A DNA stretch of 48,366 bases from Eubacteriales bacterium (GTDB taxonomy: Bacteria; Bacillota; Clostridia; Lachnospirales; Lachnospiraceae). A program made the position numbers and the translations under genes. How positions within the stretch are numbered: position 1 is the first letter of the stretch; each line of letters opens with the position of its first letter. The notes beneath the pieces were generated by a model, which saw only the letters and a list, made by a program, of their open reading frames with translations, did not search any database and was not told the origin of the DNA. Where the stretch lies: the NCBI GenBank assembly GCA_030526265.1, contig JAUNDE010000013.1, forward strand, positions 1 to 48,366, written 5' to 3'. Below, in pieces: positions 1 through 48,366 of this stretch.

Positions 1-49
1 AAAACGTACATTTTTATTTTCCACTTTTTGAGCATTTTTATATTGACAT

Positions 50-1051
50 TTACACTTCACCATAATAGTAGCGAAGAATTTCGATTGGAGTATAGTTCTG
101 GTCGCCGAGTTCCTTGCTGCCCCACTGTGTCATACGTCCCGGACATTGGACGCGTCTTCCGTCGCAATACTGCGTAAGAATTGGCTGCCTGACATTTGGT
201 CTAGATAAATAATCAGCAAACAGTTCATCAACAATGACGGAAATAGAATCATAATAATTGCGTTCCGGAATCCATTTGTGGTCATATGCGGTAGAAGAAG
301 TGATCGTAAAATCATATCCCTGATTTCGATACCATTCCGTGTATACGCGGTTCAGTGTAAATGACATGATCGCGAGAACATTTGCACGGATCGTGTCAGC
401 AGGCCAGGTTGCATAAATTTCGCTTGATGCAACATTTTTGATGTAATCTTTGTATTTTACATAATAATTCGCTGCGGTATTATCTCTCGGACTTCCATCA
501 TGAACGACTACATATTCCGGAACAACGACCCGGCTTAAAACAATTTCGCCTGTCTCGCTTGTCGGCTTGATTTCAGCTTCTTCGATTTTTGGAGGATAAT
601 TTCCATACAGAGTATGTGCAGGGATTACGAAGATTTCGTTTTCTTCCTGTGGTGAATCAGTTGGACGCAGGCGAACATTCTGTATTGCGGTTGTGTCAGC
701 AAGAATTTCTGTTCCCGCGATTGTGACGGATTCATAGCCTGGTGCATCAATCTGTAATGTGTATTCTGAATATGGCTGAATCTCATTTTCAGGATCTAGA
801 CTATATTCGATTGGAGGCGCAGCAAGTTCCAGTGTTTCACTCATGCCTGAGGAATCTGTAGTGACCTGTTCCAGCGTGCTTTCAGGAACGCCGGTAAAGG
901 ATATGTTTATTGTCGCTCCTTCAATTGGAAAAGATGTAATCTCAGAAGTTATGCTGATATTTAGTTTACCGGTATCCGGCATAGCGGGCGAAGGAATCTG
1001 AAATAACTGTGCATTTGTACGGGTGGTATTTGATGTAGTAAAAGGACTCAT
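50..1051 (-). CDS. SpoIID/LytB-like domain protein with N-terminal carboxypeptidase-regulatory-like domain
   Basis: The 333-residue product has two parts. Residues ~28-130 look like a beta-sandwich of the carboxypeptidase regulatory type (repeated Gly/Pro turns, 'APGYESV'). Residues ~178-333 resemble SpoIID/LytB, the family that includes the sporulation lytic transglycosylase SpoIID: 'VASSEIYATWPADTIRANVLA' region with Glu211 at the position expected for the catalytic Glu, and a C-terminal 'GRMTQWGSKELG...ILRYYYG' block matching the usual GMSQWGA...ILKYYY ending. There is no signal peptide or membrane segment at the N terminus, which is odd for a peptidoglycan-acting enzyme. The start is supported by a TTGAGGTT Shine-Dalgarno 6-7 bases upstream. 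It is divergent from the transglutaminase gene. Family resemblance is by eye; substrate and compartment are unknown. Confidence 0.7.
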   Translation of the reverse strand: MSPFTTSNTTRTNAQLFQIPSPAMPDTGKLNISITSEITSFPIEGATINISFTGVPESTLEQVTTDSSGMSETLELAAPPIEYSLDPENEIQPYSEYTLQIDAPGYESVTIAGTEILADTTAIQNVRLRPTDSPQEENEIFVIPAHTLYGNYPPKIEEAEIKPTSETGEIVLSRVVVPEYVVVHDGSPRDNTAANYYVKYKDYIKNVASSEIYATWPADTIRANVLAIMSFTLNRVYTEWYRNQGYDFTITSSTAYDHKWIPERNYYDSISVIVDELFADYLSRPNVRQPILTQYCDGRRVQCPGRMTQWGSKELGDQNYTPIEILRYYYGEV

Positions 1052-1079
1052 TGTTTAACCTCAAAGATTCTGTTACAAT
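1051..1079 (+). promoter_or_regulatory. Sigma-A-type promoter for the transglutaminase-like gene
   Basis: TTGTTT (1051-1056), 17-base spacer, TACAAT (1074-1079), with an extended TG (1071-1072). It lies in the divergent intergenic space about 45 bases before the start codon. Confidence 0.55.
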
Positions 1080-1124
1080 TATGGTATGCATATAGAGACT
1101 GTGTGTTAAAAAGAGAGATAGATC

Positions 1125-2360
1125 ATGAGAAGAAAAAAACATGGCTGTTTGAAAGGTATATTTGTTGCCAGTGTGGTGCTATGTATAATTCTGGCGTCGA
1201 TTATTATTATATTTTTGAAAATGGATATGTTAAAGTATCTGGATCAGACTGGAATTTCAATTTTTGAGAAAGTGCCATATCAGGAGACAAAAGAAGATAT
1301 AGAAGATAGTTCAGAGACAGGAGAAATCAAGTCTTTGTTTTATTATGAGTTGCTGTCAGATGAGGAAAAAATGGCATACCGGGAAATATCGACCGGGTTG
1401 GAAGAACAAAAGGATAATATTTACATTCATTGTGAGGAACCGGAAACAGCAAACCGTCTTTTGAGATATGTTCTTAGAGATAATCCACAGTATTTCTGGT
1501 GTGATGGGAGTTCAAGCACAACTTCATACGAAAAATTATTTGGGGAAGAGACATACAGTGTGATCACACCTGAATACAACTGTTCGAAGGAAGAACGTCT
1601 GGTAAAACAGAAGGAGATTGATGATTCGGTTTCAGAAATATTGCGCAATCTGCCATCAGGACAATCTGAATATGATAAAATACTGTTTATATATGAATAT
1701 GTGATAAATAATACCGATTATGATAAAGATGCCGCGGATAATCAGAATATTTACAGTGTATTTGTCCGACACGCATCCGTTTGTGCGGGTTATACCAAAT
1801 CTGTACAATATCTGCTGCAGAAAGTTGGCGTATACGCTGTCTATGTTACAGGAACAACAAAGGACGGAAGCCTTCATGCGTGGAATATTGTAAAATGCAA
1901 TGACAGATTCTACCATCTGGATGCTACATGGGGAGATCCCGTTTATCAGCAGACGGAAGAATTGAAGCCGACAGAGTTTGATAATATCACGTATGACTAT
2001 ATGTGCTGTGATGATGAAAATATTATGAAAACACATCAGCCGGATCGGGAGTATCCATATCCTGAGTGTGATTCGATGGAATACAACTACTATGTGGTGC
2101 AGGGAATGTATTACGATTATTACGATCGAAGTACTGTTCTTACAGTTATGAACAATACAATGTATGAAAGAAAAAATCCGACTGTTTTCAAATTTTCAAA
2201 CAGAGAGGCATATGTGCAGGCAAGAGATGCGATCATTCATGAGCTATATCAGATTACTGCACAAAATTTTTGCTTGTTTTATGGTATATCAGAAGCCAGA
2301 TTTTTTTATCAGGATGAAGATGAATTAAACAAATTTACGTTATATTGGGAATATCCGTAA
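1125..2360 (+). CDS. Membrane-anchored transglutaminase-like protein
   Basis: 411 residues. An N-terminal basic stretch (MRRKKHG) followed by a hydrophobic segment at residues ~10-32 predicts a single membrane anchor with the bulk outside the cell. The core is a transglutaminase-like (papain-fold) domain: the Cys220 motif 'HASVCAGY', His251 in 'LHAWN', and Asp266 in 'YHLDATWGDP' form the expected Cys-His-Asp triad. A C-terminal ~110 residues rich in Tyr and acidic residues follows. Members of this superfamily act as proteases, amidases or crosslinkers of cell-surface proteins; the substrate here cannot be told. It has its own promoter and no operon partner. The catalytic triad is directly visible; the cell-surface role is inference. 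Confidence 0.8.
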   Translation: MRRKKHGCLKGIFVASVVLCIILASIIIIFLKMDMLKYLDQTGISIFEKVPYQETKEDIEDSSETGEIKSLFYYELLSDEEKMAYREISTGLEEQKDNIYIHCEEPETANRLLRYVLRDNPQYFWCDGSSSTTSYEKLFGEETYSVITPEYNCSKEERLVKQKEIDDSVSEILRNLPSGQSEYDKILFIYEYVINNTDYDKDAADNQNIYSVFVRHASVCAGYTKSVQYLLQKVGVYAVYVTGTTKDGSLHAWNIVKCNDRFYHLDATWGDPVYQQTEELKPTEFDNITYDYMCCDDENIMKTHQPDREYPYPECDSMEYNYYVVQGMYYDYYDRSTVLTVMNNTMYERKNPTVFKFSNREAYVQARDAIIHELYQITAQNFCLFYGISEARFFYQDEDELNKFTLYWEYP

Positions 2361-2401
2361 TAATTGCCTGGAGAATATTGTAAAAAAACAAATAATACAG
2401 G

Positions 2402-2430
2402 TTGAAAAATGTAAAAACATATAGTATAAT
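2402..2430 (+). promoter_or_regulatory. Promoter of carAB
   Basis: TTGAAA (2402-2407), 17-base spacer, TATAAT (2425-2430). The leader to the carA start is ~80 bases; I see no clear PyrR-type attenuator (no terminator hairpin with a U-tract) in it. Confidence 0.65.
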
Positions 2431-2516
2431 CACTACAATTTGGGCAACTTTAAAGTTCAATTAGAAAACTTATTGAATGAATATGAAAATAAATTCGAGG
2501 AAGGAAAGGTGAGTGT

Positions 2517-3602
2517 ATGAAAGCATTTCTTATCTTAGAGGACGGAACTGTTTTTCAGGGGAAGAGTATTGGATCAGAGAGAGAGATGATCAGTGAGATC
2601 GTATTTAATACTTCTATGACGGGATATCTTGAGGTTTTAACAGACCCTTCTTATGCTGGACAGGCAGTTGTTATGACGTATCCACTTATCGGTAATTACG
2701 GAATTACCCCTGATATGGAATCTAAGAGAGCTTGGCCAGATGGATTTATTGTGAGGGAGTTATCGAGAATGCCAAGTAATTTCCGTTGTGAAGGAACAAT
2801 ACAGGAATTCCTGAAGAAGCAGGACGTTCCTGGGATCGAGGGTGTTGATACAAGAGCACTTACCAAGATTCTTCGCGAAAAAGGAACAATGAACGGAATG
2901 ATCACAACAAATGAAAATTATGATCTTAATGAGATTATTCCTAAGCTGAAAGAATACGTTGTCGGAGATGTTGTATCGAAAGTGACATGTTCTGAAAAAT
3001 CTGTCCTTCCAGGTGACGGTCCGAAGGTCGCTCTTATGGACTTTGGAGCAAAAAATAATATTGCTAAATCTTTAAATTCCAGAGGTTGTGAGGTTACAAT
3101 CTATCCGGCATACACAACTGCGGAAGAAATCATCGCATCTAATCCGGATGGTATCATGCTTTCAAATGGACCTGGTGATCCGGAAACAAACACATCTATT
3201 ATTAAGGAAGTAAAAAAGTTATCCGAATCAGGTATTCCGATCTTTGCTATTTGTCTTGGCCATCAGCTAATGGCGCTTGCATATGGTGCCAGAACATATA
3301 AATTGAAATATGGACATCGTGGCGGGAATCACCCTGTAAAAGATCTTGAGACAAATCGAGTGTATATTTCATCCCAGAATCATGGTTACGCCGTTGACTC
3401 GAAAACGGTTGACAAGAGTATTGCCGAAGAGGCATTTATCAATGTAAATGATGGAACAAATGAAGGAATGAAATATGCAGGAAAAGATATTTTTACTGTT
3501 CAGTTTCATCCGGAGGCTTGTCCGGGACCGCAGGATTCAGGTTATCTGTTTGATCGGTTTATGAAAATGATGGAAGAGAGAAAGGAGAAGAAGAATGCCT
3601 AG
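2517..3602 (+). CDS. carA: Carbamoyl-phosphate synthase small (glutaminase) subunit
   Basis: 361 residues, the normal size. CarA hydrolyses glutamine and passes ammonia to CarB for carbamoyl phosphate synthesis, feeding pyrimidine and arginine pathways in the cytoplasm. The N-terminal CarA-specific domain (residues 1-~160, 'FNTSMTGYLEVLTDPSY') is followed by a class I glutamine amidotransferase domain with nucleophile Cys246 in 'AICLGHQLMALA' and His331/Glu333 in 'FHPEACPGP'. The start has an AGGAAAGGTG Shine-Dalgarno. It overlaps carB by 8 bases, so translational coupling is likely. Confidence 0.97.
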   Translation: MKAFLILEDGTVFQGKSIGSEREMISEIVFNTSMTGYLEVLTDPSYAGQAVVMTYPLIGNYGITPDMESKRAWPDGFIVRELSRMPSNFRCEGTIQEFLKKQDVPGIEGVDTRALTKILREKGTMNGMITTNENYDLNEIIPKLKEYVVGDVVSKVTCSEKSVLPGDGPKVALMDFGAKNNIAKSLNSRGCEVTIYPAYTTAEEIIASNPDGIMLSNGPGDPETNTSIIKEVKKLSESGIPIFAICLGHQLMALAYGARTYKLKYGHRGGNHPVKDLETNRVYISSQNHGYAVDSKTVDKSIAEEAFINVNDGTNEGMKYAGKDIFTVQFHPEACPGPQDSGYLFDRFMKMMEERKEKKNA

Positions 3603-6600
3603 AATTAAAGATATTAAAAAAGTACTTGTTATTGGTTCGGGACCGATCATTATCGGTCAGGCTGCAGAGTTTGACTATGCAGGAACGCAGGCATGTCGTT
3701 CACTGAAAGAAGAGGGCGTTGAAGTTGTTCTTTTGAATTCTAATCCGGCTACGATTATGACAGATAAGGATATTGCTGACAGAGTGTACATTGAACCGCT
3801 TACAGTCGAGGTAGTAGAGCAGCTTATCATAAAAGAGAATCCGGACAGTGTACTTCCGACGCTTGGTGGACAGGCTGCATTAAACCTTGCAATGGAACTT
3901 GAAGAGAATGGATTTTTGAAGGAACATAATGTCCGACTTATCGGTACAACTTCCGAAACGATCAAAAAGGCAGAAGACCGTTTGGAATTTAAAACTACAA
4001 TGGAAAAAATCGGAGAACCATGTGCAGCTTCACTTGTTGTAGAAAGTGTAGAAGATGGTATCCAGTTTGCAGAAAGCATCGGTTATCCGGTCGTTCTTCG
4101 ACCTGCATATACACTGGGCGGCAGCGGCGGCGGAATTGCAAATAACCGCGGACAGCTGATCGAAATTCTTGAAAACGGACTCAGACTTTCCAGAGTTGGA
4201 CAGGTTCTTGTTGAGCGCTGTATTGCCGGTTGGAAAGAAATTGAATACGAAGTAATGCGTGACAGCAATGGAAACTGTATTACTGTATGTAATATGGAAA
4301 ATATTGATCCGGTCGGAGTACATACCGGAGACAGTATCGTAGTCGCTCCATCACAGACACTTGGAGATAAAGAATATCAGATGCTTCGTTCTTCTGCGTT
4401 AAATATTATCAGCGAGCTTAATATCACAGGAGGATGTAACGTACAGTATGCACTTCATCCGGAGACATTTGAATATTGTGTTATTGAAGTAAATCCTCGT
4501 GTTAGCCGTTCTTCAGCGCTTGCTTCAAAGGCAACCGGATATCCGATCGCAAAAGTTGCAGCAAAGATCGCACTCGGATATACACTGGATGAGATAAAAA
4601 ATGCGGTAACAAAAAAGACATATGCAAGTTTTGAACCGATGCTTGACTATTGTGTTGTTAAGATTCCAAGACTTCCATTTGATAAATTCATCAGTGCGAA
4701 GAGAACGCTTACAACACAGATGAAAGCAACCGGAGAGGTTATGAGTATCTGTGATAACTTTGAAGGAGCATTGATGAAAGCGATCCGCTCGCTGGAACAG
4801 CATGTGGACAGTCTGATGTCTTACGATTATTCGTATCTGACAGGAGAAGAGCTTCTTGAAGTCCTGAAAGTTGTCGATGACAGAAGAATCTGGAAAATTG
4901 CGGAAGCGATCAGACAGGGTATCAGTTATGATGAGATTCACAGAGTAACAAAGATTGATAAATGGTTTATCGACAAGATTGCATGCCTCGTTGAGATGGA
5001 ATTAAAGATGAAGCGCAGTGCTCTTGATGAGGAGACTCTGAGAGAGGCAAAGAGAATGGAATTTCCTGACAGTGTGATCGCAAAGATTACAGGTCATACA
5101 GAGCGTGAGATCCATGATATGCGTCATCAGTATGGAATTACGGCATCTTATAAGATGGTAGATACGTGTGCGGCAGAATTTGCAGCGGAGACACCTTATT
5201 ATTATTCTGTTTTCGGAAGTGAGAATGAAGTGGAGCAGACACATGACCGAAAGAAAGTGCTTGTGCTTGGATCCGGTCCGATCCGTATCGGACAGGGTAT
5301 TGAGTTTGACTTCTGTTCTGTACACTGTACATGGGCGTTTGCAAAAGAAGGCTATGAGACGATCATTGTTAATAATAACCCTGAAACAGTAAGTACAGAC
5401 TTTGATATTGCGGATAAGCTTTATTTTGAACCGCTCACACCGGAAGATGTGGAGGGCATTGTTGATCTGGAGAAGCCAGACGGAGCAGTAGTTCAGTTTG
5501 GAGGACAGACAGCGATCAAACTTACAGAGGCTCTCATGAAGATGGGCGTGCCGATCCTTGGCACATCCGCAGAGAATGTTGATGCTGCAGAAGACAGAGA
5601 GCTGTTTGATGCAATCCTTGAGAAATGTGGTATCCCAAGACCGACAGGAGGCACTGTATATACAGCGGAAGAAGCGAAGAAAGTTGCTAACAGACTAGGT
5701 TATCCTGTGCTTGTCAGACCTTCCTATGTGCTTGGCGGACAGGGAATGCAGATTGCGATCAATGATCATGATATCGACGAATTTATCGGTATTATTAACC
5801 GAATTGCGCAGGATCATCCGATCCTTGTAGACAAATACCTTCAGGGTAAGGAAATCGAAGTAGATGCTGTGTGCGACGGAGAGGATATTCTCATTCCTGG
5901 TATTATGGAGCATATTGAGAGAGCAGGAATCCACTCCGGAGACAGTATTTCCGTATACCCGGCACAGAGTATTTCTGAGAAGACGAAGCGCACGATCGAG
6001 GATTACACGAAGAAGCTTGCACAGTCGCTTCACGTAATCGGTCTGATCAATATCCAGTTTATCGTATGTGGTGAGGACGTATATGTTATCGAGGTAAATC
6101 CTCGTTCCAGCCGTACGGTTCCATACATCAGTAAAGTAACCGGTATTCCAATTGTTCCGCTCGCATCAAAAGTGATCATCGGAAGCAAAATCAAAGAACT
6201 TGGTTACACACCTGGACTTCAGCCGGAAGCAGATTATTTTGCTGTTAAGATGCCGGTATTCTCGTTTGAAAAGATCCGCGATGCAGATATCAGTCTTGGA
6301 CCTGAGATGAAATCGACCGGAGAATGCCTCGGTATCGCAAAGACATTTGATGAGGCTCTCTACAAAGCGTTCCTTGGTGCAGGAATCAAGCTTCCAAAAC
6401 ATAAGAATATGATCATCACAGTGCGTGATGAAGACAAACCGGAAGCGGTTGAGATCGGAAGAAGATTTTCGGATATCGGATACAAGATCTTTGCTACAGA
6501 GGGAACGGCAAATGCATTAAAAGAAGCGGGTGTGAGAGCGATCGCGGTAAATAAGATCGAACAGGTATCTCCAAACCTGATGGACCTGATTCTTGGACAT

Positions 6601-6792
6601 AAGATCGATCTTGTCATTGATACACCACCGCAGGGTGCAGAGAGAGCAAAAGACGGATTTGTAATCCGAAGAAGCGCGATCGAGACAGGAGTCAATGTTC
6701 TGACTGCGATCGATACGGCAGAGGCGCTGATCACCAGTCTGGAAAACACAGATATTAAGAAGCTGACTCTAATTGACATTGCAAAAATATAA
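3595..6792 (+). CDS. carB: Carbamoyl-phosphate synthase large subunit
   Basis: 1065 residues, full length. It makes carbamoyl phosphate from bicarbonate, ammonia from CarA, and two ATP. Two homologous ATP-grasp halves are visible: the first starts with GSGP at residues 14-17, the second with GSGP at 559-562, each followed by 'IGQ..EFD' and 'E(V/I)NPR.SR' metal/ATP motifs. A C-terminal MGS-like allosteric domain begins near residue 935, the usual site of nucleotide/ornithine control. No frameshift or missing motif is seen. It forms the second gene of the carAB operon. Confidence 0.97.
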   Translation: MPRIKDIKKVLVIGSGPIIIGQAAEFDYAGTQACRSLKEEGVEVVLLNSNPATIMTDKDIADRVYIEPLTVEVVEQLIIKENPDSVLPTLGGQAALNLAMELEENGFLKEHNVRLIGTTSETIKKAEDRLEFKTTMEKIGEPCAASLVVESVEDGIQFAESIGYPVVLRPAYTLGGSGGGIANNRGQLIEILENGLRLSRVGQVLVERCIAGWKEIEYEVMRDSNGNCITVCNMENIDPVGVHTGDSIVVAPSQTLGDKEYQMLRSSALNIISELNITGGCNVQYALHPETFEYCVIEVNPRVSRSSALASKATGYPIAKVAAKIALGYTLDEIKNAVTKKTYASFEPMLDYCVVKIPRLPFDKFISAKRTLTTQMKATGEVMSICDNFEGALMKAIRSLEQHVDSLMSYDYSYLTGEELLEVLKVVDDRRIWKIAEAIRQGISYDEIHRVTKIDKWFIDKIACLVEMELKMKRSALDEETLREAKRMEFPDSVIAKITGHTEREIHDMRHQYGITASYKMVDTCAAEFAAETPYYYSVFGSENEVEQTHDRKKVLVLGSGPIRIGQGIEFDFCSVHCTWAFAKEGYETIIVNNNPETVSTDFDIADKLYFEPLTPEDVEGIVDLEKPDGAVVQFGGQTAIKLTEALMKMGVPILGTSAENVDAAEDRELFDAILEKCGIPRPTGGTVYTAEEAKKVANRLGYPVLVRPSYVLGGQGMQIAINDHDIDEFIGIINRIAQDHPILVDKYLQGKEIEVDAVCDGEDILIPGIMEHIERAGIHSGDSISVYPAQSISEKTKRTIEDYTKKLAQSLHVIGLINIQFIVCGEDVYVIEVNPRSSRTVPYISKVTGIPIVPLASKVIIGSKIKELGYTPGLQPEADYFAVKMPVFSFEKIRDADISLGPEMKSTGECLGIAKTFDEALYKAFLGAGIKLPKHKNMIITVRDEDKPEAVEIGRRFSDIGYKIFATEGTANALKEAGVRAIAVNKIEQVSPNLMDLILGHKIDLVIDTPPQGAERAKDGFVIRRSAIETGVNVLTAIDTAEALITSLENTDIKKLTLIDIAKI

Positions 6793-6816
6793 ATTAAAAC
6801 GGATTATTTTTTATGC

Positions 6817-6822
6817 AGGAGG
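6817..6822 (+). promoter_or_regulatory. Shine-Dalgarno that sets the cupin start
   Basis: AGGAGG lies just downstream of an in-frame ATG at 6813 and 8 bases before the ATG at 6831, so translation should begin at 6831 and not at 6813. Confidence 0.75.
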
Positions 6823-6830
6823 ATATTGTT

Positions 6831-7172
6831 ATGATTAAAACAACAGCAGCCGAAAGAGAAGTTGTAAAAGCACCGGGAGCAGCAGGATTTATCATGAAAG
6901 AATCGCTCATTACAGCTGAACAGCTGGGAGCACATTGCAGAATGTTCTCTCATATCACGCTCAAAAAGGGGTGTGAGATCGGATATCATGAGCACCATGA
7001 AGAAGGAGAGGCATATTATATTCTTGCTGGAAAAGGAATCTATGAGGAAGATAAGAAGACCATTGAAGTAGAAGCAGGAGACGTTACATTCTGCGAAGAT
7101 GGTCATGCACACGGACTGAAAAATGTCAGTGACGAAGATCTTGAGATGATCGCTTTGATTCTTAAAAAGTAA
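6831..7172 (+). CDS. Small single-domain cupin protein
   Basis: 113 residues from the ATG placed 8 bases after AGGAGG. It is one conserved beta-barrel: cupin motif 1 is 'GYHEHHEEGEAYYILAGKG' (metal ligands His-x-His and Glu) and motif 2 is 'EAGDVTFCEDGHAHGL' with the last His ligand. This points to a metal-binding cupin of unknown substrate. It follows carB by about 40 bases and ends at a strong hairpin, so it may be carried on the carAB transcript, but nothing links it functionally to carbamoyl phosphate. Sugar isomerase, dioxygenase or sensor roles are all possible for the fold. Confidence 0.85.
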   Translation: MIKTTAAEREVVKAPGAAGFIMKESLITAEQLGAHCRMFSHITLKKGCEIGYHEHHEEGEAYYILAGKGIYEEDKKTIEVEAGDVTFCEDGHAHGLKNVSDEDLEMIALILKK

Positions 7173-7190
7173 ATAGATTCTTAATTTAGA

Positions 7191-7230
7191 AAATGCTGAA
7201 GTTAAAATACTTCAGCATTTTCTTCGCTTT
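7191..7230 (+). terminator. Intrinsic terminator after the cupin gene
   Basis: Eleven-base perfect stem AAATGCTGAAG (7191-7201) with CTTCAGCATTT (7210-7220), 8-base loop, followed by a T-rich run (TCTTCGCTTTTC). It sits between convergent genes and may also serve the minus strand, although the U-tract there is weaker. Confidence 0.8.
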
Positions 7231-7240
7231 TCTCAGGTTA

Positions 7241-8356
7241 TTAATCATTCAAAAGTTCTTGTAAGCAATTCAAGAGTCTTGTGTTATCTTCCGGATTCAT
7301 GATACAGAAGCGTATGTATTCACCATCGAGGCCTTTGAATGAGGAACAGTCCCGGATCATCATGCCTTGTTTGACTGCTGCCTCGAAAACATCATAAGAC
7401 GTCAGGTTTTCTTTTAAAATTCTTATTAGGATGAAGTTTGCATATGCAGGATATGTTTTGGCATATTTTAATAATTTTAATTCATTTATCATGCGTTCTC
7501 TTTCGGATAAGATCAGAGATCTTGTTTTCTGGAAAAACTCATGATCCTGAAGCATGATCTCCCCTGCTAAAGATGCAATGCTGTTTAAACTCCATGGATT
7601 CTGATATGTTTTTAATGTTTTTAAAAAAGATTCGTTGCTTGTGACTCCATAGCCCAGTCTCAGACCTGGAGCAGAATAAAATTTAGAAACACCGCGAATA
7701 ATCATAACATTATCAAATTGTTTTACTAATGACATTGCTGAAATTTCATTGATATCTGGTGCGAATTCAACGTATGTTTCATCAATCATGACAAATATAT
7801 TTTTTTCCTTTGCAATATGAAGCAGTGTAGTCAGCTCTTTTTTGTGAATTGCAGATGAAGTCGGATTGTTCGGATTACAGAGAATAATAAAATCGATATC
7901 TTCAGATATAGATTGAAACAGGTGATCAATATTGAGTTGAAAATTATCTGTTTCATTTAATTGATATTCTGAGATCACTCCGCCATTTAGCGAGAGTTCT
8001 CGCTCATATTCGGAATAAGTTGGTCCAATCAGAAGAGCGTGTTTTGCATTTCTGTGGCTGATAAGTAAGGATATTAATTCTGTTGATCCATTGCCTGTGA
8101 CAACATGATCCATATCAACTTTACAATAATCTGCGATCACCTTCCGAAGAGAGACATAGTCTCTGTCAGGGTATTCTGTGATGATATCGAGATTATCTGC
8201 GAGTCTTTTTTTAAGCGAATCTGATAAGCCGAGAGGGTTTACATTTGCACCGAATTTTACAATCTTTTCTTTTGGAATACGAAAATACTCGGAAATTTTT
8301 TCTATATCGCTTCCATGAAAAGCTGGAATTGATCTTGTTTTATTTTTTTCTGACAT
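7241..8356 (-). CDS. PLP-dependent class I/II aminotransferase, HisC/CobD-like
   Basis: 371 residues. Fold type I PLP enzyme: 'NPNNPT' (161-166), 'DETYVEF' (192-198, PLP pyridine-N Asp), and Schiff-base Lys225 in 'SKFYSAPGLRLGYG'; a C-terminal Arg in 'YIRFCIM' would bind the substrate carboxylate. The closest families are histidinol-phosphate aminotransferase and threonine-phosphate decarboxylase, which are hard to separate by eye. No his or cobalamin genes are nearby, so the substrate is unresolved. The start has an AGGAGAT Shine-Dalgarno 8 bases upstream. It is a single minus-strand gene, divergent from the 1098-residue gene at 8469. Confidence 0.85.
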   Translation of the reverse strand: MSEKNKTRSIPAFHGSDIEKISEYFRIPKEKIVKFGANVNPLGLSDSLKKRLADNLDIITEYPDRDYVSLRKVIADYCKVDMDHVVTGNGSTELISLLISHRNAKHALLIGPTYSEYERELSLNGGVISEYQLNETDNFQLNIDHLFQSISEDIDFIILCNPNNPTSSAIHKKELTTLLHIAKEKNIFVMIDETYVEFAPDINEISAMSLVKQFDNVMIIRGVSKFYSAPGLRLGYGVTSNESFLKTLKTYQNPWSLNSIASLAGEIMLQDHEFFQKTRSLILSERERMINELKLLKYAKTYPAYANFILIRILKENLTSYDVFEAAVKQGMMIRDCSSFKGLDGEYIRFCIMNPEDNTRLLNCLQELLND

Positions 8357-8388
8357 AAAAATATCTCCTATATTTTATACTTTCGCCA

Positions 8389-8418
8389 TTGCCATATTTA
8401 TAAAGGTAATGGTATAAT
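8389..8418 (+). promoter_or_regulatory. Promoter of the three-gene unknown cluster
   Basis: TTGCCA (8389-8394), 18-base spacer, TATAAT (8413-8418), about 50 bases before the proposed TTG start at 8469. Confidence 0.6.
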
Positions 8419-8454
8419 TTATTATAGTATGTTTACTAAAAAAAGCAATGCGAG

Positions 8455-8462
8455 AAGAGGTG
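8455..8462 (+). promoter_or_regulatory. Shine-Dalgarno indicating a TTG start
   Basis: GAAGAGGTG-type site ends 6 bases before the in-frame TTG at 8469. The first in-frame ATG (8448) is preceded only by CTAAAAAAAGCA, which has no Shine-Dalgarno, so TTG is the more likely start. Confidence 0.6.
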
Positions 8463-8468
8463 AATGGC

Positions 8469-11400
8469 TTGAAAAATAAAATAAAAAAATTCTCAAAAGG
8501 AGATTTTCAGTTCACAAGACCAGAAATTGTATTTCCTGAGACAAGCCTGATACTTACAATTGGCGAGGGAGAAATATATAAAGGATATTTCATGATCAAG
8601 AACAATGCTGAAGGAAAGATAAGGGGAATTGTCTATCCTTCATCTTTTCGTATGCGCTGTATAGAACAGGGATTTGAAGGGAATCCTGTCAAGGTTTCTT
8701 TCGAGTATGATGGTCGTGGGCTTCGACCGGGATTCGTTGAACATGGTGATTTTACGGTTGTCTGTACAGGAGGAGAATATCATCTTCCATTTACTGCAAT
8801 CATTGAAAAGCCTTATGTAATGACAAATTATGGAAAGGTTCAAAATACAGATGATTTTCGTAAATTAGCGATCAAGGATTATGCAGAGGCTCAAAAGCTG
8901 TTCAGATCACGTGAATTTTACGAAGTACTTAAGTATGAAGATAAACGCGTATTTTATCTGTATGATAATATGAGAAAATGGTCGCTTGGTGAACAGGCGA
9001 TGGAGGAATTTCTTGTTGGAATTAAACAAAAGGAATGTATTTTTCTGACACTTCCTGGAGAAGGAATGTATTTCGAAGACTTAAATGAAGTCACAAAAGG
9101 AATGATGTCAATACAAAAAAATACATGGGGATACATGCCAATTCAGATTAGCACTGAAGGTGATTTTCTGTTTGTTGGCAGATCAAAGATCACAACGGAT
9201 GATTTCATCGGCAATGTCTATCAGATGGAATTTTTGATCAATCCTGAGAAAATGCATGCAGGAAGAAATTTTGGAAAAATCTATTTTGAGACACCTTATG
9301 AGACTCTTGCGTATGATGTTGAGGTGATTCAGAATATTGAGTTTACAGAAAATCATAGAGAAATCGAGTTTTTAATGGCCCAGCTCTTAAAGGAATATAT
9401 TTCCATGACAGCCGGAAGAACAGAACTTGACAATTGGGTAGACAGTGCGAGTGAAAAGACAAAGAAAATGTGTCAATATGCACCGATGGACGAGTTCCTG
9501 CAATTATTACAGGCACATGTATATTATCGCGGGAATAGAATCGATGATGCGAAATGGATTTTGGAAAACTACAATTATAATCGTTTTGCTATTGGACAGG
9601 ATCCTGTCAGTAATGCCTATTATCTGTACCTGACAGCGAAAATCAGAGGGGCAGGGAGTCATGTTGAGCGGGCAATTGATGAAATCGGAAAGATATACCT
9701 CAGACACCAGGATTCTGTTATATTATTGTTGATTCTTCTTAATCTGGATCCACAATATAAGGATGTGAACCGAAGATTCAGGGCATTAGAACAACATTAT
9801 TATTCATATGAACCGAATGAGATTTTGTTTTTACTCGAAGCATATATGTGCATGAGTGAAAAAAATATCCTGTTAAAAAAATTGGGGAAATTTGAATTTG
9901 CCATTTTAAATTTTGCTGTAAAATATCGGATGCTTTCAAAAGAATTTGCGTTATATTTTGAAAATCTTGCCAGCCAGCAGAAGGTCTATAATCCGCTCTT
10001 GTTCCAGATTTTGAAAAAAACATACCAAATGTATCCGGAGACAATGATTTTAAATACAATCTGTACATTGTTGATCAAAGGAAATAAATTAGAACATAAG
10101 TATTTTGAATGGTATCAGAAAGCAGTTGATGCTGAATTAAAAATTGCTCAGTTATATGAGTATTATATGTCTACAATAGAAGAAGAGAATGTCAGAGAGG
10201 CGCTGCCAAGGTCGATATTCTTGTATTTTATGCATGGTAATAATTTGAATTATAAAAAGGCCGCACTGTTATATGCGAACCTTGTAACATATGAAGAATA
10301 TGCGAGTGATCTATCTATCAGTTACCGTGAGCAGATGGTTGCATTTGCATGGGATCAGCTTTTGAAGAGACACATCACCGAATCATTAAAAATATTGTAT
10401 AAAAAATTCTGTACGGAAGAAGAAATGACAGGTGAACGATTGGAGGCAATGAGAGATATCTGTCATGCATATGAAGTGAAAACAAAAGTACAGAACCTCA
10501 AATGTGTCCTTGTGATTGAAAAAGATGGTTCAATTATCCAGCGTGTTCCTATCAAAAAAGGACGGGCAGTTGTTTATCTGTATGACAAAGAAGCGAGGAT
10601 CATATGGGAAGGTATAAATGGATTACATTACACTGACTCTATTGCTTTTGAAACAAAACGTTTGTTTTATGAACCACGTTATCTTGATATGTGTAAAAAA
10701 TATATGTCAAGACTTTCGAACTGGACAAGTGAAGGAAATAAACCAGAAGTAAATGTGGAGAATATTAAACAGTTCGGAATACGTGTATTTGATATTAAGG
10801 ACGTATTCCAGTTTTGCAGTAAAAAAATCCGTGAAGATAATTATGATGAAGATGAATTTATGCTTTATCTTAGTTTTGAACTGTTTAAGAGGAAACAATT
10901 CGATAAAGTAACACTGAATTATCTTTCGAATTATTATTGCGGATCTACAAGAAATATGAAACTGTTATGGAGAGCTGCAAAAGAACATGAGATTCCTGTT
11001 TCAAAGCTTGGCGAAAAAATCATTACTCAAATGCTTTTCTCGGAGCAGATGATTGGAGAGGAAGCAATTTTTGTAGATTATTATCTGAACGGCAACCCGT
11101 ATTTTCGTTTGAAACAAGCATATCTTGCATATGTCTGTAAAGAATACTTTGTATATAATCGAGATACAGATGATGCAATTTTCCAGATTATTCTTAATGA
11201 AGAGTATCATGAAGAAGAATTGGCAGATATTTGTAAAATCGCGCTTTTGAAATATTTTTCTGATAAAGAAATTACTGAAAAAGCGGAACCTGTTTTGCAC
11301 AGATATATGATGGCATTGTGTGAGAAACAGATTGTTTTTCCGTTTTATTTAAAATTCAAAGAAGAATGGTTAAGAGAAATGCAGCTGTTTGATAAAACAA

Positions 11401-11765
11401 TGATCTCTTATCAGGCAGAACATGGCGGTAAAGTGAAAATTGTTTATAAAATGAAACATGGTGAGTATGAAGAATTGGGATATCAGTCAGAAGGATTGAC
11501 TCCGATGTACGCTAATATTTATGTAAAAGATTTTGTGCTTTTTGGAGATGATTCTGTAAAATATTCATTCCAGGAAGTGTGTGACAAGGATCAGACTTCC
11601 TACATACAGGACGAAAAAGTATTGAAGCAGGATAGAATCGTTCCGAAAATCGGAAAGTATGGAAAACTGTTTGCAATGTCAAAAATGGGAAGTGCGGAAC
11701 GCAAGCTTGAGATGATGAAATATGAGCAGGAATTACAATTTGCAGAGCAGATTTTTAAAGCTTAA
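8469..11765 (+). CDS. Large beta-domain/helical-repeat protein of unknown function (recalled as DUF5717-like)
   Basis: 1098 residues if started at TTG 8469 (1105 from ATG 8448). No signal peptide, membrane segment, Walker motif or catalytic motif is seen, so a cytoplasmic scaffold is likely. The N-terminal ~110 residues read as an Ig-like beta-sandwich ('YKGYFMIKNNAEGKIRG...HLPFTAIIEKPY'), and a second beta domain lies near residues 190-295. A long, Tyr/Leu-rich helical region resembling degenerate TPR or HEAT-like repeats spans ~310-660 and resumes at ~740-950. Beta segments recur near 665-725 and at the C terminus (~970-1060). I recall this family as DUF5717, neighbour of DUF5716, in Lachnospiraceae; this could not be checked. 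It is 20 bases upstream of the Hsp70-like gene and co-directional, suggesting one complex. Confidence 0.75.
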   Translation: MKNKIKKFSKGDFQFTRPEIVFPETSLILTIGEGEIYKGYFMIKNNAEGKIRGIVYPSSFRMRCIEQGFEGNPVKVSFEYDGRGLRPGFVEHGDFTVVCTGGEYHLPFTAIIEKPYVMTNYGKVQNTDDFRKLAIKDYAEAQKLFRSREFYEVLKYEDKRVFYLYDNMRKWSLGEQAMEEFLVGIKQKECIFLTLPGEGMYFEDLNEVTKGMMSIQKNTWGYMPIQISTEGDFLFVGRSKITTDDFIGNVYQMEFLINPEKMHAGRNFGKIYFETPYETLAYDVEVIQNIEFTENHREIEFLMAQLLKEYISMTAGRTELDNWVDSASEKTKKMCQYAPMDEFLQLLQAHVYYRGNRIDDAKWILENYNYNRFAIGQDPVSNAYYLYLTAKIRGAGSHVERAIDEIGKIYLRHQDSVILLLILLNLDPQYKDVNRRFRALEQHYYSYEPNEILFLLEAYMCMSEKNILLKKLGKFEFAILNFAVKYRMLSKEFALYFENLASQQKVYNPLLFQILKKTYQMYPETMILNTICTLLIKGNKLEHKYFEWYQKAVDAELKIAQLYEYYMSTIEEENVREALPRSIFLYFMHGNNLNYKKAALLYANLVTYEEYASDLSISYREQMVAFAWDQLLKRHITESLKILYKKFCTEEEMTGERLEAMRDICHAYEVKTKVQNLKCVLVIEKDGSIIQRVPIKKGRAVVYLYDKEARIIWEGINGLHYTDSIAFETKRLFYEPRYLDMCKKYMSRLSNWTSEGNKPEVNVENIKQFGIRVFDIKDVFQFCSKKIREDNYDEDEFMLYLSFELFKRKQFDKVTLNYLSNYYCGSTRNMKLLWRAAKEHEIPVSKLGEKIITQMLFSEQMIGEEAIFVDYYLNGNPYFRLKQAYLAYVCKEYFVYNRDTDDAIFQIILNEEYHEEELADICKIALLKYFSDKEITEKAEPVLHRYMMALCEKQIVFPFYLKFKEEWLREMQLFDKTMISYQAEHGGKVKIVYKMKHGEYEELGYQSEGLTPMYANIYVKDFVLFGDDSVKYSFQEVCDKDQTSYIQDEKVLKQDRIVPKIGKYGKLFAMSKMGSAERKLEMMKYEQELQFAEQIFKA

Positions 11766-11785
11766 GGCGAAGGAGGAAGTACCGG

Positions 11786-13069
11786 GTGAAAAGCGGTAAT
11801 ATACTTGGACTTGAACTGAATAATGATTTTTGTCAGATAAGTTATTATGACCGAGAAAAACACGAGCCAAAAACATTGGAAGTTTCCGTTGATAATTTTC
11901 AGATTCCACTTCTTCTTGGTTATTTTCAAGACAAATGGATCTATGGAAAAGAAGCAAAGAGATTACAGGAAGTAAGTGCGGAAAATGTGGTGACGGACTT
12001 GTACTCGAAAGCTCTGCATCAGGAAAAGGTTGAGATATGTGGTCAGGTGAAAGATGCTGTCTGGCTGCTCGCGAAGTATTTCCAGCTGGCACTTCATAAA
12101 TTTAAAAATATTTCTTTTTTGACATTTTCGGTTCCTGAAAGTAATATTGACGTAAGTAATATATTAAAAAGAATCGGAAATTATATTGGTGTTGCAAAAG
12201 AGTGTGTTTTTGTTCAGGATTTTAAAGAAAGCTTTTGCTATTATATGTTCTATCAACCAAAGGAATTGTGGCAGTATGAATCAGCTTTGTTCTATTGTGA
12301 CCGAAATGAAATTCGTGCTTACATGCTTCGCAGACTGAAAACGATCAGTGGCAGAGGTGCAGATATGTTTGTTACGGTAGATGAAGTAGCCAGTGCGAAA
12401 ATGAAGGAACTTGCTGCAGTTTATCCTGTTTTGAATGTTGATAAAGTAAAAGATGCTGATGAGCGTTTTAAAACATTTATTCAGGGAGTATTTGACAAAA
12501 AAGTCGTTTCGTCTGTTTTTTTGACAGGAGAGGGATTTGAAAACAACTGGTATCCGGCTTCTTTAAAAGTACTTTGTAATGGACGTCGTGCATTTATAGG
12601 AAATAATCTCTATAGTAAAGGGGCTTGCTATACATCGTATCACAAAGCAAAAGGTGAAGAAGATATGCCGATCTATCTGGACGGGACAAAAATGATGGAG
12701 CAGATTTGTCTGAGAATGCGTGTGCATGGAAAAGAAGGATGGTACCCGATCGTTGAATGGGGAAGTCACTGGTATGAATCCGATGGACAGTGGGAAGTAC
12801 TGTTAGAAGACAAATCTGATATAGAGATTCATATTGAGTCGCTTGCAACAGGAGAATTGCAGGCAGAAACAGTTTCTTTGGAAGGACTTCCAAATCGAAA
12901 AGATTATGCATTACGTCTTGCGATTGAGACAATGTTTTTAGATGATAGAACCTGCAAGATTTCTTTTAGAGATATAGGGTTCGGAGAATTCTTCCCTTCA
13001 TCTGGTTTCGAGGTGGAGAAAACAATTCATTTAGGAGGAAGCAATGGGCAGTTTAATTCTCTGTCATAA
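11786..13069 (+). CDS. Degenerate Hsp70/actin-fold (ASKHA) protein, recalled as DUF5716-like
   Basis: 427 residues from a GTG start with AGGAGG 9 bases upstream. The layout follows Hsp70: an opening strand 'ILGLELNNDFCQISYY' (phosphate-1 position), 'IPLLLGYFQDKWIYGKEAKR' like the IPS..F....VG..AKR stretch of DnaK, 'ISFLTFSVPE' like 'AVITVPA', and 'VFLTGEGFENN..P' (residues 244-256) like the adenosine motif. Residues ~340-405 resemble the Hsp70 substrate-binding beta domain ('LEGLPNR...IETMFLDDRTCKISFRDIGFGE'). The Gly-rich phosphate-2 loop (DLGGGT in DnaK) is replaced by YCDRNE at 170-175, so ATPase activity is doubtful. The homology is inferred by eye. It overlaps the next gene by 26 bases. 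Confidence 0.7.
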   Translation: MKSGNILGLELNNDFCQISYYDREKHEPKTLEVSVDNFQIPLLLGYFQDKWIYGKEAKRLQEVSAENVVTDLYSKALHQEKVEICGQVKDAVWLLAKYFQLALHKFKNISFLTFSVPESNIDVSNILKRIGNYIGVAKECVFVQDFKESFCYYMFYQPKELWQYESALFYCDRNEIRAYMLRRLKTISGRGADMFVTVDEVASAKMKELAAVYPVLNVDKVKDADERFKTFIQGVFDKKVVSSVFLTGEGFENNWYPASLKVLCNGRRAFIGNNLYSKGACYTSYHKAKGEEDMPIYLDGTKMMEQICLRMRVHGKEGWYPIVEWGSHWYESDGQWEVLLEDKSDIEIHIESLATGELQAETVSLEGLPNRKDYALRLAIETMFLDDRTCKISFRDIGFGEFFPSSGFEVEKTIHLGGSNGQFNSLS

Positions 13070-13808
13070 AAAAAAGGCAAAACATCCATATGAAATCTCA
13101 AGAATTCATATGCATATTTATACAATTGAAGAGCTATGCTATTATTTCTGTAATAATCTTTATCTTGTGGATTGTACGATCATTAATCATCAGCTGTGTG
13201 ATTGGATTGATGAAGAGCTGGATCTTTATGAACTAGCAGCAGAGCTTCGCAATCTTTTAGAACAAAACGCTTCGAATGAACAGTTTATTTTGACTGTCTT
13301 GAGTTATGATTCGATTTATTCAGCGGCAGAGATCACAAAGATTCATAATGTGCTGGAGAGATTAAAAAATCAAAATGAAGTAGAACGTGAGAAATACAAG
13401 GCTGATAATTTGCTGAATTCAGATGAGTACTCATCTGCTATTTTGGTCTACCAGTCCATTGTAAATAAAGAGTGGGATGAATCAATAGGAAAAGAATTCT
13501 ACGGAAGAGTATATGGATGTTTGGGTGCGGCATACGGAAGAATGTTTTTGTATGAAGAAGCTGCCAGAATGTATGAAAAAGCAGTTGAAATATGTAAAGA
13601 AGAAAAATATATGAAAGCATTTCATTACTGTTGCTATCGTTATATGACAGAGACAGAATATACAAAAATGTTGTCAAAGGATCCAATATACCTTGCATTG
13701 AACACAGAATTGAAAGAGGAAATCAACCTGGCAAATGAAAAAGCTGATTTCAACATTTCTGACGAGTGTTTTGAACAGTGGAAAAAAGAATATCGAAAGA
13801 TTGATTAA
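13044..13808 (+). CDS. TPR-like protein of the Hsp70-like cluster
   Basis: 254 residues, starting inside the end of the preceding gene with AGGAGG 5-7 bases upstream, so translation is probably coupled. The N-terminal half (residues ~25-115) is helical and begins 'IYTIEELCYYFCNNLYLVD', not matching a family I know. Residues ~115-200 look like two or three TPR helices ('EFYGRVYGCLGAAYGRMFLYEEAARMYEKAVEICKEEKYM'). TPR proteins commonly act as Hsp70 partners, so a co-chaperone or adaptor role for the neighbour is a reasonable inference, not shown. No signal peptide or membrane segment. purB follows 38 bases downstream with no terminator between. Confidence 0.7.
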   Translation: MGSLILCHKKKAKHPYEISRIHMHIYTIEELCYYFCNNLYLVDCTIINHQLCDWIDEELDLYELAAELRNLLEQNASNEQFILTVLSYDSIYSAAEITKIHNVLERLKNQNEVEREKYKADNLLNSDEYSSAILVYQSIVNKEWDESIGKEFYGRVYGCLGAAYGRMFLYEEAARMYEKAVEICKEEKYMKAFHYCCYRYMTETEYTKMLSKDPIYLALNTELKEEINLANEKADFNISDECFEQWKKEYRKID

Positions 13809-13846
13809 AAATAAAAATGTTTTTTACAACAAAGGAGGAAGAAACA

Positions 13847-15280
13847 ATGAAATATGACAAATACCAGAGCCCGTTATCAGAGCGTTATGCAAGCAGGGAA
13901 ATGCAGTATGTTTTCTCACCTGATATGAAGTTCCGCACATGGAGAAAACTGTGGATTGCACTTGCTGAGACTGAGAGAGAGCTTGGCCTTGATATAACAG
14001 AAGAACAGATCGCTGAATTAAAAGAGCATGCAGATGATATTAATTACGATGTGGCTAAGGAAAGAGAAAAAATAGTTCGCCATGATGTTATGTCGCATGT
14101 ATATGCATACGGAATACAGTGCCCTAAAGCAAAAGGAATTATTCACTTAGGAGCAACTTCATGTTATGTGGGTGATAATACAGACATTATTGTAATGTCT
14201 GAAGCATTAAAGCTTGTCAGAACAAAACTTGTGAATGTAATTGCTGAACTTGCTGATTTTGCGGAGAAATATAAGGCTCAGCCTACTCTTGCATTTACAC
14301 ACTTTCAGCCTGCACAGCCAACAACCGTTGGCAAACGGGCAACTCTTTGGATTCAGGAATTTTCGATGGATCTCGAGGATCTTGATTATGTGATCAGTAC
14401 ATTGAAATTGCTCGGATCTAAGGGGACGACAGGAACACAGGCAAGCTTCCTTGAACTTTTCGACGGAGATCAGGAGACAATTGATAAGATCGATCCAATG
14501 ATCGCGGAAAAAATGGGATTCAAAGAATGTTATCCGGTTTCAGGACAGACATATTCACGTAAAGTTGATACCAGAGTGTTGAATGTTCTTGCAGGAATTG
14601 CAGCAAGTGCACACAAATTCTCGAATGATATCAGATTACTTCAGCATTTGAAAGAGGTTGAAGAGCCATTCGAGAAAACACAGATTGGATCATCTGCAAT
14701 GGCATATAAGAGAAATCCAATGAGAAGTGAACGTATCGCATCACTTTCCAGATATGTAATGATTGATGCGCTTAATCCTGCAATCACTTCAGCAACACAG
14801 TGGTTTGAGAGAACACTTGATGACTCTGCAAACAAGAGACTAAGTATTCCGGAAGGTTTCCTCGCAATTGATGGAATTCTTGATCTTTGTCTGAATGTTG
14901 TAGATGGACTTGTTGTATATCCAAAAGTAATTGAGAAGAGATTGATGTCAGAATTACCATTTATGGCAACAGAGAATATTATGATGGATGCAGTGAAAGC
15001 AGGCGGAGACAGACAGGAACTTCATGAAAGAATCAGAGAGCTTTCTATGGAAGCCGGGAAGAATGTGAAGGTAGAAGGTCTGGATAATAATCTTCTTGAA
15101 CTGATTGCAAACGATCCTGCATTTAATTTGACGATTGAGGAATTAAAAGAAACAATGGATCCGTCAAAATATACAGGACGTGCAGCTGTCCAGGTTGACA
15201 ATTATCTTTCAAAAGTGATTCGTCCAATGCTTGATAAGAACAAAGATATTCTTGGAGTAAAAGCAGAAATTAACGTTTAG
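13847..15280 (+). CDS. purB: Adenylosuccinate lyase
   Basis: 477 residues from the ATG 8 bases after AGGAGG (13833-13838); an in-frame ATG at 13817 lacks such a site. PurB splits adenylosuccinate to AMP and SAICAR to AICAR, both giving fumarate, in purine synthesis. The fumarase/aspartase superfamily signature 'GSSAMAYKRNPMRSE' holds the mobile catalytic Ser loop, and 'GATSCYVGDNTD' and 'TFEHFQPAQ'-like 'THFQPAQPTT' supply the substrate-binding His and Thr. Full length. It is probably co-transcribed with the three upstream genes of unknown function and ends at an intrinsic terminator. Confidence 0.95.
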   Translation: MKYDKYQSPLSERYASREMQYVFSPDMKFRTWRKLWIALAETERELGLDITEEQIAELKEHADDINYDVAKEREKIVRHDVMSHVYAYGIQCPKAKGIIHLGATSCYVGDNTDIIVMSEALKLVRTKLVNVIAELADFAEKYKAQPTLAFTHFQPAQPTTVGKRATLWIQEFSMDLEDLDYVISTLKLLGSKGTTGTQASFLELFDGDQETIDKIDPMIAEKMGFKECYPVSGQTYSRKVDTRVLNVLAGIAASAHKFSNDIRLLQHLKEVEEPFEKTQIGSSAMAYKRNPMRSERIASLSRYVMIDALNPAITSATQWFERTLDDSANKRLSIPEGFLAIDGILDLCLNVVDGLVVYPKVIEKRLMSELPFMATENIMMDAVKAGGDRQELHERIRELSMEAGKNVKVEGLDNNLLELIANDPAFNLTIEELKETMDPSKYTGRAAVQVDNYLSKVIRPMLDKNKDILGVKAEINV

Positions 15281-15305
15281 AAAAGTACTTCGACAAGATG
15301 AAATT

Positions 15306-15352
15306 CAGGAAATATTGATGTTGATCATAATATCTTTATTTCCTGTTTTTTA
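15306..15352 (+). terminator. Terminator after purB
   Basis: Stem CAGGAAATA (15306-15314) with TATTTCCTG (15337-15345), the loop containing a possible inner stem GATGTT/AATATC, followed by TTTTTT. Confidence 0.75.
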
Positions 15353-15383
15353 TATCTTCAGTTTTTGGAAAGGAGATTTTGGG

Positions 15384-16319
15384 ATGGAAAAATTATATGA
15401 TGTTATCATTCTGGGAGCTGGACCAGCAGGTCTTGCCGCAGCAATTTATGCAGGAAGAAGTAAATTATCTGTTCTTTTAATAGAAAAGGGAGTAGATGGT
15501 GGACAGATTTCTGCAACTGATTCCATAGAAAACTATCCAGGACAGATGATAGAGGATGAAACAGGGGTTTCTTTATCATCCAGAATGGGGCTGCAGGCAG
15601 ATAAATTTGGTGTTGAAAGAGTAAGAGATTCTATTCATAAGGTTGAACTGGAACAGGATATTAAAGTATTTGAAGGAGATAAGGCAGTGTATAGGGCCCG
15701 GTATGCAATTATTGCAACCGGGGCACATCCAAGGCCGATTGGATGTGAGAATGAAGAAACGTACAGGGGCCAGGGAATTTCATATTGTGCAACGTGTGAT
15801 GCAAACTTTTTTACCGGACTTGATGTATATGTTGCGGGTGGTGGAGATGCGGCTGTGGAAGAGGCAATTTATCTGACAAGATTTGCAAAGAAAGTAACGA
15901 TCATACACAGACGTGATCAGTTGAGAGCTGCAAAAATCATTCAGGAAAGAGCGTTTGCCAACCCGAAGATTGATTTTATCTGGGACAGCATAATTGAAAG
16001 TGCAAATGGTAAAGGAATCTTGCAGGGACTTACAATTAAAAATGTGAAAACAGGTCAACGAACGGAGATTGAAGCAGATCCTGCAGATGGTATGATCGGC
16101 CTGTTTGGATTTGTTGGAAATCAGCCCAATACTGTGATGTTCCAGGGGATTTTGGAACTTGATGAGCGTGGATATATAAAAACTGATGAGGAAATGCATA
16201 CGAATATCGAAGGTGTATTTGCGGCTGGCGATGTAAGACAAAAAAGTGTCAGACAGGTGATCACAGCCGCTGCAGATGGGGCGATTGCAGCGGTGCATGT
16301 ATCTGAAAAATTCATATAA
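15384..16319 (+). CDS. trxB: Thioredoxin-disulfide reductase family flavoprotein
   Basis: 311 residues from the ATG 8 bases after AGGAG (15371-15375); an in-frame ATG further upstream lies inside the purB terminator region and is rejected. FAD-binding 'GAGPAGLAAAIYAGR' opens the protein; the redox-active pair is in 'SYCATCDANFF' (Cys-Ala-Thr-Cys); 'VAGGGDAAVEEAIYL' is the NAD(P)H-binding Rossmann loop followed by 'HRRDQLRA', where the Arg-rich HRRxxxR favours NADPH; 'GVFAAGDVR' closes the FAD site. It keeps the family length. No thioredoxin gene is adjacent, so its protein partner must lie elsewhere, or it is a flavodoxin/glutaredoxin-linked relative. Confidence 0.88.
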   Translation: MEKLYDVIILGAGPAGLAAAIYAGRSKLSVLLIEKGVDGGQISATDSIENYPGQMIEDETGVSLSSRMGLQADKFGVERVRDSIHKVELEQDIKVFEGDKAVYRARYAIIATGAHPRPIGCENEETYRGQGISYCATCDANFFTGLDVYVAGGGDAAVEEAIYLTRFAKKVTIIHRRDQLRAAKIIQERAFANPKIDFIWDSIIESANGKGILQGLTIKNVKTGQRTEIEADPADGMIGLFGFVGNQPNTVMFQGILELDERGYIKTDEEMHTNIEGVFAAGDVRQKSVRQVITAAADGAIAAVHVSEKFI

Positions 16320-16360
16320 ATCACAATTGTCAAATGTTTATAAGTAAAAGGAATGAAAAA

Positions 16361-17191
16361 ATGAGTATTTTGATTTGTAATTATAAGATGATGGATACAG
16401 AAATGTTTCGAAAGACAGCAGGCCAATTGATCGGTGTGATTCTTCTGTTGATCTCACTTGCTGTTTCATCAAAGTATGAGCAATTTGAACCAAAAACAGA
16501 ATGCAACATAAAGGCGGGGTCTTCTTTATCGGAATCTGGAATGAATGATTATCTAAGTAGTTTGAATCTGAGCGTCTCAGATGTGATCTCAAAAAATACA
16601 GTTGTTGATCATGAGAAGTTATTGCCAGAATTGATTTACCCGATCATGATTGATGAAAATAGTGACCTGAAATCAGAGCATTTGATAGATAGTGCTTCTT
16701 TAGCTGATGTTAATAAAGCTGCAAACACAGATGTCTCGCTTGAATTACCAATTGTATCTCAAGAAGGGACTATTGCAGAACCAGTGGAGTCAACGATTGT
16801 TCCTGATCAAACAGAGGAGCCGGCGATTATTCCGGAGGAAACAGATGAAGAAATAAACGATCTTGCTCCGGAAGAGCCGGTCACATATGTAACAGAAACT
16901 GGTTTTGAATATAATGAAAACGGTATGATTGTATCGTGTGCGGGATATATGAATTTCGATGGAGTTTTGGTACTTCCGTCCGATATTGCCTGCAGAGGTA
17001 TTACAGCAGCTGCAATCGCAGACATTCCTGGAGAAATATTCGAAGTATATATTCCTTCAAATATTGTTGAAATCGAACAGGGTGCATTTAATTGTCTGAC
17101 TGATTTGTGGTATGTTGAGGTTCAGTCAGGAAATCCTGTATATATGAGTATTGAAGGAGAATTGTATTATTTGAACGGAACAAAGTTTTAA
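16361..17191 (+). CDS. Membrane-anchored protein with acidic stalk and BspA-type leucine-rich repeat
   Basis: 276 residues from the ATG 8 bases after AAAGGAA; an in-frame ATG at 16334 has no ribosome binding site. A hydrophobic segment at residues ~17-32 (QLIGVILLLISLAV) is a signal anchor. An acidic, Pro/Glu-rich stalk (~125-170, many E/P/T) precedes ~90 C-terminal residues in the BspA/LRR_5 style: 'VYIPSNIVEIEQGAFNCLTDLWYVEVQSGNP' and a closing 'SIEGELYYLNGT' typical of the last repeat. This predicts a small surface protein with only one or two repeats, possibly adhesive. Function not established. Confidence 0.65.
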   Translation: MSILICNYKMMDTEMFRKTAGQLIGVILLLISLAVSSKYEQFEPKTECNIKAGSSLSESGMNDYLSSLNLSVSDVISKNTVVDHEKLLPELIYPIMIDENSDLKSEHLIDSASLADVNKAANTDVSLELPIVSQEGTIAEPVESTIVPDQTEEPAIIPEETDEEINDLAPEEPVTYVTETGFEYNENGMIVSCAGYMNFDGVLVLPSDIACRGITAAAIADIPGEIFEVYIPSNIVEIEQGAFNCLTDLWYVEVQSGNPVYMSIEGELYYLNGTKF

Positions 17192-17224
17192 AAGTCTTGA
17201 TTGTGTACTGTGTGTCTGTTAAAA

Positions 17225-17252
17225 TTGATTTTATGATTATTGTTAATATATT
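17225..17252 (+). promoter_or_regulatory. Possible promoter of gltX
   Basis: TTGATT (17225-17230), 16-base spacer, TATATT (17247-17252). The gap before gltX is only ~80 bases, too short for a T-box leader. Confidence 0.4.
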
Positions 17253-17272
17253 TAGAAATGGAGATATAGGAC

Positions 17273-18733
17273 ATGAGTAAAGTTAGAACCAGATTTGCAC
17301 CGAGTCCAACAGGAAGAATGCATGTTGGAAATTTGAGAACTGCTTTGTATGCATACCTTATTGCAAAGCATGAAAATGGAGATTTCATGCTTCGTATCGA
17401 AGATACAGATCAGGAAAGATTCGTTGAAGGTGCACTTGAAATTATTTACAGGACTCTTGAGAAAACAGGACTTGTCCATGACGAAGGACCAGATAAAGAT
17501 GGTGGAGTCGGTCCATATGTACAGAGTGAGAGGAATGCATCAGGATTATATCTTAAATATGCGAAACAGTTGATTGAGCAGGGTGATGCGTATTACTGTT
17601 TCTGTGACAAGGAGAGATTGGAATCACTGAGAAGCAAGGTATCTGAAAGTGGAACAGAGATCGTGACATATGACAAACACTGTCTTCATCTCAGTAAAGA
17701 AGAAGTTGAAGCAAATCTTGCGTCCGGCAAGCCATATGTAATACGCATCAATATGCCAACAGAAGGTACGACAACATTTCATGATGATATTTACGGAGAA
17801 ATCACAGTTCCGAATGAAGAGCTGGATGATATGATCCTGATTAAATCCGACGGATTTCCAACATATAACTTTGCCAATGTGGTAGATGACCATTTGATGG
17901 GAATTACACACGTTGTACGTGGTAATGAGTATCTCTCATCTGCTCCAAAATATAATCGTTTATACGAGGCGTTTGGATGGGAAGTTCCAACATATGTTCA
18001 TTGTCCTTTGATAACAGACGAAAATCATAAAAAATTAAGCAAACGCTGTGGACATTCTTCATATGAGGATCTGCTTGATCAGGGATTTGTTTCAGAAGCA
18101 ATCGTGAACTATGTAGCACTTCTTGGATGGTGTCCAACGGATAATAGAGAGATTTTCTCTTTGGAAGAACTGGTTGAAGCATTCGATTATAAGCATATGA
18201 GTAAATCACCGGCAGTATTTGATATCGTAAAGCTTCGATGGATGAACAGTGAATATCTGAAAGCAATGGATGATGCACAGTTCTATGAGCTTGCGGAACC
18301 ATATTTAAAGGAAGCGATTACAAAAGATTATGATCTTCATAAAATTGCATCTTTGATCAAGACAAGAATTGAAGTATTGACAGATATTAAGGATCAGGTG
18401 GACTTCTTTGAAGAAGTTCCCGAGTATGACTGCTCAATGTACTGTCACAAAAAGATGAAAACAAATGAAGAAACATCACTGGAATTGTTAAAGGATGTTC
18501 TTCCACGGCTGGAAGCGCAGGAAGATTACAGCAATGATGCTTTGTTTGAAATGCTCAAAGCCTATTCGGGAGAAATTGAGAAGAAGATCGGATATGTAAT
18601 GTGGCCAATCCGTACAGCTGTATCCGGAAAGCAGAACACACCGGGTGGAGCAACAGAACTCATGGATGTCCTGGGTAAAGAGGAGTCTGTTTCAAGGATT
18701 AAAAAAGCAATCGAGAAATTAGAGGCAAGATAA
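17273..18733 (+). CDS. gltX: Glutamyl-tRNA synthetase
   Basis: 486 residues. It charges tRNA-Glu with glutamate (and in many Firmicutes tRNA-Gln for later amidation, which cannot be decided here). Class I catalytic motifs: '[11 protein letters not shown]' (HIGH-type, HVGN 17-20) and 'KLSKR' at 254-258. A C-terminal helical anticodon-binding domain follows. A GGAG Shine-Dalgarno is 9 bases upstream. The helicase gene starts two bases after its stop codon, so the two are co-transcribed. Confidence 0.95.
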
Positions 18734-18735
18734 CA

Positions 18736-20577
18736 ATGCAATTAAACAAAGCGCAAAAAGAGGCTGTGCTTCATTTCGAAGGACCTTGCATGGTGCTTGC
18801 AGGACCGGGTTCCGGAAAAACATATACCATTACGAGGCGAATTCAATATTTAATAGAGAATTATAAAGTAAGACCAGAAGAAATTCTGGTCATTACTTTT
18901 ACTAAGGCAGCATCTCTTGAAATGCAGAGTCGTTTTATGCAAGAAATAAAAGGGCAGCATTATCCTGTGACATTTGGCACATTTCACGGGATCTATTATC
19001 ATATACTAAGCTGGGCATATGGATTGAATTCCGGCAATATTTTGACAGAAACAGAAAAGTATCAGTTACTTAGACAGATTATAAATTCTCCGGAGCTGGA
19101 TTTAGAACCGGTTTCAACTGATGAACAGGAAGAAATAAGAGATCTGATCACAGAAATCGGAAACGTTAAAAATAATGGACTTCAAATTTCCATGTATCAT
19201 TCACAAAAATATGGATCTAAGTTTGAAGAGATCTATGCTGCATATGAAATTCAAAGAAAAAGGATGAGAAAGATTGATTTTGATGACATGCTTCTTCTTT
19301 GCTATGATTTGTTAAACAAATATCCGGATATATTGGGAAAGTGGCAGAAAAGATTCCGATATATCATGATAGATGAATTTCAGGATATCAATAAGATTCA
19401 GTATGAAGTGATAAAGATGCTTTCGGAACCAGAGAACAATTTGTTTGTTGTAGGAGATGATGATCAATCGATCTATATGTTTCGAGGAGCAAATCCAGAA
19501 ATTATGCTTGGTTTTGAAAAAGATTATCCAGAGACAAAAAAATACATTTTAGATCAAAATTATCGTTCTACAAAAAATATTATAAATGGCGCGATGCGTG
19601 TGATTTCTAATAATCATATGCGTTATAAGAAAAAAATATATACAAAAAATGAAAAAGGATGCTGTGTTCATGTACAGGAAGCGGAAAATTCGTTAGATGA
19701 AAGTAAGTATATCCTGTCAAATATTGAAAAATTAAAGAAAGATGGAGTTCCATTTGAACAGATCGCGATTCTATATCGGACTGGTCTTGATGCAAGATCG
19801 ATTGTAGAGGAGTTAATGAAGTATCAGGTTCCGTTTTATACGAAAGAAAAAATGCAAAATATTTACGAACATTTTGTGGGAAGATGTTTGCTCAGTTATG
19901 CGAAGCTGGCATATGGAGAGCGAAATCGAAAGCTGTTCCTTGATGTTATGAATGTACCGAACCGCTATCTCAGCAGAGAATGTCTGGATGATTCCGTGCT
20001 TGATTTTGAAGATCTAAGAAGATTCTATGTTGACAAAGAATGGATGTTGGACCGAATCGATCAGTTTGAATGGGATGTCAGGATGATGCATGGGCAGACA
20101 CCATATGCGATAATTCAATATATCCGAAAACATATTGGTTATGATGATTACCTGCGAGAATATGCAAAGGAACATCGAATTCGTAAGGAAGATCTATTTG
20201 CAATTATTTCTGAGATTGAAGAAAAGTCAAAAGAATTTTCTTCTGTTGCTGAATGGATTAGGTACATTGAATCTTATGGTGAAGCTTTGAAGAATAAAAG
20301 CAGAAACAGAAAGTCAACAGCAAATGGCGTTTGTCTTATGACAATACACGGTTCAAAAGGATTGGAATTTGATACTGTCTTTGTTATTCAATGTAACGAA
20401 GGTGTTATTCCACATAAGAAAGCAAGTTTGGATTCGGAATTGGAAGAAGAAAGACGATTGTTTTATGTTGCAATGACAAGAGCAAAAAACAGATTAATAT
20501 TAAGTTACGTCAGATCAAAATATGGAAAAGATATGAACGCTTCACGTTTTATTCACGAGTTATTACTGGAAAAATAA
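18736..20577 (+). CDS. UvrD/Rep-family superfamily I DNA helicase, short form
   Basis: 613 residues, about 100 shorter than typical PcrA/UvrD. 3'-5' SF1A motifs are present in order: motif I/Walker A 'AGPGSGKT' (22-29), Ia 'ITFTKAASLEMQSR', II 'IDEFQDIN' (Asp213/Glu214), III 'VVGDDDQSIYMFRGA', IV 'LDQNYRST', V 'TIHGSKGLEFDTVFVI', VI 'RRLFYVAMTRAKNRL'. The C-terminal extension of PcrA is absent, and no AddA-type nuclease domain is seen. Likely a repair or recombination helicase, distinct from the main PcrA. Its start lies 2 bases after gltX with only a weak ribosome site (GAGGCAAGA), implying coupling. Confidence 0.88.
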   Translation: MQLNKAQKEAVLHFEGPCMVLAGPGSGKTYTITRRIQYLIENYKVRPEEILVITFTKAASLEMQSRFMQEIKGQHYPVTFGTFHGIYYHILSWAYGLNSGNILTETEKYQLLRQIINSPELDLEPVSTDEQEEIRDLITEIGNVKNNGLQISMYHSQKYGSKFEEIYAAYEIQRKRMRKIDFDDMLLLCYDLLNKYPDILGKWQKRFRYIMIDEFQDINKIQYEVIKMLSEPENNLFVVGDDDQSIYMFRGANPEIMLGFEKDYPETKKYILDQNYRSTKNIINGAMRVISNNHMRYKKKIYTKNEKGCCVHVQEAENSLDESKYILSNIEKLKKDGVPFEQIAILYRTGLDARSIVEELMKYQVPFYTKEKMQNIYEHFVGRCLLSYAKLAYGERNRKLFLDVMNVPNRYLSRECLDDSVLDFEDLRRFYVDKEWMLDRIDQFEWDVRMMHGQTPYAIIQYIRKHIGYDDYLREYAKEHRIRKEDLFAIISEIEEKSKEFSSVAEWIRYIESYGEALKNKSRNRKSTANGVCLMTIHGSKGLEFDTVFVIQCNEGVIPHKKASLDSELEEERRLFYVAMTRAKNRLILSYVRSKYGKDMNASRFIHELLLEK

Positions 20578-20639
20578 CATAAAATGTTGTAAAATAAATA
20601 AAATATATATTTATTTGTTTACTTTCGGAGGATGATGAA

Positions 20640-21635
20640 ATGAAAAAAAGAATTATGCAAATAGTTGCTCTTTTGTTGATTTGCGTATTGGCTTTTTGTG
20701 GATGCAAGAAATCAGATACAAAGTCTGAGAACAGTAACCTGTCCGATGAAGATACAGAAGAGGAAATTGATACGAGACATAAAATAGGATTCAGTGCGAT
20801 TGATATGGAGAACCCATATTTTATCACATTGAAAAATGCAGTTTTGGAAATTCTTGATGAAGAGAAATATGCATTGATCACAAAGGATCCGGGAAGCGAT
20901 CCGGAGCTTCAGAATGAGCAGATTGAGGAAATGATTGAAGAAGGAATCGAAGTAATCTTTTTATGTCCTGTTAACTGGGAAACGATTTCGGAATCATTGG
21001 TTAAACTTAAAGAAGCTGATGTCAAGATAATTAATGTTGATACTCAGGTAAAAGATATAGAATATGTGGATGCTTATATTGGTTCTGATAATGAGAGAGC
21101 AGGTTATATTTGTGGAGAAGATTTGATACAGCAAAGACCGGATGGAGGGAATGTACTTATCTTAGAGTGTCCTACACAGAATTCCATCAATGATCGTATC
21201 ATGGGATTTGAAAAAGCACTTTCGTCGGCAGATGTTGGATTTGAAGTGGTAGATCGTGCAGATACAAATGGTGAATTTGATAAGGCTCTTGATATTACGA
21301 GAAATATGCTGGAAAATCATCCGGAAATAAATGTGATTATGTGCGGTAATGATCAGATTGCGGTCGGAGCTACTACGGCTGCAAATCTGGCTGAAAGAAA
21401 GGATATCATCATCTATGGCGTGGATGGTTCACCTGATATCAAAAAAGAACTTGTGAAAGCAGATACTTTAATTGCCGGAACAGCAGCACAGTCTCCAATC
21501 AATATGGGAAAAGAAGCTGCAAGAATAGCAATAGCAATGATAAAGGATAAAGAATATGAGAAAGAAACGTACATGGATGTTTTTATGATCAACAGTAAGA
21601 ATGTTGAGATGTACGGAGTAGACGGCTGGCAGTAA
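20640..21635 (+). CDS. Periplasmic-binding-type sugar-binding lipoprotein
   Basis: 331 residues. The N terminus is a lipoprotein signal (MKKR, hydrophobic core, lipobox ending in Cys at 'LAFCGC'), so it is anchored on the outer face of the membrane. The mature part is a type I periplasmic-binding fold of the RbsB type: 'HKIGFSAIDMENPYFITLKNAV', 'VIFLCPVNWETI', 'DAYIGSDNERAGYI', 'IIIYGVDGSPDIKK'. These proteins bind ribose or related sugars or autoinducer-2 for an ABC importer. No permease or ATPase gene is adjacent, so it is an orphan. The start has GGAGG 8 bases upstream. Confidence 0.88.
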   Translation: MKKRIMQIVALLLICVLAFCGCKKSDTKSENSNLSDEDTEEEIDTRHKIGFSAIDMENPYFITLKNAVLEILDEEKYALITKDPGSDPELQNEQIEEMIEEGIEVIFLCPVNWETISESLVKLKEADVKIINVDTQVKDIEYVDAYIGSDNERAGYICGEDLIQQRPDGGNVLILECPTQNSINDRIMGFEKALSSADVGFEVVDRADTNGEFDKALDITRNMLENHPEINVIMCGNDQIAVGATTAANLAERKDIIIYGVDGSPDIKKELVKADTLIAGTAAQSPINMGKEAARIAIAMIKDKEYEKETYMDVFMINSKNVEMYGVDGWQ

Positions 21636-21652
21636 AAGGTAATGCGTAAGAT

Positions 21653-22300
21653 ATGTTAAAAAAAGGAATTACAGGATCGGATTTGAAATGGATTGCGATT
21701 ATCTCGATGCTGATCGATCATATCGGAGCAGTATTGTTTCCGGGTATGCTTTGGATGAGATATGTGGGACGGATTGCATTTCCGGTGTTTTGCTTTCTGC
21801 TGGTAGAAGGATTTTATCATACACGTAATGTGAAGCGGTATTTGTTCAGATTATTACTGTTTGCACTGATTTCAGAAATCCCTTATGATCTGGCTTTTTA
21901 TCATACAGTCTGGTATCCGGCAAAGCAGAATGTTTTTTTTACACTGGCAATCGGTCTGGGCTTTTTGTGGTTCTGGGATCGAGAGAGAGAGCCGGTTTTT
22001 AAAGCAGGGCTGCTGGTTATTGCAATATGGCTGGCAGAGATTCTTCGTACAGATTATCATGGATATGGAGTCCTTCTGATTATCATGTTCCAGATTATTC
22101 GTCAAAGAAACAAAATTTGGATGATTGTATGTGGACTGTGGAATTTTCTGTGGAAAAGTACGATCCAATATGCAGGATTACTATCTATTCCTATTATTGC
22201 ACTGTACAATGGAGAGAGAGGAAACCGTATGAAATATTTCTTTTATGTATTTTATCCAGTGCACTTGATTATGCTATATCTGATTAAATGTAACATATAA
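21653..22300 (+). CDS. TraX-family integral membrane protein
   Basis: 215 residues with about six hydrophobic segments. The opening 'LKWIAIISMLIDHIGAVLFP' and 'RYVGRIAFPVFCFLLVEGFYHTRNVKRYLFRLLLFALISEIPYDLAF' are the hallmark of TraX-like proteins, a family named for the F-plasmid pilin N-acetyltransferase but present widely on chromosomes. The conserved Asp-His in the first segment and the Arg in 'GRIAFP' are intact. No conjugation genes are nearby, so a pilin role is unlikely; an acyltransferase of another target is a guess. It starts 17 bases after the lipoprotein gene and is followed 25 bases later by the next gene. Confidence 0.8.
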   Translation: MLKKGITGSDLKWIAIISMLIDHIGAVLFPGMLWMRYVGRIAFPVFCFLLVEGFYHTRNVKRYLFRLLLFALISEIPYDLAFYHTVWYPAKQNVFFTLAIGLGFLWFWDREREPVFKAGLLVIAIWLAEILRTDYHGYGVLLIIMFQIIRQRNKIWMIVCGLWNFLWKSTIQYAGLLSIPIIALYNGERGNRMKYFFYVFYPVHLIMLYLIKCNI

Positions 22301-22325
22301 TATCTATGAAGGAGTGAGTGATCAA

Positions 22326-22943
22326 ATGAAAGCACTCGGACATTTTCGCACAATCAACCATCATAAATTGCTTGTGATGAAGGGTTGTTTTAAAGTTGGT
22401 TTATATCGACAGGGCATCATGCATGATATGTCGAAATACATGCCGTCAGAGTTTCTTGTTGGATGCAAATATTTTCAGGGGACGAGAAGTCCCAACAATG
22501 CTGAAAGGGAGGCGACCGGTGTATCGTCTGCGTGGCTGCATCACAAGGGGAGAAACAAACATCATTATGAATATTGGATCGATTACAGTCTGAATCGGGA
22601 TGAAGGCTTTGTCGGAGTGAAAATGCCTGAAAAGTATATCGTTGAAATGTTTATTGATAGAATTTCTGCTTCAAAAACATATAACAAAGAGTACTATAAT
22701 GAGAAACTTCCTTTGATGTATTATGAAAGAGGAGCTGAAAAACTTGGTAATATGCTGCACAAGGATACGGCAGATCTGTTGAAGAAGCTCTTAATCATGC
22801 TTTCGGAGAAAGGAGAAGAAGAGACGTGTCGTTACATAAGGCGTGAGATATTGAAAAATGACAGTAATCTGTCTGTGATAATTGGAAAAAAGATTCGAAA
22901 CTGGTATCATAAAGCAAGAAATGAAAAGAACTCAGCTCATTGA
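22326..22943 (+). CDS. HD-like protein (recalled as DUF5662 family)
   Basis: 205 residues from the ATG 11 bases after AAGGAG; a GTG at 22314 overlaps that site and is rejected. The sequence is rich in conserved His/Asp: 'GHFRTINHHKLLVMKGCF', 'GIMHDMSKYMPSEF', 'SAWLHHKGRNKHHYEYWIDY', which looks like a metal-binding helical bundle similar to HD-domain phosphohydrolases. I recall such proteins as DUF5662, often thought to be small HD-type enzymes; this is memory, not a search. It probably shares a transcript with the TraX-like gene. A hairpin overlaps its stop codon. Confidence 0.7.
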   Translation: MKALGHFRTINHHKLLVMKGCFKVGLYRQGIMHDMSKYMPSEFLVGCKYFQGTRSPNNAEREATGVSSAWLHHKGRNKHHYEYWIDYSLNRDEGFVGVKMPEKYIVEMFIDRISASKTYNKEYYNEKLPLMYYERGAEKLGNMLHKDTADLLKKLLIMLSEKGEEETCRYIRREILKNDSNLSVIIGKKIRNWYHKARNEKNSAH

Positions 22944-22955
22944 ACTGAGTTCTTT
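22925..22955. terminator. Bidirectional hairpin between convergent DUF5662-like gene and luxS
   Basis: Eleven-base stem AAAGAACTCAG (22925-22935) with CTGAGTTCTTT (22945-22955), loop of 9. The T-run is short on both strands, so it is a modest terminator. It includes the last codons of the plus-strand gene. Confidence 0.55.
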
Positions 22956-23004
22956 CATGTATTACAAATATATGATCGTTATTGTACTGGTCCAAGAGGA
23001 TCTG

Positions 23005-23484
23005 TTATTCAGGATAAATCAGCTGATTCTCAGTGATATGAAGCAATACTTCATCAAGGTATTTTCCTGCAAGATATCTTGCCATTGGCAAGTTCATATC
23101 GAGGTAATTTCCACAATCCTTTGCACAGGCCCCCGGAATATCATCTTCAAAATCGCGAATAAATGAAAACATTTCAATCATCAGATCAATAATATCTTTT
23201 GATTCATATTTTCCCGACAAAATCAAATAAAATCCTGTACGGCATCCCATAGGGCCGAAATAGATTGTTTTATCTTTGAAATCGTGATGATTTCTGAGAA
23301 AAGTTGCAGCAAGATGCTCAATGGTATGAATCTCGGCTGTATTCATAACGGGCTCATCGTTTGGTGATGTCATTCGAAGATCGAATGTTGTGAGTGGATA
23401 ATTCTCGACATAATCTATTCTGGAAACGTATACGCCAGGTACTAATTTAATATGATCAACAGTAAAGCTTGTTATTTTTTCCAT
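23005..23484 (-). CDS. luxS: S-ribosylhomocysteine lyase
   Basis: 159 residues from the ATG preceded by AAGGAG (23492-23497); the upstream in-frame ATG overlaps that site. LuxS cleaves S-ribosylhomocysteine to homocysteine and DPD, the autoinducer-2 precursor, as part of the activated methyl cycle. The metal site is intact: 'HTIEHLAATFLR' gives the His-x3-His pair and the third ligand Cys is in 'GACAKDCGNYL'; 'GPMGCRTGFYL' holds the conserved Cys/Arg loop. Full length. Convergent with the HD-like gene and divergent from the phosphatase gene; no Pfs gene is adjacent. Confidence 0.96.
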   Translation of the reverse strand: MEKITSFTVDHIKLVPGVYVSRIDYVENYPLTTFDLRMTSPNDEPVMNTAEIHTIEHLAATFLRNHHDFKDKTIYFGPMGCRTGFYLILSGKYESKDIIDLMIEMFSFIRDFEDDIPGACAKDCGNYLDMNLPMARYLAGKYLDEVLLHITENQLIYPE

Positions 23485-23564
23485 TAAGATTCTCCTTATC
23501 ATTTTCTTTTTTCTGAATCATAACATGTTTTCTGAAAAAATACTATGTAAAATATGAGAAGTTG

Positions 23565-23573
23565 TGATATAAT
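23565..23573 (+). promoter_or_regulatory. Extended -10 promoter of the histidine phosphatase gene
   Basis: TGATATAAT (TG at 23565-23566, TATAAT at 23568-23573). No good -35 element is seen 17 bases upstream, consistent with an extended -10 promoter. Confidence 0.5.
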
Positions 23574-23610
23574 TGGCGATATTGAGATATTATTGTTATG
23601 GGAGCTTGTG

Positions 23611-24225
23611 ATGAAGTTATACCTTGTTAGACATGGACAGACTCCGTGGAATAAAATTCACAGAAATCAGGGGAGAAGTGACATCCCGTTGAATGAATAT
23701 GGACGAGAACTTGCAGTCTTGACAGGAAAAGGCCTGGAAAAGATTTGTTTTGACTATTGTATTACAAGTCCATTAAAAAGAGCAAAAGAGACTGCGATGC
23801 TGATCCTGAAGGAAAAAAATATTCCGATTTTGGAAGATGATCGTCTGATAGAGATATCATTTGGCGATTATGAGGGCGTTTCGTGGCTTGAAGAAGATTG
23901 GGATCCGAGAGTTCCTAAAGATTTTTTGAATTTCTTTGATGCTCCGGAAAAATATGTTACTCCGCCAAATGGAGAGAGCTTTGAATCATTGATTGTGAGA
24001 ACGGGAGAGTTCTTAAGTGAATTGTGCAGGAACGAAAAGGATCAGGATAAAACAATTTTGATTTCTACTCATGGAGCTGCATTGATGGCTATTTTAAATA
24101 ATATCAGACCAGTTCCTTTGAAGGACTTCTGGGGAGAAGGCGTTCATAAGAATTGTGCGGTATCAGAAGTGGTTGTAGAGGATGGAATTCCAAGAATCGT
24201 TTCTGAAAACAGGATATATTATTGA
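23611..24225 (+). CDS. Histidine phosphatase (phosphoglycerate-mutase-like) family protein
   Basis: 204 residues from the ATG after GGGAGC; a longer frame from 23554 would run through the promoter -10 and is rejected. The N-terminal 'KLYLVRHGQTPWNKI' carries the phosphohistidine RHG motif, 'SPLKRAKETA' the second Arg, 'EISFGDYEG' the catalytic acid, and 'ISTHGAALMAIL' the second His. The family includes cofactor-dependent mutases, alpha-ribazole phosphatase and broad phosphatases; the substrate cannot be told from sequence. trpS starts 40 bases downstream. Confidence 0.88.
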   Translation: MKLYLVRHGQTPWNKIHRNQGRSDIPLNEYGRELAVLTGKGLEKICFDYCITSPLKRAKETAMLILKEKNIPILEDDRLIEISFGDYEGVSWLEEDWDPRVPKDFLNFFDAPEKYVTPPNGESFESLIVRTGEFLSELCRNEKDQDKTILISTHGAALMAILNNIRPVPLKDFWGEGVHKNCAVSEVVVEDGIPRIVSENRIYY

Positions 24226-24265
24226 TCATTCATATGCTAAAGGTTATTTTATGGAGGTTTTATAG

Positions 24266-25270
24266 ATGATAGGAGACAAAAAAGTTCTATTTAGTGGTAT
24301 GCAGGCAACTGGTAATCTTACATTAGGAAATTATCTTGGGGCATTAAAAAACTGGGTTACATTGAGTGATGAATATGAGTGCTTTTACAGTGTAGTAGAT
24401 ATGCATTCAATTACTGTAAGACAGAATCCGGCTGAACTAAGAAAACGTGCGAGAGCATTGTTGACACTTTATATTGCTGCGGGACTTGATCCGAAGAAAA
24501 ATTGCATATATTATCAGTCACATGTTTCAGGTCATGCAGAGCTTGCCTGGATCTTGAACTGTTTCACATATATGGGCGAGTTGAATCGTATGACACAGTT
24601 TAAAGACAAATCAGCAAAGCATGCCGAAAATATCAATGCAGGCTTATTTACCTATCCTGTACTGATGGCTGCGGATATTTTATTATATCAGGCAGATGTT
24701 GTTCCTGTGGGTATCGACCAGATGCAGCATCTTGAACTAACCAGAGATATTGCGCAGAGATTTAATAATATTTATGGTGATGTATTTACAGTTCCGGAAG
24801 CATATATAGGTAAAGTTGGTGCCAAGATCATGAGTCTTCAGGATCCTTCAAAGAAAATGTCAAAATCAGATGAAAATGTCAATGCAAGCATTTATTTGAT
24901 GGATGATCCGGATACAATTATCCGCAAATGCAAACGTGCAGTTACTGATTCTGAGGCACAGATATTATACCGTGATGAACAGCCGGGAGTGAAGAATCTG
25001 ATTGATATTTATAGCTCATGTACAGGAAAAACACCTGAAGAAGTTGTAAAAGAATTTGATGGAAAAGGTTACGGAGAGTTTAAGATGGCAGTAGGAGAAT
25101 CTGTAGTTTCTGTTCTTAAACCACTTCAGGATGAAGTTGAAAGACTCAATAAAGATAAAGCTTATATCGATGGGATTATCAAAGAAAATGCAGAAAAGGC
25201 AAATTACTACTCAATGAAGACTTTGAGAAAAGTTCAGAAAAAAGTGGGATTTCCGGAAAGAGTAAGATAA
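24266..25270 (+). CDS. trpS: Tryptophanyl-tRNA synthetase
   Basis: 334 residues, the usual bacterial size. It charges tRNA-Trp. Class I motifs: 'GNLTLGNYLGALKNW' (TIGN/HIGH-type) near residues 16-30 and 'KMSKS' at 197-201; 'GIDQMQHLELTRDIA' is the Trp/AMP-site segment. A GGAGG Shine-Dalgarno is present. No T-box leader is possible in the 40-base gap. It ends at a strong bidirectional terminator. Confidence 0.96.
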   Translation: MIGDKKVLFSGMQATGNLTLGNYLGALKNWVTLSDEYECFYSVVDMHSITVRQNPAELRKRARALLTLYIAAGLDPKKNCIYYQSHVSGHAELAWILNCFTYMGELNRMTQFKDKSAKHAENINAGLFTYPVLMAADILLYQADVVPVGIDQMQHLELTRDIAQRFNNIYGDVFTVPEAYIGKVGAKIMSLQDPSKKMSKSDENVNASIYLMDDPDTIIRKCKRAVTDSEAQILYRDEQPGVKNLIDIYSSCTGKTPEEVVKEFDGKGYGEFKMAVGESVVSVLKPLQDEVERLNKDKAYIDGIIKENAEKANYYSMKTLRKVQKKVGFPERVR

Positions 25271-25271
25271 T

Positions 25272-25307
25272 AAAAAATGTCAGATCCGTTGAGATCTGAC
25301 ATTTTTT
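25272..25307. terminator. Bidirectional terminator between trpS and DAHP synthase
   Basis: Fifteen-base perfect stem (25272-25286 with 25293-25307; core TGTCAGATC/GATCTGACA), 6-base loop, with A-tract and T-tract flanks that terminate both convergent genes. Confidence 0.92.
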
Positions 25308-25313
25308 ATAATA

Positions 25314-26354
25314 TTATAGCTGATCAGCGATTGAGTAAATCAAGTCTCTTGATTTTTCCCACCCAAGGCATGGGTCTGTGATAGATTTACCAAATACACC
25401 TTCCCCGATTTTCTGACAGCCATCTTCCAGGTAGCTTTCGATGATAAAGCCTTTCACTAATTGTTTGATATGATCGTTTTGGCGTCTGCTATGCATTACT
25501 TCTTTGGCAATTCGAATCTGTTCTAAATACTGTTTTCCGGAATTTGAGTGGTTCGTATCAATAATGCAGGCCATGTTTTTCAGTCCGTTCTTAACATACA
25601 TATCATAAACCAGATTCAAATCTTCATAATGATAATTTGGATGATTGACCCCATGACGATCTACAGAGCCGCGGAGGATTGCGTGGGCAAGTGGATTACC
25701 ATCTGTTTCAACTTCCCAACCACGGTACAGAAACATCTGTGGGCTCTGTGCCGCAATGACTGAATTCATCATTACAGAGAGATCCCCGCTTGTTGGATTC
25801 TTCATTCCGCATGGAATTCCAACACCACTGCCTGTGATACGATGAATCTGATCTTCCGAAGAACGAGCTCCGACAGCGACATAACTTAAAAGGTCTGAAA
25901 TGTATCTGTGATTCTCAGGATAGAGCATTTCATCTGCACTTGTTAATCCGGTTTCTTCAACTACGCGTGTGTGAAGACGCCTGATAGAGATGATTCCTTC
26001 CAGTAAGTCCGGTTTTTTCTCCGGATCAGGCTGATGAAGCATTCCTTTGTAACCTTTTCCTGTTGTTCTTGGTTTATTTGTATAAATACGAGGAATGATC
26101 ATGATTTTATCAGCAACTTCTTCCTGAACTCTTGCCAGACGATAAACATATTCCATAACAGGTTCTTCGCTATCGGCAGAGCAAGGGCCGATAATTAAAA
26201 GAAATTTATCGGATTCGCCGGTAAAAATCTTTTTAATCTCATTGTCGCGCTCTGTTTTACAACGTATGCCTTTTTCGGAAATCGGGAATTGCTTTTTGAT
26301 TTCCATTGGAATTGGTAATTTTCGGTTAAATCTCATTTGCATTGTTTCTGTCAT
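25314..26354 (-). CDS. aroF: 3-deoxy-7-phosphoheptulonate (DAHP) synthase, type I
   Basis: 346 residues. It condenses phosphoenolpyruvate and erythrose-4-phosphate, the first step of the shikimate pathway. Class I-alpha (AroF/G/H-type) features: 'LLIIGPCSADSEEPVMEY' with the metal Cys, 'PRIYTNKPRTTGKGYKG' with the PEP-binding Arg/Lys, 'GMKNPTSGD', 'DTNHSNSGK' with the metal His. The N-terminal ~40 residues form the short regulatory extension seen in this class. An AAAGGA Shine-Dalgarno lies 10 bases upstream. It lies 49 bases downstream of tmcAL on the same strand, so shared transcription is plausible. Confidence 0.93.
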   Translation of the reverse strand: MTETMQMRFNRKLPIPMEIKKQFPISEKGIRCKTERDNEIKKIFTGESDKFLLIIGPCSADSEEPVMEYVYRLARVQEEVADKIMIIPRIYTNKPRTTGKGYKGMLHQPDPEKKPDLLEGIISIRRLHTRVVEETGLTSADEMLYPENHRYISDLLSYVAVGARSSEDQIHRITGSGVGIPCGMKNPTSGDLSVMMNSVIAAQSPQMFLYRGWEVETDGNPLAHAILRGSVDRHGVNHPNYHYEDLNLVYDMYVKNGLKNMACIIDTNHSNSGKQYLEQIRIAKEVMHSRRQNDHIKQLVKGFIIESYLEDGCQKIGEGVFGKSITDPCLGWEKSRDLIYSIADQL

Positions 26355-26403
26355 TTCTCTCGGGTCCTTTCTAAGATTAGTATTTATGATTCTTTAATGC
26401 CTA

Positions 26404-27654
26404 TTAAACAATTGTGATCTGTCTGTTCAGTTCGTTTTTATACAGAGTCGAAAATTTTTCTGCAACAACTGAATAATAGAGGTTTGAAGCAATTATATCA
26501 GATGTCAACATGTTTTTTCCATATCCAATTATTGATCTTTTTTCAGCTGATGTCGTTAGCAGTGGAATATCACAAGTACGTTTGATCATGGAAAGAAGCT
26601 CTGTTTTATCTTTTCTAAAACCTAAAATATTAATATAAAAGACAATTCCATTGGTATAATAATCTGAAAAATCTTCTTTTCTGATGCGAAGAATAATGTG
26701 TAGAAGAGCTCGGCTGATCCTTGAACGAGTCAATTCTTTTGTTTTGAGCAAGTCGCAGAATTGTTCGAAATTCTTATAATCATTGAGATGATTATAAATT
26801 CGATTTGCGAGCTCCGGGTTGACATCCACATACTTCGTCAGAGCTTCAGAGGACTCATATAATAAAATAGTTTTTAAAAGTAAGGATAGATCGTTGCTGT
26901 AAACAGGAAATGTTTTATTCTGTTCCTTTTCAATAACAGAAAAGGCATTTTGCGGAATATATTTTTTTATCAAATCTATGGAATTGATTTCTTGTCTGAT
27001 CGCAGAGGCTGAGCTGAATATATGACCCAAATGTGTATCATGATATCCGGAACCTGTTCTTTGAATTGTGTAAGGTGATATGGTTGACTGCAGCTCGTTC
27101 AGAGCCTTTATATATTCAATTCCCAGAATGTTGTTCGGATTTGATAAGATCTCTTCAAAGTCATAAATGGAAAAAGCAGGGTACCTACTCGAATGATCAC
27201 ACAAATACTGATACAATGCTTTTTGCCTTGCTCTTGGGAAAGAGTCACCAGCCTTTAAATACTTTTGTAAGAGTTCTTTGTATTCGGGCGGTTCATGAGA
27301 AAGAATATCTGCAGCATATTTCAATGGGGGCAACTCGCCACACTCACTTCCGAAACAGATAAAATCTACGCAGCCAAGATGATCCAAAAGCGATACTGCG
27401 CCAGTGGCGAAATATTCTGCACTGCCGGTAGAATAGCAGACTGGAAGTTCTATTACGAGGTCTGCACCTGACAGGAGAGCGCATTCTGTACGAACTGATT
27501 TTGGCATGATGGCAGGAGTTCCTCTCTGTACAAAATTGCCGCTCATAACAACAATAACCGAATCTGCTCCGGTTATTTCTTTTGCCTTTGAAATATGATA
27601 TTGATGTCCGTTGTGAAATGGATTATATTCTGTAATCAGTCCGACTGTTTTCAT
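26404..27654 (-). CDS. tmcAL: tRNA(Met) cytidine acetate ligase (TmcAL, YlbM-like nucleotidyltransferase)
   Basis: 416 residues from the ATG preceded by AGAGGAC (27661-27667). TmcAL activates acetate with ATP and acetylates the wobble cytidine of elongator tRNA-Met. The nucleotidyltransferase signature 'GLITEYNPFHNGHQYHI' holds the HxGH motif near residues 14-17, and 'SGNFVQRGTPAI' and 'GADLVIELPVCYSTGSAEYFA' follow as in YlbM family members. The C-terminal half is the helical tRNA-binding region. Full length. It has its own promoter. Confidence 0.9.
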   Translation of the reverse strand: MKTVGLITEYNPFHNGHQYHISKAKEITGADSVIVVMSGNFVQRGTPAIMPKSVRTECALLSGADLVIELPVCYSTGSAEYFATGAVSLLDHLGCVDFICFGSECGELPPLKYAADILSHEPPEYKELLQKYLKAGDSFPRARQKALYQYLCDHSSRYPAFSIYDFEEILSNPNNILGIEYIKALNELQSTISPYTIQRTGSGYHDTHLGHIFSSASAIRQEINSIDLIKKYIPQNAFSVIEKEQNKTFPVYSNDLSLLLKTILLYESSEALTKYVDVNPELANRIYNHLNDYKNFEQFCDLLKTKELTRSRISRALLHIILRIRKEDFSDYYTNGIVFYINILGFRKDKTELLSMIKRTCDIPLLTTSAEKRSIIGYGKNMLTSDIIASNLYYSVVAEKFSTLYKNELNRQITIV

Positions 27655-27684
27655 GAAAAAGTCCTCTTTTAAGTTATTCACTTC

Positions 27685-27713
27685 ATTATACTATAGTGAA
27701 TATTTGAAAGCAA
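27685..27713 (-). promoter_or_regulatory. Promoter of tmcAL
   Basis: On the minus strand TTGCTT (27713-27708), 17-base spacer, TATAAT (27690-27685). The -10 is inside an inverted repeat, ATTCACT (27676-27682)/AGTGAAT (27695-27701), which could be an operator. Confidence 0.6.
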
Positions 27714-27805
27714 ATCTAAATATTGGAATCTTACAAACATAAATGTGTGTGATGGATTTGTCAAAATGCACAGAAATAAATACAATTTTGTGGTAGAAAG
27801 ATACC

Positions 27806-27834
27806 TTGTGAACAACTAATCTTTGTATTATAAT
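27806..27834 (+). promoter_or_regulatory. Promoter of pta-ackA
   Basis: TTGTGA (27806-27811), 17-base spacer, TATAAT (27829-27834), about 30 bases before the start region. Confidence 0.65.
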
Positions 27835-27872
27835 ATCGATATATGTGAAAAAACGAAAGGAGTCTTTGAAAC

Positions 27873-28874
27873 ATGGGATTTATTGATGAAATCAAAGCAA
27901 AAGCAAAATTAAACGTAAAAACAATTGTTCTTCCGGAAACAGAAGATATCAGAACTTATGAGGCTGCTGAGAAAGTTTTGAAAGAAGGCACAGCAAATCT
28001 TGTACTTATCGGAAGCGAAGAAGAGATCGAAAAGAACAAAGGATCTTTTGATATCACTGGAGCAACAATCGTTGATCCTGCAACAAGTGAAAAGACAGCT
28101 GGTTACATCGCCAAATTAGTAGAACTTCGCCAGAAAAAAGGCATGACAGAAGAACAGGCAAAAGAACTCCTTCTTTCAAGCTATACATACTACGGTGTAA
28201 TGATGGTTAAAATGGGTGATGCAGATGGTATGGTATCAGGTGCATGCCATTCTACAGCAGATACACTTAGACCATGCTTGCAGATCCTTAAAACAAAACC
28301 AGGAACAAAACTTGTTTCAGCATTCTTCGTTATGGTTGTGCCAGATTGCGAATATGGTGCAAATGGAACATTTATTTTTGCAGATTCAGGACTTGAACAG
28401 AACCCGGATCCTGAAAGACTTGCAGCAATTGCACTTTCTTCAGCAGAATCATTTGAGCTGTTAGTTGGAGAACCTGCTAAAGTAGCAATGCTTTCACATT
28501 CAACAATGGGCAGTGCAAAACACGCTGATGTAGATAAAGTTGTTGAAGCGGTTAAAATTGCAAAAGAGATGGCTCCGGAAGTTATGCTTGATGGAGAAAT
28601 GCAGCTTGACGCAGCAATTGTTCCTTCTGTAGGCGCTTCAAAAGCTCCAAACAGTCCAGTTGCCGGAAAAGCAAATGTTCTTGTATTCCCTGACCTTGAT
28701 GCTGGAAATATCGGTTATAAACTGGTTCAGAGACTTGCAAAGGCTGAAGCATACGGACCAATCACACAGGGTATTGCAGCTCCTGTAAATGATCTTTCTC
28801 GTGGATGTAGCGCAGATGATATCGCAGGTGTAGTTGCTATCACAGCTGTACAGTGTCAGGCAGCTGATAAATAA
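27873..28874 (+). CDS. pta: Phosphate acetyltransferase
   Basis: 333 residues, the short single-domain form typical of Firmicutes. It converts acetyl-CoA and phosphate to acetyl phosphate. Family blocks are present: '[19 protein letters not shown]', '[22 protein letters not shown]', '[23 protein letters not shown]', '[13 protein letters not shown]', '[12 protein letters not shown]', '[18 protein letters not shown]'. A GAAAGGAG Shine-Dalgarno is upstream. It is 22 bases from ackA, forming the acetate/ATP-generating fermentation module. Confidence 0.97.
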
Positions 28875-28896
28875 GATTAAGGAAGGGAAAGTTAAA

Positions 28897-30084
28897 ATGA
28901 ATGTATTAGTAATTAATTGCGGAAGTTCTTCATTAAAATTCCAGTTGATCAATTCAGAATCAGAAAAAGTGCTTGCAAAAGGTCTTTGTGAAAGAATTGG
29001 TATCGATGGCATGTTTACTTACCAGCCGGCAGGTGGGGAAAAAGAGAAGTCAGAAAAAGCAATGCCTACGCACACAGAAGCAATTCAGTTTGTGATCGAT
29101 GCTCTTACAAATGCGGAGACAGGTGTTGTTAAGAGCCTTGACGAAATCGGTGCTGTTGGTCATCGTGTGGTTCATGGCGGAGAGAAATTTACATCTTCAG
29201 TTGTTATTACAGATGAAGTGAAAGCTGCAATCGAAGAATGTAACGATCTTGCACCTCTTCACAACCCTGCAAACCTTATTGGAATCAATGCATGTCAGGA
29301 ACTTATGCCAGGTACTCCAATGGTTGCGGTCTTTGACACAGCATTCCATCAGACAATGCCGGACAAAGCATTTATCTATGGCCTTCCATATGAATACTAT
29401 GATAAATACAAAGTGAGACGTTATGGTTTCCATGGTACAAGCCATAGCTTTGTATCAAAAAGAGCAGCAGAACTTGTTGGAAAATCTTACGATTCAGTTA
29501 AGACAATTGTTTGCCATCTCGGAAACGGAGCAAGTATCTGTGCAGTAGAGAACGGAAAATCAGTTGACACATCTATGGGGCTTACTCCATTGGAGGGTCT
29601 TGTAATGGGTACACGTTCTGGTGATATCGATCCGGCTATTTTGGAATTCATCGCTAAGAAAGAGGGACTTGACATTGCAGGTCTTATGAATGTACTCAAT
29701 AAAAAATCAGGTGTTGAAGGTATTTCCGGTGTTTCGAGCGATTTTCGAGATCTGGATGCAGCAGCTGCAGAAGGAAATGATCAGGCTAGAATTGCTCTTG
29801 ATGTATTTGCATATCGTGTCGCAAAATATGTTGGAGCATACACAGCAGCGATGAATGGTGTGGATGTGATCGCATTTACAGCAGGTATCGGTGAGAATGC
29901 CGGAAGTGTTCGTGCATCTGTTTGTGAATATCTCGGATACCTCGGTATTTCTATCGATTCAGAGGCGAACTCTAAACGCGGTGAGGAAATCAAAATTTCT
30001 ACTCCGGATTCTAAAGTGACGGTAATGGTTATTCCAACAAATGAAGAACTTGCTATTGCAAGGGACACAGTTGCATTAGTATAA
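28897..30084 (+). CDS. ackA: Acetate kinase
   Basis: 395 residues from the ATG after GGAAGGGAAA; an in-frame ATG at 28834 lies inside pta and is rejected. It transfers phosphate from acetyl phosphate to ADP, yielding acetate and ATP. ASKHA-fold signatures: '[16 protein letters not shown]' (phosphate 1), '[11 protein letters not shown]', '[12 protein letters not shown]', '[11 protein letters not shown]', '[13 protein letters not shown]', '[14 protein letters not shown]'. Second gene of the pta-ackA operon. Confidence 0.97.
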
Positions 30085-30104
30085 TTTTTTCTTCGTAAAT
30101 TGGG

Positions 30105-30132
30105 TTGACAAACACTATTTTCGTGGTATAAT
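30105..30132 (+). promoter_or_regulatory. Strong promoter of yceD-rpmF
   Basis: Consensus TTGACA (30105-30110), 16-base spacer, TATAAT (30127-30132) with extended TG (30124-30125). Confidence 0.85.
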
Positions 30133-30159
30133 TGTTTAGGTGTGAATAGGGGGAATACT

Positions 30160-30687
30160 ATGTTATTAAACCTTTCAGACGTTCTGGGAGAACATCATAG
30201 GACAATAGAGCAGAATGTAGAAGTGGAGATGGAAGAATTTAGGATTCGTTCAGATTCTTATAAGATTTTGTCGAAAGATTCTGTGTTTTTAAAGATTAAA
30301 CATGTAAAAGACAGACAACTTGAAATTACTGGTAAAGGGAAATTCGAATTTGAAATTCCTTGTGACAGATGTCTGGAACCGGTGAAAACAGAAGTTGTTT
30401 TAGATTTTACAAAGAATGTTGATCTGGATGTTCCTGATGGTGAACAAACAGAAGAAATGGATGAAACAAATTATATTGACGGATATGAGCTCGATGTGGA
30501 ACAACTGATCTGCAACGAGGTACTAATAGGGTGGCCGACAAAGATTCTGTGTAGCGTTGACTGTAAAGGCATTTGCAACGTGTGTGGTCAAAACCTGAAT
30601 CAGGGAGCTTGCAACTGTGAAGATACAAGCCTTGACCCTAGAATGTCAGTTATCCGCGACGTATTTAAGAATTTTAAGGAGGTGTAA
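30160..30687 (+). CDS. yceD: YceD/DUF177 family protein
   Basis: 175 residues from the ATG after AGGGGG; a GTG at 30142 would overlap that site. It belongs to the DUF177/YceD family that almost always precedes rpmF and is linked in some bacteria to large-subunit rRNA accumulation. The 'EIPCDRCLEPVKTEV' motif and a C-terminal Cys cluster ('CSVDCKGICNVCGQNLNQGACNC') suggest a zinc-binding site. It overlaps the Shine-Dalgarno of rpmF and is clearly co-transcribed with it. Confidence 0.92.
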   Translation: MLLNLSDVLGEHHRTIEQNVEVEMEEFRIRSDSYKILSKDSVFLKIKHVKDRQLEITGKGKFEFEIPCDRCLEPVKTEVVLDFTKNVDLDVPDGEQTEEMDETNYIDGYELDVEQLICNEVLIGWPTKILCSVDCKGICNVCGQNLNQGACNCEDTSLDPRMSVIRDVFKNFKEV

Positions 30688-30690
30688 CCT

Positions 30691-30870
30691 ATGTCAATTT
30701 GTCCAAAGAATAAATCTTCTAAAGCAAGAAGAGATAAAAGAAGAGCTAACTGGAAAATGAGCGCTCCAAACTTGGTAAAATGCAGCAAATGTGGCGAATT
30801 AATGATGCCTCACAGAGTTTGCAAAGCTTGTGGCTCTTACAACAAAAAAGAAATCATTGCTATGGATTAA
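30691..30870 (+). CDS. rpmF: Ribosomal protein bL32
   Basis: 59 residues, starting 'MSICPKNKSSKARRDKRRANW', the conserved bL32 opening, and ending with a zinc-ribbon 'CSKCGELMMPHRVCKACGSY' (four Cys, the zinc-binding form). AAGGAGGTG (30676-30684) overlaps the yceD stop codon. A large-subunit ribosomal protein. Terminates at a long hairpin 3 bases downstream. Confidence 0.97.
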   Translation: MSICPKNKSSKARRDKRRANWKMSAPNLVKCSKCGELMMPHRVCKACGSYNKKEIIAMD

Positions 30871-30872
30871 TT

Positions 30873-30919
30873 AGCATAATAAAAAGGATTCCTGTTTTGG
30901 AATCCTTTTTTATTATGCT
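30873..30919. terminator. Bidirectional terminator between rpmF and murT
   Basis: Twenty-base stem (30873-30892 with 30899-30919, one extra T bulged) around loop TGTTTT; core AAAAAGGATTCC/GGAATCCTTTTT. The A- and T-tracts serve both convergent genes. Confidence 0.9.
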
Positions 30920-30920
30920 T

Positions 30921-32297
30921 TTATTCCCAAAAATCTTTTTTTCCGGTAGCTTTGCTTAGTACTTGTCTCAGTTCCATCATAGCAGTATAATTTGGCAATG
31001 CAAATACCGGTCTTTTTTCTTCGAGGATCTTTCCGAGTAATTCGTTGTAATCAGTGACAATTTCCTTCATCTCATCAGATGCACCGGCTTTTTGTAATCG
31101 ATCTGATAAATCTTTTGCTCTGTCACCGCCAACATATATTTTCTTCAGATGTGGATCGGAGCAGAGCTTTTCATAATCTGTATCCTGAATCCATGAAATA
31201 TCATGTCCGTCACCGGTTCTGTCGTTCAAACACAAAATAGCGGTAAAATCTTCATCAAATCCGGTTAAATAAGAAAATGCCTGGTTGCAGCCAGCCGGAT
31301 TTTTGACAAGTATCATCTGAAGTCGATTGCCATTTAAATCAAATGTTTCAAGTCTGCCAAAAGAAGAGCGAACAGTTTTCAGTGAATCAATTGCTTTTTG
31401 TAATGGTAAATTTAAAGCTTTTACTGCGGCGATACAAGCGGCTGCGTTATAAATGTTATAAACAGCAGGAAGTGCAACGCGAACGGTTTGAATGCGACCA
31501 TCTGCGAGCAATTGAATTGTACTGCCGTTTGCTTCAATCTTCTCAATTGAGATAACAGACACATCTGGAGTCTGATGTTTGTAGTCACATTTTGTACAAT
31601 GAAAACCTCCGAGATGTGCATAAATATGATAATCGTACTCGTAATCAGCACCGCATTTTGGGCATTTACCTGCATCAGCCAAATCAACATTACCCTGAAT
31701 GTCAACAGATTTATTGAGTCCATACCATACGATTTTGTTTGGAGCATCCAGTGAAAGTGATGAAGTTAGAGGTTCCTCTGCATTTAATACTAAAGTTGAT
31801 TCTGGGCTTCGTTTTACACCGGTACGTATTTCTCTTAAGGTATTTTCAACACCGCCGTACCGGTCTACCTGATCACTGAACAAATTAGTTACAACAATTA
31901 CCTTTGGCTTGACAAGTGGAACAACCTGTTTTAGTGCGGCTTCATCAACCTCGAGGACTGCGTAATGTGATTTTGGTTTTCCGGATAATGTTGCATTACA
32001 TACCAGATCAGCAGTGATACCGTGAAGAAGGTTTGCACCTGATTTGTTTAGAAGGCAGTCACATCCGGAAGCGTTGAGTGCATGCTCTATCATATTGCAG
32101 CTTGTTGTTTTTCCGTTTGTTCCTGTTACGACAATTATTTCCATTCCGCTGGAAACAACGGCGAGTATTTTTTTTGAAAATTTCATTGCGACTATTCCTG
32201 GAATGGCCGTTCCGCCTCGACCCGTTTTGCGCAAAATAAATCGAGTAAATTTACATGCGGCAACTGAGATTACCGTTTGAATGATATTTTTTTTCAT
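30921..32297 (-). CDS. murT: MurT-type lipid II isoglutaminyl synthase ligase subunit
   Basis: 458 residues from the ATG preceded by AAAGGGG; the longer frame starting at 32495 crosses the divergent promoter and is rejected. With GatD, MurT amidates the alpha-carboxyl of lipid II D-Glu. Mur ligase ATP motif 'TGTNGKTTSCNMIE' (GTNGKTT 59-65), a four-Cys zinc ribbon insertion at Cys212/215/234/237, and the MurT C-terminal (DUF1727) 'LNDRTGDGHDISWIQD' are visible. In most genomes gatD is adjacent; here it is not on either side. Start is followed by a possible hydrophobic N-terminal segment. Confidence 0.9.
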   Translation of the reverse strand: MKKNIIQTVISVAACKFTRFILRKTGRGGTAIPGIVAMKFSKKILAVVSSGMEIIVVTGTNGKTTSCNMIEHALNASGCDCLLNKSGANLLHGITADLVCNATLSGKPKSHYAVLEVDEAALKQVVPLVKPKVIVVTNLFSDQVDRYGGVENTLREIRTGVKRSPESTLVLNAEEPLTSSLSLDAPNKIVWYGLNKSVDIQGNVDLADAGKCPKCGADYEYDYHIYAHLGGFHCTKCDYKHQTPDVSVISIEKIEANGSTIQLLADGRIQTVRVALPAVYNIYNAAACIAAVKALNLPLQKAIDSLKTVRSSFGRLETFDLNGNRLQMILVKNPAGCNQAFSYLTGFDEDFTAILCLNDRTGDGHDISWIQDTDYEKLCSDPHLKKIYVGGDRAKDLSDRLQKAGASDEMKEIVTDYNELLGKILEEKRPVFALPNYTAMMELRQVLSKATGKKDFWE

Positions 32298-32425
32298 TTG
32301 TATCCCCTTTCGGTATATCATTAAGTTTGTTTTATACGTATCTATTCTATCATTGGCATAATGAATTGAAAAGTAAAAGATATTAAGACATCGGTATCGT
32401 TTTAGATTATTTTTGTTAAAAAATA

Positions 32426-32434
32426 TGATACAAT
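32426..32434 (+). promoter_or_regulatory. Possible extended -10 promoter of the AIM24-family gene
   Basis: TGATACAAT (32426-32434). The -35 region is weak. AAGGAGG (32454-32460) precedes the start. Confidence 0.4.
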
Positions 32435-32467
32435 AAAATATATTGAATATGATAAGGAGGTCGTGAT

Positions 32468-33151
32468 ATGAGATATGAAATTCAGGGAGAAACATTGCCT
32501 GTATTGATCTGTTACATGGAACAGGGAGAAAAAATGATCACAGAAGGAGGCGGAATGTCCTGGATGTCACCAAACATGAGGATGGAAACAGTGGGAGGTG
32601 GCTTCGGGAAAATAATGGGTCGTGCTTTTTCCGGAGAAAATATGTTTCAGAATATTTATACTGCTGAGGGCGGTAATGGAATGATTGCATTCGCTTCCAG
32701 TTTTCCGGGATCTATCAGACCTTTTATGATTGAACCGGGAAAAGAACTGATCTTCCAAAAAAAGGCATTTTTGGCAAGTGAAGCAGGAGTTGAGCTTTCT
32801 ATTCATTTTAAGAAAAAAGTAGGAGCGGGTTTTTTTGGCGGTGAAGGTTTTATCATGCAGAAACTCAGTGGACATGGGCTTGCTTTTGCGGAATTTGACG
32901 GGCATGTGATTGAGTATAATCTTCAGCCCGGACAGCAGCTTGTTCTGGATACGGGACATTTGGCAGCTATGGAAGCATCATGCCAGATGGATATTCAAAC
33001 AGTAAAAGGTGTGAAGAATATGTTTCTCGGTGGTGAAGGTTTGTTTAATACAATTGTTACCGGACCTGGTCGTGTCTGGGTTCAGACAATGCCGATTAAT
33101 GCTGTCGCTGGTGTTTTGGCTCCATATATGCCTACGGCAAGTGGAAAGTAA
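32468..33151 (+). CDS. AIM24/TIGR00266 family protein
   Basis: 227 residues. A Gly-rich beta protein with the family pattern: 'MRYEIQGETLPVLICYMEQGEKMITEGGGMSWMSPNM', 'FMIEPGKELIFQKKAFLA', 'GGEGFIMQKLSGHGLAFAEFDG', 'LQPGQQLVLDTGHLAAME', 'FLGGEGLFNTIVTGPGRVWVQTMP'. The family (mitochondrial AIM24, bacterial TIGR00266) forms tryptophan-RNA-binding-attenuator-like beta assemblies; the biochemical role is unknown. Its own promoter and terminator make it monocistronic. It is divergent from murT. Confidence 0.88.
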   Translation: MRYEIQGETLPVLICYMEQGEKMITEGGGMSWMSPNMRMETVGGGFGKIMGRAFSGENMFQNIYTAEGGNGMIAFASSFPGSIRPFMIEPGKELIFQKKAFLASEAGVELSIHFKKKVGAGFFGGEGFIMQKLSGHGLAFAEFDGHVIEYNLQPGQQLVLDTGHLAAMEASCQMDIQTVKGVKNMFLGGEGLFNTIVTGPGRVWVQTMPINAVAGVLAPYMPTASGK

Positions 33152-33182
33152 TTAATATGATTGAATTCATGTGAATAAATGG

Positions 33183-33219
33183 AAAGATGTTCGGTATGTA
33201 TAGTGTCGAGCATCTTTTT
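33183..33219 (+). terminator. Terminator after the AIM24-family gene
   Basis: Stem AAAGATGTTCG (33183-33193) with CGAGCATCTTT (33207-33217), one G-U pair, followed by further T residues. Confidence 0.75.
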
Positions 33220-33276
33220 GATTGCTGGATCAATTTGGTGTGATTTTATCTGAATGTCATGAAATATACAAAATGA

Positions 33277-33305
33277 TTGATTTTTAAGAGGATGTTTAGT
33301 AGAAT
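33277..33305 (+). promoter_or_regulatory. Promoter of the plsX-acpP-rnc-smc-ftsY block
   Basis: TTGATT (33277-33282), 17-base spacer, TAGAAT (33300-33305), 28 bases before the plsX start. No FapR-type operator is apparent. Confidence 0.55.
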
Positions 33306-33332
33306 TATCCTATGATACTGGGAGGAAATGAT

Positions 33333-34343
33333 ATGTCAGACATGAACAGAGTAGCATTAGATGCGATGGGCGGAGATCATGCACCCTTCGAAATGGTAAA
33401 AGGCGCGGTCGATGCTGTAAATAAAGACAAGAGAGTTAAAGTGTTTCTTGTCGGTAAAGGAGAGTTGATAAAAGCTGAACTTGAAAAGCATCAATTTGAT
33501 TCGAGTCAGATTGAGATCGTGAATGCGACAGAAGTGATCGAAACTGCTGAACCGCCGGTAAATGCAATCAGACGAAAAAAAGATTCCTCTATTGTAGTGG
33601 GAATGAAAATGGTCAAAAATAAAGAGGCTGATGCATTTGTTTCTGCAGGAAGTTCAGGAGCAATTCTTGTTGGTGGTCAGACTCTGGTCGGAAGAATAAA
33701 AGGAGTTGAAAGACCACCGCTGGCACCTTTGATCCCTACAGCGAAGGGAGTTTCTCTTTTGATCGATTGCGGCGCCAATGTCGATGCAAGACCGTCACAT
33801 CTTGTACAATTTGCAAAGATGGGTTCTATCTATATGGAACATGTCGTAGGTATTAAAGATCCAAAAGTTGCAATTGTGAATATTGGTGCGGAAGAAGAAA
33901 AAGGAAACGCACTTGTGAAAGAAACATTTCCGATGCTGAAAGAACTGGATGACATCAACTTTGTTGGAAGCATAGAAGCAAGAAACATTCCTTACGGTGA
34001 TGCAGATGTTATTGTTACAGAAGCTTTTTCAGGGAATGTAATACTGAAGCTTTATGAAGGACTTGGCGCTGTATTGATTAATAAAATTAAAGAAGGTATG
34101 ATGACAACCACGAGAAGTAAGATTGGAGCTTTCATGGTTAAGCCGGCATTAAAAGAGACCTTAAAGACGTTCGATGCGTCAGAATATGGTGGAGCGCCGC
34201 TGCTTGGTCTTCGTGGTCTTGTTGTGAAAACACATGGAAGTGCAACGGCAAAAGAGGTATCAAATTCAATTTTACAGTGCATTACTTTTAAAGAACAAAA
34301 AATTAATGAAAAGATTATGGAATGTATTCAAACGGAACAGTAG
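33333..34343 (+). CDS. plsX: Phosphate acyltransferase PlsX
   Basis: 336 residues from the ATG 7 bases after GGAGG (33321-33325); an ATG at 33312 precedes that site. PlsX makes acyl-phosphate from acyl-ACP for phospholipid synthesis (with PlsY) at the membrane surface. Signature regions: 'VALDAMGGDHAPFEMVKGAVDA', 'ETAEPPVNAIRRKKDSSIVVG', 'FVSAGSSGAILVGG', 'LIDCGANVDARPSHLVQFAKMG', 'VTEAFSGNVILKLYEGLG', 'YGGAPLLGLRG'. Followed by acpP in the standard order. Confidence 0.96.
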   Translation: MSDMNRVALDAMGGDHAPFEMVKGAVDAVNKDKRVKVFLVGKGELIKAELEKHQFDSSQIEIVNATEVIETAEPPVNAIRRKKDSSIVVGMKMVKNKEADAFVSAGSSGAILVGGQTLVGRIKGVERPPLAPLIPTAKGVSLLIDCGANVDARPSHLVQFAKMGSIYMEHVVGIKDPKVAIVNIGAEEEKGNALVKETFPMLKELDDINFVGSIEARNIPYGDADVIVTEAFSGNVILKLYEGLGAVLINKIKEGMMTTTRSKIGAFMVKPALKETLKTFDASEYGGAPLLGLRGLVVKTHGSATAKEVSNSILQCITFKEQKINEKIMECIQTEQ

Positions 34344-34382
34344 TTTCGATGAATAGAATTATTTGGAAGAGGAGAATGAAAA

Positions 34383-34613
34383 ATGGAGTTTGAAAAATTG
34401 CGCGAAATTATTGCAGATGTAATGAATATCGATGAAAGTGAAATTACTGAAGATATTTCTTTTAAGAATGATCTCGGTGCAGATTCACTCGATGTTTTCC
34501 AGATTATTATGGGTATTGAAGACGCTTTTGCCATTGAAATTGATAACGAAGATGCAGAGAAGATCGTTACAGTCGGAGATGCAGTTGAACAGATTAAAAA
34601 TGCAATAAATTAG
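34383..34613 (+). CDS. acpP: Acyl carrier protein
   Basis: 76 residues, normal size. Carries acyl chains on a phosphopantetheine attached to Ser35 in the 'LGADSLDVFQII' motif. Acidic throughout, as in ACPs. AGAGGAG lies upstream. It directly follows plsX. A GC-rich hairpin lies between it and rnc. Confidence 0.96.
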   Translation: MEFEKLREIIADVMNIDESEITEDISFKNDLGADSLDVFQIIMGIEDAFAIEIDNEDAEKIVTVGDAVEQIKNAIN

Positions 34614-34621
34614 GGAAATTT

Positions 34622-34646
34622 GAAGAAGCCCAGCCAGGGCTTCTTC
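34622..34646 (+). terminator. Hairpin between acpP and rnc (attenuator or mRNA-end structure)
   Basis: Ten-base stem GAAGAAGCCC (34622-34631) with GGGCTTCTTC (34637-34646), loop of 5. It is followed by TATTATAAAT rather than a T-run, so it may only partly terminate or may protect the acpP mRNA 3' end. Confidence 0.6.
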
Positions 34647-34682
34647 TATTATAAATATGAATGAAGTGATGAGGCTATGAAA

Positions 34683-35378
34683 ATGAATCCAGAATTATAT
34701 GAATTGGAAAAGAAGATCGGTTATGTTTTTAAGGACAAGACCCATTTGAAAAATGCACTGATACACAGTTCCTATGCAAATGAGAAGCATATGTCAAAAT
34801 GTGAGTGTAATGAACGGATGGAGTTTCTTGGAGATGCTGTGCTTGAACTTACTTCAAGTGAATTCTTATTCTATGAGCATTCAAAGATGCCTGAAGGAGA
34901 ATTGACAAAATTGCGTGCCAGTATCGTATGTGAGCCAACACTTGCGTTTTGTGCGCGACAGATCGATCTTGGAAGCTTTCTGTTTTTGGGGAAAGGTGAA
35001 AATGCAACAGGAGGGAGAAATAGAGACTCTGTTGTATCTGATGCTCTGGAGGCTTTGATTGGTGCTATCTATATCGATGGTGGTTTTACTAATGCGAAAG
35101 AGTTTATTTACAGGTTTGTTTTGAATGATCTTGAAAATAAGAAACTCTTTTTTGATAGCAAGACTATCCTCCAGGAAAAAGTCCAGGCTAATTTTAGCGA
35201 GAAACTGACTTACCGTGTTTTGGCGGAAGAAGGTCCGGACCATAATAAAATTTTCCATGTTGGTGTGTATATCGGCGAAGAAAAATATGGAACCGGTTAT
35301 GGAAGAGGAAAGAAAGCAGCTGAACAGGATGCGGCATATCAGACGCTTCTGATCATGCAAAATAGAAAAAAAGAGTAG
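34683..35378 (+). CDS. rnc: Ribonuclease III
   Basis: 231 residues from the ATG 8 bases after GAGG (34671-34674); the ATG at 34677 is only 2 bases from that site. RNase III cuts double-stranded RNA in rRNA and mRNA processing. The catalytic signature 'NERMEFLGDAVLEL' and the second acidic cluster 'DALEALIGAIYID' bind Mg ions; a C-terminal double-stranded-RNA-binding domain begins near residue 155 ('DSKTILQEKVQ', 'YGTGYGRGKKAAEQDAAYQTL'). smc begins 8 bases later. Confidence 0.95.
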   Translation: MNPELYELEKKIGYVFKDKTHLKNALIHSSYANEKHMSKCECNERMEFLGDAVLELTSSEFLFYEHSKMPEGELTKLRASIVCEPTLAFCARQIDLGSFLFLGKGENATGGRNRDSVVSDALEALIGAIYIDGGFTNAKEFIYRFVLNDLENKKLFFDSKTILQEKVQANFSEKLTYRVLAEEGPDHNKIFHVGVYIGEEKYGTGYGRGKKAAEQDAAYQTLLIMQNRKKE

Positions 35379-35385
35379 GTGCTGT

Positions 35386-38300
35386 ATGTATTTAAAAAGC
35401 ATAGAAGTGCAGGGTTTTAAATCCTTTGCGAATAAAATCGTATTTGATTTCCATAATGGAATAACAGGCATTGTCGGTCCAAATGGAAGCGGGAAAAGTA
35501 ATGTCGCAGACGCTGTGAGATGGGTGCTTGGTGAACAGCGTGTTAAGCAGCTTCGTGGCGGAAGTATGCAGGATGTTATTTTTTCCGGAACAGAGAACAG
35601 AAAGCCACTTAGTTATGCCTATGTGGCGATTACACTTGATAATTCAGATCATCAGCTTGCTATTGATTATGAGGAAGTTACAGTTGCCAGAAAATTGTAT
35701 CGTTCCGGAGAAAGCGAATATCTGATCAATGGAAGTAATTGCAGATTAAAAGATGTAAATGAACTTTTTTATGATACTGGTATTGGTAAAGAGGGTTATT
35801 CCATCATCGGACAGGGACAGATCGATAAAATATTAAGCGGTAAGCCGGAGGAACGCCGAGAACTCTTTGATGAAGCGGCAGGTATAGTAAAATTTAAAAG
35901 AAGAAAGAATATGTCATTGAAGAAGCTTGAAGATGAGAGACAGAATCTTGTTCGAGTTACAGATATTCTTTCAGAACTTGAAAAACAGCGTGGGCCGTTG
36001 GAAAAACAGTCTGAAGTTGCAAAAATATACTTAAAGAAAAAAGAAGAGCTCAAAACGTATGACATTAATATGTTTTTGTTAGAGACATCCCGACTGAAAC
36101 AATTGGTGAAAGAAGTGGAAGAAAAGCTGTCAATTTCTACACACGAACTTGAGCAGGCATCATCTGATTATGAAAATATGAAATCAGAATACGAGCTGAT
36201 TGAAGATGAATTGGATGTTATTGACGATAAAATAGATCATTTCAGAAATAAGTTGAACGAAACGAATCTATTGAAACAACAATTGGAAAATCAGATTGCT
36301 TTACTGAAAGAACAGATTCACAGTGCTCATATGACAGATGAGCATTTTGCACAGAGAAGAGAAGTGATTGAATGTGAGATAAAAGATCGATTTGATCAGC
36401 TTGAGTCACTGGAAAAAGAACAGAAGGATCTGAAAATGAAGCTTTCTGACAAGATGCAGAAAGAGAATGATGCCAGAATTAATCTGGTTGATGTTCAGAC
36501 TAAGATTGCAGAATTGACGACTGAGATTGAGGAAAACAAAAATCAGATTATAGAATTGTTGAATAATCGTGCTTCTACAAGAGCAAAAATACAGCGATAT
36601 GATACGATGCTTGAGCAGATTCAGGTAAGAAAATCTGAAATGCAGCAGCAATTTCTTGTTTCACAGAGTGATGCAGGTAATGAAAATAAAAATCTGCTTC
36701 GATATGAAGAAGATTTGAATCATATCACTTCTGTAATTGAATCATTATCAGAGAAAAGCAAACAATGTAATGAGCAGATCGTTCTCATTCAGAGAGAATT
36801 ACAGCAGCGGACAGAGATACTTCATACAAGTCAGACTTCATATCATAGAGACAAATCTCGTTTAGAATCTCTAAAGAATATAACAGAGCGATACGACGGT
36901 TATGGAAACAGTATCCGAAAGGTAATGGAATTAAAAAACCGCGAAAAGGGGATTCTGGGTGTTGTTGCTGATATTGTTAAAGTTGATAAAGAATATGAAG
37001 CTGCAATTGAAACTGCTCTTGGCGGAAGTATACAGAATATCGTTACAGACAATGAGTATACAGCAAAATCAATGATCGGTTTTCTGAAAAAAAATAAATT
37101 TGGGCGTGCGACTTTCCTGCCTCTTACAAGTGTTTCCGGTAAAAATGGGTTTTTGAAGCCGGAAGTTTTAAAAGAAACCGGTGTGATAGGTGTTGCGGAT
37201 TCTCTGGTGCATGTAGACGAAAAATATCGTGGACTGGCTGCTAATCTTCTTGGAAGAACACTTGTGGTGGATCATATTGATACAGGAATTCAGATAGCAA
37301 AAAAATACCATCAATCTTTGCGTATAGTCACAATTGAAGGAGATTTGATCAATCCTGGCGGTGCAATGACCGGTGGTGCATTTAAAAATTCTAGTAATCT
37401 TCTTAGCAGAAGACGAGAAATAGAAGAACTGGAAAAAAATGTACAGTCTCAACAAGAAAAGATGGAAGAGACAGAGAGCTGTGTTGAAAGCCTTCGTGCG
37501 AAAAGATCGGAGTGTTATGCAGAACTTGATCGAATGAAACAGGAACTGCAGAAGGCATATGTTGTCCAGAATACTGCAAAAATGAATGTGGAACAGTCAC
37601 GTTTAAAAATATCTGCGGCTATGGAAATGGCTGGTAAAGTTAAGAATGAAACAGATGAGCTCGAAAGACAGATTATTGACATTAATGATAATCAGGAATC
37701 GATTGTCGTAGAATTGGAAACATCTGAAAAATTGGAAAGTGATCTTTCGAAGCAGATCACAGATGCACAAAACGAACTTGAAAATCTTCGTTTGATTGAA
37801 AATGACAGACAGAAAGATGTTGAAGCAGTTCGATTAAAAACAGCAGAGTTAGAACAGCAGAATTCTTTTGTTTCAGAAAATGTATCTCGTATTCATGAAG
37901 AGATCGAAAAATTTAAGGCAGAACAAGAACAATTGAATTCAAGCAAGGAAGAGTCTTCTTCTGAAATTAAAGAAAAAGAGAATCAGATAGAAGAAATCCG
38001 ACTGACGATAGAAAACTCAAAAGAATTATTTGCGGAAATCGAATCGGAGATCAAAGCAAACATGGATGAGAAAGAAAAACTTACTGTAAAACATAAGGCA
38101 TTTCTTTCGAAACGTGAAGATCTGTCAAAGCGTATGGCTGATCTTGATAAAGAGGTTTTCAGATTAGAAAACAAGAAGGAAACTTATGAGGAAACATCTG
38201 ATAAACAGATCAATTATATGTGGGAAGAGTATGAGATCACATATAGCCATGCACTTGAACTACGAAATGAAAACCTGACAGATCTGGCTGCAATGAAGAA

Positions 38301-38946
38301 ACAGATCAGTACATTAAAATCTGAGATAAAAGCACTTGGCTCTGTTAATGTCAATGCGATCGAAGATTTTAAAAATCTGTCCGAACGCTATGAATTTCTG
38401 AAAGGACAACACGACGATCTGATTGAAGCAGAAGCTACTCTTGTCAAGATCATTCAGGAGTTGGATGAAGCGATGCGTAAACAGTTCACAGAACAGTTTG
38501 CACGTATCGGAGAAGAATATAATAAAGTGTTCAAAGAATTGTTCGGTGGAGGAAAGGGTACATTGGAGCTTATGGAAGGAGAAGATGTACTTGAAGCAGG
38601 AATTCGAATTATTGCACAGCCACCCGGAAAGAAACTTCAGAATATGATGCAGTTGTCGGGTGGTGAAAAAGCACTTACTGCTATTTCGCTTCTTTTTGCA
38701 ATTCAGAATCTGAAACCATCTCCGTTTTGTCTTCTTGATGAGATTGAAGCGGCATTGGATGATTCGAACGTAGATCGATTTGCACAGTATCTACATAAAC
38801 TTACAAAGAATACGCAGTTTATAGTTATTACGCACAGAAGGGGCACTATGACATCTGCAGACCGATTATATGGTATTACAATGCAGGAAAAAGGAGTATC
38901 AGCGCTGGTATCAGTCAGTCTGATTGAAGACAAATTAGATGCGTAA
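35386..38946 (+). CDS. smc: Chromosome segregation protein SMC
   Basis: 1186 residues, full length. Walker A 'GPNGSGKS' at 31-38, two long coiled coils (~165-500 and ~680-1000, highly charged Glu/Lys/Gln), a hinge around 515-670 with 'GGAMTGGAF', ABC signature 'LSGGEKA' at 1090-1096 and Walker B 'CLLDEIEAALDD' with Asp1118/Glu1119. It forms the ATP-driven condensin ring with ScpA and ScpB (not in this window) to compact chromosomes and segregate origins. It overlaps the frame upstream of ftsY but not its chosen start. Confidence 0.97.
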   Translation: MYLKSIEVQGFKSFANKIVFDFHNGITGIVGPNGSGKSNVADAVRWVLGEQRVKQLRGGSMQDVIFSGTENRKPLSYAYVAITLDNSDHQLAIDYEEVTVARKLYRSGESEYLINGSNCRLKDVNELFYDTGIGKEGYSIIGQGQIDKILSGKPEERRELFDEAAGIVKFKRRKNMSLKKLEDERQNLVRVTDILSELEKQRGPLEKQSEVAKIYLKKKEELKTYDINMFLLETSRLKQLVKEVEEKLSISTHELEQASSDYENMKSEYELIEDELDVIDDKIDHFRNKLNETNLLKQQLENQIALLKEQIHSAHMTDEHFAQRREVIECEIKDRFDQLESLEKEQKDLKMKLSDKMQKENDARINLVDVQTKIAELTTEIEENKNQIIELLNNRASTRAKIQRYDTMLEQIQVRKSEMQQQFLVSQSDAGNENKNLLRYEEDLNHITSVIESLSEKSKQCNEQIVLIQRELQQRTEILHTSQTSYHRDKSRLESLKNITERYDGYGNSIRKVMELKNREKGILGVVADIVKVDKEYEAAIETALGGSIQNIVTDNEYTAKSMIGFLKKNKFGRATFLPLTSVSGKNGFLKPEVLKETGVIGVADSLVHVDEKYRGLAANLLGRTLVVDHIDTGIQIAKKYHQSLRIVTIEGDLINPGGAMTGGAFKNSSNLLSRRREIEELEKNVQSQQEKMEETESCVESLRAKRSECYAELDRMKQELQKAYVVQNTAKMNVEQSRLKISAAMEMAGKVKNETDELERQIIDINDNQESIVVELETSEKLESDLSKQITDAQNELENLRLIENDRQKDVEAVRLKTAELEQQNSFVSENVSRIHEEIEKFKAEQEQLNSSKEESSSEIKEKENQIEEIRLTIENSKELFAEIESEIKANMDEKEKLTVKHKAFLSKREDLSKRMADLDKEVFRLENKKETYEETSDKQINYMWEEYEITYSHALELRNENLTDLAAMKKQISTLKSEIKALGSVNVNAIEDFKNLSERYEFLKGQHDDLIEAEATLVKIIQELDEAMRKQFTEQFARIGEEYNKVFKELFGGGKGTLELMEGEDVLEAGIRIIAQPPGKKLQNMMQLSGGEKALTAISLLFAIQNLKPSPFCLLDEIEAALDDSNVDRFAQYLHKLTKNTQFIVITHRRGTMTSADRLYGITMQEKGVSALVSVSLIEDKLDA

Positions 38947-38959
38947 CAAGGAGGGAATT

Positions 38960-39886
38960 ATGGCAGAAGAAAAAGGCCTTTTTAATCGACTGGTGAGTGG
39001 TTTGGCTAAGACAAGAGATAATATTGTATCCAGTATGGACAGTGTATTTTATGGTTCATCAAATATTGATGAAGATTTTTATGAGGAGTTGGAAGAAATC
39101 CTCATCATGGGGGATCTTGGTGTTACAGCGACTTATAATATATTAGATAATCTCAGAGACAAGGTGAAGGAAGAACACATTAAGAATCCAGCAGACTGTA
39201 AAGAGATCTTGATAAACAGTATCCGTGAACAGATGGATGTTGGTGCTGTTCAGTATGAATTCGAAGAGATGAATTCTGTAATTATGGTTGTGGGAGTGAA
39301 TGGTGTCGGTAAAACAACAACGATTGGAAAGCTTGCAGGCAAATACGGAGCTGAGAACAAGAAAGTCATCCTGGCTGCAGCTGATACATTCCGAGCCGCC
39401 GCAGGAGAGCAGCTTCAGGAGTGGGCTAACCGTGCACATGCAGATCTTATCGGAGGACAGGAAGGTTCGGATCCGGCATCCGTTGTATATGATGCTGTTG
39501 CCGCAGCGAAGGCCAGACACGCAGATATTCTGATCTGTGACACCGCAGGACGTCTTCACAATAAGAAGAATCTTATGGATGAGCTTGCTAAGATGAACAG
39601 GATTATTGACAGAGAATATCCGGATGCATGGAGAGAGACATGGGTTGTTCTGGATGCAACAACAGGACAGAATGCATTGCAGCAGGCAAAAGAATTTAAA
39701 GAAGTTGCAGACATCACCGGAATCGTGTTAACGAAGATGGATGGAACTGCGAAGGGTGGAATTGCAATTGCAATTCAGGCGGAACTTGGGATTCCTGTTA
39801 AATATATCGGTGTAGGGGAATCAATTGAAGATTTACAAAAATTCAATTCGACAACATTTGTTAATGCGTTGTTTTCGGTTGAATAA
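38960..39886 (+). CDS. ftsY: Signal recognition particle receptor FtsY
   Basis: 308 residues from the ATG 5 bases after AAGGAGG (38948-38954). FtsY docks Ffh-SRP-ribosome complexes at the membrane. G-domain motifs: G1 'GVNGVGKTT' (112-120), 'DTFRAAAGEQL', 'DTAGRLHNKKNLMDEL' (G3), 'TKMDGTAKGG' (G4). The N-terminal acidic A domain of E. coli FtsY is reduced to a short helix, as usual in Firmicutes. Here ylxM-ffh do not follow directly; they are 4.5 kb downstream. Confidence 0.96.
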   Translation: MAEEKGLFNRLVSGLAKTRDNIVSSMDSVFYGSSNIDEDFYEELEEILIMGDLGVTATYNILDNLRDKVKEEHIKNPADCKEILINSIREQMDVGAVQYEFEEMNSVIMVVGVNGVGKTTTIGKLAGKYGAENKKVILAAADTFRAAAGEQLQEWANRAHADLIGGQEGSDPASVVYDAVAAAKARHADILICDTAGRLHNKKNLMDELAKMNRIIDREYPDAWRETWVVLDATTGQNALQQAKEFKEVADITGIVLTKMDGTAKGGIAIAIQAELGIPVKYIGVGESIEDLQKFNSTTFVNALFSVE

Positions 39887-39913
39887 GACAAATGGACAGA
39901 TAGGAGAAAATAT

Positions 39914-41128
39914 ATGCTTACATTAGAGAAATTCGAGGAGGCAAGTGAACTTGTCAAAAAAGTCACTAAGCCTACAAAACTGGTATACAGTGAGTATCTG
40001 AGTGAACAGACAGGTGCAAAAATATATCTGAAACCGGAAAATATGCAAAATACCGGGGCATATAAAGTTAGGGGAGCATACTACAAGATCAGTACACTCA
40101 CTGATGAAGAGAGAAAGAGAGGACTTGTTGCGGCATCTGCCGGTAATCATGCACAGGGTGTTGCATATGCTGCAAAAAAATTTGGATGTAAAGTAACTGT
40201 CGTTATGCCTACAGTAACACCGCTGATCAAAGTGAACCGTACGAAAAATTATGGCGCAGAAGTAATTCTTCATGGTGATACATATGATGATGCGTGTTCG
40301 TTTGCACAGCAATTAGCTGAAGAAAAAGGATATACATTTGTGCATCCTTTTGATGATCTTGATATTGCCACGGGCCAGGGAACGATAACAATGGAAATCA
40401 TTCAGGAGCTTCCAACTGTTGATTATATTTTTGCTCCGATCGGTGGAGGTGGTTTGATCACCGGAGTAGCAGCTCTTGCAAAAATGTTGAATCCTAAGAT
40501 TAAGATCGTAGGTGTCGAACCGGCACAGGCTGCAAGCATGACTGCTGCATTAGAAAATGGCGCTCCGGTAGAACTTCCGAGTGTTGATACGATTGCAGAC
40601 GGCACAGCTGTGAAAAGAGTTGGAGATACAATCTTCCCGTACGTAAAAGAAAATGTAGATGATATTCTCATGGTTGAGGATGATGAACTGATCGGTGCAT
40701 TTGTTGACCTGGTTGAGAATCACAAAATGATCGTAGAAAATTCAGGACTTTTGACAGTTGCCGCTTTGAAACAGATGGATTTAAGAGGAAAGAAAGTTGT
40801 GGCAATCCTGAGTGGCGGTAATATGGACGTTATTACAATGTCCTCTATTGTACAGCATGGCTTGATTCAGAGAGATAGGATTTTCTCGGTATCCGTTTTG
40901 CTTCCGGACAAACCGGGTGAGCTTGTACATGTAGCATCTACGATTGCCGAAACGCAGGGAAATGTTATTAAGCTTGAGCACAACCAGTTTGTAAGTACAA
41001 ACAGAAATGCTGCTGTAGAACTTCGTATCACAATGGAAGCGTTTGGTACAGAACATAAACACCAGATTTTAAATGCTTTGGAAAAAGAAGGATACAAACC
41101 ACAAGAAGTGAGTGCAAAATTATATTAA
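39914..41128 (+). CDS. ilvA: Threonine ammonia-lyase with ACT domain
   Basis: 404 residues. A PLP enzyme of the Thr/Ser dehydratase group that makes 2-oxobutanoate for isoleucine or for catabolism. Schiff-base Lys51 lies in 'NTGAYKVRGAYYKI', 'SAGNHAQGVAYAAKKFG' binds the PLP phosphate area, and 'GGGGLITGVA' is the Gly loop. A single C-terminal ACT domain (~325-404: 'SVLLPDKPGELVHVASTIAE') is the short TdcB-plus-ACT form, distinct from the two-ACT IlvA of E. coli; regulation by amino acids is likely. Located between ftsY and icd on the same strand. Confidence 0.92.
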   Translation: MLTLEKFEEASELVKKVTKPTKLVYSEYLSEQTGAKIYLKPENMQNTGAYKVRGAYYKISTLTDEERKRGLVAASAGNHAQGVAYAAKKFGCKVTVVMPTVTPLIKVNRTKNYGAEVILHGDTYDDACSFAQQLAEEKGYTFVHPFDDLDIATGQGTITMEIIQELPTVDYIFAPIGGGGLITGVAALAKMLNPKIKIVGVEPAQAASMTAALENGAPVELPSVDTIADGTAVKRVGDTIFPYVKENVDDILMVEDDELIGAFVDLVENHKMIVENSGLLTVAALKQMDLRGKKVVAILSGGNMDVITMSSIVQHGLIQRDRIFSVSVLLPDKPGELVHVASTIAETQGNVIKLEHNQFVSTNRNAAVELRITMEAFGTEHKHQILNALEKEGYKPQEVSAKLY

Positions 41129-41151
41129 TATGAGACAAAGGAGAAACGACC

Positions 41152-42348
41152 ATGGCTAAAATAAAAATGAACACACCAATTGTTGAAATGGACGGAGACG
41201 AGATGACCAGAATTCTCTGGAAAATGATCAAAGATAATCTTTTGGAACCATATGTTGAATTAAATACAGAATATTATGATCTGGGACTTGAACACCGTAA
41301 TGAAACAAATGATCAGATTACAATTGATTCCGCAAATGCTACGAAGAAATATAAAGTTGCAGTAAAATGTGCAACAATCACACCGAACGCGGCTCGTATG
41401 GAAGAGTATAATCTGAAAGAAATGTGGAAGAGTCCAAATGGCACCATTCGTGCAATTCTTGATGGAACTGTGTTTCGTGCCCCGATCATTGTGAAAGGTA
41501 TTGAGCCAAATGTTCGCAGCTGGAAAAAGCCAATAACAATTGCAAGGCATGCATATGGTGATGTTTATAAGGCATCTGAAATGAAAATCCCTGCTGCAGG
41601 TAAAGCAGAACTTGTGTATACTGCAGAAGATGGAACAGAGACGAGAGAGTTGATCCATGATTTTAAAGGGGCAGGAATTATTCAGGGAATGCATAATATT
41701 TGTGGTTCGATTGAAAGCTTTGCTAGAAGCTGCTTTAATTATGCTCTTGATACAAAGCAGGATCTCTGGTTTGCCTCAAAGGATACAATCTCAAAGAAAT
41801 ACGATCATACATTCAAAGATATTTTCCAGGATATTTTCGATGCTGAATATAAAGAAAAATTTAAGGAAGCCGGAATTGTCTATTTCTACACATTGATTGA
41901 CGATGCAGTTGCACGAGTTATGAAATCAGAGGGTGGATATATCTGGGCTTGTAAGAATTATGACGGAGATGTTATGAGTGATATGGTATCTTCTGCATTC
42001 GGTTCACTTGCAATGATGACTTCTGTACTGGTTTCGCCTGAAGGATTTTATGAATATGAAGCAGCACATGGAACAGTACAGCGCCATTATTATAAACATC
42101 TGAAAGGTGAGGAAACTTCGACAAACTCTGTTGCTACAATATTTGCATGGACAGGAGCGCTTCGGAAACGTGGAGAGCTAGACGGCAATAAAGAGCTGAT
42201 GGAATTTGCTGACAGACTTGAGAAAGCAACGATCGATACGATTGAAGCAGGGGAAATGACAAAAGACCTTGCTCTTATTACTTCTATTGAGAATCCAACT
42301 GTATTAAACAGCGAAGGATTTATAAAAGCGATCGCGACAAGATTATAG
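41152..42348 (+). CDS. icd: NADP-dependent isocitrate dehydrogenase (dimeric, eukaryote-like type)
   Basis: 398 residues beginning '[27 protein letters not shown]', the hallmark of the subfamily II (IDH1/2-like) enzyme, different from E. coli Icd. It oxidises isocitrate to 2-oxoglutarate, giving NADPH and carbon for glutamate. '[20 protein letters not shown]' binds isocitrate, '[25 protein letters not shown]' holds the metal Asp residues, and '[12 protein letters not shown]' the NADP-binding loop. GGAG Shine-Dalgarno present. It ends at a strong terminator. Confidence 0.95.
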
Positions 42349-42357
42349 AATTATTAC

Positions 42358-42385
42358 AAAAGGTCCACTGAGAAGTGGACCTTTT
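42358..42385. terminator. Bidirectional terminator between icd and the TruA-like gene
   Basis: Twelve-base stem AAAAGGTCCACT (42358-42369) with AGTGGACCTTTT (42374-42385), loop GAGA. Convergent genes on both sides. Confidence 0.9.
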
Positions 42386-42399
42386 ACAGTTCTTTGGGA

Positions 42400-43131
42400 T
42401 CAATATATGATTTCCTGAAGATACATACCCTTGGGGTCACATGGTGCGCTAGGAGAAGCGGTTCCGTTCAAAATGCCGGTTATGTCTTCTTTTGGTCTGA
42501 CACCGGTTCCGATATCCAGTAATGTACCGATGATCAGACGTTGCATATTATGAAGAAAATCATTTGCAACAATCGTAATCTGCATTTCTTCATAATCTTC
42601 ATAAATTTCAATTTCTTTGATTTCTTTTATTGTAGATTTGTTCTGTTTAACAGTTGAAAAGCTTTTGAAATCGTGTTTTCCGACTAAGAGAGAAGCAGCA
42701 TCATCCATTTTTTCTTTGCTTGGACGATTAAAACAATGATATGCATATTTGCGCTCAAAAACACTCGGTACTGAGTTGACTGTCATTCGATATACATATA
42801 CTTTTTCTTTTGCATTTAACTGTGCGTGGAAACGTTCCGGAACTTCTGTTAACTCCGTAATGGCAATATCCATCGGAAGATAACGATTCATGTAGTGCTG
42901 CATATCAATCAGTGATATGTCGCAGTTGGTCTTGAAATTTGCAACCTGGCCATATGCGTGTACTCCAACCTCAGTTCTTGCGCCACAGAATAATTCTACT
43001 GATTCTCCGGTCATCTTTTCGATGACATCTATGAGTTTATTTGAAATTGTGTTTGATGATTCGCCCTTGCCCCTGGACCAGCCCTGATAGCGGCTGCCGT
43101 CATATTCGATTGTTAATTTAATATTTCTCAT
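42400..43131 (-). CDS. truA: TruA-family tRNA pseudouridine synthase with Asp-to-Glu change at the catalytic site
   Basis: 243 residues. TruA converts uridines 38-40 of tRNA anticodon arms to pseudouridine using a catalytic Asp in the motif RTDAGVHA. Here that motif reads 'ARTEVGVHAYGQVANF', with Glu54 (codon GAG) in place of Asp. The rest of the fold is preserved: 'IKLTIEYDGSRYQGW' start, 'YVYRM', 'HDFKSFS', 'FLHNMQRLIIGTLLDIG'. It is likely a divergent paralogue of the housekeeping TruA. Whether it is active, inactive or uses another target is open. AGAGGAT upstream. Confidence 0.85.
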   Translation of the reverse strand: MRNIKLTIEYDGSRYQGWSRGKGESSNTISNKLIDVIEKMTGESVELFCGARTEVGVHAYGQVANFKTNCDISLIDMQHYMNRYLPMDIAITELTEVPERFHAQLNAKEKVYVYRMTVNSVPSVFERKYAYHCFNRPSKEKMDDAASLLVGKHDFKSFSTVKQNKSTIKEIKEIEIYEDYEEMQITIVANDFLHNMQRLIIGTLLDIGTGVRPKEDITGILNGTASPSAPCDPKGMYLQEIIY

Positions 43132-43223
43132 TTTTTATCCTCTATTTTTGAATATTTATTTTGCTTTTGCTTTTTTGATATTAAGTTGGCAAATACAGTA
43201 TATCAGACGTTTGAATCATATGT

Positions 43224-43502
43224 CTAGTGAGTTGCGATCATTGATTTGATCATATTAATCATTTGATCAATTCTATTTTTTTCTTCTTCATCTTTTCCTT
43301 CTTTCAAAATCTCCATGATCAAAGATATTTCATCCTGAGTAAAAGAAATCCCATGTTTTCTCGCTGCAGTTATCAGAGCCATCATCGTTGCTGCCATTTG
43401 TGATCCCTGTTTACCGCTTGTCTGCGCAGCGGCCAGTTTGATCAATTCTAATTTAACCGGATCAATTTTTTTCATTGCCGGATGATCCATCCACTCGTTC
43501 AT
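43224..43502 (-). CDS. Small helical protein of unknown function
   Basis: 92 residues, not recognised. Mostly helical, no signal or membrane segment: 'VKLELIKLAAAQTSGKQGSQMAATMMALITAARKHGISFTQDEISLIMEILKEGKDEEEKNRIDQMINMIKSMI'. The C-terminal half looks like a charged helix. It overlaps the upstream gene by 41 bases on the same strand, so coupled translation is likely. The ribosome site is weak (AAAGGAA 14 bases before the ATG); a second ATG four codons on is possible. It may form a pair with the upstream protein. Confidence 0.6.
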   Translation of the reverse strand: MNEWMDHPAMKKIDPVKLELIKLAAAQTSGKQGSQMAATMMALITAARKHGISFTQDEISLIMEILKEGKDEEEKNRIDQMINMIKSMIATH

Positions 43503-43953
43503 TTTTTTCTGTCATTCCTTTCAAAATTGAATCAAATTGATTTAGCATGTCTGAATAATTGCCTGAGGGAATACAACCCGTATTTTCTGAATAATCAGAA
43601 GAAAAACTTTCCGATGACGGATTATCTCCCTGAAATGCATTCATCATTTGGAATACATTGAGCAGTGTGTTAAATGTTTCTGCTTCTTCCTGTGGAATAT
43701 AATTTATTAAATCTGCAAGCAGATCAAAAGGCGAAAGAAGAGATTTGCTTTTTATCAATTCTTCACTGGAACTGCTATCATTGTGATAAAATAATCTAAT
43801 TGTAGTCTGAAATTCAATGAACTTCAGATAGACTGCCAGTATATTTCTACAGGAAGAAGGAAAATAAGGAAGTAATGATTTGATGACCTGAAGTTCCTGT
43901 GTTGTAACCAGCATATCGAGAGGTGTCATAGGGAGAGGCGGACGTTCATTCAT
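43462..43953 (-). CDS. Small acidic Ser-rich protein of unknown function
   Basis: 163 residues from the ATG at 43953 (a TTG nine bases earlier is an alternative). Not recognised. The first half is helical and hydrophobic-patterned ('TPLDMLVTTQELQVIKSLLPYFPSSCRNILAVYLKFIEF'); the second half is acidic and Ser/Asn-rich (~110-163), perhaps unstructured. No signal peptide. It overlaps the 92-residue gene downstream and follows the Cys-rich gene after a hairpin, so these three small genes may be one sporulation-linked group; this is inference from position. Confidence 0.6.
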   Translation of the reverse strand: MNERPPLPMTPLDMLVTTQELQVIKSLLPYFPSSCRNILAVYLKFIEFQTTIRLFYHNDSSSSEELIKSKSLLSPFDLLADLINYIPQEEAETFNTLLNVFQMMNAFQGDNPSSESFSSDYSENTGCIPSGNYSDMLNQFDSILKGMTEKNERVDGSSGNEKN

Positions 43954-43990
43954 ATATATCAACCTGTCAGATACCTTGTGTTATGTATAT

Positions 43991-44016
43991 GCGGGGATAT
44001 CGTCAGATATCCCCGC
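43991..44016. terminator. Perfect hairpin between the Cys-rich gene and the small unknown pair
   Basis: Eleven-base perfect stem GCGGGGATATC (43991-44001) with GATATCCCCGC (44006-44016), 4-base loop. Neither strand has a T-run after it, so termination is doubtful; mRNA processing or a protein-binding palindrome are alternatives. Confidence 0.5.
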
Positions 44017-44057
44017 CTGAATAAACAGGAAACTCAGATAGTCAGTTATTTAAACAA

Positions 44058-44303
44058 TCAGCAGCATCCATTTCCGCATCCACCGCAGAAGATCAGGAGA
44101 AGGATGATCCAGAGACAGTTATTGTCACTTCCGAATCCACATCCGCATCTGTCATTTCCGCCGAAGAATCCATTTCCACATCCGCCACAGAAGATTAAGA
44201 GAAGAATGATCCAGAGACAACTTGAATTTCCAAATCCGTTACACGTGCTGATTCTGCCACATCCGTTATCGCATCCACATCCACAATTTGATAAATCGCT
44301 CAT
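44058..44303 (-). CDS. Cys/Gly-rich small protein with duplicated hydrophobic repeat (HCB13-like, probable spore-associated)
   Basis: 81 residues, 16 of them Cys. Two identical 17-residue blocks CLWIILLLIFCGGCGNG (residues 29-45 and 63-79) each combine a hydrophobic membrane-like stretch and a Cys/Gly tail, linked by Gly/Cys-rich segments. This resembles the small Cys-rich proteins annotated in Lachnospiraceae as 'chorion class high-cysteine HCB protein 13' and YjcZ-like sporulation proteins; the annotation is recalled, not searched. The role is unknown; cross-linked coat or membrane protein is plausible. GGAGG lies 6 bases upstream and a sigma-K-like promoter further up. Confidence 0.75.
   Translation of the reverse strand: MSDLSNCGCGCDNGCGRISTCNGFGNSSCLWIILLLIFCGGCGNGFFGGNDRCGCGFGSDNNCLWIILLLIFCGGCGNGCC
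44067..44117 (-). repeat. Internal repeat copy 2 of the Cys-rich gene
   Basis: Encodes residues 63-79. Fifty-one bases, differing from the copy at 44169-44219 at six positions, all synonymous. Confidence 0.85.
44169..44219 (-). repeat. Internal repeat copy 1 of the Cys-rich gene
   Basis: Encodes residues 29-45; partner of 44067-44117. Confidence 0.85.
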
Positions 44304-44336
44304 TATGAACCTCCAAAGTTTTTTTGATTTACACTA

Positions 44337-44364
44337 TATTCTATGCAAAAAGAAAGAATAGGTG
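44337..44364 (-). promoter_or_regulatory. Possible sigma-K-type sporulation promoter of the Cys-rich gene
   Basis: On the minus strand CACC (44364-44361), 15-base spacer, CATAGAATA (44345-44337), close to the sigma-K pattern mACm-N16/17-CATAnnnTA with a spacer one base short. Start of the gene is ~34 bases downstream. Confidence 0.35.
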
Positions 44365-44371
44365 ATAATAT

Positions 44372-44485
44372 ATGAAAGATGGTAAGCGTAAAGAAAAAAT
44401 ACTTGACTGTAAAGAAAAAACACTTGACACCAGAAGGGGTTTATTATATGATATCACAGGTGAGAAAAATGGATGGAATATTTAA
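44372..44485 (+). CDS. Possible small overlapping ORF upstream of ylxM
   Basis: 37 codons (MKDGKRKEKILDCKEKTLD...), with AGGTG 7 bases before its ATG, overlapping the ylxM start in another frame. It contains the 21-base tandem repeat, giving KEKILDC/KEKTLDT. It could be a leader peptide or simply a chance frame; no homologue known to me. Confidence 0.25.
   Translation: MKDGKRKEKILDCKEKTLDTRRGLLYDITGEKNGWNI
44388..44428 (+). repeat. Two tandem 20-base repeats (21-base period) upstream of ylxM
   Basis: Copies at 44388-44407 and 44409-44428 differ at one base and each ends in ACTTGAC; the second TTGACA is a -35 element. Confidence 0.75.
44424..44452 (+). promoter_or_regulatory. Promoter of the ylxM-ffh block
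   Basis: TTGACA (44424-44429), 17-base spacer, TATGAT (44447-44452). The start would fall near 44459, which favours the ylxM start at 44469 and leaves a very short leader. Confidence 0.55.
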
Positions 44486-44813
44486 ACAGGTAATGCTATA
44501 TGATTTTTATGGTGAACTTCTTACGAGTCATCAGAAAGAAATATACGAACAGGCGATACTTGAAGATTTATCATTAAGTGAGATTGCTGAAGAAGCAGGA
44601 ATCAGCAGACAAGGTGTTCATGACCTTTTGAAACGTTGTGATAAGATTCTTCAAGGATATGAAGACAGATTACATCTTGTAGAGAAATTTCTTACTATTA
44701 AAGAGAAGATACACTGTATGAATGAGATTCTTGACAGGGCTTCTGATTCCGACATAACGAAATTAAAGAGCGAACTTCGGATAATCTCAGATGATATTTT
44801 AAAGGAGTTATAG
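44469..44813 (+). CDS. ylxM: SRP-associated HTH protein YlxM
   Basis: 114 residues from the ATG at 44469 (start uncertain; 44448 has AGAAGGGG 8 bases before it and would add 7 residues, but lies in the -10 element). YlxM is a helix-turn-helix protein found next to ffh that stimulates SRP GTPase in streptococci. 'LYDFYGELLTSHQKEIYEQAILEDLSLSEIAEEAGISRQGVHDLLKRCDKILQGYE' is the sigma-factor-region-4-like HTH that defines the family. It ends 1 base before ffh, so they are coupled. Confidence 0.9.
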   Translation: MDGIFKQVMLYDFYGELLTSHQKEIYEQAILEDLSLSEIAEEAGISRQGVHDLLKRCDKILQGYEDRLHLVEKFLTIKEKIHCMNEILDRASDSDITKLKSELRIISDDILKEL

Positions 44814-44814
44814 A

Positions 44815-46170
44815 ATGGCTTTCGATAGTTTAACTGAAAAACTTCAAAATGTATTTCGTAACCTTAGAAGTAAGGGAAGGTTAACTGAAGCGGATGTAAA
44901 AGAAGCAACGAAAGAAATCAAGCGTGCTCTTTTAGCGGCCGACGTCAATTTCAAGGTTGTGAAGGACTTTATTAAAAATGTTCAGGAAAGAGCAATCGGT
45001 CAGGATGTAATGAACGGATTGAATCCTGGACAGATGGTGATCAAAATTGTTAATGAAGAACTTGTTAAACTGATGGGTTCTGAAACAACAGAGATCAAAC
45101 TTCAGCCGGGACAGGCAATTACAGTTATCCTGATGGCAGGTCTTCAGGGTGCAGGTAAAACAACTACGACTGCAAAGCTTGCAGGAAAGTTTAAATTAAA
45201 AGGTAAAAAGCCGCTCCTTGTTGCGTGTGATGTATATCGTCCGGCTGCGATCAAACAGTTGCAGATCAATGGCGAGAAGCAGGGGGTTGAAGTGTTCTCA
45301 ATGGGAGACAAAAACAAACCTGCAAATATCGCAAAAGCTGCATTGGAGCATGCCAGAAAAAATGGAAATAACATTGTAATCCTTGATACTGCTGGCCGTC
45401 TTCATATTGATGAAGATATGATGAGAGAACTTCAGGAAATCAAAGCCGCAGTTGATGTGCATCAGACAATTCTTGTAATTGATGCGATGACTGGTCAGGA
45501 CGCTGTCAATGCAGCAGCTGAGTTCAATGAGAAAGTTGGAGTCGACGGTGTGATCGTCACAAAGCTTGACGGCGATACAAGAGGTGGTGCAGCGCTTTCA
45601 GTTAAAGCTGTTACAGGCAAACCGATCCTGTATGTTGGCATGGGTGAGAAACTTTCAGATCTTGAACAGTTTTATCCGGATCGAATGGCATCTCGTATTC
45701 TCGGTATGGGCGATGTGCTTACGTTGATTGAGAAAGCAGAAGCTGAGATCGATGAAGAAAAAGCGAAGCAGATGACTCAGAAAATGAAAAAGAATCAGTT
45801 TGATTACAATGATTTTCTAGAGAGTACTCAGCAGATGAAGAAGATGGGCGGTCTTTCCGGAATGATGAGTATGCTTCCTGGAATGGGGGGATTTCCCGGT
45901 ATGTCTGGAAAAAATAAGATTACTGATGAACAGACAGAAGCTGCCGAGAAAAATCTTGCAAGAATGGAAGCAATGATCTATTCTATGACACCGGAAGAAC
46001 GAGCAAATCCTGATATCATGTCGCCACAGAGAAAACACAGAATTGCAAAAGGTGCAGGAGTTGATATCAGTGAAGTAAACCGTATGGTGAAACAGTTCAA
46101 TGAAATGAAAAAAATGATGAAAACATTCACAAAAGGTGGTAGAAAGGGTCGATTCAGATTTCCTTTTTAA
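44815..46170 (+). CDS. ffh: Signal recognition particle protein Ffh
   Basis: 451 residues. The protein part of SRP, it binds signal sequences and 4.5S/6S RNA and delivers ribosomes to FtsY. N-domain helical (1-~90), G domain with 'GLQGAGKTTTTAKL' (109-122), 'DVYRPAAIKQLQ', 'DTAGRLHIDEDMMREL', 'TKLDGDTRGGAALSV', and a C-terminal Met-rich M domain ('MGGLSGMMSMLPGMGGFPGMSG') for signal peptides with the 'RKHRIAKGAG' RNA-binding stretch. Full length. Confidence 0.97.
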   Translation: MAFDSLTEKLQNVFRNLRSKGRLTEADVKEATKEIKRALLAADVNFKVVKDFIKNVQERAIGQDVMNGLNPGQMVIKIVNEELVKLMGSETTEIKLQPGQAITVILMAGLQGAGKTTTTAKLAGKFKLKGKKPLLVACDVYRPAAIKQLQINGEKQGVEVFSMGDKNKPANIAKAALEHARKNGNNIVILDTAGRLHIDEDMMRELQEIKAAVDVHQTILVIDAMTGQDAVNAAAEFNEKVGVDGVIVTKLDGDTRGGAALSVKAVTGKPILYVGMGEKLSDLEQFYPDRMASRILGMGDVLTLIEKAEAEIDEEKAKQMTQKMKKNQFDYNDFLESTQQMKKMGGLSGMMSMLPGMGGFPGMSGKNKITDEQTEAAEKNLARMEAMIYSMTPEERANPDIMSPQRKHRIAKGAGVDISEVNRMVKQFNEMKKMMKTFTKGGRKGRFRFPF

Positions 46171-46211
46171 CATAAATGAAAATTAGAAAAAAATTTTGGA
46201 GGTAAATGAAA

Positions 46212-46457
46212 ATGGCAGTAAAAATCAGATTAAGAAGAATGGGACAGAAGAAAGCTCCTTTTTATAGAATCGTTGTAGCAGATTCTAGATCACCAAGAGA
46301 TGGTAGATTTATCGATGAAATTGGAACATATGATCCGAACCTTGATCCAAGTGGATTCTCAATCGATGAAGAGGCAGCAAAAAAATGGCTTAACAATGGT
46401 GCACAGCCAACAGATGTGGTAGCTAAACTTTTCAAGGTAGCAGGCATCGAAAAATAG
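46212..46457 (+). CDS. rpsP: Ribosomal protein bS16
   Basis: 81 residues beginning '[42 protein letters not shown]', the conserved bS16 opening. GGAGG (46198-46202) is 9 bases before this ATG and only 3 before the ATG at 46206, so the shorter start is right. Small-subunit protein. First of the rpsP-khpA-rimM-trmD-rplS order. Confidence 0.97.
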
Positions 46458-46478
46458 TTTTTGCGGAGGTGCGCAAGC

Positions 46479-46709
46479 ATGAAAGAATTAGTTGAAGTCA
46501 TTGCGAGAGCATTGGTGGACAACCCTGATGATGTGGTTGTGACTGAAAAGCAGGAAGGTCGTACAACTGTTGTTGAGGTTCGCGTTGCAGAGTCTGACAT
46601 GGGAAAAGTCATCGGGAAACAGGGTAGAATTGCAAAAGCAATTCGTTCTGTAGTAAAAGCTGCTGCTGCAAAAGATGATAAGAAAGTGGTAGTTGATATT
46701 GCCGGTTAG
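46479..46709 (+). CDS. khpA: KH-domain RNA-binding protein KhpA
   Basis: 76 residues from the ATG after GGAGGTG. A single KH domain with GxxG loop 'VIGKQGRIAKAIRSVVKAAA'. KhpA (YlqC) works with KhpB in RNA binding and affects cell length in some Firmicutes. Sits between rpsP and rimM, as usual. Followed by a terminator-like hairpin. Confidence 0.93.
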   Translation: MKELVEVIARALVDNPDDVVVTEKQEGRTTVVEVRVAESDMGKVIGKQGRIAKAIRSVVKAAAAKDDKKVVVDIAG

Positions 46710-46715
46710 GAAATG

Positions 46716-46762
46716 AAGCCCCGATACGTTACGTAGCTGAACGTTATGGGGCTTTCCTTTTC
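46716..46762 (+). terminator. Terminator/attenuator between khpA and rimM
   Basis: Outer stem AAGCCCC (46716-46722) with GGGGCTT (46748-46754), inner pairing of GTT/AAC type, followed by TCCTTTTC. Read-through into rimM may occur since no strong promoter for rimM was found. Confidence 0.65.
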
Positions 46763-46808
46763 ATATGTTTTAAATATAAGAGTGAATGTTTGACAGTAGG
46801 AGAATTAA

Positions 46809-47315
46809 ATGGAAAAACAATTACAGGTTGGTGTTATTAGTTCAACACACGGTATTCGCGGGGAAGTGAAAGTATTTCCGACAACTGATGATCCTGCCAG
46901 ATTTAAACAGCTGAAAAGAGTTTATCTTGAAACTGGAAGAGAACAGATCCCCCTTGAGATACAGGGAGTAAAGTTCTTTAAACAGTTTGTGATCGTCAAA
47001 TTTAAAGGAATTGATAATATAAATGATATTGAAAGATATAAAGGTAAAAGTTTAATGGTCGATCGTGAAGATGCGGTTGATCTTAGTGAAGATGAGTATT
47101 ATATTGCAGATATGATCGGCATGGAAGTGTATCTCGAAGAAGGTTCGTTTTTTGGATCATTAAAAGAAGTTATGGAGACTGGTGCAAACGATGTTTATAT
47201 TGTTGATTCAACAGAACACGGAGAAGTTCTGCTTCCTGCGATAAAGGACTGTATTCTTGAAATTAATATTGAAGAAAATCGTATGATCGTTCATCTAATG
47301 GAGGGACTGATATAA
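46809..47315 (+). CDS. rimM: 16S rRNA processing/ribosome maturation factor RimM
   Basis: 168 residues with the RimM N-terminal domain ('[26 protein letters not shown]') and a C-terminal PRC barrel ('[25 protein letters not shown]...[28 protein letters not shown]'). RimM helps assemble the 30S head with S19. AGTAGGAGA upstream. Its stop codon overlaps the trmD start (TAATG), coupling the two. Confidence 0.95.
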
Positions 47316-48043
47316 TGAATATTCAGATTATGACATTGTTTCCGGACATGATCATGAATGGTCTTGGTACGAGTATAACAGGAAGAGCAATGGAAAAAGG
47401 GATTTTGTCCGTAAATGCTGTGAATATAAGAGATTATGCATTTAATAAGCATCATAGTGTGGATGACTACCCTTATGGCGGGGGAGCGGGTATGTTGATG
47501 CAGGCGGAGCCGGTTTATCAGTGTTATAAGGCTATCACAGATACTATGGAGAAAAAACCGCGTGTGCTTTATATGTCTCCCCAGGGGAAAACATTTACTC
47601 AGGATATGGCGGAAGAATTTGCGAAAGAAGACGAGCTTATTTTTCTTTGTGGACATTATGAAGGAATTGATGAGCGTGTTCTTGAAGAGATCGTAACAGA
47701 TTATGTCTCTATTGGAGATTATGTGCTTACAGGCGGGGAGTTGCCTGCGATGGTAATGGTTGATGCAATATCCAGACTTGTTCCCGGAGTGCTTCACAAT
47801 AACGTTTCAGCTGAATTTGACAGTTTTCAGGATAATCTCCTGGAGTATCCACAGTATTCCAGACCTGAAATCTGGCATGAAAAGCAGGTTCCCCCTGTTT
47901 TGCTTTCCGGACATCATGTGAATATTGAAAAGTGGAGACGTGAGCAATCAATCATAAGAACAGCAAAAAATCGTCCGGATTTGCTTAAAAAAGCTGAATT
48001 AACAGAAAAAGAAAAAATACTTGCAAAGTCTATTGAATTATGA
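47315..48043 (+). CDS. trmD: tRNA (guanine-37-N1)-methyltransferase
   Basis: 242 residues. TrmD methylates G37 of tRNAs from S-adenosylmethionine, preventing frameshifts. SPOUT trefoil-knot signatures: 'YGGGAGMLMQAEPV', 'LYMSPQGKTFTQ', 'LCGHYEGIDERV', 'IGDYVLTGGELPAMVMVDAISRLVPG'. Full length. Follows rimM by a one-base overlap and precedes rplS. Confidence 0.97.
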   Translation: MNIQIMTLFPDMIMNGLGTSITGRAMEKGILSVNAVNIRDYAFNKHHSVDDYPYGGGAGMLMQAEPVYQCYKAITDTMEKKPRVLYMSPQGKTFTQDMAEEFAKEDELIFLCGHYEGIDERVLEEIVTDYVSIGDYVLTGGELPAMVMVDAISRLVPGVLHNNVSAEFDSFQDNLLEYPQYSRPEIWHEKQVPPVLLSGHHVNIEKWRREQSIIRTAKNRPDLLKKAELTEKEKILAKSIEL

Positions 48044-48049
48044 TAAAAT
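48021..48049 (+). promoter_or_regulatory. Promoter of rplS
   Basis: TTGCAA (48021-48026), 17-base spacer, TAAAAT (48044-48049) with extended TG (48041-48042), overlapping the end of trmD. It gives a leader of ~80 bases to rplS, room for a ribosomal protein leader, though no structure is clear by eye. Confidence 0.55.
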
Positions 48050-48134
48050 GTGATACGTTGTGAGAAGAATAGAGATGGTCCTCTGATATGAATAAGATAT
48101 ATTAAGAACATCCAAATAATAAGGAGGTCGCACA

Positions 48135-48366
48135 ATGAACGAAATTATTAGAAGTATTGAAGCTGCACAGCTCAAAGAAAACGCACCACAGTTCCGTGTG
48201 GGAGACACTGTTAAAGTGTATGGTAAAATTAAGGAAGGTAACCGCGAGAGAATTCAGGTTTTCGAGGGTACAGTACTTAAAAAACAGGGTGGAAGCTCTA
48301 GAGAGACATTTACAGTTAGAAAATTCTCTAACGGTGTAGGTGTTGAAAAAACATGGCCATTGCATT
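48135..48366 (+). CDS. rplS: Ribosomal protein bL19 (partial, runs off the window)
   Basis: The first 77 codons are present, starting '[28 protein letters not shown]' after AAGGAGG, then '[36 protein letters not shown]', a clear bL19 match. The 3' end lies beyond the window. It has its own promoter at the end of trmD. Confidence 0.95.

Follow-up and report, generated by a model that had tools for sequence, protein, structure and literature searches.

A conserved three-gene cluster of Lachnospiraceae encodes a predicted degenerate Hsp70 and corresponds to a larger four-Hsp70 locus of related families

Lachnospiraceae, which are prominent gut bacteria, carry a compact cluster of three genes (here A, B and C) whose middle product, as judged from sequence, is a degenerate Hsp70 that has an NBD and an SBD-beta and lacks both the lid and subdomain IIB. 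Sequence comparison with related families shows that this cluster corresponds to a larger locus. We tentatively propose, as a reading that falls a little short of an even chance, that a pseudo-Hsp70 complex working without ATP is a hallmark of the whole family and is what remains of an engine of four Hsp70s equipped with a dedicated exchange factor; the motors and the exchange factor would have been lost together and a strongly constrained scaffold function kept, the larger form persisting in related families.

The cluster was found in a window of 48,366 nucleotides, the whole stretch of DNA that was analysed, where it is laid out as follows:

7241..8356, reverse strand: divergent CobD/HisC-like aminotransferase, neighbour gene
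8389..8418, forward strand: putative cluster promoter, TTGCCA-18-TATAAT with TG before the -10 element, 11/12 match, conserved upstream of A
8469..11765, forward strand: gene A, DUF5717, 1098 aa from TTG (1105 aa with the upstream ATG at 8448)
11786..13069, forward strand: gene B, DUF5716, putative degenerate Hsp70 from Pfam and profile comparisons, 427 aa, GTG start
13044..13808, forward strand: gene C, TPR protein, 254 aa, from matches of a 16-protein C profile to TPR proteins
13044..13069, forward strand: overlap of B and C, 26 bases, conserved in relatives

The tight packing that the original prediction had described is real, with a gap of 20 bases between A and B and an overlap of 26 between B and C. 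Every one of the 73 relatives in which both ORFs were called has such an overlap, which is 26 or 29 bases long in 70, and we suspect that it couples the translation of B and C. The ORF listing of the window counts A from its first ATG (8448..11765, 1105 aa). The start motif of A was found in 68 of the 69 relatives examined; since it is a TTG, after a GAAGAGGTG-like sequence, in 65 of these 68, we prefer the TTG at 8469, as predicted originally. The CobD/HisC-like aminotransferase gene adjoins part of the three-gene loci and also part of the larger loci.

A promoter shared by the three genes had also been predicted. Within the window the motif occurs at chance level (36 sites found versus 36.0 expected), and the site alone therefore proves nothing; its conservation, on the other hand, backs the claim, as 65/69 relatives have a TTGN3-16..19-TATAAT site in the 250 bases that precede A, versus 6/696 coding control windows. 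These results indicate that A, B and C have a common conserved upstream promoter. No Rfam family was found in the window at gathering thresholds, and no NCBIfam model matched A, B or C.

The Pfam names given for A and B in the original prediction were correct. A matches PF18984 (E 1.6e-198, 662 bits) and PF18983 (E 6e-86, 289 bits), the gathering cut-off being 25 for both, and B matches PF18980 (E 3e-102, 342 bits; cut-off 34.7). We aligned the A proteins of 44 of 80 loci (excluding those below 1085 aa) and the B proteins of 49 of 80 loci, each together with the window protein, leaving out ORFs that run off contigs and not using L055 and L056 (1-kb stretches). The following parts of the three proteins could be delimited:

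8529..8819, forward strand: A, first related N-terminal stretch, residues 28-124 of the 1105-aa frame (hhalign)
9060..9335, forward strand: A, second related N-terminal stretch, residues 205-296 of the 1105-aa frame (hhalign)
12683..13033, forward strand: B, SBD-beta-like part, about residues 300-416 (hhalign to Hsp70 paralogues and DnaK; conservation)
13380..13613, forward strand: C, TPR region, about residues 113-190 (C profile search)

The kinship of B with Hsp70 emerges from profiles. The window B had no match to Pfam HSP70 (PF00012) up to E 1, and as a single sequence it found nothing in the PDB (best E 0.18). When a profile of 17 aligned B proteins was used, the top six PDB matches were DnaK sequences (E 2.9e-5 to 0.011), and the next match was unrelated (E 0.26). 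In direct hhalign comparisons the B profile aligned to DnaK over 388 columns (E 9.7e-8, probability 94.3), which bears out the original reading of B as a degenerate Hsp70, and it aligned more strongly still to two Hsp70 paralogues of the larger locus, Hsp70-3 (E 4.2e-26) and Hsp70-2 (E 1.5e-58, 420 columns). Hsp70-2 in turn matches DnaK at 1.7e-19 across the NBD and SBD-beta, and through it the homology of B to Hsp70 across both domains is supported. A D-x-G-F-G motif is near-invariant among the B proteins in the SBD-beta-like part.

The nucleotide site of B is largely lost, only 1 of 16 ATP-site positions being retained in the window protein. Seven positions (T11, T12, K70, E171, G196, G198 and T199) were each found in 0/19 B proteins, and were all kept in 10/10 DnaK, 16/16 Hsp70-1, 18/18 Hsp70-3 and 17/17 Hsp70-4 proteins; Hsp70-2 is already degenerate, with T12, K70, G198 and T199 each at 0/19. 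Occupancy of the aligned DnaK columns among the B proteins is 0.00 to 0.05 at 191-260 and 0.00 to 0.01 beyond 500. The first of these absent segments, about 191-260 of the DnaK of the window genome, covers by alignment offset the IIB helix that is contacted by GrpE in DnaK (PMC10825016, in excerpt). B thus seems unable to use ATP, and the lack of nearly all ATP-site residues, of IIB and of the lid makes an ordinary ATP-driven chaperone role unlikely. Some ATP-site positions are partly kept (D8 in 16/19, D194 in 10/19 and G341 in 19/19), so that weak nucleotide binding may be conceivable in some members.

For C, the window protein gave only TPR matches, all below Pfam cut-offs, whereas the profile of 16 C proteins matched engineered TPR repeats (5.3e-34) and a natural TPR protein, a bacterial kinesin light chain (3.5e-8), which confirms its predicted TPR-like character. 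The two N-terminal stretches of A are similar to each other (hhalign probability 91.9, P 7e-7, 51 columns); by eye these stretches look like beta-sandwiches and the remainder of A helical. The aligned A proteins had no convincing PDB match, the best being a TPR protein (E 0.024).

In related families of the same taxonomic order we found a locus of 7-8 genes, which encodes DUF5717 (split or fused), four Hsp70 paralogues, a GrpE fusion and a TPR protein. One of the paralogues, Hsp70-2, is degenerate and one is fused to VWA. Of the 19 loci fetched, 16 show the full order Hsp1-GrpE fusion-Hsp2-Hsp3-Hsp4, with small extra ORFs in between in some. GrpE counts follow the locus type: at least two GrpE proteins above cut-off were found in 16/16 genomes with the larger locus, exactly one in 19/19 Lachnospiraceae, and one in 12/12 members of the order that have no B-type match. 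Searching with a profile built on the larger DUF5717 piece of the related families (A12), we obtained matches in 15 of 291 genomes of the class, 10 of them Lachnospiraceae; five matches from outside the order were weak (about 80 to 160 residues, E 3.2e-9 to 2.5e-4) and were read as TPR cross-matches.

We then placed the B proteins in a tree of 74 Hsp70-type rows (a limited number per group; quick search, midpoint root, some long branches). They form one clade (SH-aLRT 100) adjoining the Hsp70-2 of G489 (99), and the G489 locus still has the other parts of the larger locus. Hsp70-2 is not one group on this tree, and the best BLAST match of 2/19 B proteins was Hsp70-3. Taken together, the comparisons place B with the degenerate paralogue of the four. 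At the Lachnospiraceae locus A, B and C stand without the three ATP-competent Hsp70s and without GrpE; the genomes of this family contain 2 to 7 HSP70 stretches, identified in part, and the absence of Hsp70-1, -3 and -4 refers to the locus. Lachnospiraceae therefore appear to have dropped the three ATP-competent Hsp70s and GrpE, and to have kept the pseudo-Hsp70, the scaffold and the TPR partner. Because B is degenerate and sits next to Hsp70-2, we infer that the small form arose by reduction rather than the large one by growth. The dedicated chaperone or assembly machine of the original prediction is partly supported: the locus of the related families has four Hsp70s and a GrpE protein, but the form in the window has lost the engine (B being without nearly all ATP-site residues, IIB and the lid).

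The cluster is widespread and linked. Of 200 Lachnospiraceae genera sampled, 195 have B, and of the five without it two also lack A, so that the cluster is not strictly required. Among 80 relatives kept by the search, ORF calling recovered A, B and C in this order in 72; in the remaining eight, tblastn found the order in six, among them L165, in which A is broken, and contigs end beside B in L143 and L147. The linkage, which the original prediction had proposed to survey, thus holds outside this genome. All three genes are under purifying selection. As dS against the window was mostly saturated (dN/dS was finite in 0/72 comparisons for A, 7/77 for B and 2/75 for C, with medians of 0.113 for B and 0.131 for C), we used only pairs of list neighbours among close relatives with 0.1<dS<1.5, which are not independent, excluding A proteins below 1050 aa. 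Median dN/dS was 0.040 for A (16 pairs), 0.022 for B (29) and 0.043 for C (31), with maxima of 0.088, 0.098 and 0.210, respectively.

This distribution bears on two alternative functions. Many Lachnospiraceae form spores, and the cluster could serve sporulation alone; 14 of 44 Lachnospiraceae genomes searched have no Spo0A, however, and 13 of these 14 have B, with G029 presenting the opposite pattern (Spo0A without A and B). We therefore reject an exclusive sporulation role, to which we give almost no credence. The cluster could also be a GAP1-N2-type conflict system (Kaur et al. 2020); some of these have a similar list of parts (PMC7159879, in excerpt). Against this, we recognised no recurrent extra component, GTPase or GAP1 on inspecting the locus gene maps; PADLOC gave 0 matches for A, B and C, and on the larger locus it matched nothing beyond a general TPR model and PDC-M61B and PDC-M71B, candidate Hsp70/TPR models that belong to no named system. 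B is present in nearly every sampled genus, as given above, and a plasmid search with A gave no match. A phage-collection search with B gave five matches, and the best two of the five hold A, B and C together, one of them also ValS; these two records look like misfiled chromosome. A defence role is thus disfavoured, and we regard the GAP1-N2 reading as very improbable.

We propose instead that A, B and C are an ATP-independent scaffold or holdase complex, reduced from the larger locus and loosely like fungal Ssz1; we hold this to be an evenly balanced proposition. We infer the physical association of the three proteins from their linkage alone. In such a complex A would be the frame, with its two related N-terminal domains and a long, probably helical part, and C a TPR adaptor. 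B would be a pseudo-Hsp70 in a fixed state, its NBD remnant offering a docking surface and its SBD-beta, with the near-invariant D-x-G-F-G, holding a segment of A, of C or of a client. The complex might then assemble or hold a housekeeping client, with B in a role similar to the one that Ssz1 has in the fungal ribosome-associated triad.

Two further readings compete with this proposal. The cluster might dock onto the ordinary DnaK-GrpE, with B acting as an allosteric partner in the manner of Sse/Ssz1 and DnaK replacing the lost dedicated Hsp70s. Atypical Hsp70s of fungi do function as partners of a canonical Hsp70 (PMC8476630, in excerpt). The canonical machinery is also available, since 47/47 genomes searched have a GrpE above cut-off and an HSP70 match of E 1.2e-195 or better. 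To our knowledge, however, eukaryotic Hsp70-family partners keep subdomain IIB and the ATP-site residues, which are missing, nearly all in the latter case, from B. Moreover, no J-domain was found in the window A, B and C or in the eight proteins of the L075 larger locus (for its TPR protein, among the best 25 of 32 families), and we consider docking onto DnaK rather unlikely. The other reading is a structural or cytoskeletal scaffold without chaperone function, with B as an actin-fold brick. The Hsp70 NBD and actin have a common fold, A is very large, and a fixed brick needs no nucleotide hydrolysis. The SBD-beta is still recognisable in B, however, and the presence of a GrpE domain together with three ATP-competent Hsp70s in the larger locus points to chaperone work, making a purely structural role improbable in our view.

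If our proposal of a reduced scaffold or holdase complex is true, it would provide a bacterial counterpart of the eukaryotic atypical Hsp70s, and the related families would be a natural comparison, in which the same kind of locus occurs with and without its motors and exchange factor. DUF5716 and DUF5717 would gain a testable identity, and the question is raised which client calls for a whole dedicated machine of four Hsp70s in one family when its silent subunit suffices in another.

Neither the three-gene nor the larger form is described among the literature matches listed. DnaK, HscA and HscC are named as prokaryotic Hsp70 types (PMC8215388, in excerpt), and the available part of PMC11019930 mentions neither Clostridia nor Lachnospiraceae. 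In Pfam, A belongs to DUF5717 (PF18983, PF18984) and B to DUF5716 (PF18980), families whose function is given as unknown; it is the present comparisons that tie them to Hsp70 and the larger locus. Some GAP1-N2 systems combine an HSP70, GrpE, an HSP70 without peptide-binding domain and FNIII-TPR proteins (PMC7159879, in excerpt), but these are GTPase-centred, predicted conflict systems, whereas we recognised nothing of this kind in the present loci, and B occurs in nearly all sampled genera. With DnaK-GrpE the present loci share the relation of B to the DnaK NBD and SBD-beta and the GrpE domain of the larger locus; they differ in that the larger locus has four Hsp70 paralogues, one degenerate and one VWA-fused, and that the Lachnospiraceae locus has neither an ATP-competent Hsp70 nor an exchange factor. 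Ssz1 is an atypical Hsp70 with an SBD-beta and no SBD-alpha, with little or no hydrolysis, which is held in a single state and bound to partner proteins (PMC8476630, in excerpt). B resembles it in having an SBD-beta-like part without a lid. Unlike B, in which subdomain IIB and most ATP-site residues are gone, Ssz1 is eukaryotic, has a partner with a J-domain and still binds ATP, and it is this last difference that makes the analogy a loose one.

The three genes lie head to tail, and ORF calling returned the 20-base gap between A and B and the 26-base overlap of B with C on which the original prediction had based its claim of tight packing. Its family names were also borne out, gene A encoding a DUF5717 protein and gene B a DUF5716 protein; no NCBIfam model matched A, B or C. 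The region contains the following features.

7241-8356, reverse strand: aminotransferase, CobD/HisC-like, divergent from the cluster (best score CobD, 275 bits against a cut-off of 290.6, then HisC)
8389-8418, upstream of A: promoter-like site, TTGN3-16..19-TATAAT kept in relatives
8469-11765, forward strand: gene A, DUF5717
11786-13069, forward strand: gene B, DUF5716
13044-13808, forward strand: gene C, weak TPR matches

The promoter-like site is one among 36 found (36.0 expected by chance). In 65 of 69 relatives, as against 6 of 696 control windows, the region ahead of A carries its pattern, in agreement with the shared promoter proposed earlier, and the start of A originally proposed (TTG, 8469) fits the TTG seen in 65 of the 68 relatives with a start motif found (69 examined). 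Elsewhere in the window, 1125-2360 on the forward strand encodes a protein of 411 aa that in part matches a transglutaminase-related lipoprotein model, at a score well under the cut-off (78 of 450 bits).

Linkage outside this genome had been set as a test of the cluster. Among 80 named relatives, whose titles mostly give Lachnospiraceae or one of its genera, such as Dorea, Mediterraneibacter, Faecalicatena and Coprococcus, ORF calling found the order A-B-C in 72, and tblastn found all three genes in order in six of the remaining eight, with A broken in one (L165); in the other two (L143, L147) the contig ends beside B. The B/C overlap was present in all 73 relatives with both ORFs called, measuring 26 or 29 bases in 70. 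In diverse genera of the family, A-B-C were adjacent in 17 of 18 usable loci, and in the eighteenth, L057, tblastn placed B between A and C. Median dN/dS between neighbouring pairs of relatives was 0.040 for A (16 pairs), 0.022 for B (29) and 0.043 for C (31). The broken A, from [Ruminococcus] faecis JCM 15917, is divided between ORFs of 630 and 475 aa, reflecting either an assembly error or a real break.

The B profile was present in 195 of 200 genera sampled from the window's family, taken to be Lachnospiraceae from the titles of those relatives. Three of the five genera lacking it retain A, whole or in fragments, which in two cases sits right where a contig begins; the remaining two (G029, G091) also lack A. 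In the class sample B was found in 10 of 291 genomes, all Lachnospiraceae, and A in 11, made up of the ten with B plus a single sub-cut-off match; in the phylum sample A was found in 4 of 249, again all Lachnospiraceae. The order sample gave B-type matches in 89 of 196 genomes (82 over cut-off), 22 inside the family and 67 outside, the latter mostly as at least two weaker stretches in frames of mostly ~475-630 aa. One outside genome, G637, has a single family-like B match; its contamination is 5%. Two unannotated 'Bacteriophage sp.' records (MT835719.1, MT835486.1) carry A (partial in the former), B and C, and one also encodes a ValS sharing 69% identity with the one in L075, a fetched locus; these look like Lachnospiraceae chromosome fragments misfiled as phage.

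Related families of the same order have a larger locus, of which we fetched 19 examples. In 16 of these Hsp70-1, a helical protein, Hsp70-2, Hsp70-3 and Hsp70-4 are complete and in this order, in some interrupted by small additional ORFs; DUF5717 is present in 16, encoded by two genes or, as in L070 and L073, by what seems to be a single fused gene, and the TPR protein in 16, none being recognised in the gene map of L071. Two loci (L077, L078) are cut by contig ends, and L068 holds only the helical protein and Hsp70-2, with other HSP70 matches of its genome (G490) on other contigs. At its C-terminus the helical protein has a GrpE domain, which Pfam recognised in both proteins scanned (1.4e-14 and 4.4e-7); the profile also matched GrpE 4ani in the PDB (2.8e-5). 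The one Hsp70-4 protein scanned carries a fused VWA domain, and its D-x-T-x-S residues, presumably a MIDAS, are invariant in ten. Matches to GrpE over cut-off numbered two or more in 16/16 genomes with the larger locus, one in 12/12 order members without a B-type match and exactly one in 19/19 Lachnospiraceae, two of which had a second, sub-cut-off match; these counts fit the GrpE domain of the helical protein. One 7.7-Mb genome (G642, family f82) has 19 HSP70 stretches, and its contigs C23, C205 and C361 bear additional GrpE-like matches (frames of 975, 280 and 746 aa), which suggests further multi-Hsp70 clusters.

The predicted reading of B as a degenerate Hsp70 holds up at the level of sequence: its profile matches DnaK (E 9.7e-8 over 388 columns), Hsp70-3 (4.2e-26) and Hsp70-2 (1.5e-58), itself matching DnaK structures across NBD and SBD-beta (1.7e-19), and most ATP-site residues are lost. 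In 19 B proteins, including that of G637, which is assigned to a different family, T11, T12, K70, E171, G196, G198, T199, G342 and R345 are each found in none; D8 persists in 16, D194 in 10 and G341 in all 19, and the window's B keeps one of the 16 positions compared. DnaK keeps all 16, Hsp70-1 and Hsp70-4 all except R345, and Hsp70-3 all except R345, with N13 in 15/18; Hsp70-2 has already lost most. B also lacks the columns of the lid and of subdomain IIB, the latter kept in Hsp70-2. Since GrpE is described as gripping and rotating IIB (in the relevant part of PMC10825016), the losses of IIB and of a dedicated GrpE fit together.

In a quick tree search with midpoint root, in which several branches were long and Hsp70-2 was not one group, the B proteins formed a single clade (100), whose neighbour was the Hsp70-2 of G489 (99); this genome retains the other parts of the larger locus. 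In its locus (L065, family f81) the GrpE protein is short, at 279 aa, and Hsp70-4 occupies two frames; the locus is possibly an intermediate of the reduction. A CobD/HisC-like aminotransferase precedes 6 of the 7 larger loci whose upstream side is visible (L064, L066, L070-L073; absent in L065), directly adjoins A in 8 of 18 diverse Lachnospiraceae loci and, among 66 close relatives, is separated from A by no more than that short distance, within two genes upstream, in 29. This common neighbour supports, without proving, that both forms occupy one chromosomal place. The comparisons establish the Hsp70 homology and degeneracy of B, the linkage, conserved promoter and constraint of the three genes, and their correspondence with the larger locus; we infer that the three-gene form is a reduction of it.

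We further infer that the three proteins work together as a single complex independent of ATP. A would be the scaffold, with two related N-terminal domains, C a TPR adaptor, and B a pseudo-Hsp70 held in a fixed state. The working surfaces of B may lie at the G-x-G-F loop and the SBD-beta D-x-G-F-G, because these residues are among its most constrained. Sporulation as an exclusive role was rejected, B being present in 13 of 14 Spo0A-negative family genomes (44 searched).

Among the literature matches listed there was no account of the three-gene cluster or the four-Hsp70 locus. The nearest precedent for B is Ssz1, described in the pertinent section of PMC8476630 as having a part resembling SBD-beta, lacking a lid and hydrolysing ATP little or not at all, yet binding it. 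By inspection of the locus gene maps, no GAP1-N2-type GTPase was recognised. The nearest described parts list found for these loci is the second theme of the GAP1-N2 GTPase systems, which, as outlined in the corresponding portion of PMC7159879, comprises HSP70, GrpE, an HSP70 without peptide-binding domain and FNIII-TPR proteins.
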